In this document: positions 1 to 51,670 of the stretch, in pieces
Layout of the letters: every line of letters starts with the position of its first letter
Position numbering within the stretch: the stretch's first letter is position 1
Assembly: GCA_947304355.1 (NCBI GenBank)
Contig: CAMZAX010000016.1
Coordinates: forward strand, 1-51,670
Length of the DNA stretch: 51,670 nucleotides
DNA from: an uncultured Selenomonadales bacterium
GTDB lineage: Bacteria > Bacillota > Negativicutes > Selenomonadales > Selenomonadaceae
Reading direction: 5' to 3'
The notes under the pieces: model-generated
What the model saw: only the letters and a program-made list of their open reading frames with translations
Databases searched by the model: none
What the model was told of the DNA's origin: nothing
Position numbers and translations under genes: made by a program

Positions 1-34
1 TCTCATAATGTATCTACTATATCACTATTCAATT

Positions 35-63
35 TTTATGAACACCTGTTCTTAGCATAAAAT
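35..63 (+). promoter_or_regulatory. Candidate promoter with SOS-type box
   Basis: GAACACCTGTTC at 40-51 matches the GAAC-N4-GTTC core of the Bacillus-type LexA (DinR) box. It lies between a weak -35 (TTTATG, 35-40) and a -10-like TAAAAT (58-63) spaced 17 bases apart, upstream of the aldo/keto reductase. The match is seen; SOS control is inferred. The box could equally serve a divergent gene off the left edge. Confidence 0.4.
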
Positions 64-82
64 TTCGGCGAGGTGAATTTTC

Positions 83-1213
83 ATGAACAACTGTCAAATC
101 GGATTCGGGATGATGCGCTTGCCCGAACAAAGCGACGGCGCGATTAATTTACGCGAATCTTGCGCCATGGTCGACGAATTTTTGAGCGGCGGCGGAAAAT
201 ATTTCGATACGAGTTACGTTTATCAAGGCGGGCACAACGAAGATACCGTCCGCAAAGTTTTGGTTGAACGGCACAGGCGCGACGAATTCGAACTTGCGAC
301 GAAATTGCCGACGTTCTTTATGGACTCTAAGGAAAAAGTTCGCGCGACGTTCGACGAACAGCTTGGCAACCTCGGCGTCGACTACCTTGATCGCTATCTG
401 TTGCACAGCATTTACTCGACGACTTACGACAGCAAAATTCTTGCGTACGACATGTTTGATTTCGGGCAGGAAATGAAGCGGCAGGGCAAGATTCGCGAAT
501 TCGGCTTTTCTTTCCACGACACGCCCGAAATTTTGGACAGAGTGTTGACCGAACACCCCGAAACGGATTTCGTTCAGCTCGTCATTAATTATTACGATTG
601 GGACAGCCCGTTCATTCAGTCGCGGCGCAGTTACGAAGTCGCACGCAAGCACGGCGTGAAAATTTTCGTCATGGAGCCCGTCAAAGGCGGCTTGCTTGCC
701 AAATTGCCCGCGCAGATTCATGACAAGTTGCAACGGCTCAATTCCGGCGCGTCGGACGCCTCTTACGGCTTCAGATTCGTGGCGGGGCTTGACGGCGTGG
801 AAATTATTTTGTCGGGCATGTCAAGCATGGCGCAGGTCAAAGACAACATCGCGCTTGCGAAAAATTTCGTGCCGCTGTCCGCCGAGGAAAAATCTTTACT
901 CAACGACGCCGTGAAAATTTTCAAGGAGTCGGGCGAATTGCGGCGCAGTGACTTCAACATTTACGAAAACATTTGCGAAAACGGAATGCCCGTCGCCGCC
1001 GTGTTGGACGCCTACAACTCAATCACAGTTCAACAGGCAAACGGTTGCGTCGTGCAGGCGGAGAACGGCTACTATCGCGGCTTACAGTTCCTTGCGGGGC
1101 GCGAAACCGGCAAGACGTGGATTGAAGGGCGCATCGTCGACAAGGCGGGCAACGACATTACCGAGACCGTCCGTAAGGCTGAAACGTATCTGATTGAACA
1201 CACATTTTTATAA
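83..1213 (+). CDS. Aldo/keto reductase with degenerate Fe-S C-terminal region
   Basis: 376 aa NAD(P)H-dependent oxidoreductase of the aldo/keto reductase superfamily, cytosolic. The catalytic tetrad is visible: D42, Y47 (FDTSYVY), K74 and H108 (RYLLHS). The length fits the long AKR subgroup that normally ends in a ferredoxin-like segment with a CxxCxxCxxxCP cluster motif. Here the aligned stretch near residues 286-303 reads LRRSDFNIYENICENGMP, so most cysteine ligands are gone although the following helix (VLDAYN) is kept. A cluster is therefore unlikely. Start chosen at the ATG after GAGGTG (74-79). It is the first of three oxidoreductase genes (AKR, SDR, nitroreductase) spaced 13 and 9 bases apart, so probably an operon. 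Substrate unknown. Confidence 0.85.
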   Translation: MNNCQIGFGMMRLPEQSDGAINLRESCAMVDEFLSGGGKYFDTSYVYQGGHNEDTVRKVLVERHRRDEFELATKLPTFFMDSKEKVRATFDEQLGNLGVDYLDRYLLHSIYSTTYDSKILAYDMFDFGQEMKRQGKIREFGFSFHDTPEILDRVLTEHPETDFVQLVINYYDWDSPFIQSRRSYEVARKHGVKIFVMEPVKGGLLAKLPAQIHDKLQRLNSGASDASYGFRFVAGLDGVEIILSGMSSMAQVKDNIALAKNFVPLSAEEKSLLNDAVKIFKESGELRRSDFNIYENICENGMPVAAVLDAYNSITVQQANGCVVQAENGYYRGLQFLAGRETGKTWIEGRIVDKAGNDITETVRKAETYLIEHTFL

Positions 1214-1226
1214 CGGAGTGAGCGTC

Positions 1227-1880
1227 ATGAAAAAATTGGCAGTTATAATCGGCGCGGGACGCGGCATGGGCAACAATATCGCCGAACGGTTCGCGAAGGA
1301 AAAGTTCCGCGTGGTGTTGGTTGCGCGTCGGCAAAGTACTTTGGACGAATACGCCGCCGAGCTGACCGCGCAGGGTTACGAGGTTATCGGCAAAGCGGCT
1401 GACGTTTCCGACACGGCGTCGCTGACGAAAGTTTTCGCGGACGTGCATAAGCAATTCGGCGCGGTCGACGTGCTTATTTACAACGCGGCATTTATGGCGG
1501 GCGGTCGTGCTTCGGAGCTTTCTGCGGCGGAGGCTGTCGAACATTTTCGCGTTGACGTTGCGGGCGCGATTCATTGCGTCGAACAAGTTTTGCCGAAACA
1601 AATCGAGCGCGGCGCGGGCGCGATAATCTTCACGGGCGGCTTGTTCGGCGTCTATCCCAACGCCAATGCCGATTACGCTTGCATGTCGATGGACAAGGCG
1701 GCCTTGCGTGCGCTTGCTCAAATGCTCAACGCCGAACTCAAGGGCAAAGGCATTTTCGCGGGCGTCGTGCAGATTATGGGCGTCGTGGGCAGCAACGAAC
1801 ACTTCGCGCCGAAAAATATCGCCGAGGCTTATTGGAAACTATACGCCGAGAAAAATTCTTTCGAGTACATTTTTGATTGA
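1227..1880 (+). CDS. Short-chain dehydrogenase/reductase, atypical active site
   Basis: 217 aa Rossmann-fold SDR. The N-terminal nucleotide motif GAGRGMG (residues 9-15) and the NAA motif (YNAAF, about 85-89) are clear. In classical SDRs the catalytic Tyr lies four residues before the Lys (YxxxK). Here K157 sits in MSMDKAAL and position 153 is Met, with the nearest Tyr at 150. The usual Ser region reads IIFTGG. The enzyme is thus either catalytically unusual or a non-enzymatic or divergent member. Start set at the ATG at 1227, preceded by GGAG, rather than an in-frame upstream start at 1194 that overlaps the reductase. Middle gene of the three-oxidoreductase operon. Confidence 0.8.
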   Translation: MKKLAVIIGAGRGMGNNIAERFAKEKFRVVLVARRQSTLDEYAAELTAQGYEVIGKAADVSDTASLTKVFADVHKQFGAVDVLIYNAAFMAGGRASELSAAEAVEHFRVDVAGAIHCVEQVLPKQIERGAGAIIFTGGLFGVYPNANADYACMSMDKAALRALAQMLNAELKGKGIFAGVVQIMGVVGSNEHFAPKNIAEAYWKLYAEKNSFEYIFD

Positions 1881-1889
1881 GGTATCGCC

Positions 1890-2441
1890 ATGACGAACGA
1901 ACTTTTTGAATTGGCGCGGCGTCGTCGGTCGTGCAGGAAGTACACCGGCGAAAAAATTCCCGACGCGCTTGTCGACGAGATTCTTAAGGTTGCACTGCTT
2001 GCACCGTCGTCGTGGGGCGGTCACCCGATTGAATTTGTCATCGTCCGCGATAAGGCGATGATTAAAAAAATCGCCCGTTGCAAACGAATGGGCGCGCCGC
2101 CGCTGTTGCAGGCCGACGTTGCGATTGTCGTTATGGCGAACACGGCGGGCTTGGAGCTGTGGATTGAAGACGCTGCCGTCGCTTCGACTTACATTTTGCT
2201 TGCGGCGGAGCAATTCAACGTTGGCGCGTGTTGGATTCACATTCGCGCCCGCGCAGGGCAACGCCTAACCGCCGACGAGGAAATTCGTCAACTGCTCGGC
2301 GTGCCCGATAATTTTTCCGTCCTAAACGTCGTGGCATTGGGCGGCAAGGGCGAAACTAAATCTGCGCGAACCGAAAAGGATTTGCCGTTACAAAACGTTC
2401 ACCGCGAGAATTTTACTTCGCGGGGCGAATCAGCTTGGTAA
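1890..2441 (+). CDS. Nitroreductase family protein
   Basis: 183 aa FMN-dependent nitroreductase-fold protein, probably a dimeric cytosolic flavoenzyme using NAD(P)H. The N-terminal RRSCRKYT motif is the usual FMN phosphate-binding region, followed by LLAPSSWGGHP, the conserved APS(S/N) loop. The C-terminal ALGGKGE resembles the family's GYP/GE tail. It begins 9 bases after the SDR stop, with the Shine-Dalgarno GAGGT overlapping that stop. Its last 29 bases overlap the end of the convergent substrate-binding-protein gene. Substrate unknown. The operon suggests a redox or detoxification role. Confidence 0.85.
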   Translation: MTNELFELARRRRSCRKYTGEKIPDALVDEILKVALLAPSSWGGHPIEFVIVRDKAMIKKIARCKRMGAPPLLQADVAIVVMANTAGLELWIEDAAVASTYILLAAEQFNVGACWIHIRARAGQRLTADEEIRQLLGVPDNFSVLNVVALGGKGETKSARTEKDLPLQNVHRENFTSRGESAW

Positions 2442-3996
2442 TCCAATAATAGTCGGAAGGATACATGATGACGCCGTCGACGTATTTGGCGTTGACGATA
2501 TTTGTCTGCGGGTAGCCGAAGAACAGCGACGCGCCGTCGTTGAGCAGAATCTGTTGCAGTTCGATAATCAGCTGACGACGTTTCGCCGTGTCGAATTCGG
2601 AGCTGAGTTGTTCAAGCTTGGCGTCGTATTCGGGATTGCTGTAGCCTGAGCCGTTTTGAGGATTGGAGCCGTCGGCGTTGGACTTCCAATACCACGTCAA
2701 GAAAATTTCGGGGTCGCCGGTGTTTGCGGTCGTAATGTTCGAGATAAGCAGATCGTATTCGCCCTTTATGCCCATGCCGTCAATCAAATTGTAATCGACG
2801 GTGTTAATCTTGATGTCGAAGCCGAGTTTCTTCAAGTCGGACTGAACGGCCTCTGCATACAGCGGAAGTTCTGCGCGTGAATTGTAGACGACGAAATCGA
2901 GTTCAAGGTTGCGCCCGTCCTTGTCGCGAATGCCGTCGCCGTCGGAGTCTTTCCAGCCCGCCTCGTCAAGCAATTGTGCGGCGCGTTCGGGATTGTAAGC
3001 GTTGGGGTCTTTAAGTTGGTCGAAGCCGTAATCGAGCGACGGCGGCACGGGAGCTTTGCCGGGTATGAAAGTTTTCTTCAACAGCACGTCGTTGTAAGTT
3101 TCGCGGTCGCAACCGCAAATCAGCGCGGCGCGGACTTTCGGGTCGCTCAAAATGTGGTCGGGCTTTTGATTCAACCTTGCCAACACGACGCGCAGACTTG
3201 CAATTTCGTCGACGTGAAATTTGTCGTTGCCCTTGAAAATATCAATGTCGCCCGCGCCGATATTGACGGCAACATCAACGTCGCCGCTCTGCAACGCCAT
3301 TGCGCGAGTATTCGGGTCGTCAATCGAGGGAATCTCAACCGTCGGGTAGGGAACTTCGCCGTCCCAATAATTTTCGTTGCGTTTCATGACGGCGCGTTCT
3401 TTAACAAAGCTGTCGACAATGTAAGGACCTGTGCAGATGGGACCTTCCTTGCTGAAGTCGCGGGCGGGCTCGGCGGTCGTGTCGACGATTATGAACAACG
3501 GGTCGGCGAGATAGCCCGGCATACCCGGCAGCGGTTTGTTCGTCGTGATAACGAGATTTTGTCCGTCAGCCGTTATCGATTCGTATTCAAAGAACGTCGC
3601 GGCGCGGGTGTTCTTCGCAAAGGCGCGTTCGATTGAATTCTTGACTGCCTCTGCGGTCAGCGGCGTGCCGTTGGAGAATTTCACGCCGTCGCGGATTTTG
3701 AACGTCCACGTCAAGTGATCGTCGCTTACCTGCCAGCTTTCGGCGAGCCACGGTTGGATATTCATTTTCTCATCGAATTTGGTCAGGCATTCGCCGAGAC
3801 CGTAGCGCATGACAACCCAGCCGAAATAATTCTGCGTCGGTTCGAGCGTGTCTGCAAAGTTGGTGACGCCGACTTTCAAGACGTTGGGGTCGCCGCCGCT
3901 TGTCGACGAAGAGCCGCCGTCGCCGCCGCTGCACCCCGTAATGAACAGCGCGCCCGCGCAGAGAGCCGTTGCCAAAAATTTTTTCCACTTGAACAT
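2413..3996 (-). CDS. ABC transporter substrate-binding lipoprotein, family 5 (peptide/nickel type)
   Basis: 527 aa extracytoplasmic solute receptor of the DppA/OppA/NikA family (SBP_bac_5). The signal peptide ends in the lipobox LFITGC, with Cys22 followed by a Ser/Gly-rich linker. The mature part has family features such as EPTQNYFGW near the start, WLAESWQVSDD, the FKIRDGVKFSNGTPLTAEAVKNS-type core and GPYIVDSF. Start is the ATG at 3996, eight bases after AAGGAG; an in-frame GTG at 4005 falls within that spacing. The permeases that should accompany it lie at 5444-7197 behind a cobalamin riboswitch, separated by an arsR-arsP cassette on the opposite strand. Cobalt, nickel, a corrinoid or a peptide are possible ligands; family 5 proteins cannot be told apart by eye. 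Confidence 0.88.
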   Translation of the reverse strand: MFKWKKFLATALCAGALFITGCSGGDGGSSSTSGGDPNVLKVGVTNFADTLEPTQNYFGWVVMRYGLGECLTKFDEKMNIQPWLAESWQVSDDHLTWTFKIRDGVKFSNGTPLTAEAVKNSIERAFAKNTRAATFFEYESITADGQNLVITTNKPLPGMPGYLADPLFIIVDTTAEPARDFSKEGPICTGPYIVDSFVKERAVMKRNENYWDGEVPYPTVEIPSIDDPNTRAMALQSGDVDVAVNIGAGDIDIFKGNDKFHVDEIASLRVVLARLNQKPDHILSDPKVRAALICGCDRETYNDVLLKKTFIPGKAPVPPSLDYGFDQLKDPNAYNPERAAQLLDEAGWKDSDGDGIRDKDGRNLELDFVVYNSRAELPLYAEAVQSDLKKLGFDIKINTVDYNLIDGMGIKGEYDLLISNITTANTGDPEIFLTWYWKSNADGSNPQNGSGYSNPEYDAKLEQLSSEFDTAKRRQLIIELQQILLNDGASLFFGYPQTNIVNAKYVDGVIMYPSDYYWITKLIRPAK

Positions 3997-4032
3997 TAAA
4001 ACCACTCCTTGAAAAATATTTTGATGAATACA

Positions 4033-4061
4033 TTGACAAAAGCCTATTCGTATATTAATAT
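4033..4061 (+). promoter_or_regulatory. arsR promoter with overlapping palindromic operator
   Basis: TTGACA (4033-4038) and TAATAT (4056-4061) are 17 bases apart, a near-consensus sigma-70 promoter. The perfect palindrome ATATTAATAT (4052-4061) covers the -10. This is the typical placement of an ArsR/SmtB-family operator, so autorepression by the downstream ArsR is likely. The promoter is also why a start codon at 4009 was not accepted. Confidence 0.7.
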
Positions 4062-4089
4062 CGACAAAATTCTATTTGAGGTGATTGCC

Positions 4090-4362
4090 GTGAAAGATTC
4101 CGCATCGGCAGCGAAAATTTTCAAAGCTTTGGGCGACGAAAATCGCTTGCATATCTTGAACGACCTGTGCGGCGGCGAGAAATGCGCCTGCGACTTGTTG
4201 GAGGATATGAAAATCACGCAACCGACGCTTTCACACCACATGAAAATACTTTGCGATTCGGGCATCGTCAAGGCGCGCAAAGAGGGCAAGTGGACTCATT
4301 ACTCCATAAATCCGAACGGCATTAAGACCGTGATGGGTTCTTTGTGGAAATTTGTCGTGTGA
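4090..4362 (+). CDS. arsR: ArsR/SmtB-family metal(loid)-responsive repressor
   Basis: 90 aa winged-helix repressor. Residues KALGDENRLHIL, then GEKCACDLLE and the recognition helix TQPTLSHHMKIL, are standard. The CAC pair in GEKCACDL matches the alpha-3 ELCVCDL-type thiolate site that senses As(III), Sb(III), Cd or Pb. The GTG at 4090, after GAGGTG, was chosen because the upstream in-frame start at 4009 precedes the promoter. It diverges from the lipoprotein gene and is followed 62 bases later by the ArsP-like permease, which it probably controls. Confidence 0.88.
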   Translation: MKDSASAAKIFKALGDENRLHILNDLCGGEKCACDLLEDMKITQPTLSHHMKILCDSGIVKARKEGKWTHYSINPNGIKTVMGSLWKFVV

Positions 4363-4424
4363 AAATTTTTTAATCTTATGTATCGACGTTTGTAAATTCG
4401 TCTAAACTTTGAGGAGGTATTTCC

Positions 4425-5354
4425 ATGTTGGAGAACGGATTTTTAATTCACGCCGCCACGGAATTTGCCAAGCTGTTCGGCGAGCTGTTGCTTTTGTTTG
4501 TCGGGATAAGTTTTATCGTCGCTTTGTTGCAAGTCTACATTTCGCCTGCGCGGGTAAAACGTTTGCTCACGTCCGACAAGAAAATCGTCAGCGGCATTTT
4601 GGGAGCGTCACTCGGAACGGTTACGCCGTTTTGTTCGTGTTCGACGATTCCCGTATTGTCGGGTTTACTCAAAAGCGGCGCGCCGTTTTGCGGAGTGGTA
4701 TCGTTCCTTCTGACTTCGCCCGTACTCAATCCCGCGATAATAACGCTGTTCGTCGCCTTTTTCGGCATTAAAGCCGCCGCGATTTACGCCGCCTTTGTGC
4801 TGTCGCTGTCCGTGATAATAGGGCTGGTGCTTGACAAATTCGGCTTTGTCGACGCGGTTAAGGAAATCAAAAGCAAACGTTGCGGCTGTTGTTCCTGCGG
4901 AAAGACGTGGGACACCATGAACGGAAATTTTTTTCAAAAGCAAGCCAAAGCGATTAGGATTGCCGCCGCGAATTCGGGCGAGCTGTTTAAGGACGTGTTG
5001 CCGTATCTGCTTGTCGGTGCGGGTATCGGCGCGTTCATTCACGAGGTCATCCCCGAAAATTTTTTGGCGAACTTCGCGGGCGTCGATAACTTTTTGGCGA
5101 TTCCGCTTGCCGCAGTCGTCGGCATTCCCATGTACATTCGCACCGAGACAATGATTCCCGTCGCGAGTATTTTGATGGCAAAGGGCGTTGCGCCGGGCGT
5201 CGTCATTGCGTTGATAATCGGCGGCGCGGGAGCAAGCTTGCCCGAATTGACGCTGTTGAGTTCCATGTTTCAAAAGAAAATGCTTGCCGCCTTCATGGTG
5301 TGCGTGTTCGTCGTGGCGATCGTTACGGGTTGCGCGTTTAACTTCGTCTTGTGA
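4425..5354 (+). CDS. arsP: ArsP-type (DUF318/UPF0718) permease
   Basis: 309 aa polytopic inner-membrane protein, about eight hydrophobic helices in two halves. Near residues 67-76 it carries TPFCSCSTIP, the cysteine-containing motif of the ArsP_1 family (trivalent organoarsenical efflux; related proteins handle other metals). The central hydrophilic loop has a Cys cluster, CGCCSCGKTW (about residues 150-159). The second half contains GIPMYIRTETMIPV and GGAGASLPE, typical conserved stretches. Strong Shine-Dalgarno GAGGAGG before the ATG. Pairing with arsR supports metal(loid) efflux; the exact substrate is not determined. Confidence 0.85.
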   Translation: MLENGFLIHAATEFAKLFGELLLLFVGISFIVALLQVYISPARVKRLLTSDKKIVSGILGASLGTVTPFCSCSTIPVLSGLLKSGAPFCGVVSFLLTSPVLNPAIITLFVAFFGIKAAAIYAAFVLSLSVIIGLVLDKFGFVDAVKEIKSKRCGCCSCGKTWDTMNGNFFQKQAKAIRIAAANSGELFKDVLPYLLVGAGIGAFIHEVIPENFLANFAGVDNFLAIPLAAVVGIPMYIRTETMIPVASILMAKGVAPGVVIALIIGGAGASLPELTLLSSMFQKKMLAAFMVCVFVVAIVTGCAFNFVL

Positions 5355-5356
5355 AC

Positions 5357-5459
5357 TTATTGTTGCCTTGGGGCAACGTGACGTTGCATCCAGTTGACGC
5401 GCCGTGCCGCTCATAATTCAAGCGTTATCGCCGCGCTTTGAATTTATTGTTGTCTTGGG
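5357..5459. repeat. 16-base direct repeat of the permease 3' end
   Basis: TTATTGTTGCCTTGGG at 5357-5372, directly after the arsP stop, matches TTATTGTTGTCTTGGG at 5444-5459, which is the last codons and stop of the permease gene read on the plus strand (15 of 16 identical). The copies bracket a 71-base spacer holding a REPIN-like half element. This may be a scar of the rearrangement that put arsR-arsP here. Confidence 0.55.
5373..5434 (-). repeat. REPIN-like dispersed element, copy A (partial)
   Basis: On the minus strand this has the 3' half of the element: GCGGCACGGCGCG, then an ACTGGATGCAACG segment and the terminal hairpin GCAACG-TCA-CGTTGC (5373-5387). It lacks the 5' GCAATGC hairpin found in copies B and C (37574 and 40196). 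It lies in the 3' region of the permease gene. A separate stem, ATTCAA-GCG with CGC-TTGAAT, is present at about 5414-5442. Confidence 0.6.
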
Positions 5460-6262
5460 TCTAATACGTCGCGCAAGCTGTCGCCCCAAAGATTGAACGT
5501 CGCCACGACAATGAAAATCGCCGCGCCCGGATAAATCATCAGCCACGGTGCCGTTTGAATATATTGCCGCCCTTCGTTGAGCATCAAGCCCCATTCGGGC
5601 GTCGGAGGTTGCGCGCCGAAGCCCAGGAACGACAAGCCCGCAATTTCCATCATCATCGTGCCAATGTCCATTGCGCCCGTTATCACGACCATCGGCAAAA
5701 TATTCGGCAGTATGTGTCGCCACAGGATATTAATCGTCTTCGTGCCGTTGACCTGCGCGGCGATAATGAAGTCGTTGTTGCGGAGCTTGATAACGAGCGA
5801 GCGGACGAGCCGCGCGTACTTCGCCCAACCGACGACCAAAAGCGCAAGAATCGTGTTGACGACGGATCCGCCCAAAATGCCCGCAATCGCAATGGCAAGC
5901 ACGACGCCGGGGAACGCCAACATCATATCGGCGAGGCGCATGAGAATCATTTCGACTTTGCCGCCGAAGTAACCCGACGTTATCCCGACGAGCGAACCGA
6001 CAATCGCAAGCAACACGACAAGGCAAATCGTCATGAACAGCGAAACCTGCGTGCCCGCGATTATTCGGCTCAACGTGTCGCGACCGAGCTTGTCTGTGCC
6101 GAGTAAGTGTTCGGCGGAGGGCGGTTGCAGGACGTTGCGCATGTTGCCGTCGAAGGGGTCTTGCGGCGCGAGATACGGCGCGAAAATCGCCACGAACAAA
6201 ATCAACACGACTGCCGCGCTGTAGACTGCGAACAGCCGATTTTTTTTGAACACTTCAATCAA
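5444..6262 (-). CDS. ABC transporter permease, DppC/OppC/NikC type
   Basis: 272 aa inner-membrane permease with the N-terminal OppC-type segment (first helix about residues 10-32, then the DPFDGNMRNVLQPPS, HLLGTDKLGRD loop) and a BPD_transp_1 domain. The EAA loop is visible as IIAAQVNGTKTINILWRHILPNILP. The C-terminus DSLRDVLDPR is typical. The TTG start at 6262 overlaps the upstream permease stop (TTGA), so translation is coupled. No DppD/DppF ATPase genes follow, which is unusual; the ATPases must be supplied from elsewhere if the system works. Confidence 0.9.
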   Translation of the reverse strand: MIEVFKKNRLFAVYSAAVVLILFVAIFAPYLAPQDPFDGNMRNVLQPPSAEHLLGTDKLGRDTLSRIIAGTQVSLFMTICLVVLLAIVGSLVGITSGYFGGKVEMILMRLADMMLAFPGVVLAIAIAGILGGSVVNTILALLVVGWAKYARLVRSLVIKLRNNDFIIAAQVNGTKTINILWRHILPNILPMVVITGAMDIGTMMMEIAGLSFLGFGAQPPTPEWGLMLNEGRQYIQTAPWLMIYPGAAIFIVVATFNLWGDSLRDVLDPRQQ

Positions 6263-7197
6263 CGCGCTTCCCCCTTCCTAAGCTTCGGGTCAAGATACGA
6301 GTACGACAAATCGACCAGAAAATTTATCAGCATGTAGACGACTGCAATCCACAGCACGAAACCTTCAATCAGCGGGTAGTCGCGCATCATAATCGCACGC
6401 ACCGCCATGTTGCCCATGCCCGGCCAGCTGAAGACAATTTCGATAACCGCGACGCCGCCGAGTAGCCAGCCGATTGACATGCCGAGTAAAGTTATCAGCG
6501 GCAAGACGGCGTTGGGCAGGACGTGCTTCCAAAGTATCGCCGATTCGCTCAAGCCGCGCGCCCGTGCCCCGATAACGTAATCTTGGTGCAGTTCGTCGAG
6601 GATGACCGTGCGCACTTGCCGAACGTATTTCGTCGACTGGTAAATCGCCAACGTCAGCGCGGGCAGGACGATTCCTTTCGCCGTGACGGTTGAACTTGCT
6701 ATCGGGAACCAGCCGAGCTTGAGCCCGAAAATGTACAGCAAGATTAATCCGAGCCAGAAGTTGGGCATGGACACGCCGATGAATGAAAAAAATCTTACAA
6801 GATAATCAGGCCACTCGTTCTGCCGCACTGCCGACCAGATGCCAAGCGGAATTGAAATTATCAGCACGAAAATGACCGTCACGATTGCAAGCAGGATTGT
6901 CCCGACGAAGCCTTCAGACAATTTTTCGACGACGGGTTTTTTCGCCGAATAACTCATGCCCATATCGCCCTGCACGACGCCCGCCAGCCAGTTGCCGTAT
7001 TGCACGAGGAACGGTTTGTCGAGTCCGAGTTCAGCGCGCGTTTTCTGCAAGACTTCTTCGGAAACGATTGTGTCAGCCGATTCGAGCAACATTGCGGCGG
7101 GGTCGCCGGGCGCAAGGTACGCAAGGCAGAACGTCAGGAAACTCACGCCGATTAACGTTACGAGCATTTGCGCAAGCCGATTCGCCAATCGATTCAA
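6259..7197 (-). CDS. ABC transporter permease, DppB/OppB/NikB type
   Basis: 312 aa inner-membrane permease with six predicted helices. The N-terminus LVTLIGVSFLTFCLAYLAPGDPA is family-typical, and the EAA loop reads YVIGARARGLSESAILWKHVLPNA. The TTG at 7197 is preferred because GGGGTG lies seven bases upstream and it gives the standard N-terminus. It is the first gene behind a promoter and cobalamin riboswitch (7377-7582), so expression should fall when cobalamin is plentiful. That points to cobalt/nickel or corrinoid uptake rather than general peptide uptake, but this is inference from context. Confidence 0.9.
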   Translation of the reverse strand: MNRLANRLAQMLVTLIGVSFLTFCLAYLAPGDPAAMLLESADTIVSEEVLQKTRAELGLDKPFLVQYGNWLAGVVQGDMGMSYSAKKPVVEKLSEGFVGTILLAIVTVIFVLIISIPLGIWSAVRQNEWPDYLVRFFSFIGVSMPNFWLGLILLYIFGLKLGWFPIASSTVTAKGIVLPALTLAIYQSTKYVRQVRTVILDELHQDYVIGARARGLSESAILWKHVLPNAVLPLITLLGMSIGWLLGGVAVIEIVFSWPGMGNMAVRAIMMRDYPLIEGFVLWIAVVYMLINFLVDLSYSYLDPKLRKGEAR

Positions 7198-7253
7198 AAA
7201 GCGTCACCCCCAAAAAAAATTTCCCGCCCGCATAGCGAACAGGAAACAACTTA

Positions 7254-7326
7254 GGGACAAGGGACAAGGGATTAGGGACAAGGCTTTTCGTGCCCAATTC
7301 CTAACTCCTAACTCCTAATTCCTAAT
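7254..7326. repeat. Heptanucleotide tandem arrays in the permease leader
   Basis: Four units of a GGGACAA-type heptamer (7254-7281: GGGACAA twice, GGGATTA, GGGACAA) and four TCCTAAC/TCCTAAT units (7299-7326), separated by 17 bases. They lie in the transcribed leader between the riboswitch and the permease start. Similar arrays occur at 10819, 13191, 15393, 19964, 31707 and 37512. Confidence 0.8.
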
Positions 7327-7376
7327 TGAAAAAAATCTCCATCCCCGTCACTCGCAGGTCAAGCGGCGATTGTCAA

Positions 7377-7526
7377 TCGGGCAATTCTCCCGGCTCCGAG
7401 TCAACGCTCTGCCGCGCCTTCCCAAGAAAAATTCCCAGTGACATGAATGCGGCTTCGCTCGTCGTTACGGTGACGTGATCGCTTCGGCTTTAAACCGAAT
7501 TCCTTATTGAGGCTCGCGCCACCCGA
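7377..7526 (-). promoter_or_regulatory. Cobalamin (B12) riboswitch
   Basis: Read on the minus strand, the segment shows the cobalamin aptamer landmarks in order: a GGAATTCGGTTTAAAGCCGA hairpin (consensus GGGAAtccGGTGaaAatCCGG), then AGCGATCACGTCACCGTAA (consensus AGCtGtcCCCGCaACTGTAA), GTCACTG (B12-box type), TTGGGAAGG-CGCGG, and the 3' element AGCCGGGAGAATTGCCCG (consensus AGtCaGGAgACCTGCC). The ends TCGGG and CCCGA pair to close it. It sits between a strong promoter and the permease pair. No clear terminator hairpin is visible in the expression platform, so the mode of control is unresolved. Confidence 0.85.
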
Positions 7527-7553
7527 TCCAATCCATATTCAATTTTCGCGCCA

Positions 7554-7582
7554 ATGATAAAGCAAATTTATTGCGCTGTCAA
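7554..7582 (-). promoter_or_regulatory. Promoter of the riboswitch-permease operon
   Basis: On the minus strand TTGACA (7582-7577) and TATCAT (7559-7554) are separated by exactly 17 bases. The -35 overlaps the addB stop codon. Transcription would start near 7547, about 20 bases before the riboswitch. Confidence 0.75.
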
Positions 7583-10500
7583 TTTCTTTGCAGCGATTCT
7601 TTCATTGCGGCGATAAGCTCGTCGCGCTTGAGGTCGGCGGGCGTCAAAGTCTCGTTGTCGGCGCGGTCGAAGTTGCACAGCGCGGAGTACAGGCAATACT
7701 TGCAGGCGTCGTCGTCCGCTGACATTTTCGCGGGCTTGACTTCAATGCAACCGTTCAAAATTTTTTCGGCGGTCGTCGTCAAAAGTTTTTCCGCGTAATC
7801 AATCACAACTTGCAGGTCGTCGCGGCTCACGAGATTTTTTTTGTTGAAGTCAACGAAATCGCCCGTGCTGTCGACGGCATTTTTTATCGCGTCGTCAATG
7901 CGAATCAGCCCCGGCATTTTCAGTTCGTTGTTGCCTTCGGACGCCGCGTCTGCATCGGTTCTGCCGCTCTTGTTCGACACGCGCAACAGACAGTAAAGCA
8001 TTGCGCCGGGCTCGCGTTCGCCGACGAGGGTTTTCGCCGCGCCGAGGTATATCGCCAACTGCAGACTAAGCCCGTGATAAATTTTTTTCAAGCTCAAAGA
8101 CGCCTTGCCGGTCTTGTAGTCGATAATCAGAAAATATTTGCCGTCGCCGCTCAAGTCGATTCGGTCAATGCGCCCGACGACGTTAAGTGTCGTGTCGCCG
8201 AAAGTTTTGTTGTCGCGGAAGTCCGCCTCGAAAATTTGCGGATGGAAGTCGCTCGCCTTGTCCAAGTCAATAAGGCGCGTCAACGATTCGACGGCGACTT
8301 TTTTTATGCGCTCGCGGCGGTGTTCAAGGGTTTTGGTGCTGAGCAAAATTTTGTTGTGCAGGCGCGGCGTCAAGGTGTCCAAGATGTTGTCGACGCGCCC
8401 GACGAGTTCGCCGCTGTTGACGGACGACCACGGACGATTTTCGCGTTGCAAGTCGCGCCCGAAACGGCTCATCACCGCGTGCAGGATGTTGCCGATGTCG
8501 GGGACTTGCACTTGATATTCGACGCGCTCTTGAAGGTTCAACCCGTCGCCCGCGAAAAATTTAAACGGGCACTCGTTGAAGTGTTCAAAGCGCGTGACGG
8601 TTGCGCGAATCTTTTTGTTCGGCGCGTAAAGTTTTCGTGCTGTTTCGGGCGATAAAGTTTTTTCACCCGCCGCGAAGATTTCACTGCCCAACGATTGCAA
8701 AACGTCAAGCTCGACTTTGGTTGTCGGCGCGTTCGGAAAGATTGTGCGGATTTTGTTCAGCAGGCTCGACGCGGAAATTTTTTTGCCTTCGGCGTCGGCA
8801 AGCGGGTACGACAGGTACAACAGCTCGCGCGCCTCCGTCAGCCCGCGATAGATTAAAAATTTTTCCGCCAATGCCTGTTCGCGTCCGCCCAACGAAATTT
8901 CGACTTGCGCGTCGTTCAAGCGCAATCTGTCCGCGTCGTTGAGCAGCGGCTTTTCGACGACCTTGCGCGGGAAATTTTCGTCGTCGAAGCCCAGCACGAA
9001 TATCGCCCGCGAATTTTGCAACGAGTTTTGCTCGAATTGCGCGACCGTCACTTCATCAAGCCCCGGCGGTATCAGCGACATTTCAAGCGCGTCAAGACCT
9101 TCGCCTATTATCGATTCGAATTCGGGGCGCGTGATTGTGTCTTCGCCAAGCGCGTCGACGATTTGCTCGAACAAATTTATCACGTCGTCCCAAATTTTCA
9201 GGTGCTCGCGTGACAGCGCAAGGTTGCCGCGCAGTTCTTCTGTCTGCGACCAATCTGCAAGCCGCTCGTGGACGTGCAACGCCTCAAGCAGCTCGAACAG
9301 TGCCGTCGTCAGCGACAGGACGTCTTTGCCCGAATCCTTGACGCGTTCGGCGAAAATTTTCAGCGGCGCGACGACTTTCCTGCGTATCGCGTTGACTTGC
9401 TCCAAATATTCAAGCTCCGTCGAATCGGCGGGACGTTGCGGCGCGTCCAATGACTTCACGCGACGTAAATCCCAATTGCGTTGCCAAGCCGTTGCGCCCT
9501 TGATTCCGAATTCGATTACGTAATTCTCAAGCAAATCGATTTCGTGTTGCGGCGCGTCGAAGAAACCCGTCCGCAGGCAACGGAACACCGATTCGCGTCG
9601 CCAGCCGCGCAGGACTTCCAACGCCGACCGAATCAGCTCTGCCAGCGGGTGATTGACGGCGGGGCGTTTCGTGTCGACGAAGTGCGGTATCGCGTGCGCC
9701 TCGAATATCGGTTTGACGAGAGCGAAATATTTTTCGTCGCGTGCCAAGATGCCGATGTCGCGAAGTCTGAAACCGGACTTGACCAGCCGCAAAATTTCTC
9801 GTGCGACGTGTTCGACTTCCGCCCGCCGATTGACAGCCTCGACGATGTTCAAGCTCGCATGCCCGTCAAAATTTTTCGGCGCGTAGTTGAAAAGGCGTTG
9901 CTCCAAAATTTTCAGCGGCTCGGCTTTGAATCTGCGCGGCGCGTCAAGGCGCGTGATTTTGTATTCAACCTTAACCTCGTCCGCCAAATCGCGCAGGGTC
10001 TTGAACGTCACGAACGACCGATAAAAAATGCCGACCTCGGAAATATTTTCGCGGCTGTTCAAGTTCGTGTCCATCGGCAAAGTCACGGTGACGTTGCGGG
10101 CGCAGGCGAAGAGTTTGCGCAAAAAATTTCGCTGTTGCGGGTCAAAGAAAATGAACCCGTCGACAAAAATTTCCGCGCTCGAAATTGACGGCGATTGCTC
10201 CATAAACTCGGTCGCCCGCGCCAAAAGATTTTCGTCGTCGGTGAGTTTGTCAGCCAAAGTCGCCTTGAAGTCGTCGCTCAAAAGTTGCAAGTCGCGCAGT
10301 TTGTCTTTAAGCTCGGCGTCTTCAACGGCGTCAGCCGCTGCGGAGAGTTTTTCGGCGTCGATTGAATACGTGCGCAACTCTTTCAGCTCGTCCGATAAAA
10401 TTTCCGCGAAACCGTGTTGCTTTGCCGCCCGCACGAAAAATTTCAAGTCGCCCGCCTTGTCGCGCCGCAGAAGGATTTTCCTCAGCAAAAGCCGTCGCCC

Positions 10501-10761
10501 GATTTCGGAAATGCGCGGAACCAATGCGCCGCCGATTTCGTCAAGCAACTGCCGCGCGAATCGATTGAAACTGTTCATGCGCGTGTTGACTGCGCCGCCC
10601 GTCAAGGTCGCAAGCTCCAGTTCTGCGCGATACGTCTGATACGCCGGTAACAAGAAAATTATTTGTGTCGTGAGCGGCTCGGTCTGCAAAAGTCTTTTGG
10701 CGCGTTGAAGGCACTCGAAAGTTTTGCCGACGCCCGCCCGTCCGATAATGAACTCAACCAT
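7579..10761 (-). CDS. addB: AddB-like ATP-dependent helicase/nuclease subunit
   Basis: 1060 aa protein resembling the AddB subunit of the AddAB (RecBCD-like) double-strand-break repair enzyme. Walker A motif GRAGVGKT lies at residues 7-14. The C-terminal RecB-type nuclease domain shows GRIDRIDL and IIDYKTGKA, the PD-(D/E)XK motif. Four cysteines able to hold the AddB iron-sulfur cluster are present: one in HFNECPFKFF and three in CKYCLYSALC near the end. Start is the ATG at 10761 after GGGGGTGA. The usual partner addA is not adjacent: on one side is the riboswitch-permease unit, on the other a divergent penicillin-binding protein. Confidence 0.85.
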   Translation of the reverse strand: MVEFIIGRAGVGKTFECLQRAKRLLQTEPLTTQIIFLLPAYQTYRAELELATLTGGAVNTRMNSFNRFARQLLDEIGGALVPRISEIGRRLLLRKILLRRDKAGDLKFFVRAAKQHGFAEILSDELKELRTYSIDAEKLSAAADAVEDAELKDKLRDLQLLSDDFKATLADKLTDDENLLARATEFMEQSPSISSAEIFVDGFIFFDPQQRNFLRKLFACARNVTVTLPMDTNLNSRENISEVGIFYRSFVTFKTLRDLADEVKVEYKITRLDAPRRFKAEPLKILEQRLFNYAPKNFDGHASLNIVEAVNRRAEVEHVAREILRLVKSGFRLRDIGILARDEKYFALVKPIFEAHAIPHFVDTKRPAVNHPLAELIRSALEVLRGWRRESVFRCLRTGFFDAPQHEIDLLENYVIEFGIKGATAWQRNWDLRRVKSLDAPQRPADSTELEYLEQVNAIRRKVVAPLKIFAERVKDSGKDVLSLTTALFELLEALHVHERLADWSQTEELRGNLALSREHLKIWDDVINLFEQIVDALGEDTITRPEFESIIGEGLDALEMSLIPPGLDEVTVAQFEQNSLQNSRAIFVLGFDDENFPRKVVEKPLLNDADRLRLNDAQVEISLGGREQALAEKFLIYRGLTEARELLYLSYPLADAEGKKISASSLLNKIRTIFPNAPTTKVELDVLQSLGSEIFAAGEKTLSPETARKLYAPNKKIRATVTRFEHFNECPFKFFAGDGLNLQERVEYQVQVPDIGNILHAVMSRFGRDLQRENRPWSSVNSGELVGRVDNILDTLTPRLHNKILLSTKTLEHRRERIKKVAVESLTRLIDLDKASDFHPQIFEADFRDNKTFGDTTLNVVGRIDRIDLSGDGKYFLIIDYKTGKASLSLKKIYHGLSLQLAIYLGAAKTLVGEREPGAMLYCLLRVSNKSGRTDADAASEGNNELKMPGLIRIDDAIKNAVDSTGDFVDFNKKNLVSRDDLQVVIDYAEKLLTTTAEKILNGCIEVKPAKMSADDDACKYCLYSALCNFDRADNETLTPADLKRDELIAAMKESLQRN

Positions 10762-10818
10762 ATGAATCACCCCCAAGTTATCTTATCACGCGCAAAATTT
10801 TTTGAAAACACCAGTCGC

Positions 10819-10853
10819 TTGTCCCTTGTCCCTTTTCCCTTGTCCCTTGTCCC
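10819..10853. repeat. Heptanucleotide tandem array (TTGTCCC, five units)
   Basis: Five consecutive heptamers, TTGTCCC four times and TTTTCCC once, in the intergenic region between divergent addB and the penicillin-binding protein gene. Confidence 0.85.
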
Positions 10854-10860
10854 TAAAATT

Positions 10861-10888
10861 TTGTAGACGCGGCGATTGTATTTATGAT
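10861..10888 (+). promoter_or_regulatory. Candidate promoter of the penicillin-binding protein gene
   Basis: TTGTAG (10861-10866), a 16-base spacer and TATGAT (10883-10888) precede the gene, with a GGGAGGG ribosome-binding site at 10906-10912. The match is moderate. Confidence 0.4.
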
Positions 10889-10921
10889 AAGATATGCGGC
10901 GTTTAGGGAGGGATGGACTTT

Positions 10922-13198
10922 ATGGCAAGGGCAGATTCGGGGCGCGACAATGTTCAATCTCAGCCGCCGGCTCCGAAGAAAAAAACTTCAACGTTCCTGA
11001 AAATTTTTATCGGACTTATTATTTTTATAATCGTGATGGCGGTCGGCGTCGGCATCGGCTTCGTGACCGCCAATCTCAACGTCAAGGCGGACTTGTCCAA
11101 AGATATTCTGCCGCCCGCGTCGTCGCACATTTACGATTCGGCGGGCAACGAGATCGCAATCATTCACGCCACCGAAAACCGCGTGCCCGTCAAGATTGAG
11201 CAAATCCCAATCAACCTGCAAAACGCGTTCGTCGCAATCGAAGACAATCGTTTCTACGAACACAACGGCATTGACCCGCGCGGACTCATGCGCGCCGCTT
11301 ACACAAACATCGTCTCGCAGCAAATCGCCGAAGGCGGCTCGACGATAACTCAACAGCTCGCAAAGAACGCCTACCTCACACAGGACAGGACGATTAAGCG
11401 CAAGATTCAAGAAATTTTTCTCGCGCTCCAACTCGAAAAGCAATACACCAAGCAGGAGATTCTTGAGCTGTACCTCAACCAGATTTACTTCGGGCAGGGT
11501 GCTTACGGCGTGCAGGCGGCGGCAAAGACTTACTTCGGCAAGAACGTCGAAGATTTAACGCTCGGCGAATGCGCAATGCTCGCGGGCATACCCAAGAGCC
11601 CGAATTACTATTCGCCGTTCAACAACCTCAACGCCGCGCTCGAACGCCGCAACACCGTCCTCGACCAGATGATTACTTACGGTTATATCAACTACAGCGA
11701 AGCTTACGCCGCCAAGAAAGCCGAACTCGTCCTCGCGCCGCCCAACGTCCCCGAAAAGCACAAGGACGCAATGTACTTTATTGAATACGTCACGCAACTT
11801 TTGGTTGACCGCTACGGTGCCGACGCCGTCTACAAGGAAGGCTTGCGCGTCTACACGACGATTGATTTGGACATGCAACGCATGGCGGAAGAAGCCTTGC
11901 TGATGTACTTGCCCGAATACTACACCGACGCCAACGGCATTGTTCAGCCGCAAGGCTCGATTGTCGCCGTGGAACCCAAGACGGGCTATATCCGCGCAAT
12001 GGTCGGCGGACGCGGCACGGATCAGTTCAATCGCGCGACTATGGCGGAACGTCAACCCGGCTCCGCGTTCAAACCGTTCGTGTTCGTTTCGGGTCTCGAA
12101 AACGGATACACGCCCGACACCGTCATTGAAGACAGCCCGATTACAATCGGCGATTGGTCTCCGCAAAACTACAGCCGTCGTTTCAGCGGCAACGTCACTT
12201 TGCGCACCGTCGCGATTAATTCAATGAACGTCCCCACCGTCAAAATCGCGCAAGCCCTCGGAATCGACAAGGCGATTTTTTACGCGCAGGAGATGGGCAT
12301 TTCGACGTTCGTGCTTGAAGGCGAACCCAACGATACCAATCTTGCCGTATCGCTCGGCGGCTTAACTCGCGGCGTCACACCGCTTGAAATCGCCTCGGCT
12401 TACGGCACCTTCGCCAACAACGGCGTCTACATCCCGCACGTCGCCATAACGAAAGTCCTCGACCGCAACGGCAACATCATTCACGAAGTCGTTCCCGAAG
12501 GGCGGCAGGTTATCACGCCCGAAAGCGCGGCAGACTTGACGAGTATGCTTGAAGACGTTATCACCAAGGGCACGGGACGCGGCGCGCAAATCGGACGACC
12601 TGCGGCAGGCAAGACCGGCACGACCAGCGATTATCACGACGCGTGGTTTGTCGGTTACACGCCCGACCTCGTTGCGGCGGTGTGGATTGGTTGCGACGAC
12701 AACAGCGAACTCGAAGGCATCACGGGCGGCGACTTGCCCGCGACGATTTGGAGCCACTTCATGCAAAACGCTTTGCTTAACGTCCCCGCGCACGACTTCG
12801 ACCCGATTGTCACGGAGCGGCGCAGTAACGTCGTGACCGAAGTGCGCGACAACAATCGGTCTTCCCGCCGCGACTATTACGAGGAAGAAGAAGCCCCGCG
12901 CAGACATTACGAGCCTGAGCCCGAATATTACGACGAGCCGACTTATCGCGAGCCCGCGCCGTCTTATCGTGAGCCGGAGCCCGATTACAGTCAAAAGCCC
13001 GAAGGCGTCCCCGATTACACGCCGGAGCCCGAACCGATTCACGAGCCTGCGCCGAATTATCACGAGCCGAAGCCTGTTTACGAGCCGCCGCCCGAACCGG
13101 TTTATCACGAGCCCGAACCCGTTTACGAGCCGCCGCCTGCGCCCGTGATTGACGACGCGCCCACGCCCGGCGACGAATTGTCCAAAGGCAGGAACTAG
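10922..13198 (+). CDS. Class A penicillin-binding protein (PBP1A-type)
   Basis: 758 aa bifunctional peptidoglycan synthase. One membrane anchor (about residues 25-50) precedes a GT51 glycosyltransferase domain with EDNRFYEHNGID and GGSTITQQLAKN. The transpeptidase domain has all three motifs: SAFK in QPGSAFKPF, SMN, and KTGT in AGKTGTTSD. After about residue 640 a tail of some 110 residues rich in Pro, Glu and Tyr (repeating EPEP, YREP, YEPPP) follows, probably periplasmic. The ATG at 10922 is chosen over 10913 because the GGGAGG is too close to the latter. The stop codon TAG lies inside a heptamer repeat (13191-13211). Confidence 0.92.
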   Translation: MARADSGRDNVQSQPPAPKKKTSTFLKIFIGLIIFIIVMAVGVGIGFVTANLNVKADLSKDILPPASSHIYDSAGNEIAIIHATENRVPVKIEQIPINLQNAFVAIEDNRFYEHNGIDPRGLMRAAYTNIVSQQIAEGGSTITQQLAKNAYLTQDRTIKRKIQEIFLALQLEKQYTKQEILELYLNQIYFGQGAYGVQAAAKTYFGKNVEDLTLGECAMLAGIPKSPNYYSPFNNLNAALERRNTVLDQMITYGYINYSEAYAAKKAELVLAPPNVPEKHKDAMYFIEYVTQLLVDRYGADAVYKEGLRVYTTIDLDMQRMAEEALLMYLPEYYTDANGIVQPQGSIVAVEPKTGYIRAMVGGRGTDQFNRATMAERQPGSAFKPFVFVSGLENGYTPDTVIEDSPITIGDWSPQNYSRRFSGNVTLRTVAINSMNVPTVKIAQALGIDKAIFYAQEMGISTFVLEGEPNDTNLAVSLGGLTRGVTPLEIASAYGTFANNGVYIPHVAITKVLDRNGNIIHEVVPEGRQVITPESAADLTSMLEDVITKGTGRGAQIGRPAAGKTGTTSDYHDAWFVGYTPDLVAAVWIGCDDNSELEGITGGDLPATIWSHFMQNALLNVPAHDFDPIVTERRSNVVTEVRDNNRSSRRDYYEEEEAPRRHYEPEPEYYDEPTYREPAPSYREPEPDYSQKPEGVPDYTPEPEPIHEPAPNYHEPKPVYEPPPEPVYHEPEPVYEPPPAPVIDDAPTPGDELSKGRN

Positions 13199-13211
13199 GA
13201 ACTGGGAACTG
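13191..13211. repeat. Heptanucleotide array (GGAACTA/G, three units)
   Basis: GGAACTA, GGAACTG, GGAACTG. The first unit supplies the last Asn codon and the stop codon (TAG, 13196-13198) of the penicillin-binding protein gene. Confidence 0.75.
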
Positions 13212-13228
13212 GTGAGGAGCGGAGATTC

Positions 13229-14209
13229 ATGCTTAAAAAAATTTTATCGGAAGCGGCGCGCCTCAATGCCTCGGACGTTCACTTGACCGTCGGGCAACCG
13301 CCCTTTTTGCGCGTGGCGGGCGACTTGTTCCAATCGGGCGAAACTTTGACCGAACAGGAAGTCGAAGGCTTTTTGGCGTTGCTGTTGACGCCGCGATTGC
13401 GTGACGAACTCGAAAAAAATTTGTCCGTCGATTTTTCATACGTCGCCGAAAATATCGCACGCCGTTTCCGCGTCAACGTCTACTATCAGCGCAAAGTTCC
13501 CGCGATTGCCGTTCGATTAATCGCGCAGGAAATTCCGACACTCGACGCCATTGGTGCGCCGCCCGCGCTGAAAAATTTCTTCGACGCCGCGCAGGGCTTA
13601 ATACTCGTGACGGGGCGAACGGGTTCCGGCAAATCGACGACGCTTGCCGCATTCCTTAACGAACTGTGCAACGCGCGACCGTGTCACCTGTTGACGCTCG
13701 AAGACCCGATAGAATTTGAATACGCGGCGGAAAAATCGTTCGTCAGCCAACGCGAACTCGGACAGGATTTTTTGAACTTCGCGGACGCGGTGCGCACGGC
13801 AATGCGCGAAATGCCCGACGTGCTTTTAATCGGAGAGATTCGCGACGCGGAGACAATGCACGCGGCTTTGGAGGCGTCTGCGGCGGGCGTGTTGGTGCTT
13901 GCGACGTTGCACACGCGTTCGGCGGCGGAAACTGCCATGCGCGTCGAAACGATGTTCCCGCTTGTTCAGCGCGACGCGATACGCGATCTGTTCGCCGACG
14001 AATTCAGCGCGATAATCTCTCAACAGCTCGTCAAGACACCCGGCGGACGACGTTGCGCGGCGGAAGTTTTAATCGCAAACCCGGCGGCGCGTTCGCTGAT
14101 TCGGCAGGGCAAGTACGTTCAACTGCCCAACGTCATGCTCAGCGGGCGTGCGCAAGGTATGCAAACCATGGACGCGGCGTTGAAGGCAATCGGTCATGAA
14201 AAAATTTAA
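13229..14209 (+). CDS. pilT: PilT-like type IV pilus ATPase
   Basis: 326 aa secretion ATPase of the PilT/GspE superfamily. The N-terminal ASDVHLTVGQPPFLRVAGDL resembles PilT (ASDLHL) rather than the longer PilB/GspE. Walker A is GRTGSGKST (about residues 132-140), the Asp box reads LEDPIEFEY, Walker B LLIGEIRDAET and the His box LATLHTRSAAET. Family role: powers filament retraction in the cytoplasm at the inner membrane. It starts an apparent operon with pilC, ftsE and pilin-like genes and overlaps pilC by 14 bases. No PilB-type assembly ATPase is seen in the window. Confidence 0.88.
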   Translation: MLKKILSEAARLNASDVHLTVGQPPFLRVAGDLFQSGETLTEQEVEGFLALLLTPRLRDELEKNLSVDFSYVAENIARRFRVNVYYQRKVPAIAVRLIAQEIPTLDAIGAPPALKNFFDAAQGLILVTGRTGSGKSTTLAAFLNELCNARPCHLLTLEDPIEFEYAAEKSFVSQRELGQDFLNFADAVRTAMREMPDVLLIGEIRDAETMHAALEASAAGVLVLATLHTRSAAETAMRVETMFPLVQRDAIRDLFADEFSAIISQQLVKTPGGRRCAAEVLIANPAARSLIRQGKYVQLPNVMLSGRAQGMQTMDAALKAIGHEKI

Positions 14210-15392
14210 GTATCGCGGCTACGATTCGGCGGCTGTCGAACAGGTCGGCACGCTGGAGGCGGAAAACTATTCCGAAGCCTACGCCGCGCTGAACTATCAG
14301 GGCGTCACCGTCGTCAAGCTTGAACCGACGGGCACAAGCCCCGCGCAGGTCGTCGAAAATTTTTTGCTCAAGCTCCAACTCGGCGGGCAATGGCGTTCGG
14401 TTTTCTTCCGCGAACTCGGCGTAATGCTCGGCGTCATGACGTTGCACGATTCGCTTAGAACTTTGGCGGGCGCGAATAAAAATCAGCCGTCCGAAAAAAT
14501 CTTGACGGACTTGGCGGCGGCGGTCGGCGAAGGTCAAAGTTTCGCGGCGGCTCTGTCGCGTTACGAATTAATCTTCGGCGGCGACGCAATTCAATCGGTC
14601 GAAATCGGCGAGGCAAGCGGCAACCTGCAGGACGTGACGGCAAGCTTGGCGGCGCAACTCGAACGCAACTACTCAACCGAAAAGAAAGTTCGCGGCGCAA
14701 TGTACTATCCGGCGTTTGTGCTGTTGGCAGCGTGCGCGGCGGCGGTCATCCTCGTCAACGTGTCTTTGCCGGTGTTTGAAAGTTTCTTCGCGCAACAGGG
14801 CAACGACTTGCCGTTCGTGACGCTGATACTCCTGCGCGGCGGAAAATTTTTGGCGGAACATTGGCTGTTAATCGTGACGGCGGCGACGCTCGGTATCGCA
14901 ACCTGCGCGGCAGTCGTCAGCAAAGTCGAAGCGGTAAAATTTTTTCTCGACACGCTCAAGCTCAAGACGAAACTTCTGCGTGAAGTAGAATTGCGAAATT
15001 TTTTCGGGCGATTGAGTTTTCTGCTTGAAAGCGGCGTGACACTTGACGAGGCAATCAGACTTTGCGCGGCGGCAAGCAAAAATCTGCGCGTGCGAAAAAT
15101 TTTGTCGGACATAAAATTTTCGGTCGAACGCGGAACAAGTTTTGGCGCAATGGTCGCCAAGGAACACTTCCCGCCGCTTTACGTCGGCTTAATCGTGACG
15201 GGCGAAGCGGGCGGCGAACTCGTCAACATGTTGCGGCAATGCGAATCGATGGCGGATTTTGAAGTCGAAGAAATTTTGCGGACGCTCCCCGCCAAGGCTG
15301 AAATCTTCGGGACGTTGCTTGCCGGGCTTATCGTCGCAACGCTGGCGTTCGCTGTCATGTTGCCGATTCTCGACACGACAAGTTTGTTTTAA
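14196..15392 (+). CDS. pilC: PilC/GspF-family inner-membrane platform protein
   Basis: 398 aa, the normal length for PilC/GspF. It opens with KKFKYRGYDSAAVEQVGTLEAENYSEAY, the usual N-terminal start, and has two T2SSF repeats, each ending in membrane helices (about residues 168-190, 220-245 and 375-395). The motifs GEASGNLQDV and GEAGGELVNM are the paired conserved GE-G motifs. Family role: the inner-membrane base of type IV pili or type II secretion, coupling ATPase to pilin. The next gene begins 28 bases after its stop, and that gap is wholly a heptamer array. Confidence 0.88.
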   Translation: MKKFKYRGYDSAAVEQVGTLEAENYSEAYAALNYQGVTVVKLEPTGTSPAQVVENFLLKLQLGGQWRSVFFRELGVMLGVMTLHDSLRTLAGANKNQPSEKILTDLAAAVGEGQSFAAALSRYELIFGGDAIQSVEIGEASGNLQDVTASLAAQLERNYSTEKKVRGAMYYPAFVLLAACAAAVILVNVSLPVFESFFAQQGNDLPFVTLILLRGGKFLAEHWLLIVTAATLGIATCAAVVSKVEAVKFFLDTLKLKTKLLREVELRNFFGRLSFLLESGVTLDEAIRLCAAASKNLRVRKILSDIKFSVERGTSFGAMVAKEHFPPLYVGLIVTGEAGGELVNMLRQCESMADFEVEEILRTLPAKAEIFGTLLAGLIVATLAFAVMLPILDTTSLF

Positions 15393-15420
15393 GGGACAAG
15401 GGATAAGGGATAAGATACAA
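15393..15420 (+). repeat. Heptamer array filling the pilC-ftsE gap
   Basis: Four heptamers, GGGACAA, GGGATAA, GGGATAA and GATACAA, run exactly from the base after the pilC stop to the base before the ftsE ATG. The GGGATAAG element is the only purine-rich stretch available as ribosome-binding site for ftsE, so the repeat seems to have been put to use for translation. Confidence 0.75.
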
Positions 15421-16152
15421 ATGATTCATCTTAAGAACGTCACGAAAGTTTATCAGACCAACGGCGTCGTCGCGCTCGACAAAGTCAGCCTTGACATCGT
15501 GCGCGGCGAATTCGTCTTTATCGTCGGCACGTCGGGCTCCGGCAAATCCACGCTCATGAAACTTTTAATGCACGAGGAAGTTGCAACCTCAGGCAGCGTC
15601 GTCGTCAACGGCAAGGACGTCACCAAGCTCAAGCCCAAGGAAGTCCCCTATCTGCGGCGCGCGCTCGGCGTCATCTTCCAAGATTATCGCCTGCTTGAAG
15701 ACAAGACCGTTTACGAAAACGTCGCCTTCGCCATGCAGGTTATTGAGGCACCGCGCAGGATTATGCAACGCTCCGTTAATACCGTGCTTGACATCGTGGG
15801 CTTGCGCGACAAGTTCAAGAGTTTTCCCGCACAATTAAGCGGCGGCGAACAACAACGCGTCGCCATTGCCCGCGCGATTGTCAACGACCCGAAAATCGTA
15901 ATCGCCGACGAGCCCACGGGCAACCTTGACCCCGAAACGAGTTGGGACATCATGGACATCTTTCAGCGAATCAACGCAGCGGGCACGACAATCGTTATGG
16001 CGACGCACGACAAAACAATCGTCGACCAAATGCAAAGGCGCGTTATCGCTATCGAGGGCGGCAAGATCATTCGCGACGAGGCGCGCGGCGTCTACTCCGA
16101 AGAGCAAGAGGAAAAACCAGTGTCGCCGTTCGATAAGTTTTTCTTCAGGTGA
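15421..16152 (+). CDS. ftsE: FtsE-like cell division ABC ATPase
   Basis: 243 aa ABC ATPase. Walker [10 protein letters not shown] (about residues 37-45), signature [14 protein letters not shown], Walker [13 protein letters not shown] and the switch His ATHDK are intact. The stretch [16 protein letters not shown] matches FtsE (RR-x-G-V-x-F-Q-D-x-R-LL) rather than LolD. FtsE normally works with the membrane partner FtsX to control septal peptidoglycan hydrolases. No ftsX is next to it. Instead it is embedded between pilC and a pilin-like gene, translationally coupled to the latter. Start is the ATG at 15421; upstream in-frame codons lie inside pilC. Confidence 0.85.
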
Positions 16153-16157
16153 ACGCC

Positions 16158-16628
16158 ATGCAAAAAGGTTTCGCCGCGCTTGAACTTATTATCACGGTTT
16201 TCGTCGTCAGCGTGCTGTTGAGTTGCGTCGTGCCTAACGCCGCCCGCATTGTCGACAGAGTTTCGCTTGACTACGAAATCAAACGCCTTTACACCGAGAT
16301 GCGCTTCGTTCAGTCTTTCGACAGGATGAGTTACATGCGCGACAGTCACGGCTTCGACGAATCGCCAAAGTCGCAAGTCCGATTGATTGTCACCACCAAA
16401 GGCTACCGCGTCGAAAAAAATGCCGATTCGACGTTTTACTACGGGAACGATTTTTCAAACGGCGTCACTGCCGACAAAGGCAAAAGCATCATGTTCGACG
16501 ACATGGGCAAAGTTTTTCCGGCGACGAAAGACACATTGACCATTAAGTCGCAACGGGGCAAAAAGCTGTATTTTATCTTCAACACGGTCGGGCGTTTTCG
16601 CGGCAGTCGGACGAGACCACTGTCATGA
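16158..16628 (+). CDS. Type IV pilin-like/pseudopilin protein 1
   Basis: 156 aa with a class III (prepilin) leader: MQKG followed by FAALELIITVFVVSVLL, including the Glu five residues after the cleavage point, and a single N-terminal helix. The rest has the mixed hydrophilic pattern of GspH/minor pseudopilins. A prepilin peptidase would cut between Gly and Phe. The start lies 5 bases past the ftsE stop; the alternative GTG at 16149 is less likely because it lengthens the leader. It overlaps the next gene by 4 bases. Confidence 0.75.
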   Translation: MQKGFAALELIITVFVVSVLLSCVVPNAARIVDRVSLDYEIKRLYTEMRFVQSFDRMSYMRDSHGFDESPKSQVRLIVTTKGYRVEKNADSTFYYGNDFSNGVTADKGKSIMFDDMGKVFPATKDTLTIKSQRGKKLYFIFNTVGRFRGSRTRPLS

Positions 16629-17002
16629 AAATCTTAAACAACCAGCGGGGCTTCATGTTGCTTAACGTCGTCTTCTTGACGCTGATAACCGCCCTCGCCG
16701 CAACAATCCTCATGGACGCCGCGCCGCGCATAAAAAATCCGCAATCGGTATTGCGGCTCACGGCGATTCACTTGGCGAACAAACAATTTGCCATCCTTGA
16801 GAGCAAGGCGACGGCGGGCGCGAACGGCTTTAAAGAAACAAGTTACAACCTCGGCAAGGACAATCCCGTTGTGTTCGACGTTAAGCCCGAAGTCAAAGAG
16901 TCGGGCGACGGTTGGCGCACATTCATCGTCACCGTCACGATTGAAGGCGACAAAAGTTTTGAGCTTGAAGCGGAAAGGACGATTCCCCTTGTCACGCATT
17001 AA
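16625..17002 (+). CDS. Pilin-like minor subunit 2
   Basis: 125 aa. Leader MKILNNQRG is followed by FMLLNVVFLTLITALAATIL, a prepilin-like cleavage site and helix, but the usual Glu at position +5 is replaced by Asn. This is seen in some minor pseudopilins that sit at the filament tip, and may alter N-methylation or assembly. The remainder is a small soluble domain with no family I recognise. Four-base overlap with gene 1, and the next gene starts within its 3' end. Confidence 0.65.
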   Translation: MKILNNQRGFMLLNVVFLTLITALAATILMDAAPRIKNPQSVLRLTAIHLANKQFAILESKATAGANGFKETSYNLGKDNPVVFDVKPEVKESGDGWRTFIVTVTIEGDKSFELEAERTIPLVTH

Positions 17003-17552
17003 ACGCAGCGGCGGGTTCGTGTTCGCGGAGTTCGCGATAGCCTTGCCGCTTTTAATTTTGCTCTTCTACGGGCTGGCGACGGTCGGCTTGCAAATTTTTC
17101 ACTTGGGCAGAATTCAGCTCGCCGATTACGTCTTGGAAGAGGAAGTGCACGACGTGTTGTCGCGCATGATTTACGACGCCCGCGCCGCCAAAAGCCTCAA
17201 CCTGACCGAGCCGCTTGCCCCGGACTTCACATACCGCACGATTAACCCGCCGAAATCAGACGGCGGTCTTATCGCGGACGTAGAAGAGCACCGCGTTTAC
17301 AAACTTTACGGCACGCTCAAACAGGCGGGCTCCAAAATCGAATACAAACTGAAATTTGAAGGCGACGGCAACCCGATAACGGGCGACAACTACTTCGGCG
17401 CGACGCGTGTAATGGATTTTAAATGCCGCCCCGACGACGCCGACAAAAAGCTTTTGCACATCACGCTGGAAATGCAAAGCGAAATCAGCGGTCACAAAAT
17501 AAAAATCATCACGGCGGTCTACATGCCGGGCTGTGAAACTTTTATACCGTAA
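16989..17552 (+). CDS. Pilin-like/TadE-like minor subunit 3
   Basis: 187 aa. Short basic leader LSRIKRSGG precedes FVFAEFAIALPLLILLFYGLATVGLQ, which has both a prepilin-like G/F cut site with Glu at +5 and the AxALPLLI pattern of TadE-like pseudopilins. The following part contains paired Asp/Glu-rich turns and two late Cys. Start is a TTG at 16989 preceded by AAAGGA, overlapping the end of the previous gene. GspJ- or PilW-like function is possible but not established. Confidence 0.65.
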   Translation: MSRIKRSGGFVFAEFAIALPLLILLFYGLATVGLQIFHLGRIQLADYVLEEEVHDVLSRMIYDARAAKSLNLTEPLAPDFTYRTINPPKSDGGLIADVEEHRVYKLYGTLKQAGSKIEYKLKFEGDGNPITGDNYFGATRVMDFKCRPDDADKKLLHITLEMQSEISGHKIKIITAVYMPGCETFIP

Positions 17553-17564
17553 GCGGGTGATTTA

Positions 17565-17996
17565 ATGCGCCAGAAAGGTTTCGCGACGATTTTCGGGCTG
17601 TGCTTGATTTTGGTCGTCGCGCTCATCGTCAAGGGCATTAACGACGCGGAGACGAATCACGCGCGCGAAGTCATCAACTTCGAGACGGAACAAATCCTTC
17701 AGCGCGCGGCGGAAAGCGCAATCGTCGAGGCGGCGTCCAATCTTCCTTGCGACGAGCAAAAAATTATCGACGAGACAAAAATTTTCAGCAACGGCAGGCG
17801 TTCGTTTCAAGTGCACGTCGAGGCTTGGCAAGAGCACGGACAAATTTACATCAATGACGTTGGCGAACCCGGCACTTACATCATGAGCCGCGCCACGATT
17901 GACGACAGCTTTTTCGGCGAAAAAATTTATCGTCGCGCCTACGCCTACATTCTTGACGTAAACCCGACGAAGATTAACTTTATGGAGTTGCCGTAA
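17565..17996 (+). CDS. PilX/GspK-like minor subunit 4
   Basis: 143 aa. Leader MRQKG followed by FATIFGLCLILVVALIVKGIND, a membrane helix typical of PilX/GspK-type tip subunits that lack the +5 Glu (Ile/Phe here). Next comes an ETEQILQRAAESAIVEAASNL helix like the PilX conserved region. It is the last gene of the pilus-like operon and ends one base before the convergent MacB-like permease gene, with no visible terminator between them. Confidence 0.6.
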   Translation: MRQKGFATIFGLCLILVVALIVKGINDAETNHAREVINFETEQILQRAAESAIVEAASNLPCDEQKIIDETKIFSNGRRSFQVHVEAWQEHGQIYINDVGEPGTYIMSRATIDDSFFGEKIYRRAYAYILDVNPTKINFMELP

Positions 17997-17997
17997 A

Positions 17998-19215
17998 TCA
18001 TTCGTAACGCAAGGCGTCAATCGGGTCGAGACGCGCCGCCTTCCGCGCGGGCAACATTCCGAAGAAAATCCCGACGAACAGCGCGAAACCGAAGCTCGCC
18101 GCAATGCTCAGCCCGCTGATAACCGTCGTGAAGTTGCCGAACTTGGAAATCGCCTGCGCGGCGCCGATGCCGATAACAATGCCGATAGCCCCGCCGATTA
18201 TGCTTATCATGGTCGATTCAATCAGGAACTGGAGCATGATATTGCTGTAGGTCGCGCCGATAGCCTTGCGTATGCCGATTTCGCGTGTGCGCTCGGTGAC
18301 GGAGGCAAGCGTAATGTTCATGATTCCGACACCGCCGACAATCAACGAAATGCCGGCAATCGCGCCCAACAACAGCGTAATCATTGTCGTCGTCGAAGTC
18401 ATCGTTTCCATTATGCTTGTCATGTTGCGGACGTTGAAATCGTCCTCGGTGCCCGCGCGTATCCTGTGGCGTTGGCGCAAAAGTTTTTCGATATTGCTTT
18501 GAACTTCGTCCATCTTGTCGGCGTCGCTGACTTGCACGTTGATACTGCGGACGTGCGTTATGCCGATAAGGCGTTCCTGCGCGGTCGTCAAAGGGATAAG
18601 TACAACGTCGTCTTGGTCTTGACCGCCCGTCGATTGCCCCTTGCTTTCGAGCACGCCGATAATCGTGTAGGGCGCGTTGCCGATTCGGATTTTCTTGCCG
18701 ACGGGGTTGACGCTTTCAAATAAGTTAGTCGCGACGGTCGAGCCGATAACCGCGACGCGATTGCGAACGTCGACATCGTGTTCGCTGAAGAAAAGCCCGC
18801 TCTTCAACGTGAGGGACTGAATGGCGACGTATTCGGGTATGACGCCCGTGACGGTCGAGTTCCAATTTTCGTGACCGTAAACGATTTGATAACTGCCCTG
18901 CACGGTCGGCGATACGTGGTCGATATATTTAATCTTGTCCTTGATGGCTTCGGCGTCGGCGTAGGTTAGCGTCGTGATTGAGCCCGCCGCGCCGCGCATT
19001 CCGCCGCGATTGGAGCTGCCCGCCATGATTATCAGCATGTTGGAGCCGAGCCGCGAGATTGAGTCGACGACGTTCTTTTTGACGCCCATGCCCACGCTGA
19101 CCAGCGCAATGACGCTTGTCACGCCGATAATCACGCCGAGCATCGTGAGGAACGTGCGGAGCTTGTTGGCGGCGAGACTGCGCCACGCCATTTTCAAGAG
19201 TTCGGTGAAAAGCAT
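17998..19215 (-). CDS. MacB-type ABC transporter permease
   Basis: 405 aa with the FtsX/MacB permease layout: one helix at about residues 20-45 (LRTFLTMLGVIIGVTSVIALVSVG), a large extracytoplasmic MacB core domain (about 46-280) and three C-terminal helices in the FtsX domain. The end, GMLPARKAARLDPIDALRYE, is the family hallmark. Transcribed after its ATPase partner (gap of 12 bases). No MacA-like adaptor is next to it. Members export peptides, lipids or antibiotics, or act as mechanotransmitters; substrate unknown. Confidence 0.88.
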   Translation of the reverse strand: MLFTELLKMAWRSLAANKLRTFLTMLGVIIGVTSVIALVSVGMGVKKNVVDSISRLGSNMLIIMAGSSNRGGMRGAAGSITTLTYADAEAIKDKIKYIDHVSPTVQGSYQIVYGHENWNSTVTGVIPEYVAIQSLTLKSGLFFSEHDVDVRNRVAVIGSTVATNLFESVNPVGKKIRIGNAPYTIIGVLESKGQSTGGQDQDDVVLIPLTTAQERLIGITHVRSINVQVSDADKMDEVQSNIEKLLRQRHRIRAGTEDDFNVRNMTSIMETMTSTTTMITLLLGAIAGISLIVGGVGIMNITLASVTERTREIGIRKAIGATYSNIMLQFLIESTMISIIGGAIGIVIGIGAAQAISKFGNFTTVISGLSIAASFGFALFVGIFFGMLPARKAARLDPIDALRYE

Positions 19216-19227
19216 AAGCCTGCTCCC

Positions 19228-19941
19228 TTAAACAATGTCAATCACTTCGTCGCTGTGCGCCGTGATAATGTCTTTGGTTATCTTGCCGTCCTTGACTAGT
19301 ATTTGACGGTCGGCAGCCTGCGCGATGTCGGGTTCGTGCGTGACTAAAATTATCGTTGAGCCGGAGGCGTGCAGGTCGCGAAAGATTTGCATGATTTCGC
19401 CCGTCGATTTGGTGTCGAGGTTGCCCGTGGGTTCGTCCGCCATGAGTATCGCGGGCTTCATTGCGATTGCGCGGGCAATGGCGACGCGTTGACGTTGACC
19501 GCCCGAAAGTTCGCCGGGCAAGTGTTCTGCGCGGTCGGACAGCGAAACTTTTTCCAGCGCGTCCATTGCGAGGGCAAGTCGTTCCTTCGTACCGAGCCCC
19601 GCGTAAACCGCCGGCAGCGCGACGTTTTCAAGACTGGTGAGCTTGGGCAACAGATTGAAGTTTTGGAAGACGAAACCGATTGTCTTGTTGCGGATACGGG
19701 CAAGGGCGTCGTCTGAAAGCCCGCTGACTTCCTGCCCCAACAGTTTATACGAGCCCACGGTCGGTCTGTCGAGGCAGCCGAGGATATTCATCAGCGTCGA
19801 CTTGCCCGAACCCGAAGGACCCATCAGCGCGACGAATTCGCCTTCGTCAATGCGCAAGTCCACGCCGTTGAGCGCGGCAACCGTCTCCGAGCCCATCTTG
19901 TAGAGTTTCTTCACGCCCGTTATCGTCACGACGTTCGCCAT
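19228..19941 (-). CDS. MacB/LolD-type ABC transporter ATPase
   Basis: 237 aa cytosolic ATPase. Walker A GPSGSGKST, Q-loop VFQNFNLLPKLTSLENV, signature [14 protein letters not shown], Walker [13 protein letters not shown] and the His switch LVTHEPD are all present. It is paired with the MacB-like permease downstream. It lies 50 bases after the tubulin-like gene, and a TCAGGGG heptamer array fills part of the gap. Confidence 0.9.
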   Translation of the reverse strand: MANVVTITGVKKLYKMGSETVAALNGVDLRIDEGEFVALMGPSGSGKSTLMNILGCLDRPTVGSYKLLGQEVSGLSDDALARIRNKTIGFVFQNFNLLPKLTSLENVALPAVYAGLGTKERLALAMDALEKVSLSDRAEHLPGELSGGQRQRVAIARAIAMKPAILMADEPTGNLDTKSTGEIMQIFRDLHASGSTIILVTHEPDIAQAADRQILVKDGKITKDIITAHSDEVIDIV

Positions 19942-19963
19942 AGAATCACCGCCTTTTTAGGTG

Positions 19964-19984
19964 TCAGGGGTCAGGGATCAGGGG
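19964..19984. repeat. Heptanucleotide array (TCAGGGG/A, three units)
   Basis: TCAGGGG, TCAGGGA and TCAGGGG, followed by TTAGAAA, between the tubulin-like gene and the ABC ATPase gene. Same period as the other arrays. Confidence 0.7.
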
Positions 19985-19991
19985 TTAGAAA

Positions 19992-21386
19992 TTATAATTT
20001 ACAAGCGTCGTACAATCGCCGCAAGAACTTCCCGAAGCCCTTGACCGTCGAATCGAACTTGAACGGCTCCGTCAGGCGATACCACACCTCGTGAATCGTG
20101 AGCTTAGACTTGTTGCCGTCAATCGCTGCGAAAAGTTTCTTGTCGACCAGCCGCGCAGGATTCGCCTCGAACATCGCGGGGTTAATCAAAAAAACTTCGC
20201 GCCCGTTGAGCGTTTCGATCTGCTTGAGCCACGCCGCGAACGCCTCCGCGTAAAAGTTAAAGTTCACAACGTCCGCCGCCGTCAAATCCACGTCGTCAAG
20301 GAAGTCCACGAACCAAGGGTACTTGTAAGCCTTCGCGTTGCCCGAAATCAAATCGTTGAGCACGGGCTTAATCAAATGCGCGTAAGCAAAAATAAATCGC
20401 GCGAACTGTACGAAACGTTCGTCCGACGCCGGGAAGTCGCTCCACGAAAATTTATCGCGTTCGTGACGGCAAATGTACTTGAAAAGCTTCGGAGCCTTGA
20501 GCGGGCGCGCAAAGAAGTCAGTCGCCGCCAACGCCGCATACAGTTCGACGATATGCGCCTCATTGCGCTGATTCGCCGAGCCTACGGAAAATTCGCCGAC
20601 GGGCGTCATGACCGAATCGCCGACAAAATACGTCGCGTCGAAAAGATTTTCCTTGTCCGCGTAATATTTGAGAGCCGCCTTCGTGTTGGGCAGGAAGTTT
20701 TCACTGCGGGCAAAGAGTTCGTCGAAGTGCGGCGCGGGCGTGAAGCTGAAGTACGGCAGAATCAACACGCCGCCGATTGAAATTCTGTCCGCGTAGTCGG
20801 CGAGATTGTTTCGCAAAAGTCGCGCCACAGTCGGCAAGCCCGCAGCACCCGTCCCGCCGAAAACCGAGCCCGCCAAAAAAATTTTCACGGAGTCGCCTTC
20901 GCCGATGGTCTTTTCAATTTGCGCAGTGAGCGTCGTCCAATCGGAGGCGTCGTCGAATTTTTTAGCCAAGACAGCCGCGCCAATCGACGGGTGTCCGCGA
21001 AAACCCTCGTTGAGCGTGGTGGCGCGTTCGCGGCGCGTGTACAGGACTTCGTAGAGTTTGCCGACGGGCGTGCCGCTGTGGTGATGAAATTCAATCAAAT
21101 CGTCGAGCGTCTTGTCGTGACCTGTAGGATTCCACGGGAACGGGCGCACGATTGAAATTTTGTTCTTGAAAAGCGGCGTGTCGTTACCTACGGAAAAATT
21201 CTGAAAGACGGTGAAATTATTCAGCGCGGTGGCTGTGCGTTCCAAGTTGCCGTTGCCGACGTCCGGGTCGATTGCCGCGATAAACAGCCGTTCGTTTTCG
21301 GGCAAGAGCCCGGCAATGCAAAGGTGCGTCAAGCTTTCCATGACCTTCGCGCCCGTGCCGCCGATTGATACGAAATAATAACTCAT
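19992..21386 (-). CDS. Tubulin/FtsZ-superfamily GTPase-like protein
   Basis: 464 aa. The N-terminus SYYFVSIGGTGAKVMESLTHL matches the glycine-rich first loop of the FtsZ/tubulin fold. A second loop DPDVGNGN follows at about residue 50. The tubulin signature appears as GSVFGGTGAAG (about residue 175), in the place of GGGTGTG in FtsZ. The large C-terminal half is not FtsZ-like, so this belongs with the tubulin-like families distinct from cell-division FtsZ, some of which have been linked to membrane remodelling. The ATG at 21386 follows GGAGG; the longer frame to 21596 is out-of-frame overlap with the membrane-protein gene. Coupled by ATGA to that gene. Confidence 0.75.
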   Translation of the reverse strand: MSYYFVSIGGTGAKVMESLTHLCIAGLLPENERLFIAAIDPDVGNGNLERTATALNNFTVFQNFSVGNDTPLFKNKISIVRPFPWNPTGHDKTLDDLIEFHHHSGTPVGKLYEVLYTRRERATTLNEGFRGHPSIGAAVLAKKFDDASDWTTLTAQIEKTIGEGDSVKIFLAGSVFGGTGAAGLPTVARLLRNNLADYADRISIGGVLILPYFSFTPAPHFDELFARSENFLPNTKAALKYYADKENLFDATYFVGDSVMTPVGEFSVGSANQRNEAHIVELYAALAATDFFARPLKAPKLFKYICRHERDKFSWSDFPASDERFVQFARFIFAYAHLIKPVLNDLISGNAKAYKYPWFVDFLDDVDLTAADVVNFNFYAEAFAAWLKQIETLNGREVFLINPAMFEANPARLVDKKLFAAIDGNKSKLTIHEVWYRLTEPFKFDSTVKGFGKFLRRLYDACKL

Positions 21387-21871
21387 ATGCGTCCTCCGAA
21401 CAGTTGCGCGCCGAGCGGCGTGTACTTGAAGGCAAGCGGCGTCGTGAAAATTGTCAGCAACCAATAGCCCGCGCCCGTGAAGACTGCCGCGAATAATGCG
21501 AAGATTATCCCGTTGAGCTTGATGCCGAGAATCGGCGCGTAGAAGTGCGGGACGCCCAAACTTATCGCCAAGGACGCAAACAGCAACGCCGCCCACACGA
21601 GCCGCTTGCCCGCGCCCGCCGCCTCGTCGACTTCAAAGACGAAACGCGCCGCCAAAAACCAAATCAGCGCGCAAAGACCGTTCGCCAAGCCCGTCACCCG
21701 CGTCAACGCGAAATATTTCTCCAGCCACCGCGAATAGTTCATGTTGTCGGAAGCCGTCGCCAGGGCGTGTCCCGTAGCGTTCGAGCCCGCGTAGTAAGCC
21801 GCAGCCAAGCAAGCCGCCGTGCCCGCCGCGATTAAAAATATTTTCACAACCGTCCGCGTCGTTCGATTCAT
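21383..21871 (-). CDS. Four-helix membrane protein of the tubulin-like operon
   Basis: 162 aa with four predicted membrane helices (about residues 9-29, 58-80, 88-108 and 116-142). I recognise no family. Its start overlaps the YrbL-like stop and its stop overlaps the tubulin-like start, both as ATGA, so the three proteins are probably made in fixed ratio. A natural guess is a membrane anchor for the GTPase; nothing in the sequence proves it. Confidence 0.7.
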   Translation of the reverse strand: MNRTTRTVVKIFLIAAGTAACLAAAYYAGSNATGHALATASDNMNYSRWLEKYFALTRVTGLANGLCALIWFLAARFVFEVDEAAGAGKRLVWAALLFASLAISLGVPHFYAPILGIKLNGIIFALFAAVFTGAGYWLLTIFTTPLAFKYTPLGAQLFGGRI

Positions 21872-22482
21872 ACATCAGCCAACTTTCCCAAAAATTCTTC
21901 GGAGAACATTGCCCCGTAATCGGTGCGCATCAAGTCAACGAAACGCGCCCAATATTTTTTTGCGCGCTTGACGGCAAAGTAGTCGAAGTAATACGGCAAC
22001 GGAATGAAACTTGCAATGCCGATGTTGTCGATTATGCGGACGCGGCGTTCGGTCGGCGAAGTCCGTTGCACAAGATAATTATCAGGGTCGACGCCCGCCA
22101 GCAAAAATTTTTCGGCGAAGTACGCGCGCTTGAAGTCCAGCAACATCTTTTCCGTCGCGGGCAAGTCTTTTCGGTCGGCAAGTGTGTCGTTCAGAATTTT
22201 AAGCATGGTCGTTGAGTTTTTTCCGTCGAAGTCCGTCACGCGTTCAAAAAGATAACCCTTGCCCTTGGACGTATCCGCCTCGCCGAAATATTTCGTCAGC
22301 AACGTCATTGAATCTGCGCGGGAGCCCAGAGCCTTGCGGTAGCGCATTTCCTTGGCAAAGTCGGGGTCGTCGGGCGTGCGCAACAGCTTGACGCACAAAG
22401 CTTTATCGGTCGGGTGCGCGTAAACAATTTTGTGATTGCCGTCGCCCAGAAACAAATCGTCGGTTAAATTTATCATGTTCAA
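21868..22482 (-). CDS. YrbL-like kinase-fold protein
   Basis: 204 aa resembling the PhoP-regulated YrbL family, which has a small protein-kinase-like fold. FLGDGNHKIVYAHPTD is a glycine-rich loop, CVKLL supplies the ATP-site Lys, GVDPDNYLV resembles a catalytic loop with Asn, and IIDNIG sits where DFG-type metal binding would be. Function is not established for the family; it tends to occur with cell-surface polysaccharide genes. Here it overlaps the LCP gene and the membrane-protein gene by 4 bases each. Confidence 0.7.
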   Translation of the reverse strand: MNMINLTDDLFLGDGNHKIVYAHPTDKALCVKLLRTPDDPDFAKEMRYRKALGSRADSMTLLTKYFGEADTSKGKGYLFERVTDFDGKNSTTMLKILNDTLADRKDLPATEKMLLDFKRAYFAEKFLLAGVDPDNYLVQRTSPTERRVRIIDNIGIASFIPLPYYFDYFAVKRAKKYWARFVDLMRTDYGAMFSEEFLGKLADV

Positions 22483-23966
22483 TACCTCGTCTTTGGTGCG
22501 TCGTCGCGTGTCGGCTCGCTGAAAACCGAATTGACTTCGGGCGCGGGCAAGCGTTCTATTCGCGGAGCTTCGGTATCTCTGCGCGGCGGCGTCGGTATAT
22601 CGTCTGTTCGTGTCAAACTGTCATTCGCAGACGGACGCTCTTCAACACGCGTCAAGCTGTCGTTGGAAGGCGTGCGGTCTTCAATTCGTGTCAAACTGTC
22701 ATTCGCAGACGGACGTTCGTCGGTACGTGTCAAGTTGTCGTTTGAAGGCGTGCGCTCGTCGGTACGTGTCAAGTTGTCGTTGGAAGATGGTCGTTCGTCA
22801 ACGCGCGTCAAGCTGTCGTTGGAATTCGTGCGGTCGCTGTCGTACCGGCTCCTGTCGCTTGTCGTCACGCGATCTTCGTAAGTGCGGCGGGTCGTTCGGT
22901 CGTCGTAGGTGCGTCGGCGTTCGCGGCTTTCGCGGACGGGCTTGCCAATGCTGTCGTCGTCGGCGGGCACGTCCCTTGCGCCCGAAGGTATCGATTCGTT
23001 GTACTCGCGGGCGTCGCGTTCGAAGCGTTCGCGCAAATACGGGTCGACGGCAATGCCCAACGCGTCGGCGACAGAAATTCTCATAAGCTCCACGTCGGGA
23101 ATCCAATAGCTTATGTCGTCAATGTAAAGCGGGTAGCCGGGCACCATGTCCGTTTCGAGCCCGTTCTGTTGAGCTGCCTTGAGTGCGCCCGCCAATTCGA
23201 GCAGTTGACGCAATGACATATCGGTTTCGACGGCGTCAATGACTTCGCGAAGGATTTTCGGAATGCGCGGCAAAATTTCGGGCGAAGTGACTTTATCCAT
23301 GCACGCCGTCATAAAAGCTTGTTGCCGTTTGACGCGCCCGATGTCGCCTTCCGAGTCGCGATAGCGCACGTAAGTCACGGCGGTCTTGCCGTCCATGTGC
23401 TGTTCGCCGGGGTAAAGGTCAATCACGAGCCCGCCGTTGTCGTCCCACGGGTCTTCGTAAAACATGCGCTTTTCAACGTCAATGTCCACGCCGCCAATCG
23501 CGTCAATGATTTTTACAAAGCTGTTCGTGTCAATCATTACGTAATGGTCGATGTCGATGCCGAGGAAATTTTCAACGGTCGATTCGGTCAAACGAACGCC
23601 GCCGTAAGCGAATGCCGCGTTGATTTTGTCGTAGCCGCGCCCGCGAATTTTTACGCGAGTGTCACGCGGGATTGACAGCAACGTCGCTTGGTCGAGGCGC
23701 GGATCTATCGTCGCAATCATGAGCGTATCGGAGCGACCAACGTCGTCTGCGCGCTTGTCGACGCCCATAAGCAAGACGATTGATTTGTCGCGGGCTTTTA
23801 TCAGTTCAACTTCGCTGTCGGTGCTGACGATTGTTCGTATCGGGTCTTTCGGGTCGAACAGGCTTGACGAAGCGAACAATGCGCCCGCCGCCGCCGATCC
23901 GATAAAGCACAGCGCGAGGAAGATTATCGGCAAGAAATTTCGTTTGGGTTTCGCGTTATTGTCCAA
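22479..23966 (-). CDS. LytR-CpsA-Psr (LCP) family protein with repeat tail
   Basis: 495 aa. One N-terminal membrane helix (about residues 10-35) anchors an LCP domain: LLMGVDKRADDVGRSDTL, SIPRDTRVKI, DKINAAFAYGG and YVRYRDSEGDIGRVKRQQAF carry the Arg and Asp residues that bind polyprenyl-pyrophosphate. LCP enzymes move glycopolymers from lipid carrier to peptidoglycan or other acceptors. The C-terminus has two RRTY(D/E)DR units, then six copies of a 13-residue unit (NDSLTRVDERPSS type). The TTG at 23966 follows GAAGGTG. Upstream frame residues fall in terminator sequence and were dropped. Confidence 0.88.
   Translation of the reverse strand: MDNNAKPKRNFLPIIFLALCFIGSAAAGALFASSSLFDPKDPIRTIVSTDSEVELIKARDKSIVLLMGVDKRADDVGRSDTLMIATIDPRLDQATLLSIPRDTRVKIRGRGYDKINAAFAYGGVRLTESTVENFLGIDIDHYVMIDTNSFVKIIDAIGGVDIDVEKRMFYEDPWDDNGGLVIDLYPGEQHMDGKTAVTYVRYRDSEGDIGRVKRQQAFMTACMDKVTSPEILPRIPKILREVIDAVETDMSLRQLLELAGALKAAQQNGLETDMVPGYPLYIDDISYWIPDVELMRISVADALGIAVDPYLRERFERDAREYNESIPSGARDVPADDDSIGKPVRESRERRRTYDDRTTRRTYEDRVTTSDRSRYDSDRTNSNDSLTRVDERPSSNDNLTRTDERTPSNDNLTRTDERPSANDSLTRIEDRTPSNDSLTRVEERPSANDSLTRTDDIPTPPRRDTEAPRIERLPAPEVNSVFSEPTRDDAPKTRY
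22598..22831 (-). repeat. 39-base tandem repeats in the LCP gene
   Basis: Six consecutive 39-base units encode the 13-residue motif N-D-(S/N)-L-T-R-x-(D/E)-(E/D)-R-x-x-S. Two codon variants alternate (CGTCTGCG-type and GGCGTGCG-type blocks), suggesting growth by unequal exchange of a two-unit block. Confidence 0.8.
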
Positions 23967-24009
23967 GGCAACACCTTCTAAAAATTTTGCCCGAATTCTA
24001 TCACGCAAC

Positions 24010-24041
24010 AAAAAAAGGGACAAGCAGAAAATTCTTGCCCC
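24010..24041 (-). terminator. Rho-independent terminator of the type III R-M operon
   Basis: On the minus strand GGGGCAAG (24041-24034) pairs with CTTGTCCC (24024-24017), eight pairs with one G-U, followed by seven T. It lies 19 bases after the restriction-subunit stop. The 3' arm is a GGGACAA heptamer. Confidence 0.75.
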
Positions 24042-24059
24042 TTGACGCCCGACGGCATT

Positions 24060-26942
24060 TCATTCACCTCGTAAAATATCCGTCAGTTGCCGATAGCTTT
24101 TGACCAAGGCGTATTGTACGCTGCCGTTCGCCGTCGCGCCAAAATATTTTCGGGCGCAGGCAATCTTGATTCGTTCGACGCCGCGCAGTTGGTTTTCGTC
24201 GTCTGAAGCCTTCGTCTCGACAATCAGATAATGCGTCACGCCCGCGACGCGCAAGACGATCGCCCAATCGGGACTGTATCTGCCGGCGGGCGTCGGAAGG
24301 TAAAAACTTTTCGGCAACTTCGCGTAGACGATAACCTCGGTCGCCGCCTCCAACGCTTTGGCAAAATCCTTTTCGCCGCCGGAATCGGCAAGCAGGCGGT
24401 CGTAAACGTTTTTCTTCGTGGCAAGCAGGTTGCGCCGCCCGTTGACCGTTAACGCGTCGAAAATGTTCGTGTCGAAATATTCTTCGGTTGGCGCGTAATT
24501 GATGCCCTCGACAAGGCGGGCGGTCTTCGTCTCGTTGATAATCTGCGCGGCGTCGCGGACAAAGCGTTCGGCATTGCGATTGAACAGCGCGAATTTGTCG
24601 GGCGCAAGCCTGTGCAAAATCTCAACCGTATCGTGTCGCGTCAAACCCGTCGCCTTAACAAGCTCGCCGATTAAATCAATGTCCGTCGCCTTTGAGCCGT
24701 GAACGTCGCGCCGGGTGCTGTCTCCGTCGACGAATTCAAGCTCGTCGTTCAAAATGCCGTTCGCGAAGACCGCCTTGCTTTCGGGCAGATGCAACTTTTC
24801 ATTGAGCGCGTCAGCCGCCGCCGTAACGAAGTCGTTATCGTCCGCGACGCGATAAAAGCCGCGCCGCCGAATCCGTTGCCACAGCTCTTGAAAATCCGCA
24901 GAGTTAAGATTTGCCGCGTTCAGCTGTACGTTAATTTCCTCGCGCCCGTTGTCGATTGCGATTGAACCGCCGCCGACCGTCTCAAGGATTCTAATTATGT
25001 CCGCCCGCGCAGATTCAAGCTCGTCGCCAAAATTAAGCGTGCCCGCCTGAGCGTCCGCAAAATATTTTTCCGTCAAGCGTCCGTCGTCGTCCAGATAATC
25101 GCGGCGAATCAGCTCATTGTAAATTTTTCGGGCAAGCCTGTTGTCGATTTTCTTGCCGACAAAAAGATTCGGCTCGACGGGTTTCAGTTGCGGGCAAGCC
25201 TCGGCGATTTCGCGTTGCAAGCCGTCAGCGAACACCCGATAACTTTCGCTCGCCACGACCGTCAAAACGTTCACCTTAAGAAAATTATCTTCGCCAAGTT
25301 TCTCCGCGTCCATGCGCTCGCCGATTTGATTGACGCAAAGCCGCATACCGCGCCCGACTTCCTGCCGCCGCCGCACGTCGCTCGTACTTTGCTTGAGCGC
25401 GCAAATCTGGAAGACGTTCGGATTGTCCCAGCCCTCGCGCAATGCCGAATGCGAAAAGATAAACCGCACGGGCTCCCGCAAGTCCAAAAGCCGCTCCTTG
25501 TTGCGCATTATCAAATCGTAGGCGTCTGCGTCGTCCGAATCCCTGCGCCGGCTGTCGACGAAGCGATTTTTCTTGTCGACCGAAAAGTAACCCGCGTGCG
25601 TGTCCCGCGCGGCAATGCCGTCAAGATATTTGCGGTGCGCGGCGTTCGTATCGAAGTGTTCAACGGCGGCGGCGTATTCCTCCTCAAAAATTTTCGCGTA
25701 AAGCCCGGCAGTCGGCGCGTCGTCGTCGTAGCGGCGATACTTCGCAACCTCGTCGATAAAGAACAGCGACAGAACTTTTATCCCGCGCTCGTAAAGTTCA
25801 GCCTCGCGTTTAAGGTGCGCTTGAATCGTCTCGCGAATCTGAATGCGGCGAACGTCGTCCTCGTTTATGTCGCCCGTCGCCTGCCCCGTGTAAAGTTTGA
25901 GTCCGTTCCCGAATGTCAGCGAATTTTCTGCGCCGTCAATCTCCGTCACGACGCAACCGCGATAATCGTCAATGCTGTTCGACAGCTTAAACAGGTCGTC
26001 GCCGGCTTTCAGCGTGCGCGTGATTCGTTTCAGCCCGCCCGCGTCGCGCCGCTTGAAGGCAACCGTCGCCGTCGGGTCTTTGCTCGAAAGATTGACCCGC
26101 TCGAAAAAAATGTAACCGCGTGCTTGATCGTCGACGATTTCAATGCCCATGACTTTGATTTTCTTGACCAGACGGTCGCGATAGGCTTTGCGGGCGTCCA
26201 ACTTGTAAACTTGATTGTAAAGGTCTCGGTGCGTCGCCGAATAGCGCAACGTCATCAGCGGCTTGAAGTCTTTTAGGCGTTGACGGGCAACAGTGCCTTC
26301 AACCGATTGCGGCTCGTCAATGATTATTATCGGGCGAAGGTGCGCGATTGTTTCAAGCGGGACACGACCGCTGAATTCGTCAAGATTCTGCAACATGCGG
26401 CGGGCGTCGGCTGACCGTGAGCTGAATGCCTGCACGTTGACGATCATCGCCCAAATCGCCGCGTCCTCCGTGAACGTCCGTATCATGGAAAGGTTGGCGG
26501 AATTGTAGACGAAGTGACGAATCGCCTTGTCGTATTGTGCCTTGAAGTGTTCCTCGGTGACGGCAAACGTTTTCTTGACGCCCTCGCGAATCGCCACGCT
26601 CGGCACCACCACGATAAACTTGCTCCAACCGTAGCGGCGATTCAGTTCGTACATCGTCTTGATATACGTGTAAGTCTTGCCGACGCCCGTTTCCATCTCA
26701 ACCGTGAAATTCATGCCGTCAAGTCGCTCGCTTATCGGCAGTGAAAAATTTTTTTGTACGCCGCGCAGGTTGGCAAGGATTTGTTCGGCGTTGAGTTGAA
26801 GCGGCGCGTTGGCTCCGATTAAAACTTTGTCGTCGGGCACGAGTTCAAGTACGTCCGATTGTTTCGGCTGACCGTCGAACACGTCGCAGATTGCCTCCGC
26901 CGCCGCCGTTTGGAATTGCTGTTGCTTGAATTGGAACTTCAC
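24060..26942 (-). CDS. res: Type III restriction enzyme, helicase/endonuclease subunit
   Basis: 960 aa Res subunit. Helicase motif I METGVGKTYTYI (about residues 84-95), motif II IIDEPQ, motif III SATH and later motifs HSALREGWDNPNVF and QEVGRGMRL are clear. The C-terminal nuclease shows YSPDWAI and IVETKA, the PD-ExK pattern. With Mod it cuts DNA after translocation between unmethylated asymmetric sites. The GTG start at 26942 overlaps the mod stop (GTGA). Full length with no frame breaks, so likely functional. Confidence 0.92.
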   Translation of the reverse strand: MKFQFKQQQFQTAAAEAICDVFDGQPKQSDVLELVPDDKVLIGANAPLQLNAEQILANLRGVQKNFSLPISERLDGMNFTVEMETGVGKTYTYIKTMYELNRRYGWSKFIVVVPSVAIREGVKKTFAVTEEHFKAQYDKAIRHFVYNSANLSMIRTFTEDAAIWAMIVNVQAFSSRSADARRMLQNLDEFSGRVPLETIAHLRPIIIIDEPQSVEGTVARQRLKDFKPLMTLRYSATHRDLYNQVYKLDARKAYRDRLVKKIKVMGIEIVDDQARGYIFFERVNLSSKDPTATVAFKRRDAGGLKRITRTLKAGDDLFKLSNSIDDYRGCVVTEIDGAENSLTFGNGLKLYTGQATGDINEDDVRRIQIRETIQAHLKREAELYERGIKVLSLFFIDEVAKYRRYDDDAPTAGLYAKIFEEEYAAAVEHFDTNAAHRKYLDGIAARDTHAGYFSVDKKNRFVDSRRRDSDDADAYDLIMRNKERLLDLREPVRFIFSHSALREGWDNPNVFQICALKQSTSDVRRRQEVGRGMRLCVNQIGERMDAEKLGEDNFLKVNVLTVVASESYRVFADGLQREIAEACPQLKPVEPNLFVGKKIDNRLARKIYNELIRRDYLDDDGRLTEKYFADAQAGTLNFGDELESARADIIRILETVGGGSIAIDNGREEINVQLNAANLNSADFQELWQRIRRRGFYRVADDNDFVTAAADALNEKLHLPESKAVFANGILNDELEFVDGDSTRRDVHGSKATDIDLIGELVKATGLTRHDTVEILHRLAPDKFALFNRNAERFVRDAAQIINETKTARLVEGINYAPTEEYFDTNIFDALTVNGRRNLLATKKNVYDRLLADSGGEKDFAKALEAATEVIVYAKLPKSFYLPTPAGRYSPDWAIVLRVAGVTHYLIVETKASDDENQLRGVERIKIACARKYFGATANGSVQYALVKSYRQLTDILRGE

Positions 26943-28759
26943 AAGACTTCAACCCCCGTGTCGGGCGCGTTGTATTTAAAATACTCGCGGGCGTTGATTT
27001 TGTCGGCGGAAGTTGCAAAGCACGCGTCGCGGAAGAAAATTCTTTCGGGCTTGCGCGCCGCCAATGACTTTATCGCGTCGTCGGGCAAATCGCGCCCGAA
27101 GCAAGCCAAAATCCTGCCGCCGTCGTAACTGAGCACGTCGACGCCGCCGATTGTCTCCGCCGCGCAGGGCAGGTGTATCGGCAAACCCTTGGTCAAAAGC
27201 GCGCCGAACAGCAAATCGTAAGCGTCGCGGTCGTCCTTGATGTTGTCGACGAAGCCGAGCAGGATTTCCTGCGCCCAATTTTTCGGCGGGGCTTTGAAGT
27301 TCGACGAATCGACTTTGAAGACCCGAAAGCCCGTGTCAATGTCGGGGTGAACTGCTTTGAGTTTGTCGCCCGCGCGACGGATGCGTTCTTCGCCGATTTC
27401 GCAAATCGTCTCGTAACCTGCGCGGCGTGCCTCGGAATTGTCGGGCGTCGGCTCGTCAAGCTGAATCATTATGAACTTGCGCTGCCCGCCGTCTTGCGCG
27501 TTGAGTTCCATGACTGCCTGCGCGGTCGTCGCGGAGCCGCTGAAAAAATCCATGACGATTGAATCAGCGTCCGTGCCTAATTGCAAAAATTTTTTTATCA
27601 AGCTAACGGGCTTAGGATTGTCGAAAATTGTCTTGCCGTCAAAAATATTTTTGAGTAATTGCGTGCCATTTGTTGTTGTTCCTACGTCGTCCCACCACGT
27701 CGTTGCAACGCGTCCGCGCTCCATAGCTTCGTATAAAAATCTTTTTCGTTGCGGACTGCTGTCGCCCGTCTTACCAAAAACAATTCGATTGTCCGCCAAT
27801 AATTCTTGAAAGTGTCTATAATCATTTTTCCAACTGCAACCGGGATTCGGTCTGTAAATTTTGCCTGTCTTCGGATTTACAATTTCGTATTGCTGATTCG
27901 GTCGCCAGCCGCCAACTTGAAACGGGTCAGCTTTCCACACGCCGCGAGGGTCGTTGTCGGGATTAGAAAAGCCTTCGCCATCTTCGGGCAATCTGAACTT
28001 CGTTCGATTTTTTATGAAATAATCCATGCTCTTAAAATAAACAAGATTGTGCGTGTGTGAAACGGAAATCAAAGCTGTGTTGGTCACTGACTTCGTAGAA
28101 TTCCAAAGTATGTCGGCAACGAAATTTTTTTCGCCGAAGATCTCGTCGCACATGAGCTTGAGGGTCGCTTGTTCGTGGTCGTCGATTGAAATAAAAATAA
28201 CTCCGTCGTCGCGAAGGAATTGCTTGGCGAGCAGGAGGCGCGGATAAATCATGGCGCACCAAACGGAATGAACGCGCGGATTCGCCGGCGTATTGAGCCG
28301 CGTGCGCAATATATTGCCGTCGTCGTCTCGATTGCCCGCAGCGTCGTCGAAGTCGGCTTGCGTCATGCTGAAGTTGTCGCAATAAATGAAGTCGTTGCCG
28401 GTGTTGTACGGTGGGTCTATGTACAAAAATTTGACCTTGCCTTGATAACTTTCCCGCAGGAGACGGAGCGCAATTAGGTTGTCGCCTTCGATGTAAATGT
28501 TGCGTGTCGAATCGAAGTCGCGGCTTGTGTCGCGGCGCGGGCGCAACGTCTTACCGGTCGCCGCCGTTTCAACGGACTGCGCGGCTTTGTTCTTGCCTAC
28601 GAAAGTGAAAAGATATTTTTCGCCTTCGTCAGCGATAACGCCCGACAGGATTTGCTTAAGGCGGTCGAAGTCGACGGCGCGGACGGTCTCGCCCTTGGCG
28701 TCGGTCGATTCGGTAATGCATTCGGGGAAAATCGATTCGAGCTTGTCGAGATTGTTCAT
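26939..28759 (-). CDS. mod: Type III DNA methyltransferase (Mod)
   Basis: 606 aa beta-class adenine methyltransferase: DPPYNTGND (about residues 107-115) comes before the AdoMet motif DFFSGSATTAQAV (about 410). The target-recognition region between, roughly residues 225-400 (27560-28080), is visibly richer in A+T than the flanks, as expected if the specificity domain was swapped in. The ATG at 28759 follows GGAGG and overlaps the cbiE stop (ATGA), so an R-M system is translationally coupled to a cobalamin gene. Confidence 0.92.
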   Translation of the reverse strand: MNNLDKLESIFPECITESTDAKGETVRAVDFDRLKQILSGVIADEGEKYLFTFVGKNKAAQSVETAATGKTLRPRRDTSRDFDSTRNIYIEGDNLIALRLLRESYQGKVKFLYIDPPYNTGNDFIYCDNFSMTQADFDDAAGNRDDDGNILRTRLNTPANPRVHSVWCAMIYPRLLLAKQFLRDDGVIFISIDDHEQATLKLMCDEIFGEKNFVADILWNSTKSVTNTALISVSHTHNLVYFKSMDYFIKNRTKFRLPEDGEGFSNPDNDPRGVWKADPFQVGGWRPNQQYEIVNPKTGKIYRPNPGCSWKNDYRHFQELLADNRIVFGKTGDSSPQRKRFLYEAMERGRVATTWWDDVGTTTNGTQLLKNIFDGKTIFDNPKPVSLIKKFLQLGTDADSIVMDFFSGSATTAQAVMELNAQDGGQRKFIMIQLDEPTPDNSEARRAGYETICEIGEERIRRAGDKLKAVHPDIDTGFRVFKVDSSNFKAPPKNWAQEILLGFVDNIKDDRDAYDLLFGALLTKGLPIHLPCAAETIGGVDVLSYDGGRILACFGRDLPDDAIKSLAARKPERIFFRDACFATSADKINAREYFKYNAPDTGVEVL

Positions 28760-29394
28760 GAGCGCACCTCCCGCACGATAAGGACGCAATGCTTGACGGG
28801 TTCAGCCTGCGCGGCGTCGTCGAGCGTCGTTGTCACAATCGATTCATCGGCGTAAGACAAGCGCGCGCAAATCGTGACGACAGAATTTTTATCCCAACCG
28901 CATTTGTCGAGCAGGAGTCGCGCAATCGTCGCGGAGTTGTGTTCGGCGTCGGTGAGTAGCCCCAAGATTTTTCCCGCCGAATATTCCAGAGCCGCCCGCG
29001 CAGGTTCCCGCCCGTGAAAGCTTAGTAACGTGGCGTCGTGCCAAGGCAGTGCGATTTTTGCAAAGGCGAGTTGCATTGCGCTGATTGACGGAACGACTTC
29101 GATTGATTCGGGTGGAAAGGTTTGGCGCAGGCGGTCGAGCAACGAATAATAACCGGGGTCGCCGCTGACCATGACGACGACATTGCCGAGCGTCAATTTG
29201 TCGCGAATGAAGTCAATCGGCGTGTCGAGGTCGCGAGTCACGGCGCAAGGGATTTGATTCGCCGCAGCGAACTGTTCAAGCGCGCGCCGCCCGCCGACTA
29301 AAAATTTAGCCGCCCGAATTTTCTTCAGCGCGGCAGGTGTGATGTAGTCTTCGCCGCCCGGTCCGATGCCCGCGACGATTATTTTGTTGTTCAA
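28756..29394 (-). CDS. cbiE: CbiE, cobalt-precorrin-7 (C5)-methyltransferase
   Basis: 212 aa tetrapyrrole methylase. The N-terminus IIVAGIGPGGEDYITPAA is the family start motif, with VMVSGDPGYYSLL and VPSISAMQLAFAKIALPWHDATLLSFHGR specific to CbiE/CobL-N. It methylates C5 of the corrin ring during cobalamin synthesis, working with CbiT (C15 methylation and decarboxylation). The cbiT gene is 4 kb upstream on the same strand (33356) rather than adjacent. TTG start after GGAGG. It may be the last cobalamin gene of a run broken by later insertions. Confidence 0.9.
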   Translation of the reverse strand: MNNKIIVAGIGPGGEDYITPAALKKIRAAKFLVGGRRALEQFAAANQIPCAVTRDLDTPIDFIRDKLTLGNVVVMVSGDPGYYSLLDRLRQTFPPESIEVVPSISAMQLAFAKIALPWHDATLLSFHGREPARAALEYSAGKILGLLTDAEHNSATIARLLLDKCGWDKNSVVTICARLSYADESIVTTTLDDAAQAEPVKHCVLIVREVRS

Positions 29395-29418
29395 GGCGTT
29401 TGCCTCCGTGTAAAGCCG

Positions 29419-30438
29419 TTAAGCGGTACAGAATTCCCAATGACAGCCGCCCGCAGTGTTCGCCCACCCGTGCAAGGTATGCCTTATCGCGGCGGTGGAA
29501 ATGCCGACGTGTTCGGCGGCGTCTTTGATTGTTTTGAAAATTTTCCGCGTCTCGACACAACGAATGAGCTTGGGCGATACCGTTGGATTTTCTTCCTCGT
29601 GCGGCGGCGGAATTTGTCCGTCAAAGAATTCCCAATGATAACCGCAAGATTTTTCACGTCTGCCGCTTGCAACATTGCCAATGGCAGAAACAGTGACGCC
29701 GAAAGCCTCCGCCGCTTCGCGAACACTCGCGTAGACAACGCCCGTTTCGACGCAACGAATTTTTCTGCAACACTTTTCGTAGGTAGACGGCTTCCAACCT
29801 TTGCCGAGGTGTGATTGACGGATTTTTTCGCTGTGTTCGGACGTGAGTTTTCTGCCGAGCTTTGTTTGACGTTGCCTTTCCAGTGTCTCTGCTGTCGGCT
29901 TGTGACCTTCAGGCATTTGGCGAATTCTTTCGAGAGCCGCCTCTTCGTTGCCGTCGTCGGCGTAAATCCAATGATACCCTCCCGCTGTTCGTCCTTTGCC
30001 TTTAAGCAACATGACGATAGTGGAGCTTGGAACATTACACCATTGCGCGGCGGCTTTTATGCTGTCAAAAACTTCGCCTGTTTCGACACATTTGACTTTG
30101 CGGCTGATGTCGGGACGCTTTTTGCCGGTGTTCAATTCACGAAGCTTTTCGCGAGCCTCGTCAAAAATGCCGTGACCTTCCGTTTTTATGTTGTATTCGG
30201 ATTGCAATTCGTTCATGTAGGCAGTTTCTTTTTTGTCGAGTTCTTCGGGCGCGCACTCTTCGAGAATTTCAAAAATGAACTCGTCGACGCCGTATAAATC
30301 AAAGTCTTCTTGCATTCTGGCGGGCGGCTTGCGTCTATGTTGAGAGAATCGCCGCTTGATGTCCGTGCTCTGCCCGATGTAGAATTTGCCGTTTTTCTTG
30401 CAGGTGATTTTGTAAATGCCGACGATCTTTTTTGCCAT
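29419..30438 (-). CDS. GIY-YIG nuclease with NUMOD DNA-binding repeats
   Basis: 339 aa freestanding homing-type endonuclease. The GIY-YIG domain covers about residues 5-90: GIYKI, FYIGQS, the catalytic Arg in DIKRRFSQH, and the Glu in KKETAYMNEL. Two NUMOD3-like patches follow (about 98-110 and 202-215). Three NUMOD1-like helix-turn-helix repeats begin K/R-CVETG and end GGYHW (114-158, 227-271 and 293-336). Such proteins are common in phages and mobile introns. Here no intron is evident: the gene sits between intact argJ and cbiE. Weak ribosome-binding site. Probably mobile DNA. Confidence 0.85.
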   Translation of the reverse strand: MAKKIVGIYKITCKKNGKFYIGQSTDIKRRFSQHRRKPPARMQEDFDLYGVDEFIFEILEECAPEELDKKETAYMNELQSEYNIKTEGHGIFDEAREKLRELNTGKKRPDISRKVKCVETGEVFDSIKAAAQWCNVPSSTIVMLLKGKGRTAGGYHWIYADDGNEEAALERIRQMPEGHKPTAETLERQRQTKLGRKLTSEHSEKIRQSHLGKGWKPSTYEKCCRKIRCVETGVVYASVREAAEAFGVTVSAIGNVASGRREKSCGYHWEFFDGQIPPPHEEENPTVSPKLIRCVETRKIFKTIKDAAEHVGISTAAIRHTLHGWANTAGGCHWEFCTA

Positions 30439-30466
30439 TGCTATTATCTTAAAAAACTTTCTTAAA

Positions 30467-31678
30467 TCAAGAGTTATAATCGCAATTTATTTTGACGTAA
30501 AGAAAACTCTCATCACATCCGAAAACCGTTGCCATATCATTACCGCGATTAATGTCAATGTCGATAACAATGTCGTGAGCCTGAAGAATTTTTTTCATTG
30601 CGTCTTTGTCAACGTCGGGCATAACGCCATTGGCATAAACGGGAACGCCGCCGAATTTTATAACGACCTCGGAAGGGACGATTGCGACGCCGGAATAGCC
30701 GACCGCGCAGATAACGCGTCCGGGATTGAAATTTTCACCGAAAAACGCGGTTTTGACGAGCGGGGAATTGGCGACGCTCATGCCGACGCGTTTGGCGTCC
30801 TCAAAAGACTGCGCGCCCGTGACGTTGACTGTGATGAATTTGGTTGCGCCTTCGCCGTCCGCCGCGATTCGCTTGGCAAGTTCAACGCAAATGGTTCTGA
30901 GCGTTTCGGAAAATTTTTCGTAGTCGGCATCCTTGGCGACGATTTTTTTGTTGCCCGCCGCGCCGTTCGCCAAAACGACAACCGAATCATTTGTGCTTTC
31001 GTCGCCGTCGACGGTTATCATGTTGAAGCTGACTTTGGTGGCGTCGCTGAGAGCCGTCTGCAAAAGTTTTTGGTCAATGTCGGCGTCGGTCGTGATAAAG
31101 CAAAGCATTGTAGCCATATCGGGGCGAATCATGCCTGAGCCTTTTGCGATTGCGCCGAAACGAACTTCCTTGCCGCCGATTGTGACTTCGGTCGCGCACG
31201 CCTTTGAGTAGGTATCGGTCGTGACAATCGCGTTGCCGGCGTTTACAGATCCGTCGCGTGAAAGTTTCTGCGCGGCGTCTTTAATGCCCGCCGTCATTTT
31301 GTCCATAGGCAGATACGAGCCGATAAGCCCCGTCGAAGCAACGATAACGTCGTCCTGCTTGCAACCGAGCGCGTCCGCCGCAACTTGAGCCATTTGCTCC
31401 GCGTCACGAATACCTTGTTCGCCGGTGCAGGCGTTTGCGCAGCCCGCATTGGCAACGACAGCGTGAGCCGTGCCCGTGCCCACGACGATTTTGCTGAGGT
31501 GAACGGGAGCCGCTGCAACTAAATTTTGCGTGAAGACGCCCGCAACTGCCGCCTCGCGTTCGGTGTAGATAAGCGCAACGTCGAGGTTGCCGTTTTTCTT
31601 GATGCCTGCGCGGACGCCCGCCGCCGTGAAGCCTTGCGGATAGGCGACGCCCGCCGTCTTGTGTTTATCGCTGAACAT
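30467..31678 (-). CDS. argJ: ArgJ, bifunctional ornithine acetyltransferase/N-acetylglutamate synthase
   Basis: 403 aa. The self-cleavage region KGSGMIRPDMATMLCFITTDA is present, with the Thr after Ala as nucleophile of the beta subunit. Other family marks are GFTAAGVRAGIKK at the start, NAGCANACTGEQG and STGLIGSYLPMDK. It recycles the acetyl group from N-acetylornithine to glutamate in arginine synthesis. ATG after AAAGGAG. Transcribed after argC with a 97-base gap that contains an inverted pair of heptamer arrays. Confidence 0.93.
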   Translation of the reverse strand: MFSDKHKTAGVAYPQGFTAAGVRAGIKKNGNLDVALIYTEREAAVAGVFTQNLVAAAPVHLSKIVVGTGTAHAVVANAGCANACTGEQGIRDAEQMAQVAADALGCKQDDVIVASTGLIGSYLPMDKMTAGIKDAAQKLSRDGSVNAGNAIVTTDTYSKACATEVTIGGKEVRFGAIAKGSGMIRPDMATMLCFITTDADIDQKLLQTALSDATKVSFNMITVDGDESTNDSVVVLANGAAGNKKIVAKDADYEKFSETLRTICVELAKRIAADGEGATKFITVNVTGAQSFEDAKRVGMSVANSPLVKTAFFGENFNPGRVICAVGYSGVAIVPSEVVIKFGGVPVYANGVMPDVDKDAMKKILQAHDIVIDIDINRGNDMATVFGCDESFLYVKINCDYNS

Positions 31679-31706
31679 TATTCAAGCTCCTTTCAATCGT
31701 TTGTGA

Positions 31707-31773
31707 GGGACAAGGAACCGAGAACTAGGGACTAGTGTTTTGAACTTGTCCCTTGTCCCATGTCCCTTGTCCC
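31707..31773. repeat. Inverted heptamer arrays between argC and argJ
   Basis: GGGACAA, GGAACCG, AGAACTA and GGGACTA (31707-31734) face TTGTCCC twice, ATGTCCC and TTGTCCC (31746-31773). The GGGACAA and TTGTCCC units are complementary, so the argC-argJ transcript can fold into an extended imperfect hairpin. Confidence 0.75.
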
Positions 31774-31775
31774 TT

Positions 31776-32813
31776 TCACGGATAAATCGGAACCACGTCG
31801 AGCGCAACGCTTTCGTGGAAGCCCGCCGCAATGTTGAAGTTCTGAACGGCTTGACCCGCCGCGCCCTTGACGAGGTTATCAATCGCGGAAAGAATTATAA
31901 CACGGCGCGTGCGGTCGTCAATGTGCCAGCCCAAGTCGCAATAGTTGGAGCCGCGCACGAATTTCGTTTCGGGGTAGGCGTCGCGTCCGAGCAAGCGAAT
32001 AAATTTTTCCGAGCCGTACATTTTTTGAAACGCCGCGTCAATCATATCCGCGCCGACGTTTTCGTTGAGCTTGGCGTAGCACGTCGCCAAAATGCCGCGC
32101 GACATGGGCACGAGGTGCGGCGTGAAGTTGATAACGGTTTTTTCGCCGCCGAGGTCTTCGAGAGCCTGTTCGATTTCGGGCGTGTGACGGTGGTGCGCGA
32201 CGTTGTAAGCCTTGAAGTTATCGTAAAGTTCGGGGAAGTGATTGCCGAGCTTGAGCCCTCTGCCCGCGCCCGATACTCCGCTTGCCGCGTCGACGATGAT
32301 TGAGCCGGCGTCGATAAGATGATGTTTGACCAGCGGCGCGAGCGCGAGGATTGAAGCCGTCGTGAAACAGCCCGCGTTGCCGATTATCTTTGCGTCGCGA
32401 ATTTGCGCGCGATAAATTTCGGCGAGCCCGTAAACTCTGTCGGCGTCCTTGTGGATGTGCGGGACTTTGTACCACTCCTCGTAGACGGCGGTATCAGCGA
32501 AACGATAATCCGCGCCCAAGTCGATTATCCTGACGGGCAGCGCGTCGAGTTTAAGCCCGGCGTCCATTGCGTGTCCGTGCGGCAGCGCGATAAAGATAAA
32601 ATCGCTGTCCTTGCCGATGTTCACGATGTCCGAAAGCGATTCAAGCGTCATGTCGCACAGCCCGCGCAGGTGCGGATACAGCTCCGATATTTTTTTGCCG
32701 GTGTGGCTTTCCGAGGTTATGTGCGCGAGCGTGGCTTGCGGGTGCCTGTGCAGTATCGACAGCAGCTCTGCCCCCGCGTAGCCCGTCGCGCCGATTACGC
32801 TGACTTTGACCAA
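31776..32813 (-). CDS. argC: ArgC, N-acetyl-gamma-glutamyl-phosphate reductase
   Basis: 345 aa. NADP-binding start VSVIGATGYAGAELL, active-site Cys in GNAGCFTTASILALAPL, and the HRHTPEIEQ and HLVPMSRGIL motifs identify it. It catalyses the third step of arginine synthesis. TTG start after GGAGG with a 7-base spacer. It forms a pair with argJ; argB, argD and argF are not in the window. Confidence 0.93.
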   Translation of the reverse strand: MVKVSVIGATGYAGAELLSILHRHPQATLAHITSESHTGKKISELYPHLRGLCDMTLESLSDIVNIGKDSDFIFIALPHGHAMDAGLKLDALPVRIIDLGADYRFADTAVYEEWYKVPHIHKDADRVYGLAEIYRAQIRDAKIIGNAGCFTTASILALAPLVKHHLIDAGSIIVDAASGVSGAGRGLKLGNHFPELYDNFKAYNVAHHRHTPEIEQALEDLGGEKTVINFTPHLVPMSRGILATCYAKLNENVGADMIDAAFQKMYGSEKFIRLLGRDAYPETKFVRGSNYCDLGWHIDDRTRRVIILSAIDNLVKGAAGQAVQNFNIAAGFHESVALDVVPIYP

Positions 32814-32833
32814 TGTTTTTACCTCCTAAAAAT

Positions 32834-33091
32834 TTACATGTTGAAGAATCTGAACCACGCGGCAAGAATCGTGTCCTGATTCGCCAAAAGGTACGTTTCG
32901 ATTTTGCGCAAGTCCTTGGCGGGGATTTGCCCGTCGTTGTGCGCCAATTCCACGCCGTCGCGTCGTATCCAAAACTTTGTCGCGCCCGCAGTCTGCTTGC
33001 CCTTCGATACGTGAACATGCGGCGGCTCGCCCGACTCGTTCGCCCAAAAGTAAATAGCATAACCAAGAAAATCTTGCAAGACCTTAGGCAT
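32834..33091 (-). CDS. DUF4160 protein
   Basis: 85 aa. MPKVLQDFLGYAIYFWANESGEPPHVHVSKG with the PPHVHV motif, then a KDLRKIETYL helix, matches the DUF4160 family, whose function is unknown. Such genes often form two-gene units with another small protein, in a toxin-antitoxin-like arrangement; this is family context, not proof. Start at ATG 33091 after GGTGG. It overlaps the upstream small gene by 8 bases. Confidence 0.75.
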   Translation of the reverse strand: MPKVLQDFLGYAIYFWANESGEPPHVHVSKGKQTAGATKFWIRRDGVELAHNDGQIPAKDLRKIETYLLANQDTILAAWFRFFNM

Positions 33092-33353
33092 TTTCGCCAC
33101 CGCCCTTTTGCGCGAATTCCCAAATCAAGAACGCGTTGTTGCGCATGTAGTCGCGCAGCTTGAACAGCTCATCCTCAGAGAAGCCGAACGCCTTTTGGAA
33201 GTTGAAATGCGGAATCCTGCCGTCCGCGAAGTCGAAGCCGTTGTTGTCGTTCGGTCGTTCAAAGTGCACGCGCACGCACGGCATAGAATATTCGTCCGTC
33301 TCAAGCGCGCTGTGCGTCATAACAATGCCGTCAACCGTTGAATAGTAATACAT
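33084..33353 (-). CDS. Small protein paired with DUF4160
   Basis: 89 aa, soluble, acidic and aromatic-rich (begins MYYYSTVDGIVMTHSALETD). I do not recognise a family; it does not look like DUF2442, the common DUF4160 partner. Start at ATG 33353 after AAGGAGG, which overlaps the cbiT stop codon, so the two-gene unit is tightly inserted behind cbiT. Confidence 0.6.
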   Translation of the reverse strand: MYYYSTVDGIVMTHSALETDEYSMPCVRVHFERPNDNNGFDFADGRIPHFNFQKAFGFSEDELFKLRDYMRNNAFLIWEFAQKGGGENA

Positions 33354-33355
33354 AA

Positions 33356-33919
33356 TCACACCTCCTTTGTCGCCGCGATAATCCACACGGGATTCAACGC
33401 CTTTGCCATGTCGTAACGCCCGACGCGCTCCAGGCGAGTGATCTGAACTTGAAACGCGTCGTAAGGCAGGGCGCGCGCCCGCAAGTATTCAAGCGCAGTC
33501 GTCGCCGTTTGCAACGTTATCGCGTTTAGGACGAGCCGCCCGCCCGTTTTCAGCTTGTCGAAGAGTGCGTCAAGTATCGCGTTCAGTCGTCCGCCGCTCC
33601 CGCCGATTATCGCCGCGTCGAGTGCCGGCAAGGACGCCAAGCCGTCGGGTGCCGCCGCGCAGATTATTTCGACGTTGCCGACAGAAAATTTTTCGATGTT
33701 GCGCCGAATCAGTTCAATCGCCGCCGCGTTGCGTTCAATCGCGAAGACTTTGCCGCCGTGAGCAAGTCGCGCCGCTTCAATCGTTATCGAGCCCGTGCCC
33801 GCGCCCACGTCCGCGACAACAGAATCAACGTCGAGCCGCGCCGCCGCCAGCGTCAACGTTCGTATCTCCCGCTTCGTCATGGGCACGTTGCCGCGCAGAA
33901 ATTCTTCGTCGTTCAGCAT
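33356..33919 (-). CDS. cbiT: CbiT, cobalt-precorrin-6B (C15)-methyltransferase
   Basis: 187 aa class I AdoMet methyltransferase with VVADVGAGTGSITIEAA (AdoMet motif I), preceded by the MTKREIRTLTLAAARL N-terminus typical of CbiT, and AAIIGGSGGRLNAILD. It methylates C15 and decarboxylates the acetate side chain in corrin synthesis. Its partner cbiE lies about 4 kb downstream on the same strand, with argC, argJ and a nuclease between them. ATG after GAGGTG; gap of 9 bases to the upstream acyltransferase. Confidence 0.9.
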   Translation of the reverse strand: MLNDEEFLRGNVPMTKREIRTLTLAAARLDVDSVVADVGAGTGSITIEAARLAHGGKVFAIERNAAAIELIRRNIEKFSVGNVEIICAAAPDGLASLPALDAAIIGGSGGRLNAILDALFDKLKTGGRLVLNAITLQTATTALEYLRARALPYDAFQVQITRLERVGRYDMAKALNPVWIIAATKEV

Positions 33920-33928
33920 GTCGTCACC

Positions 33929-35056
33929 TCAAAGCTTAATGATGATTTTCAGTCGGTAAAAGATTTCGGCGAGCGGCAACCACAGCAGGCACCATATCAC
34001 GCAGAAAAGCGTTGCGCCGAATTCCGTCGAGATTAAACCCTGCGTCGTGTGTTCGTAAAGCCAAATGTAAACGCCGCCGGAGTCTGGCAAAAAGATCATG
34101 AACGTCAAGACGACTTGATTGGCGACGAAGAAAAACAGCGGATTGATGCCGAGCGCGCCGAGCGGGTGCAAAAATTTTTTCGTCGCCGCTTCAAACTTCG
34201 TGAACAGCGCGAGCAACAGGAAGTCGCCGCCCGCATTAATCAGCGTGTAGGGCGTCGTCCATAAATTTTTCGCCACGATGTCGAACATGCTCCACAAGCC
34301 GCCCGCAATCAGCAAGACCGCGCCCGCCGCGCAGAACGTAAAAATCTTTTCGCGATTGGCCGCATTGTCGATTAACACTCTGCCCGCCAAGAAACCGAAC
34401 AGCACCGACGCCGTGCCCGTAATCGAGCCGTAAAGCCCTTCGGGATCGTAATTCGGCGTGTAAATGTGATTCGCGCCGGGGAAAATCAAATCGACGGCAC
34501 CGCTGATGTTGTGTTGCATGTCGAAGGGATTATCGGGCGCGTAAACGTGATAGCCCGCCGACGACACGATAAGCAACGCGAACGCCGCGATTAGGATGCC
34601 GACTTCGTTGCGAATCGCCCGCGCGATTAAAATGCCGAGCGCGTAAATGACGGCGAGCCGCTGAATCACTCCGAAGAGCCGCCCGTGACCGATAACGGCG
34701 TCGAAGAAATTTTCGGGAACGTAGCCGGTTGCAGTCGTCCACATCAGAGCCGTGTAATCGTCGTGGAACAGCAGTACGAGGACTTTCGGCAGGAAACCGA
34801 TTAGCAAGCCGACAGCGAACATGACAGCCGCGCGCTTTAGGATTCGACGTGTCGAGGGTTCGCGCCTTGCCATTGAAATCGCCGCGCCCGCGCCCATTGC
34901 GAACGCGAACATCGGCAACGCGACATCCGGTACTGTCAAGCCTTCCCACGGCGCGTGTTGAAGTATCGTGTAAATTTCATCGGGCGGCGCGTCCAGGAAA
35001 AGCATTATCGCTATCGCGACGCCGCGCAGGACGTCCAGTGCCCAAATTCGTTTCAT
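33929..35056 (-). CDS. Membrane acyltransferase of the heparan-alpha-glucosaminide N-acetyltransferase (NagX-like) family
   Basis: 375 aa with about ten membrane helices. The start RIWALDVLRGVAIAIMLFLDAP and the motifs LPMFAFAMGAGAAIS, HGRLFGVIQRLAVIYALG and DPEGLYGSITGTASVLFGFLAGR are those of the DUF5009/DUF1624-type transmembrane transacetylases. Probable role: moving an acetyl group across the membrane onto an extracytoplasmic amino sugar. ATG after GGAGG. Divergent from the first C11 protease, with a 133-base intergenic region. Confidence 0.8.
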   Translation of the reverse strand: MKRIWALDVLRGVAIAIMLFLDAPPDEIYTILQHAPWEGLTVPDVALPMFAFAMGAGAAISMARREPSTRRILKRAAVMFAVGLLIGFLPKVLVLLFHDDYTALMWTTATGYVPENFFDAVIGHGRLFGVIQRLAVIYALGILIARAIRNEVGILIAAFALLIVSSAGYHVYAPDNPFDMQHNISGAVDLIFPGANHIYTPNYDPEGLYGSITGTASVLFGFLAGRVLIDNAANREKIFTFCAAGAVLLIAGGLWSMFDIVAKNLWTTPYTLINAGGDFLLLALFTKFEAATKKFLHPLGALGINPLFFFVANQVVLTFMIFLPDSGGVYIWLYEHTTQGLISTEFGATLFCVIWCLLWLPLAEIFYRLKIIIKL

Positions 35057-35189
35057 GATTCAGCCTCCAAAATTTTTTGGCTGATTGTATCACAGCGCGC
35101 CGAAAAAATCTGCCCGCCGATTCTTCCCAAAAGAATTTGCAAACGTTATACCTACCATGTACCAAAAATTTTTCGCGGGAGATGATGAT

Positions 35190-37511
35190 ATGTTCAAACA
35201 AATTGTCTCGGTCGTGACGATTGTGGCGGCGGTGCTCTGCTTTACTTTTAAAGTCGACGCCGCCAAGCCCGCGCCGTGGCTGATTTATTGGTACGTGTGC
35301 GGCACCGATATTGAAACGTCGCATATTTTGTTCAAAGCCGGGACTGATTTAAATTCGGACGACCCGAACGCCTTGATTCTCGCCGACCCCGAACACAATC
35401 CCGGTTGCGCGACACGTTCAATCCGTAAAGTCGAGGCGGCGACGCTTTCCCCCAACGTGAAAGTTTTCATGCAGGCGGGCGGAACTTACGTTTGGGGTCA
35501 TGAGAAATTCCGCGACCTCAACGCCAAAATCGATACGCACTTGCTCAACAGCAACGTAAGCACCAACGACGATTGGACGCTCGGCGGCGACATAAGCGGC
35601 GCAGTCGTTCGCAACGGCAAAATCGGACGCTACCTTTACGACAGCGACCACCGCGATTGGGCTCCGCGCGAACAGTTGCCGATAAGCGGCGACAAAGACA
35701 CCGCAACCGATATGGGCTCGCAAGCGGGTCAGGCACTTGAACGCGAACTTTATCCCGACGGCAACGTCCGCCGCGTGCTTATCTTTGTCGACCACGGCGT
35801 CACTTACGAGGGCGGGCTTTACGGCGTGTGTCACGACGCTTACACCCAACACGCGCTCAGCTTGAAAGAAATTCACGACGCCTTTGCCGAAGTCAAGGGC
35901 GGCTGGACTAATCTCAACGGCAAACCCTTTGCAGTCGTCGCGTTCGAGGCGTGCAACATGTCGGCTTACGAAACCGCCGTTGCCGTCGAAGACGCCGCCG
36001 ATTACATGGTTGCTTCGCAGGAGGAAACAAATATCTACGTCGGCTTCGGCTACACCGATTTGCTCAACAGCCTGTCGAAGAATCCCGCGATGAGCGGCAA
36101 GGACGTCGGCAAGGCGATTTGCGAAACGTATTGGGAAAGCGCAAACGCCGTCGACGCGGAATTGGGAATCGACGCCGATAATATTTTAACTTCGTCGCTT
36201 ATCGACCTGTCCGCGCAGAAAATGAACGCGCTCAAGTCGGCTTACGCCAAATTCGGCAAGGCGGCTCTCAACGTCGCCCGCAAACACCAAAGCCCCGATG
36301 AATTCGTCCGCGTCGTCACGAAATTCAAACGTGCGGCGGCGGGCGCGGAACAATATCCTTCCGAGGCGGCGGCGACGCATTTCAGCGACTACAACGCGCC
36401 GAATCTTGTCGACTTGAAGGGCTTCGCCGAAAACGCGCGTGACAATTTCCCCGAACTCAAAACGGCGGGCGGCGAACTCGTCAACGCAGTCAACAACGTC
36501 GTGCTTTATCAGCGGCGCGGTCAATCGCTCAATCGCAGGAGCGGGCTGTCGATTTACTACCCGTTCGATTTGATTCGCGACGGCAAGAACATCGACGTTT
36601 ACCGACAAGTCACGGCGGCAAGCGACTTGATTCCCGACACGCAGGGCGCGTTGTACAAATTCCTTTACGACGAACTTTCGACGAAGCCGGACAGTCTCTT
36701 CGACTTGAGCGCGTTGAAAGATACGCCCGTCACCGTCGACGCGCAGACCATGACCGCAAGCCTTGCACTCGACGCGAACGCCCGCGCAGGCGTTGAAAGC
36801 GTCCGTTGCCAACTGATTTACGTTAAGACCGAAACGGGCGACGACGGCTCCGAACATTTGCAAGGACTGTTCCTCGGCGGCGACAGCGACATGAGCGAAG
36901 ATTGGGACGCGGGCATTTTTAAGAGCACCTTCGACGGCAACTGGGTTCTGTTTGAAGGTCAGCCCGTCTTCGTGCAAATCGTCGCCGACAGCACGCGCAC
37001 CGATAAGCACGGCAACAAAATCGGCGGCTCAGAACTTTACGCCATCCCGATTCAAATCAACGGGGAAGTGCGCAACCTGTTCGTCTCGTGCAACTATCCC
37101 GACGCAACGTACACTATAATCGGCATGCCCCGCGCGGCGGACGAAAACGGACTGCCGAGCGGCATGATAGACGGCTTGAAGGCGGGCTACATCATCAATC
37201 CGATTTATCTGAACTTCAACATCTCCGAAGACGAGAGCGAACATTTTGAGGACACCGCTCATGCGAAATACGCCGACAACCTTGACATGGTAATCGGCTC
37301 CGCGACGATAACTCTCGGCAGCGACAAGCCGACAATCGAAAACGCCATGCTCCCCGACGGTTATTACTTTTACATCTTTGAGTTCGTCAACCCCGTTGGC
37401 GGCAAGAACGAGTACACGAAACAAGGCGCGGTCTTCACGGTGCAGGGCGGCAAGATCGTTTCCGTCAAGCACGACGACGACATCGAAGACCTCAGCGATT
37501 TGAAGGAATAA
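35190..37511 (+). CDS. Secreted C11 (clostripain-family) cysteine protease 1
   Basis: 773 aa. The signal peptide ends near KVDAA (residue 25). The C11 domain begins WLIYWYVCGTDIE; the catalytic pair is His202 in IFVDHGVTYEGG and Cys255 in AFEACNMSAYE. A later C11 segment contains LSIYYPFD. The C-terminal 300 residues are probably beta-rich binding or propeptide-like sequence. Clostripain enzymes cut after Arg or Lys and mature by self-processing. ATG at 35190 after GGGAGA. Codon use is like the GC-rich neighbours. Followed by a heptamer pair and a strong terminator. Confidence 0.85.
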   Translation: MFKQIVSVVTIVAAVLCFTFKVDAAKPAPWLIYWYVCGTDIETSHILFKAGTDLNSDDPNALILADPEHNPGCATRSIRKVEAATLSPNVKVFMQAGGTYVWGHEKFRDLNAKIDTHLLNSNVSTNDDWTLGGDISGAVVRNGKIGRYLYDSDHRDWAPREQLPISGDKDTATDMGSQAGQALERELYPDGNVRRVLIFVDHGVTYEGGLYGVCHDAYTQHALSLKEIHDAFAEVKGGWTNLNGKPFAVVAFEACNMSAYETAVAVEDAADYMVASQEETNIYVGFGYTDLLNSLSKNPAMSGKDVGKAICETYWESANAVDAELGIDADNILTSSLIDLSAQKMNALKSAYAKFGKAALNVARKHQSPDEFVRVVTKFKRAAAGAEQYPSEAAATHFSDYNAPNLVDLKGFAENARDNFPELKTAGGELVNAVNNVVLYQRRGQSLNRRSGLSIYYPFDLIRDGKNIDVYRQVTAASDLIPDTQGALYKFLYDELSTKPDSLFDLSALKDTPVTVDAQTMTASLALDANARAGVESVRCQLIYVKTETGDDGSEHLQGLFLGGDSDMSEDWDAGIFKSTFDGNWVLFEGQPVFVQIVADSTRTDKHGNKIGGSELYAIPIQINGEVRNLFVSCNYPDATYTIIGMPRAADENGLPSGMIDGLKAGYIINPIYLNFNISEDESEHFEDTAHAKYADNLDMVIGSATITLGSDKPTIENAMLPDGYYFYIFEFVNPVGGKNEYTKQGAVFTVQGGKIVSVKHDDDIEDLSDLKE

Positions 37512-37525
37512 GGGACAAGGGACAA
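37512..37525. repeat. Heptamer pair (GGGACAA x2)
   Basis: Two GGGACAA units start at the first base after the protease 1 stop codon. Like several other arrays, they abut a stop codon exactly. Confidence 0.65.
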
Positions 37526-37528
37526 GTT

Positions 37529-37567
37529 AAAATCCCGTCACTCGATTGAGCGGCGGGATTTTTTTTC
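37529..37567 (+). terminator. Rho-independent terminator of protease 1
   Basis: AAAATCCCG (37529-37537) pairs with CGGGATTTT (37554-37562) around a loop that has its own CTC/GAG stem, and the stem runs into eight T. Confidence 0.85.
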
Positions 37568-37573
37568 GGGCTG

Positions 37574-37662
37574 GCAATGCGCAGCGTTGCGTTCCGTCGC
37601 GGCGATTAACTTTCCTCTGCCGCAACATTGGAGCGCGACAACTGGATGCAACGTCACGTTGC
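37574..37662 (+). repeat. REPIN-like dispersed element, copy B
   Basis: 89 bases bounded by two hairpins: GCAATGC-GCA-GCGTTGC (37574-37590) and GCAACG-TCA-CGTTGC (37648-37662). The interior includes CGTCGCGGCGATTAAC and GCGCGACAACTGGATGC. The right hairpin runs into eight T and can act as a second terminator. Shares layout and much sequence with copy C (40196-40283); the right half is shared with copy A. Confidence 0.7.
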
Positions 37663-37712
37663 TTTTTTTTGTGCGTTGCCGCCCGCGTCTTTCATTGTAA
37701 AATCACGCCCGA

Positions 37713-37741
37713 TTGAATTGACAAAAAAAAACAATTATACT
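37713..37741 (+). promoter_or_regulatory. Promoter of C11 protease 2
   Basis: TTGAAT (37713-37718), 17 bases, TATACT (37736-37741). The spacer includes a run of nine A. The predicted start is about 40 bases before the ATG. Confidence 0.65.
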
Positions 37742-37786
37742 GGATTCCGTACACAAAATTCTTTTCGCGATAAGGAGATGAGGAAC

Positions 37787-39766
37787 ATGTTCAAACGAAC
37801 GATCGCCGCCTTAACTGTTTTGGCGGCAGTGCTCTGCTTGGCGGTGAAGGTCGACGCCGCCGACGCCCCGCGCCACACCAAAGACGACACGTGGCTTATC
37901 TACATGTACATCTGCGGCACGGATCTCGAAGAAAATGCCAATGCAAGTCGTGACATTATCGAAATGCAACAAGTTGACCTGCCGTCGAATGTTAAACTTT
38001 TGATTTACGCAAATGGTGCTATCAATTGGAAACATCAGTGGATCGAAAGGAAAGGTCCAGGCATTTATCTGTGTGATTCGCGCGGATTAAACAAAATTTC
38101 CAGTTGGAGAGCAGGCATGGGCAAATCCGACACATTGAAGAAATTCCTCACATTCGGTGAGGAAAATTTTAAAGCCGACCACAGGATTATGGTTTTTTGG
38201 GATCATGGCGGCGTTAATGGCATTTGCTACGATCAAGCCTTCGATAATACTCCTAAGCCCGAAAAGTTTAATCACTTAACTTACGACGACCTCAACAAAG
38301 TTTTTGCAAGCGTTTACGGTCATTCGGGCAAAAAACCTTTTGAGCTTATCGGATTCGATGCCTGCTTAACCGGCTCTTACGAATCGGCAAACAGCGTTGC
38401 CGATTATTCGCGATATATGGTCGGCTCGGAACCTTCCACGCCCGGTGCCGGCTGGTACTATACCTATTGGATTGAAGAATTGGCAAAAAATCCCGGCATG
38501 AACGGCGCATCTATTGGACAAACTATCTGTGACGGCAATATGGCATATTACGAGGCAACTGATGAGAAAACTGGTGGCTTTGGCTCAAAAATCAGCGCGT
38601 ATTCAGTTATCGACCTTTCAAAAATGCCCAAACTTCGTGAGGCTTACGAAAAATATTTCTCAGAAGCAAAAAATCTTTCCATTAATGAAAAAGGTTTTAG
38701 CGGTAAATTTGCTCGTGCCGCTTCCGGTGGAATCTCGGAAAGATATTCAGACTGGTACACTGATTTAAATGTTCTCGCCGAAAATACCTCAACCATTTTG
38801 CCTGAAACTTCTGCTGAATTAATTGCCGCGATTGACGAGGCAGTTGTTTACAATCGTAAAGGCTCTTATCTCCGCGCCAAAGGGATTTCAACTTATTATC
38901 CTTATGTTCAGAACGAGTTTGATAATTTCTTAACTCAAAAATCCACGCCAAGCTCTCAAAAAAGCCTATACAAAAATCTGCTTAAGCTGGACGTATCGAA
39001 TTTAGCCGAACTGCCCATTAAAGAAGATTCGGACGGAAACGGCGTTATACAACTCACTCCTGAGCAACTTGAAAACGTTTCTTCCATCGAATGCGTGATA
39101 ATGCCCTTTGTCGAAGAGGGCGATGAGTCTGTCGGTTTGGAAAATACCGGCTTTGTTGTCTTACGCTCCGATACACACTTAAAACGGGATTGGAATTCCG
39201 GAACATTTACGGAAAACTTTTCTTGGGGTGGTCAGCCGACAATAGACGGACATAAGATATCTATGAATCTGATAACGGAAAAAATTTTGCCCCCCGATAA
39301 TGTTGAGACTGATGAGGAAGCCTTCCGTGATTATTATGAAGTTCCGATTTATTGGAGCGGCAAAAGAGAATATACGGATGAAAATGGCGAAAAAAGAATC
39401 AAGAGATTTCAAGAGGTTTGTAACCTGCTGGTCGCTTACGAGTGGGCAACGAAAAAATGGGTAATATCCGGTGTAGGTTCAGACGTTGAAAATGGCATGG
39501 TTCGCCAAATGAGATTTGCACTTGAGCCGGGCGACATTATAGCTCCGATATTTACAACGCTTGATTCAAATGGTTCTAAATCGACCGTTGGTGAGCCATT
39601 CAACTACAAAGCGGATTCAGAAATAAAATTTACTCCGTTTGAAGAAGGTACTTACGTTTATATGTTCCGTTTCTTTGCGCCAAACGGCAGGGCTGTAAAT
39701 TCGTCGCACATTTTAATCACCATTGATGAAAACGATAATATCACAAGGAAATTCTCAGAAGAATAA
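37787..39766 (+). CDS. Secreted C11 (clostripain-family) cysteine protease 2
   Basis: 659 aa. Signal peptide like that of protease 1, ending KVDAA. The C11 domain begins TWLIYMYICGTDLEE, with His140 in FWDHGGVNG and Cys193 in GFDACLTGSYES; ISTYYPY follows later. The first 45 codons use GC-rich codons and resemble protease 1 at DNA level. From about 37930 onward the gene is markedly AT-rich (many AAA, AAT, TTT, GAT codons), unlike all neighbours. This suggests that an acquired catalytic domain was joined to a resident secretion signal. ATG at 37787 chosen for its 9-base spacing from AAGGAG. Confidence 0.85.
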   Translation: MFKRTIAALTVLAAVLCLAVKVDAADAPRHTKDDTWLIYMYICGTDLEENANASRDIIEMQQVDLPSNVKLLIYANGAINWKHQWIERKGPGIYLCDSRGLNKISSWRAGMGKSDTLKKFLTFGEENFKADHRIMVFWDHGGVNGICYDQAFDNTPKPEKFNHLTYDDLNKVFASVYGHSGKKPFELIGFDACLTGSYESANSVADYSRYMVGSEPSTPGAGWYYTYWIEELAKNPGMNGASIGQTICDGNMAYYEATDEKTGGFGSKISAYSVIDLSKMPKLREAYEKYFSEAKNLSINEKGFSGKFARAASGGISERYSDWYTDLNVLAENTSTILPETSAELIAAIDEAVVYNRKGSYLRAKGISTYYPYVQNEFDNFLTQKSTPSSQKSLYKNLLKLDVSNLAELPIKEDSDGNGVIQLTPEQLENVSSIECVIMPFVEEGDESVGLENTGFVVLRSDTHLKRDWNSGTFTENFSWGGQPTIDGHKISMNLITEKILPPDNVETDEEAFRDYYEVPIYWSGKREYTDENGEKRIKRFQEVCNLLVAYEWATKKWVISGVGSDVENGMVRQMRFALEPGDIIAPIFTTLDSNGSKSTVGEPFNYKADSEIKFTPFEEGTYVYMFRFFAPNGRAVNSSHILITIDENDNITRKFSEE

Positions 39767-39790
39767 GCCCGGTTCCGAATAAAATTTTTT

Positions 39791-39837
39791 GCGCCGCCTG
39801 CTCTTGCTGCCTCAGACGGGGGCGGGCGACGTTTTTC
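39791..39837 (+). terminator. Weak terminator-like hairpin after protease 2
   Basis: CGCC-GCC can pair with GGC-G-GGCG (one bulge), followed by ACGTTTTTC. The loop is long and the call is weak. Confidence 0.3.
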
Positions 39838-39856
39838 ATTAAAGGAGGCGATTCGC

Positions 39857-40102
39857 TTGAAAAAATTTTTAACGACAATGCTGTTGCTCGTCACAATCGC
39901 CGTTACCGCGCTTCCAATATCAACTGCCTCGGCGTCGGTGCAAACGGTTGAGTGCAGCTGGTGGGGGAAAATGGTCAATGGGGGTTACTACAAAGGCAAA
40001 GAAGGCAAGAAACGGCTGGAACAACAGCGTCGTTACTGGCAAGAACAAGAGCGTCGTCGGCAACGCGAACAACAACGCCGTCGGCAACAACAACGCTATT
40101 GA
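39857..40102 (+). CDS. Small secreted Gln/Arg-rich protein
   Basis: 81 aa. KKFLTTMLLLVTIAVTALPISTASA is a signal peptide with an AxA cut site at about residue 27. The mature part is roughly 54 residues: a short ECSWWGKMVNGGYYKG segment, then a tail made almost wholly of Gln, Arg and Glu (QQRRRQQQRY end), probably a charged helix. TTG start after AAGGAGG. No family recognised. It follows the secreted proteases and precedes a strong terminator. A cationic periplasmic or exported peptide is possible. Confidence 0.65.
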   Translation: MKKFLTTMLLLVTIAVTALPISTASASVQTVECSWWGKMVNGGYYKGKEGKKRLEQQRRYWQEQERRRQREQQRRRQQQRY

Positions 40103-40150
40103 TGATTTAAGTCACGGTCGCCTCGTAGAAATTTTTCGTCGCAAGCAAAA

Positions 40151-40185
40151 AGCCCGCCGATTCGTTCGACGGGCTGATTTTTTTT
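40151..40185 (+). terminator. Rho-independent terminator of the small secreted gene
   Basis: AGCCCGCCGA (40151-40160) pairs with TCGACGGGCT (ending 40175) with one mismatch, followed by GA and eight T. Confidence 0.85.
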
Positions 40186-40195
40186 GGCACAACTA

Positions 40196-40283
40196 GCAAT
40201 GCGTAGCGTTGCGTATCGTCGCGGGCGTAACCTTTAAAGTGTCGGACGGCACGGCGCGCTATCCGGATTCAACGTCACGTTGC
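40196..40283 (+). repeat. REPIN-like dispersed element, copy C
   Basis: 88 bases. Left hairpin GCAATGC-GTA-GCGTTGC (40196-40212), interior CGTCGCGGGCGTAAC and CGGCACGGCGCGC, right hairpin CAACG-TCA-CGTTG ending 40283 followed by six T. The same order of blocks as copy B, and shares the GGCACGGCGCG block with copy A. Lies between convergent genes. Confidence 0.7.
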
Positions 40284-40302
40284 TTTTTTGTCCGAAAGAT
40301 TT

Positions 40303-40860
40303 TTATGCGCGTTCGATGTAATTGCCTGTGCGCGTGTCGATTCTCAAGACGTCGCCTTCGTTTATGAAGAGAGGCACGCGAACGACGTAGCCAGTCTCAA
40401 GCGTGGCGTTTTTCGTCGCGCCGGTAGCGGTGTTGCCTTTGACGGCGGGCTCGCATTCGGTGACTTTCAGTTCAACGCTGTTGGGCAGGTTGACGCCGAT
40501 GATGCGCCCCTTGAACGTCTGCAGGTTGACTTCCATGTTTTCCATAAGGAAGTTCAGCGCGTTACCGAGTTGCTCCTTGGTCAGCTCGATTTGCTCGTAA
40601 GTCTCCACGTCCATGAAGGTGTATTGTCCGTCGGATTCGTAAAGGTATTGCATTTTGCTGGTATCAAGGCGTGCGGGCGGCATCTTCTCGTTGGGGTTGA
40701 AGGTGCGCTCGACGACCGCGCCCGTCTCGACGTTTTTAATCTTAGTGCGGACGAACGCCGCGCCTTTGCCGGGCTTGACGTGTTGAAATTCGACGACCTG
40801 CCACGCCATGCCGTCAATCTCAATCGTTAAGCCTGTCCTGAAATCGGTACTTGAAATCAT
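40303..40860 (-). CDS. efp: Elongation factor P
   Basis: 185 aa, the usual length. Starts [43 protein letters not shown]; the KPGKG loop carries the Lys that is modified in many bacteria. The S1/OB-like domains end in the conserved [17 protein letters not shown]. It relieves ribosome stalling at polyproline, which is apt because the penicillin-binding protein tail here is Pro-rich. The ATG at 40860 follows AGGAGG. Last gene of the aroQ-pepP-efp group. Confidence 0.96.
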
Positions 40861-40874
40861 TGGTATCAAACCTC

Positions 40875-41957
40875 CTAAAGTTCAATCAGTGTCTTTGGTG
40901 AAAGCGTCAAAGGTTGCGCCGCGTCCGTCGTGACCAAAACCGTGTCTTCGATTCGGACGCCGCCGAAATTTTCAATGTAGACGCCGGGCTCGTCCGTGAC
41001 GATAGAATCGGGCAAAAGATTTTCGGATTTGCTCAGCTTGCTAAGGCGCGGCTCCTCGTGAATCTCAAGCCCGACGCCGTGACCAAGCCCGTGGACGAAG
41101 TAATCGCCGTAGCCCGAAACCGTCAACCTGTCGCGAACAGCCGCGTCAATGTCGACGCCGCTTTTGCCCGCCGTGATGACTTCAAGCCCGTAAAGTTGCG
41201 CGTCAAAGACCGCGTTGTAAATCTTGCGCTGTTCACTCGACGCCCGCCCTACGCAAATCGTCCGCGTGATGTCCGATTTGTAGCCGTTAAACGTCGCGCC
41301 GAAATCGAACGTCACAAGCTCGCCCGTGCAGATTTTTTTGTCGGAGGCTGTGCCGTGCGGAAGACTGCCGCGCCAACCCGAAGCGACAATCGTCGTGAAC
41401 GCCGCGCGTTCGGAGCCCAATCGCCGCATAAAATATTCCAATTCCGCCGCAATGTCAACCTCGCGGACACCGGGTTTTATGGCGGGCAAAATTTTCGCAA
41501 AGGCGTCGTCGGCGATTCGACACGCGCGTTTAATGCAATCGACTTCCGCCGCGTCCTTGACCTGCCGCAAAATGTCAAGCTCGACGGATTTGAACTCGAT
41601 GCCCTTGAGTTCCTCGGCAAGGTAATCGCGTTCGGCGACCGTCATTACGCGACCCTCGACGCCGATTTTTTTGCACGCGGAGATTTTCAGTTCGTCGACA
41701 ATTTTTTTGAAAAGCCCTTCGGTCTGTTCGACCAACGTAAAATTTTTCGCCTCGATTGTCGCCTGTTGGGTGTAACGCCCGTCGGTTATCAGCTTGCGAA
41801 TATTTTTGCCGACAAGCAGGGCGGAACTGTCGCCGCGAAAGCCGCTGAAGTACGTGACGTTGACGGGCTTGGTTATCAAAAGCGCGTCGACTTCCTCGGC
41901 GGCAAGCTTGTCGTAAAGGTTGGCAAGTCTGTTGCTGAAGTCAAAGTTCGTGTTCAT
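40875..41957 (-). CDS. pepP: Xaa-Pro aminopeptidase (M24 family)
   Basis: 360 aa creatinase/aminopeptidase P-fold metallopeptidase. The N-terminal domain starts with [10 protein letters not shown] and [20 protein letters not shown]. The metal ligands are visible: Asp in VTFDFGA and GYKSDITRT, His in [15 protein letters not shown], Glu in [10 protein letters not shown] and RIEDTV. It removes N-terminal residues before proline. Starts in an ATGA overlap with aroQ; efp follows after 14 bases, the common Firmicutes arrangement. Confidence 0.93.
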
Positions 41958-42409
41958 TTTGTATCCGTTTGAATCTTGCGTATGGCGATGTCAAGGGCGG
42001 CGATGTAGCTGTCGACGCCGAAGCCGCAGATTTGACCCATGACGACGGGCGCGATAACCGACGTGTGACGAAATTCCTCGCGGCGGTGAATGTTCGACAG
42101 GTGAATTTCAATGACGGGGACGGGCACGGCGGCAATCGCGTCGCGCAGCGCAATGCTGTAATGCGTCAATGCGCCCGCGTTGAGCAAAATGAAATCGTAA
42201 CGCCCGCGCGCCTTTTGAATCGCCTCGACCAATTCGCCTTCGTAATTCGACTGCAGGAAGTCAATCGCGTCGACGCCCGCCTCGACCGCCCGCATTCGCA
42301 ACAATTCGTTGATGTCGCCCAACGTCATGCGTCCGTAGACTTCCGGCTCGCGCGTGCCCAGCAAGTTCAAGTTCGGGCCGTGCAAGACCAGAATTCGCTT
42401 GACGTTCAC
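41954..42409 (-). CDS. aroQ: Type II 3-dehydroquinate dehydratase
   Basis: 151 aa shikimate-pathway enzyme. [23 protein letters not shown] (with the catalytic Arg and Tyr), [29 protein letters not shown] and [19 protein letters not shown] with the conserved His cover the whole type II family. Start is a GTG four bases after the acylphosphatase 2 stop; no strong Shine-Dalgarno, so it is probably coupled. Overlaps pepP by 4 bases. Confidence 0.95.
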
Positions 42410-42413
42410 GCCG

Positions 42414-42683
42414 TTAGTATCTGATTGCAAATTTATTCTCTCCTTCCGCGACGGGCAAGTCATCTACCGTAAAGTTCGTGACTTTAATCCAATCGTCGCC
42501 GCGTTTTATTTGCTCGATGAGTCGTTCGACAATGGCGGAGTCGCCCTGCAATTCCATGGTAACGGATCTGTCGCGCATGTTCTTGACCCAGCCGGTGACG
42601 CCCGCAGCCTGCGCGGCTTGCATGACGAAAAAACGAAAACCGACGCCTTGCACGCGACCTTCGGCACGTGCCGCCTTGCGCAC
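42414..42683 (-). CDS. Acylphosphatase 2 (tandem copy)
   Basis: 89 aa. [16 protein letters not shown] contains the phosphate-binding loop and catalytic Arg (VGFR), and GWVKNM the catalytic Asn. It cleaves acyl phosphates such as acetyl phosphate or carbamoyl phosphate. GTG start four bases after the stop of copy 1, the same geometry as the aroQ start. Differs from copy 1 mainly by R/D/S changes and a VMQAAQAA segment. Confidence 0.9.
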
Positions 42684-42957
42684 GATGTCAGTATCTGATG
42701 GCAAAAGTATTCTCTCCTTCCGTGACGGGCAAATCGTTGACGGTGTAATTCGTGACTTTAATCCAATCGTTGCCGCGCCGTATTTTCGCCATAAGGCGTT
42801 CGACAATTTCGGATTCGCCCTGCAGTTCCATGGTGACGGAGCCGTCGCTCATGTTCTTGACCCAACCGGTGACGCCCATGGCTTTTGCGTTGCTCTGCAC
42901 GAAAAAACGAAAACCGACGCCTTGCACGCGACCTTCGGCACGCGCAGCCTTGCGCAC
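42414..42957 (-). repeat. Tandem duplication of about 270 bases
   Basis: 42414-42683 and 42688-42957 align over their length, including the third-base patterns at the 3' end (TATTCTCTCCTTCCG in both) and the GTG-preceding spacer. Estimated identity by eye is about 80 percent, so the duplication is not very recent. Confidence 0.8.
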
Positions 42958-43032
42958 GCCGTTTACAAGGTTGACAGGCTCGACAAGCTCGGCATCTTCG
43001 CCGCCGCCGAAAATTTTGTTCCAGAAACCCAT
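42688..43032 (-). CDS. Acylphosphatase 1 with N-terminal extension
   Basis: 114 aa. The core is nearly the same as copy 2 ([37 protein letters not shown] and the AIRY end). An extra 25 residues at the N-terminus (MGFWNKIFGGGEDAELVEPV) are absent from copy 2. ATG after GGAG. First gene of the acylphosphatase-aroQ-pepP-efp group, behind its own promoter. Confidence 0.9.
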   Translation of the reverse strand: MGFWNKIFGGGEDAELVEPVNLVNGVRKAARAEGRVQGVGFRFFVQSNAKAMGVTGWVKNMSDGSVTMELQGESEIVERLMAKIRRGNDWIKVTNYTVNDLPVTEGENTFAIRY

Positions 43033-43082
43033 AACATTCAACTCCTCAGTAACGACCAAAATTCAACGGACTCGTCGACGCC

Positions 43083-43111
43083 ATTATACTACAAAAAGAG
43101 AGTTACTTAAA
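43083..43111 (-). promoter_or_regulatory. Promoter of the acylphosphatase-aroQ-pepP-efp operon
   Basis: On the minus strand TTTAAG (43111-43106), 17 bases, and a consensus TATAAT (43088-43083), about 50 bases before the acylphosphatase 1 start. Confidence 0.6.
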
Positions 43112-43116
43112 GTTGT

Positions 43117-43566
43117 TTACTTAACGCCAGCCGCCTCAACCAATTTGCCGTATTTTTCGAGTCGCGTCTCCAGTTGGCTGCGTTCTTGCTGATATTTCGC
43201 CTTGTCTTCCGCGCTGAGTTCGTTGGTTACGTTATCGGACATCAAAACGGCGGTCGCCATTAACGAGCGTCCCATTTCGACAAGTGCCTGCCGAACATCG
43301 GGAGCGGTGTTTACTTGTTTCAAAAGTTCGAGCTCTGCTTTTTCTTCGGGCGTGCCGTCCTTGTTGATGTCTACGCCGTCCATAATCTCAATATAATTGT
43401 CGACGATGTATTTGTTCTGCGCGGCTTCGTCCATTTGCACGTATTGGCGCATTTGCGGCTCCTTAGCCTTAATCGCGTTGTCGACGACCTGGTAGCTGCC
43501 GTAAATCGTAAACGCGCCGATAATTGCCAACAATACCAAGACTACCAGCAAAATTTTCTTCAACAT
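43117..43566 (-). CDS. Membrane-anchored hypothetical protein
   Basis: 149 aa. One N-terminal helix (about residues 4-24, KKILLVVLVLLAIIGAFTIYG) is followed by a charged helical extracytoplasmic part (DKAKYQQERSQLETRLEKYGKL near the end). No family recognised. ATG after GGAGG, 4 bases past the stop of the SbmA-like exporter, so probably co-transcribed with it. Confidence 0.7.
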   Translation of the reverse strand: MLKKILLVVLVLLAIIGAFTIYGSYQVVDNAIKAKEPQMRQYVQMDEAAQNKYIVDNYIEIMDGVDINKDGTPEEKAELELLKQVNTAPDVRQALVEMGRSLMATAVLMSDNVTNELSAEDKAKYQQERSQLETRLEKYGKLVEAAGVK

Positions 43567-43570
43567 GTTA

Positions 43571-45262
43571 TCAACCTCCGATGTTTCGTAAAGTGTAGTT
43601 GCCCGCGCCGTCGAGATTTAATTCAACGTCGTGCAACTTGAACAGCGTGGAACGGTGCCCGACGCTTACGATTGTGACTTCGGGCATTTTTTCGCGCAAA
43701 AGTTCATACATTTCCAGTTCGCGCGGTTCGTCGAGTGCGCTTGTCGCCTCGTCCAGGAAAATATAATCGGGCGCACTTAACAGCACGCGCGCGAAAGCAA
43801 GGCGTTGCTGTTCGCCGAGCGATAAAATCCTGCTCCAATCGTCCGCAACGTCGAGTTTGTCTGTCAGCGCGGGCAAATCGACGAGTTTCAGCGTTTGTTT
43901 AAGTTTTTCGTCGGGCGGCGCGTCCTTTTCGGCGGCGGGATAGATTAATGCGCGGCGCAACGTCCCCAACGGCAGATACGGCTTTTGCGGCAGGAACATC
44001 ACGCGGGATTTTGCCGGCAGTGAAATTTCGCCCGACGCGTAAGCCCAAATTCCAGCCAAAGTTCGCAACAAAGTCGACTTGCCGCAACCCGATGAGCCCG
44101 TCACGAGCAACGACTTGGCGTTTTGCAGTTGGAGCGAAAGTTTTTTCAGCAATTCGCGCCCCGTCGGCAATTTGACGTTTAAATCGGCGATTTGCAATTC
44201 CGGAGCGGTCGCCATCGTGACTTTACTGCGAATTTTTTGCGCGTCGTTCATGTGTTCGGTGAAGCCCGCAAGACGGTTGATTACCGCCGCCAACGAAGCA
44301 AGCGTGTCGTATGAATCGACGAAAAAGCTTAACGCCTCCTGCACGCGCCCGAACGCCGACGAAATTTGCATGAGCCCGCCGAGTTGAATTTCTTTTGAAA
44401 AATATCGCGGAGCCGCCATTAAAAGCGGAACCAAAATCGCCATTTGTGCGTAGCCGTTGACGTAAAAATTCAGGTGCTTGGTCTTTTTCATAAGTTGCCA
44501 ATAATTTTTAATGACGTTGGAGAATTTTAAGTTGAAACCCTCCATTTCGGACGCTTCGCCGCGATAAAATGCAATGCTTTCCGAATTTTCGCGGACGCGC
44601 ATCATGCTGAAACGGAAATCAGCCTCGTAGCGTTGTTGGTCGAAATTCAAGTCGATAAGCCGCCGCCCGACTTTGTGCGCGAAGAAAGTTCCCAGTCCCG
44701 AATAAATGAACGAAAACCAAAACATGTAACCCGGAATGACGAGCCCGGCGATTGTGATTGAGCCGCTCAATTCCCATAAAACCACACCGAACGCCGCCAA
44801 AGTCGTCAGTTGACGCAAAAAACCGATTATCAGTTGCAAAGTCAGCCCGACGAATTGCCCGATGTCCTCCGAGATACGCTGGTCGGGGTTATCCGTCGAA
44901 TCCTGCAGGCGATAATACGTTTGCCCGCCCGTCCACGCGGCAAGATAATTTTTCGTCATCCACGTGCGCCACTTTATCTGCAACATTTGCCGCAAATACA
45001 CGGCGTAAACCGCAATGATTATGTGAAGGAACGCCAGCGCGCTGAATTGCCCGATGAGCGGCCAGAAACTTGCCGCCTCGTAATTTTGCAACGCGTCGTA
45101 GAAAACTTTGTACCACTCGTTAATTTTCACGAGCAGATAGACTATCGCGAAGTTCATGGCAATGACGACCGCCAACAGCCCGCGCGCCTTCCACTTGTCC
45201 TCACTCAACCAATAATCTTTGAACAGCAGCCAGAAGCCACGAAATAATTTTTTCGTTTCCAA
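43571..45262 (-). CDS. SbmA/BacA-like ABC transporter, fused permease and ATPase
   Basis: 563 aa. The N-terminal membrane domain of the SbmA/YddA/ABCD type (about residues 1-330) shows INEWYKVFYDALQNY and WRTWMTKNYLAAW, with QDSTDNPDQRISEDIGQF, the signature EEA-like loop. The C-terminal ATPase has Walker A GSSGCGKST, signature LSLGEQQRLAFARVLL and Walker B YIFLDEATSALD. Relatives transport peptides, bleomycin or vitamin B12. TTG at 45262 chosen for 8-base spacing from GGGAGG. Confidence 0.88.
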   Translation of the reverse strand: METKKLFRGFWLLFKDYWLSEDKWKARGLLAVVIAMNFAIVYLLVKINEWYKVFYDALQNYEAASFWPLIGQFSALAFLHIIIAVYAVYLRQMLQIKWRTWMTKNYLAAWTGGQTYYRLQDSTDNPDQRISEDIGQFVGLTLQLIIGFLRQLTTLAAFGVVLWELSGSITIAGLVIPGYMFWFSFIYSGLGTFFAHKVGRRLIDLNFDQQRYEADFRFSMMRVRENSESIAFYRGEASEMEGFNLKFSNVIKNYWQLMKKTKHLNFYVNGYAQMAILVPLLMAAPRYFSKEIQLGGLMQISSAFGRVQEALSFFVDSYDTLASLAAVINRLAGFTEHMNDAQKIRSKVTMATAPELQIADLNVKLPTGRELLKKLSLQLQNAKSLLVTGSSGCGKSTLLRTLAGIWAYASGEISLPAKSRVMFLPQKPYLPLGTLRRALIYPAAEKDAPPDEKLKQTLKLVDLPALTDKLDVADDWSRILSLGEQQRLAFARVLLSAPDYIFLDEATSALDEPRELEMYELLREKMPEVTIVSVGHRSTLFKLHDVELNLDGAGNYTLRNIGG

Positions 45263-45280
45263 ATGCAAAACCTCCCGCGC

Positions 45281-45313
45281 AAGTATAATTGCCGCGCAGA
45301 TTTTTCGCAAGCA
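45281..45313. repeat. 33-base direct repeat, left copy
   Basis: Matches 45633-45665 at 29 of 33 positions (core CGCGCAGATTTTT-x-GCAAGCA). The two copies enclose the small hydrophobic ORF unit, and each contains a minus-strand promoter. Confidence 0.75.
45282..45310 (-). promoter_or_regulatory. Promoter of the SbmA-like transporter
   Basis: Minus strand TTGCGA (45310-45305), 17 bases, TATACT (45287-45282). It lies within the left copy of a 33-base direct repeat; the right copy contains a matching promoter at 45634-45662. Confidence 0.65.
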
Positions 45314-45335
45314 TGTAAAAAAAATGAACGCCGCC

Positions 45336-45364
45336 TTGAAATCAGACGACGTATAGTTTATAAT
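45336..45364 (+). promoter_or_regulatory. Promoter of the small hydrophobic peptide gene
   Basis: TTGAAA (45336-45341), 17 bases, consensus TATAAT (45359-45364). The predicted start near 45371 places the stem GCTTG-ATGC-CAAGC (45372-45385) at the very 5' end of the mRNA. Confidence 0.7.
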
Positions 45365-45416
45365 CGCTCTTGCTTGATGCCAAGCGGCAAAAGGCGGTTT
45401 AAATCAAAAAAAGAAG

Positions 45417-45431
45417 CCCCCGGAAAGGGGG
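45417..45431 (+). promoter_or_regulatory. Hairpin occluding the peptide ribosome-binding site
   Basis: CCCCC-GGAAA-GGGGG. The 3' arm GGGGG is the Shine-Dalgarno sequence for the ATG at 45440 (8-base spacing), so the folded mRNA would hide it. On the other strand the same hairpin plus a T-run forms a terminator. Confidence 0.65.
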
Positions 45432-45439
45432 TGCATCGA

Positions 45440-45514
45440 ATGTTCACGATTATCTTCAGAATCATCGTAATCACGTTGATAATCCTCTGGATATTCTCAG
45501 GAACAGCCGCCTAA
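45440..45514 (+). CDS. 24-residue hydrophobic peptide, type I toxin-like
   Basis: A single predicted membrane helix (MFTIIFRIIVITLII then LWIFSGTAA), with one Arg at position 7. It resembles in size and character the toxins of type I toxin-antitoxin loci (Ibs- or TisB-like), without claimed homology. It has its own consensus promoter, a 5' end hairpin, a sequestered ribosome-binding site and a convergent antisense promoter, and lies between 33-base direct repeats. A longer in-frame reading from 45263 runs through promoter sequence and was rejected. Confidence 0.6.
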   Translation: MFTIIFRIIVITLIILWIFSGTAA

Positions 45515-45593
45515 GCTTCCCGGCGAATAGCGGCTTACCTTTTTTCGTAGCTCACCTATAGACGAGGGGCTGAACCGCCTTCAAGCAATCGTA

Positions 45594-45624
45594 GCCTCGC
45601 AAATTTCGCGGGGCATTTTTCTTT
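45594..45624 (+). terminator. Plus-strand terminator of the peptide transcript
   Basis: GCCTCGC-AAATTTC-GCGGGGC pairs fully with one U-G pair and is followed by ATTTTTCTTT. On the minus strand the same stem has a C-A mismatch, so it acts mainly on the plus strand. A weaker stem with TTTTTT at about 45512-45545 could end a shorter transcript. Confidence 0.65.
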
Positions 45625-45632
45625 GCCGAAGA

Positions 45633-45665
45633 AATTATAATCGACGCGCAGATTTTTTGCAAGCA
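45633..45665. repeat. 33-base direct repeat, right copy
   Basis: Partner of 45281-45313, offset by 352 bases, 29 of 33 identical. Confidence 0.75.
45634..45662 (-). promoter_or_regulatory. Antisense promoter facing the peptide gene
   Basis: Minus strand TTGCAA (45662-45657), 17 bases, consensus TATAAT (45639-45634). It lies just past the mnmA stop and within the right direct repeat. Confidence 0.65.
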
Positions 45666-45671
45666 GTTCAA

Positions 45672-46694
45672 TCAATCAATTATCGCGCCGCCCAAAACTT
45701 CGTCGCCGACGTAGAAGACAATCGACTGACCCGGCGTAATTGCGCGTTGCGGCTCGTTAAACGTCACATGCAAAAAATTTTCCGCCTCGTCGACGGTGCA
45801 ATCTGCAAATCGCGAACCGTAACGGATTTTGGCTTGCAAAGGCGCGGGCAAAGTCGGCTTGTAAATCCAATGCGCGTCATGAGCCGTCAAAGTCGCGGTG
45901 AAAAGTTTATCGCCCGTGTCGACGACGACCAGACGGTTGGCAACGTCAAGGCGCGTGACGTAAAGCGGTTGCGGCGCGGCAATGCCCAAACCTTTGCGCT
46001 GACCGATCGTATAATTCGCAACGCCGCCGTGATTTCCCAAAACATTTCCGCACGCGTCGACGATTTTGCCCGCTTGCAACGCCTGCGCGGACGGCTCACG
46101 ATTGGCGATAAAATTTTTGTAGTCGTCGTCGGGCACGAAACAAATTTCTTGACTGTCGGGCTTTTCGGCGACGGGCAAGTTCATCTGCGCGGCGAGGCGA
46201 CGGGTGTCGGTCTTGGACAGTTCACCGAGCGGCAAAACGATTCGCGACAATTTTTCCGCCGTCAAGTTGTACAGGACGTAAGATTGGTCTTTTTTAATGT
46301 CGGCGGCTTTTTTCAGCTTGAAGCGTCCGTTCTCGAAGGCGACGCGGGCATAATGACCCGTAGCAAAAAAATCCGCGCCGATTGCAGTTGCAAAGTCGAA
46401 CAGCGCGCCGAATTTAATCTCGCGGTTGCAACGGACGCACGGATTGGGCGTTCGCCCGCGCAGATATTCAGCGACGAAATAATTTTCAACCTCCGCGCGA
46501 AAAATTTTTCTGAAGTCGGCGACGTGATGGCTTATCCCCAAATGCCGGCAGACGTTTTGAGCGTCGGAAGTGTCCTGCCCGTCGAAAAGAATCATCGTCA
46601 CGCCGATAACGTCAAAGCCGCGTTCAAGCAAAAGTGCCGCAGTCAACGAGCTGTCAACGCCTCCGCTCATTGCTACGGCAACTTTTTTGTTCAT
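45672..46694 (-). CDS. mnmA: MnmA, tRNA-uridine 2-sulfurtransferase
   Basis: 340 aa. The PP-loop KVAVAMSGGVDSSLTAALL binds ATP. The catalytic Cys pair appears in NPCVRCNREIKF and DSQEICFVPDDD, and the central GHYARV and C-terminal domain motifs are normal. It thiolates U34 of Lys, Glu and Gln tRNAs. ATG after GGAGG, 15 bases past the VanW stop. Confidence 0.96.
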   Translation of the reverse strand: MNKKVAVAMSGGVDSSLTAALLLERGFDVIGVTMILFDGQDTSDAQNVCRHLGISHHVADFRKIFRAEVENYFVAEYLRGRTPNPCVRCNREIKFGALFDFATAIGADFFATGHYARVAFENGRFKLKKAADIKKDQSYVLYNLTAEKLSRIVLPLGELSKTDTRRLAAQMNLPVAEKPDSQEICFVPDDDYKNFIANREPSAQALQAGKIVDACGNVLGNHGGVANYTIGQRKGLGIAAPQPLYVTRLDVANRLVVVDTGDKLFTATLTAHDAHWIYKPTLPAPLQAKIRYGSRFADCTVDEAENFLHVTFNEPQRAITPGQSIVFYVGDEVLGGAIID

Positions 46695-46709
46695 GTCGAA
46701 TCCTCCAAA

Positions 46710-48005
46710 TCAAAGCGGTCGTTGTTCCTGCTCAAGACGCGGCTTGGGTTTCTCGTAAACGTCGGTGTGCAGGAATTCGCTCTTGATAACGTCGTTGCCG
46801 TTGTACCACACGCGATAAATCGTCGGCGTCATATCGGAGCCTTCGCGCTCAATGGCAATCTCCGCGCCGCCCAAATCAGCCTTTGTGCCGAGGATGTACA
46901 CGCTTAAAGTCGAGCCGTAAGCGTCGGCGATAAGGTAAACGTTGTGCGGGAAGTCGTTGCGGAATTTGAAATCAAGATAACCGTCGGCAACGGTGGCGTC
47001 TCTGCCCGGCGCGACGTAGGTTGATTGATAATAATGCGGCGTGCGTTCGGTCGGCGTCAAGCCCGCGAGCAAAACGGCATTGTAAAGTGTCGAACTGACT
47101 TGGCAGACGCCGCCGCCGTAATCCTCTGCAGGACGCCCGTTGATAATCACGCCCGCGACTTTGTAACCCGCGTCCCACGTGCGTTCGCCAACCGTGTCGT
47201 TAAATGAAAACGTCCAACTGCTTTTCACGAGCTTATGAGAAATGGCGTTGGCGGCGAGCCAAATGTTGTCGCCCCTGTCGCCGGGATAGTAATAAGTGCT
47301 GTAAGTGCCGATAACCGAATCGATATTTTCGATGTCTTCGGTCGTGACGAACGGCGGAATATTTTCGGGCTCAAGGTTAATCGCGCCCTTGGGCAGGTTC
47401 AGCGTCGTCAACGGGTCTTTCAGCGACGCGGCGAGCTGTTCGACGTTGAGTTTCTTGCCGATAACGCCGGGGAATTTTTCAATCGCGCCGCCCGAAGTCA
47501 AATTGACGACGGCGTTGACGGGGTCTTGATTAACCTGCGCGGCAATGGCGTTAAGTTTCTCGTCGAGTAAGGTTGAATCGTAATTTGCGGCGAGCGTGAC
47601 GTTGCGCCCGTTTAGAAAACATTTGATTTGCTCATTAAGGTTGCCGACAGCCGAGCCGCCGCGCCCGTAGTTGAAAGCCTCCTGCGTTGCCTTGTCGACG
47701 AGCGGCGTCAGAGCAATTTCTTCGGGCGTGACGACAAATTCTTGGTCGCCGTAACGGAATTTGAGTTCGTGAACTTTCTGCGCGGCGATGTTGGTGAAAA
47801 CTTTTTCGACGCCGATTTTATCCATGCCGCCGATGTTTTGACCGTCGGCGCGAATACCCAAGACGGTTTTATCTCCGTCAGCGACGGAATCGGACAGCGC
47901 GAGCGTCCCGACACCGACTGCCGCAACCGTCGCCGCAATCGTCACGTAACCTTTCGTCGAGAGCAAATTTTTTAGGTTGAACTTTTGAACTTCCGAAGTC
48001 TCCAC
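46710..48005 (-). CDS. VanW-family protein with YoaR-type domain
   Basis: 431 aa. One N-terminal helix (about residues 17-40) precedes a peptidoglycan-binding-like YoaR region (about 45-220) with repeated GIRADGQNIGGM-type motifs. The VanW domain (about 250-390) has FSFNDTVGERTWDAGYKVAGVIINGRP and YGGGVCQVSSTLYNAVLLAGL. Extracytoplasmic and cell-wall linked; molecular role unknown. GTG start after GGAGG. It has its own promoter and probably leads mnmA. Confidence 0.9.
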   Translation of the reverse strand: METSEVQKFNLKNLLSTKGYVTIAATVAAVGVGTLALSDSVADGDKTVLGIRADGQNIGGMDKIGVEKVFTNIAAQKVHELKFRYGDQEFVVTPEEIALTPLVDKATQEAFNYGRGGSAVGNLNEQIKCFLNGRNVTLAANYDSTLLDEKLNAIAAQVNQDPVNAVVNLTSGGAIEKFPGVIGKKLNVEQLAASLKDPLTTLNLPKGAINLEPENIPPFVTTEDIENIDSVIGTYSTYYYPGDRGDNIWLAANAISHKLVKSSWTFSFNDTVGERTWDAGYKVAGVIINGRPAEDYGGGVCQVSSTLYNAVLLAGLTPTERTPHYYQSTYVAPGRDATVADGYLDFKFRNDFPHNVYLIADAYGSTLSVYILGTKADLGGAEIAIEREGSDMTPTIYRVWYNGNDVIKSEFLHTDVYEKPKPRLEQEQRPL

Positions 48006-48036
48006 AAAAATTTCGCCTCCATGTTTTATTCAGACC

Positions 48037-48064
48037 ATTATACCCGAAAAAATTCATTTATCAA
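48037..48064 (-). promoter_or_regulatory. Promoter of the VanW-mnmA unit
   Basis: Minus strand TTGATA (48064-48059), 16 bases, consensus TATAAT (48042-48037). The -35 overlaps the end of the Wzt-like gene. Confidence 0.7.
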
Positions 48065-49406
48065 CACGTCTAACGGTTAAGTCGTTGTGCCAATGAACAT
48101 AACCGCCGGGCAGGCTCAGATAAGCGTTGGGGCTCACGACGTTGAATTGAAGCGCGCAGGGAATGAAGTCGCACATTTCGGCGGAATTCAGCGTCTCGTC
48201 GAGCGGCGTGGATATGACGCAAGCGATGTCGTACATTTCCTGCCGCAATTCGACCTTGAAACGCCAATCGATAACGTAAACGTCGCCCGCCTTCGCGTCG
48301 AAAATGGCTTTTGTGTCGTTGAAGCGCGAATCGGTGTAAATCAAATCAATGCCCGTTGCGTTGCGAATGTGATAACCCATGCCCAGAAACGCCACGTCGG
48401 TTTGGAAGCGGACGACCATGCGCAATATAACTTCCTGCCCGAAAATGACTTCGCTGATAAGTTCGCCGTTCAAGTCCAAAAGTTGAACGTTGTCGAAGAC
48501 CGCGCGCTTGTCGCCGATACGCTGATAAGTCGCGTTCTTGTCGAAAACGTCTTTGCCGCGCGCCAATGATTCGGCTGAAATTTTTTCTTCGGCAAGAGTT
48601 TTCTCCTGTTGCCCGCGCAGATTATCGGCGACGGCGTTTTGGCGTTGAGTTTGTTCCTCGGTAAGTTCGCCTCGCGATTCAAGCAGCATGTTCCGGTAAG
48701 TTTCCACAACGTCCTTGGCGGGCGCGTCCATTAAAATTTGTCCGTGTTGCATTAAAAAAGCGCGTTGACAAAGATTTTTGACGGCAAAGGTGTCGTGGCT
48801 GACGAAAAGCACCGTCACGCCGCCCGCAATCATTGAACGCATCTTATCCATGCATTTGCTTTGAAAGAACGCGTCGCCGACACTCAAAGCCTCGTCGACA
48901 ATCAAAATATCCGGCTCGACGAACGCATTGACGGCGAAGGCAAGCCGCGCGAACATACCCGACGAATACGTTTTGACGGGCTGATTGATAAAGTCGCCGA
49001 TGTCCGCGAAGGCAATGATGTCGTCGACCTTGGCGTCCATAGTCTCGCGGCTGTGACCGATAAGCAAACCGTTCATGTAAATGTTTTCGACGCCCGTCAT
49101 ATCGGGATTGAAGCCCGCGCCCAATTCAAGCAGCGACGCGATACGCCCGTTGACTTGCAAAGTGCCGCCGCTTGGTGTCAAGACGCCCGTGATTATTTTC
49201 AACAGTGTGGATTTGCCCGCGCCGTTCTTGCCGACAAGCCCGACGTTTTCGCCGCGCCGAATTTCAAACGACACGTCCTTTAACGCGTAAAAATCTTTGC
49301 TGTAGCGTTTGTGGAACGGGTGGAAAGTTTCCTTGAGCCTGTCGATGTCGCGCTCGTAGATTTTGTAAATTTTGGTGAGGTTTTCGGCTTTAATCGCAAC
49401 GTCCAA
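48054..49406 (-). CDS. Wzt/TagH-like polysaccharide ABC transporter ATPase
   Basis: 450 aa. N-terminal ATPase: Walker A GKNGAGKST, LLELGAGFNPDMTGVENIYMNG (typical of polysaccharide exporters), signature YSSGMFARLAFA, Walker B ILIVDEALSVGD. A linker of about 50 charged residues leads to a C-terminal Wzt-type carbohydrate-binding beta domain (about 300-445). The cognate Wzm/TagG permease is not next to it. TTG start after AAGGAG. It lies 12 bases after the chemoreceptor gene. Confidence 0.9.
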   Translation of the reverse strand: MDVAIKAENLTKIYKIYERDIDRLKETFHPFHKRYSKDFYALKDVSFEIRRGENVGLVGKNGAGKSTLLKIITGVLTPSGGTLQVNGRIASLLELGAGFNPDMTGVENIYMNGLLIGHSRETMDAKVDDIIAFADIGDFINQPVKTYSSGMFARLAFAVNAFVEPDILIVDEALSVGDAFFQSKCMDKMRSMIAGGVTVLFVSHDTFAVKNLCQRAFLMQHGQILMDAPAKDVVETYRNMLLESRGELTEEQTQRQNAVADNLRGQQEKTLAEEKISAESLARGKDVFDKNATYQRIGDKRAVFDNVQLLDLNGELISEVIFGQEVILRMVVRFQTDVAFLGMGYHIRNATGIDLIYTDSRFNDTKAIFDAKAGDVYVIDWRFKVELRQEMYDIACVISTPLDETLNSAEMCDFIPCALQFNVVSPNAYLSLPGGYVHWHNDLTVRRVDK

Positions 49407-49418
49407 AAGTTTTTCTCC

Positions 49419-51104
49419 TTACAGCTTGAATTGGGCGACTTCGCCGCGCATGTCTTGAGCAAGTTCGTTAAGTGTACGGCTTGCGTGCGCGACTTCCTGC
49501 ATGGAGGCGGTCTGTTGTTGTGTCGCCGCGCTGACGGAATTGGCATTGTCGCTTGACCTGTCGGCTATCTCGCGGACTTTCTGAATCGCCGTGAAAATTT
49601 CTTGGTTGCTCATGAAAACCGCGCCGATGTCCATCAAACTCTTTTCGACGTTCTCGGTGAGCTTGGTTGCCTGCTCTTCAATGCCGACGAACGCCGCGCC
49701 TGTCTCGGCGACGGAATTTGTGCCCTCGGCGACGCATTGATTGCCCTGTTCGATTGATTCGACGGCGGAATTGGTGTCCTGCTGAATGGTTGCGATAAGC
49801 GCGGAAATATTGCCCGCCGCCTCGCTCGACTGTTCGGCAAGCTTGCGAACTTCCTCGGCGACGACGGCAAAGCCGCGACCGTGTTCACCTGCGCGGGCAG
49901 CCTCGATTGCCGCGTTGAGTGCAAGGAGATTCGTTTGAGCCGCAATGCCGCTGATAGTCTCGACAATCTGCCCGATTTCGTCCGAACGCTTGCCCAGCTC
50001 GCCGATAACCTTCGACGACGAACGAACTTGCACTTCGATATTTTTCATCATGTTAATCGCGATGTCGACTTTGGCTTTGCCGTCGTTGGCGTTGGCGGAG
50101 CTGTCGGCGGCGATTTGTTGCATTTGCAGGACGGTTTCGCTGAGCGCGTCCATTTTGTCGCTCATCTCGCTGAATTTGTCTTCAAGGGTCTGAATCATCT
50201 GCCCTTGTTCGGCACTGTCGCCCGTCAAGACCGTCATGCTTTGCGCGACTGTTTGAATTGATTCGTTCGTATGTTGCGTGCCGTCATGAAGTTCGTCGCC
50301 CGCCTCCGCCACGCGGTGCGAACAGTCCGCGATTTTCGTGAGCAGGTGTTTAAGGCGCAACTTCATTTCGTTGACGTTGTTTGCCAGCGCGCCGAATTCG
50401 TCGCCGGATTTTACTTCCAAGTCGGGGACGCGCAAATTGCCGCTTGAAATTTTTTTCATGACGTCCGCGACTTCGCCGAGTTGCTCATTTACTTTTTTGA
50501 CGAAGACGTTCGACGCGAAGGCACCGAACATCATGATGACGATTGCGCCTACGATAATCGACATAATCAAATCGTTGATTACGTCGTCCATTTCGTGAAC
50601 GCTGACGCCGACGAACAGCATACCGATCGTTGCGCCCGACGCGTCTTTGAGCGGCTGATAGGCGGCGTAGTGATTAATGCCCATGACGTTCGCTTTGCCG
50701 ACGAAATTTTTGCCCTGCTTTAGGACGTTTTCAATGACGGCGGCTGAAGCGGGCGTACCGGTTTGGCGTTGCCCGTTCGAGCTTTTGACGGTTGTGGCAA
50801 CGCGGGTGTCGCCGTTGAAGATTGTGACTTGACCATTACAGATGTTGCTGAGCGAATCGGCAATGTCGTTTGCGCCGTCGAATTGCGTATCGCCCTTGAA
50901 CAGGACGCCGTTTTGCAAACGCCACGCGCCTTGATAGCGGTCGTTGAGGATTTCGGAGAGCGATTTGACATCGGCGGCGGCCTTCATTTCCAGAGCTTTG
51001 GCGAAACCCTCTTCGGCGCGAATGTAGCCGATAATGCCCATCGCGACGCACGCGATTATGACTATCGCATTGACGGAGAGGATTAATTTGGTCTTCATAC
51101 CCAT
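49419..51104 (-). CDS. Methyl-accepting chemotaxis protein
   Basis: 561 aa. Two membrane helices (about residues 5-28 and 180-203) enclose a single-Cache-type sensor (about 35-175) ending in [23 protein letters not shown] domain follows (about 204-258), then a long signalling coiled coil whose tip reads [19 protein letters not shown], where CheA and CheW bind. Ligand unknown. ATG after AAGGTG. No che genes in the window. Confidence 0.94.
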
Positions 51105-51137
51105 GTGGCGACACCTTCTTTTGAAAAGATTTTGTGC

Positions 51138-51166
51138 ATTGTATCACGTTATCTGTGCGCTGTAAA
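51138..51166 (-). promoter_or_regulatory. Promoter of the chemoreceptor gene
   Basis: Minus strand TTTACA (51166-51161), 17 bases, TACAAT (51143-51138). The -35 overlaps the 3' end of tadA. Confidence 0.6.
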
Positions 51167-51598
51167 AAATTTTTTCAGCAAGGCGCGGCACTCCGTCTCC
51201 ATGACGCCCGCCGTCACAAGCAGTTGATGATTGAGCGCGGCATTATTCACGACGTTGAAAATTGATTCAGCCGCCCCGAATTTTGAATCGGTCGCGCCGT
51301 AGACGAGCCGTTTCACTCTGCACAGCACCAACGCGCCCGCGCACATTGCGCAAGGTTCGACAGTCGAATAAAGCGTACAGTCCGTGAGCCGTCGCCGCTT
51401 GAGTTTCGTGCTTGCCGCCCGCAACGTCAAAAGTTCGGCGTGAGCCGTCGCGTCGTTTAGCTGTTCGATTCGGTTATGATCGCGGGCAATCAAAATGCCG
51501 TCCTCGTCAATGAGAACGGCACCGATTGGAACTTCGCCTTCGTTATAAGCCCTCAACGCCTCGTCGAGCGCGAGAGCCATAAAATTTTTGTCCGTCAT
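51149..51598 (-). CDS. tadA: TadA, tRNA-specific adenosine deaminase
   Basis: 149 aa. Zinc site HAE in ATAHAELLTLRAA and PCAMC in TVEPCAMCAGAL; the catalytic Glu and the VYGATDSKFGAAES region are as in TadA. It converts A34 to inosine in the Arg tRNA anticodon. The ATG at 51598 follows GGGAGG; an upstream in-frame start at 51613 would overlap the ribosome-binding site. Confidence 0.94.
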   Translation of the reverse strand: MTDKNFMALALDEALRAYNEGEVPIGAVLIDEDGILIARDHNRIEQLNDATAHAELLTLRAASTKLKRRRLTDCTLYSTVEPCAMCAGALVLCRVKRLVYGATDSKFGAAESIFNVVNNAALNHQLLVTAGVMETECRALLKKFFTAHR

Positions 51599-51624
51599 GG
51601 TCACGCCTCCCAAAACACTAGGGG

Positions 51625-51670
51625 CTGTTGGTAAATTAAAAGTGAATAACAGAAGCAGCGAGTAAAAAGA
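51625..51670. other. AT-rich end of window, possible insertion-sequence end
   Basis: GGGGCTGTTGGTAAATT resembles terminal repeats of some insertion sequences (a GG-x-GCTGTT start). The element, if any, lies beyond the window edge, so this is only a hint. Confidence 0.2.

Follow-up and report, generated by a model that had tools for sequence, protein, structure and literature searches.

A putative type I toxin-antitoxin family with its own hydrophobic peptide in a genus of the Selenomonadaceae

Introduction

Among the type I toxin-antitoxin systems described so far, bsrG/SR4 and txpA/RatA of Bacillus subtilis are the closest to the unit reported here. SR4 pairs with the overlapping 3′ end of bsrG (PMC8309996) and induces a structural change around the bsrG ribosome-binding site (RBS), by which the RBS is obscured (PMC5848175), and txpA has an unusually long match between its Shine-Dalgarno (SD) sequence and 16S rRNA (PMC8167048); these statements are taken from excerpts of the three papers. 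In hok/Sok and aapA/IsoA, long-distance pairing between the 5′ and 3′ parts of the mRNA is combined with hairpins that mask the SD, according to an excerpt of PMC6733600, and the present unit resembles them in both respects. The 3′ end of aapA3 masks the SD itself (same excerpt, PMC6733600), whereas the 3′ G-box of the present unit matches the anti-SD and not the SD. As far as the excerpted descriptions go, bsrG/SR4 and txpA/RatA show the arrangement predicted for the unit, a convergent, cis-encoded antisense RNA directed at the 3′ end of the toxin mRNA; the predicted peptide, with 24 amino acids, is shorter than BsrG (38) and TxpA (59) and has no match to PF16935. Unlike in these two systems, again compared by description, the stem of the putative antisense hairpin lies partly inside the open reading frame (ORF).

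Short hydrophobic peptides with an RNA antitoxin are also encoded by ibs/Sib, ldr/Rdl and zor/Orz of Escherichia coli, of which the antisense and leader architecture is unlike that of the present unit. An SD sequence in a hairpin, a dedicated antisense promoter and tandem multiplication form the usual signature of type I toxins. Tandem duplication of zor-like genes and masking of the zorO RBS by a 5′-UTR structure are mentioned in the excerpt of PMC8309996. Before a cyanobacterial case in 2025, type I systems had been described only in Proteobacteria, Firmicutes and Tenericutes, as stated in an excerpt of PMC12390103. In the literature on type I toxin-antitoxin systems and holin-like toxins, as far as it was searched (excerpts of PMC10903887 included), nothing was recognised on this class (Negativicutes) or on the family described below.

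The unit had been put forward in an original prediction as a new type I toxin-antitoxin module. With a probability of roughly 0.8, it is a cis-encoded type I system of the convergent bsrG/SR4 and txpA/RatA kind that carries a toxin peptide family of its own.

The unit and its surroundings

The window, a stretch of 51,670 nt from an uncultured Selenomonadales bacterium (contig CAMZAX010000016.1), contains the unit at 45281-45665 (Table 1). When the letters were rechecked, the features listed in the original prediction were all in their places: a plus-strand promoter at 45336, a 5′ hairpin, which is also present in the predicted mRNA fold, an SD hairpin, the ORF at 45440, a plus-strand terminator at 45594 and a minus-strand promoter at 45634. 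The SD approximates the full-length complement of what we take to be the tail of 16S rRNA (GAAAGGGGGTG). Seven promoter-like and four terminator-like sites were counted between 45100 and 45900, versus 0.9 and 1.4 in shuffled sequences.

Table 1 Features of the unit in window coordinates
Feature	Position	Strand	Basis or remark
Left direct-repeat copy	45281..45313	-	Promoter-like TTGCGA-17-TATACT, upstream of SbmA-like ABC transporter gene
Sense (toxin mRNA) promoter TTGAAA-17-TATAAT, 11/12	45336..45364	+	Consensus score
H1 5′ strand TGCTTG, near inferred mRNA 5′ end	45371..45376	+	Pairs with 45582-45587
H2 5′ strand GGCGGTTT	45393..45400	+	Pairs with 45572-45579
Hairpin CCCCCTTTCCGGGGG + CTTCTTTTTTT	45406..45431	-	Candidate antisense terminator in window copy; mirror of H3
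C-box AGCCCCC	45415..45421	+	Left arm of SD hairpin H3 (with 45427-45431); alternative partner of 3′ G-box (H6)
Shine-Dalgarno GGAAAGGGGGTG	45422..45433	+	G run inside hairpin H3
24-codon hydrophobic toxin-like ORF MFTIIFRIIVITLIILWIFSGTAA	45440..45514	+	Translation, family conservation
H4, AGCCGC (45505-45510) / GCGGCT (45530-45535)	45505..45535	-	Stem kept in putative antisense RNA; candidate first antisense terminator
3′ G-box GGGGCT	45566..45571	+	Can pair with leader C-box (H6)
3′ box	45572..45587	+	H2 3′ strand 45572-45579, H1 3′ strand 45582-45587
Sense intrinsic terminator H5 and T tract	45594..45621	+	Stem 45594-45614
Right direct-repeat copy = antisense promoter element	45633..45665	-	Repeat comparison
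Antisense (antitoxin RNA) promoter TTGCAA-17-TATAAT, 10/12	45662-45634	-	Start inferred near 45627

At gathering scores, Rfam searches recovered only a cobalamin riboswitch in the window (7363-7541, minus strand, 87 bits). In relaxed Rfam searches of 9 and 14 loci, all matches stayed below gathering scores apart from a RAGATH-18 RNA of 61.6 bits located inside a disrupted unit (L034:10450-10522); RAGATH-18 is reported as a guide RNA of IS607 TnpB (PMC11061315).

The neighbours of the unit encode MnmA (PF03054 and other matches) and an ABC transporter whose membrane domain resembles that of SbmA/BacA (PF06472, PF05992, PF00005). As originally claimed, two direct repeats of 33 nt, spaced 352 nt apart and 88 % identical, bracket the unit. 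Such repeats, together with a copy number that varies between species at one place, could mark a mobile insertion with a duplicated target site. This explanation deserves hardly any credence: there is a promoter-like site in the repeat copy on either side, the repeat forms the junction of tandem units in relatives and is common to adjoining units, and the element is too small for a transposase. Moreover, at E ≤ 0.01 neither plasmid nor phage records matched the window unit, and the exact 3′-box pattern had no match in viral contigs.

The gene mnmA was located in 58 of the 66 genomes of the window genus, and 30 of these places were fetched for a comparison of the interval. An SbmA-like gene adjoins mnmA in seven of the 30. 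The presence of the unit between these genes, which had been proposed as a check, came out as one to three units in six places and a relic in L189: the interval holds one unit in L179 and in L183, two in L188 and in L207, one unit and relics in L206, three units and one 3′ block in L182, and only a decayed unit, not a clean empty site, in L189. At the other 23 places, of which at least four are on stretches that end at contig ends, the fetched stretch showed no SbmA-like gene and, except for a relic in L195, no match to R1, a sequence model of the 3′ block. A promoter-like TTGAAA-17-TATACT stands before the SbmA-like gene in L206 and in L189; agreement with the left repeat of the window extends to 27 of 33 letters in L206 and to 21 of 33, a weak likeness, in L189. 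Neither repeat has the look of a mark left by insertion, and the left one is better taken as a promoter positioned to serve the SbmA-like gene. The differences in copy number at this place are best explained by tandem duplication and loss, not by insertion.

The ORF and its peptide

The units found with blastn, 73 in number, were filtered for hydrophobic ORFs of 23-30 codons in the expected position; 68 passed, and 66 of these 68 ORFs start with ATG. After exclusion of L070, which looks chimeric, 67 ORFs were left for the codon table. Over the core of the 66 distinct ones, mean column entropies at codon positions 1, 2 and 3 were 0.98, 0.56 and 1.48 bits. Position 2 is thus the most conserved and position 3 the least, as expected for a hydrophobic peptide under selection, which argues that the ORF is a gene. 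Hydrophobic exchanges among the filtered ORFs are conservative, and the consensus of 15 chosen members reads xxxxKIIxRVxxxTGIILLxLSKTAA. The last codons (T-A-A) vary little at any codon position, which may be because of the H4 stem; where the stem changes together with its partner the residues change too, to T-V-S in L063/L064 and to T-A-T in L025 (few members, compared by eye). By these comparisons the unit appears to possess the short, hydrophobic, toxin-like ORF under coding selection that is expected of a type I system.

Drift of the ORF amid conserved DNA, named beforehand as an observation that would count against the original prediction, was not seen for the family as a whole, and a minority of units have lost the ORF. 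A rough ORF filter was failed by 24 of 141 distinct units. At least two of these (L137:1527 and L130:1469) nevertheless contain an ORF, and L136 is likely to be a chance match; part of the family therefore persists without the toxin ORF. Promoters or boxes are kept, and the usual toxin ORF is lost, in L048:1278-1676, L049:1252-1652, L070:304-720, L027:1441-1830, L022:1063-1501 and L189:2540-2690. Four of these loci (L048, L049, L070 and L189) have in common an inserted-looking motif, GGTCGCTTT(A/G)AAAGCGACG.

Units of this sort, some of which retain promoter, H4, 3′ box and antisense promoter, might suggest that the whole family is a structured non-coding RNA or a repeat element with an incidental ORF, and the 3′ block alone is indeed duplicated in several arrays. 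The codon-position pattern, the near-constant ATG and the conservative hydrophobic exchanges speak against this explanation, which is very improbable.

Searches of Pfam, NCBIfam and PHROGs with peptides of the family and of intermediates detected by R1 yielded no match above the curated cut-off of any model that has one. The best match was to NF043072, a signalling-peptide model (E 0.0037; 16.7 bits versus a cut-off of 44), and none of the tested peptides matched any type I toxin family of Pfam at E ≤ 10. The ORF could instead encode a small peptide of the membrane that acts in regulation or stress, is non-toxic at natural levels and is tuned by the antisense RNA. The same sequence evidence fits this reading, toxicity cannot be read from a sequence, and the lack of Pfam or NCBIfam matches over curated cut-offs agrees with it. 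The buried SD, the dedicated antisense promoter and the tandem copies point to a type I toxin instead, as does a layout shared with the loci of PF16935 holin-like toxins (see below), and the non-toxic alternative is considered unlikely.

Conserved RNA helices and the strands on which they form

The predicted mRNA of the window unit folds better than all of 200 shuffled sequences (z -3.9); the fold of the antisense RNA is unremarkable (z -1.15, with 29 of 200 shuffles as good). In the mRNA the leader pairs with the 3′ region through H1 and H2. Conservation of the helices was examined in an alignment, A1, of 65 of the 73 units, from which L050 (frameshifted), L008 (truncated), one unit of L038 and five units that lack the ORF or are chimeric were excluded. 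Taken jointly, H1-H5 are paired in 93.5 % of the alignment cells, and pairing falls to 39-51 % when the partners are slid along the alignment. Changes on both sides of a pair were counted in 78 cells versus 19.6 in shuffles, a value reached by none of 500 shuffles in this test, which ignores relatedness. H1 is paired in 94.4 % of cells, with two pairs changed on both sides, and H2 in 96.3 %, with four such pairs; the covariation check proposed for the unit was thus borne out for the leader/3′ helices. H3 is paired in 97.8 % of cells, yet none of its pairs changes on both sides; the SD hairpin is thus kept without being proven by covariation. H6, the pairing of the C-box with the 3′ G-box, scored 16.4 with own partners versus 15.0 with shuffled partners (0 of 1000 shuffles reached the former), and three of its six pairs have changes on both sides. 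For a structure containing H6 the number of cells changed on both sides is 90, versus 23.8 in shuffles. H3 and H6 are mutually exclusive, the C-box being common to both. A pairing of a leader GGCGG box with the ORF end was also considered and was dropped on inspection by eye; the leader/3′ pairing persists in L063/L064 despite a changed ORF end.

A G.U pair in one RNA is an A.C mismatch in its complement, and wobbles therefore reveal on which strand a helix is formed. In terms of the mRNA sense, G.U and A.C cells number 36 versus 6 in H2, 13 versus 3 in H3 and 54 versus 1 in H5, which favours the mRNA. In H4, 9 sense-only wobbles are opposed by 94 antisense-only ones, which favours the antisense RNA; the cells of H1 are even (10 versus 11). 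H4 is paired in 93.7 % of cells on the antisense strand versus 77.3 % on the sense strand. Parsimony counts on a tree built without the helix columns gave 23 sense versus 11 antisense changes for H2, 13 versus 3 for H3, 38 versus 17 for H5 and 12 versus 58 for H4, and did not discriminate between strands for H1 (9 versus 11) and H6 (15 versus 18). The bias in H4 could come partly from coding constraint on its left arm. At one central position of its right arm, however, only two letters occur in the 65 units, G (36 units) and A (29).

The antisense RNA and its 3′ end

Past the terminator an antisense promoter matching at least 10 of 12 consensus positions is present in 113 of 137 units versus 1.5 % of letter shuffles; for the sense promoter, at the same threshold, the figures are 102 of 137 and 2.2 %. 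The conserved antisense promoter and the antisense-strand wobbles of H4 together form the best evidence that the antisense RNA exists. The family thus seems to have an antisense RNA gene that overlaps the toxin mRNA, as required of a type I toxin-antitoxin system.

The antisense transcript had been predicted to end at the very hairpin that hides the RBS. In the window copy this fits: on the minus strand, where the SD hairpin has its mirror, a terminator-like hairpin at 45431-45417 precedes CTTCTTTTTT, and the tract behind the mirror hairpin reads CTTCTTTTTTT. It does not extend to the whole family, as the A-rich tract at the SD hairpin that would give an antisense U-tract occurs in 28 of the 89 units (out of 137) in which a C-box was found by a rough pattern. 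H4′, at the end of the ORF, is a more general candidate for the antisense terminator than the mirror of the SD hairpin. It is followed by GTTTT in 31 of 65 units and by weaker letters in the others; the window copy is among 14 with GTTCC. Just past the stop codon, the Hol_Tox loci discussed below have a terminator on the minus strand in 9 of 17 cases, versus 1 of 17 on the plus strand. The two antisense U-tracts are weakly anticorrelated (rho -0.28, p 0.022; group test p 0.054), a result that is not relied on.

Distribution of the family

A single further copy, divergent (67 % identity) and on another contig, was found in the genome from which the window comes. DNA searches gave matches in 28 of 99 genomes, the own genome included; all 28 are of the window genus, which accounts for 60 of the 99, and no match was found in the 30 other genera sampled. 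With R1, matches were obtained in 53 of the 66 genomes of the window genus (own included), with up to 14 matches per genome at E ≤ 0.01, so the proposed homolog search revealed a family in this genus. Across the class, R1 matched 24 of 300 sampled genomes: 18 belong to the window genus and six do not, and one of these six (L136) looks like a chance match. The exact 3′-box pattern occurred in 26 stretches of named genomes, all of them Selenomonadales/Selenomonadaceae metagenome-assembled genomes and many from ruminants.

Tandem arrays are present in several genomes, e.g., L034, L044, L071, L033 and L072. Three tandem units lie at L137:1063-1869 (genome G057), one of them without the stretch that includes the SD. 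A second copy of the 3′ block alone directly follows a complete unit at L016:817-940, L013:1815-1955 and 2346-2479, L011:1984-1865, L015:1811-1918, L038:720-829 and L158:1114-1229. These lone copies apparently have no promoter or ORF of their own and would be transcribable only as antisense. In L134 and L135, from a different family of the class, a similar 3′ block accompanies another peptide, MNVIELLTVIGYTVTIFSFGYALGRERRYKNK.

Relation to holin-like toxin loci

Hol_Tox (PF16935) is present in 67 of the 200 class genomes sampled, spread over 28 of 81 genera. Over the cut-off it was detected in one of the 66 genomes of the window genus (three at E ≤ 0.001), as opposed to the 53 with R1 matches. 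Hol_Tox loci from the class and from viral contigs follow the same order as the window unit: sense promoter, leader box, SD hairpin, ORF, stem after the stop codon, leader-pairing 3′ box and antisense promoter. This layout was examined in 17 of 30 fetched loci, namely those in which the filter found an ORF. In the 17, leader/3′ pairing scored a mean of 31.1 versus 20.8 with shuffled partners (maximum of 200 shuffles, 24.5), the SD hairpin is present, and an antisense promoter of at least 9/12 was seen in 16, a figure that has no shuffle control. By its sequence features, the RNA layout of the unit appears to be of the bsrG/SR4 and txpA/RatA (Hol_Tox) kind. For the peptides, a Pfam search and a profile comparison yielded no PF16935 match, and the two profiles are unrelated (hhalign probability 0.2 %). 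The word "new" in the original prediction accordingly holds for the peptide, which has no relation to PF16935, and not for the RNA layout.

Matches of R1 extend to L130 and L132-L135, with E values from 1.1e-6 to 6e-4 (best value in shuffles, 1.1). It did not match any PF16935 Hol_Tox locus directly, so that the case for common descent of the RNA rests on intermediates. The 16-nt 3′ box of the distant members L132 and L133 matches nine viral contigs, of which four have the layout (L171, L172, L174 and L175, one cut by the locus end) and five carry unrelated genes. L132/L133 have the 16-nt 3′ box and leader letters in common with the Hol_Tox contigs L174/L175. Of three peptides from viral contigs, two match PF16935 (44.5 and 37.0 bits; cut-off 23.3) and one does not. 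Among three further phage loci with Hol_Tox-like peptides, leader/3′ pairing is clear in L240 and low in L239 and L241; L241 has a 12/12 antisense promoter, and its low score is perhaps due to a misplaced start codon. Common descent of the RNA of the window family and that of Hol_Tox is plausible on these comparisons.

A wider and tentative proposal, less likely than not, is that the class has preserved a single regulatory RNA chassis, with leader box, SD hairpin, 3′ box and the promoter and hairpin of the antisense RNA, and has swapped the toxin that it carries. Hol_Tox would then be its cargo in many genera, another peptide in the window genus and further peptides in the intermediates, with arrays in the window genus and some units in which the RNA was kept and the toxin lost.

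Proposed mechanism and folding tests

From the conserved ORF, the two promoter sites and the helices, which the aligned sequences display, we infer two transcripts, a switch between H3 and H6, toxicity of the peptide, its silencing and an RNase III step. The plus-strand promoter would give an mRNA of about 250 nt for a single-span membrane peptide, of 24-28 amino acids in most units, and the minus-strand promoter, just past the mRNA terminator, an antisense RNA covering the 3′ part of this mRNA. The antisense RNA may stop at H4′ or, in the window copy, continue as far as the U-tract that follows the SD hairpin. While the mRNA is nascent, the C-box would hold the SD in H3 and early translation would be blocked. 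Once the 3′ region had been made, the leader would pair with it through H1 and H2, and the C-box could exchange the SD for the 3′ G-box (H6). Binding of the antisense RNA to the 3′ region would remove these partners, favour H3 and create a duplex for RNase III. Without antisense RNA, the peptide would be made and should harm the membrane or envelope. As the 3′ G-box matches the anti-SD, long-range pairing would free the SD rather than hide it; a second 3′ anti-SD was not seen by eye.

In folding calculations the probability of H2 exceeded 0.5 in 59 of 65 units, and that of H3, after removal of the 3′ end, in 63 of 65. With the 3′ end present, H3 was more probable than H6 in 48 units and H6 more than H3 in 17. 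When either state was forced, the median difference was 1.4 kcal/mol in favour of H3, and the states lay within 3 kcal/mol of each other in 39 of 65 units. Blocking the 3′ part gave a median probability of H3 of 0.96, with values above 0.8 in 45 of 65 units. Forcing H6 raised the median accessibility of the SD from 0.29 to 0.37 and left it unchanged in the window unit, where blocking of the 3′ part did not lower it either (0.32 free, 0.33 blocked; probability of H3, 0.69). The folding energies do not confirm a switch, which is therefore a hypothesis drawn from covariation.

Conclusions

A type I toxin-antitoxin system, as originally proposed, is the reading that best accommodates the coding ORF, the antisense promoter and the covarying helices. 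The family would add a peptide family to the type I toxins, in a class for which no report was found in the literature consulted, and it provides comparative evidence on the strand on which several RNA helices form. It sets up a test of whether RNA control of the bsrG kind is separable from the toxin that it controls. The units lying side by side in several genomes offer a natural setting in which the specificity of neighbouring antisense RNAs may be studied.
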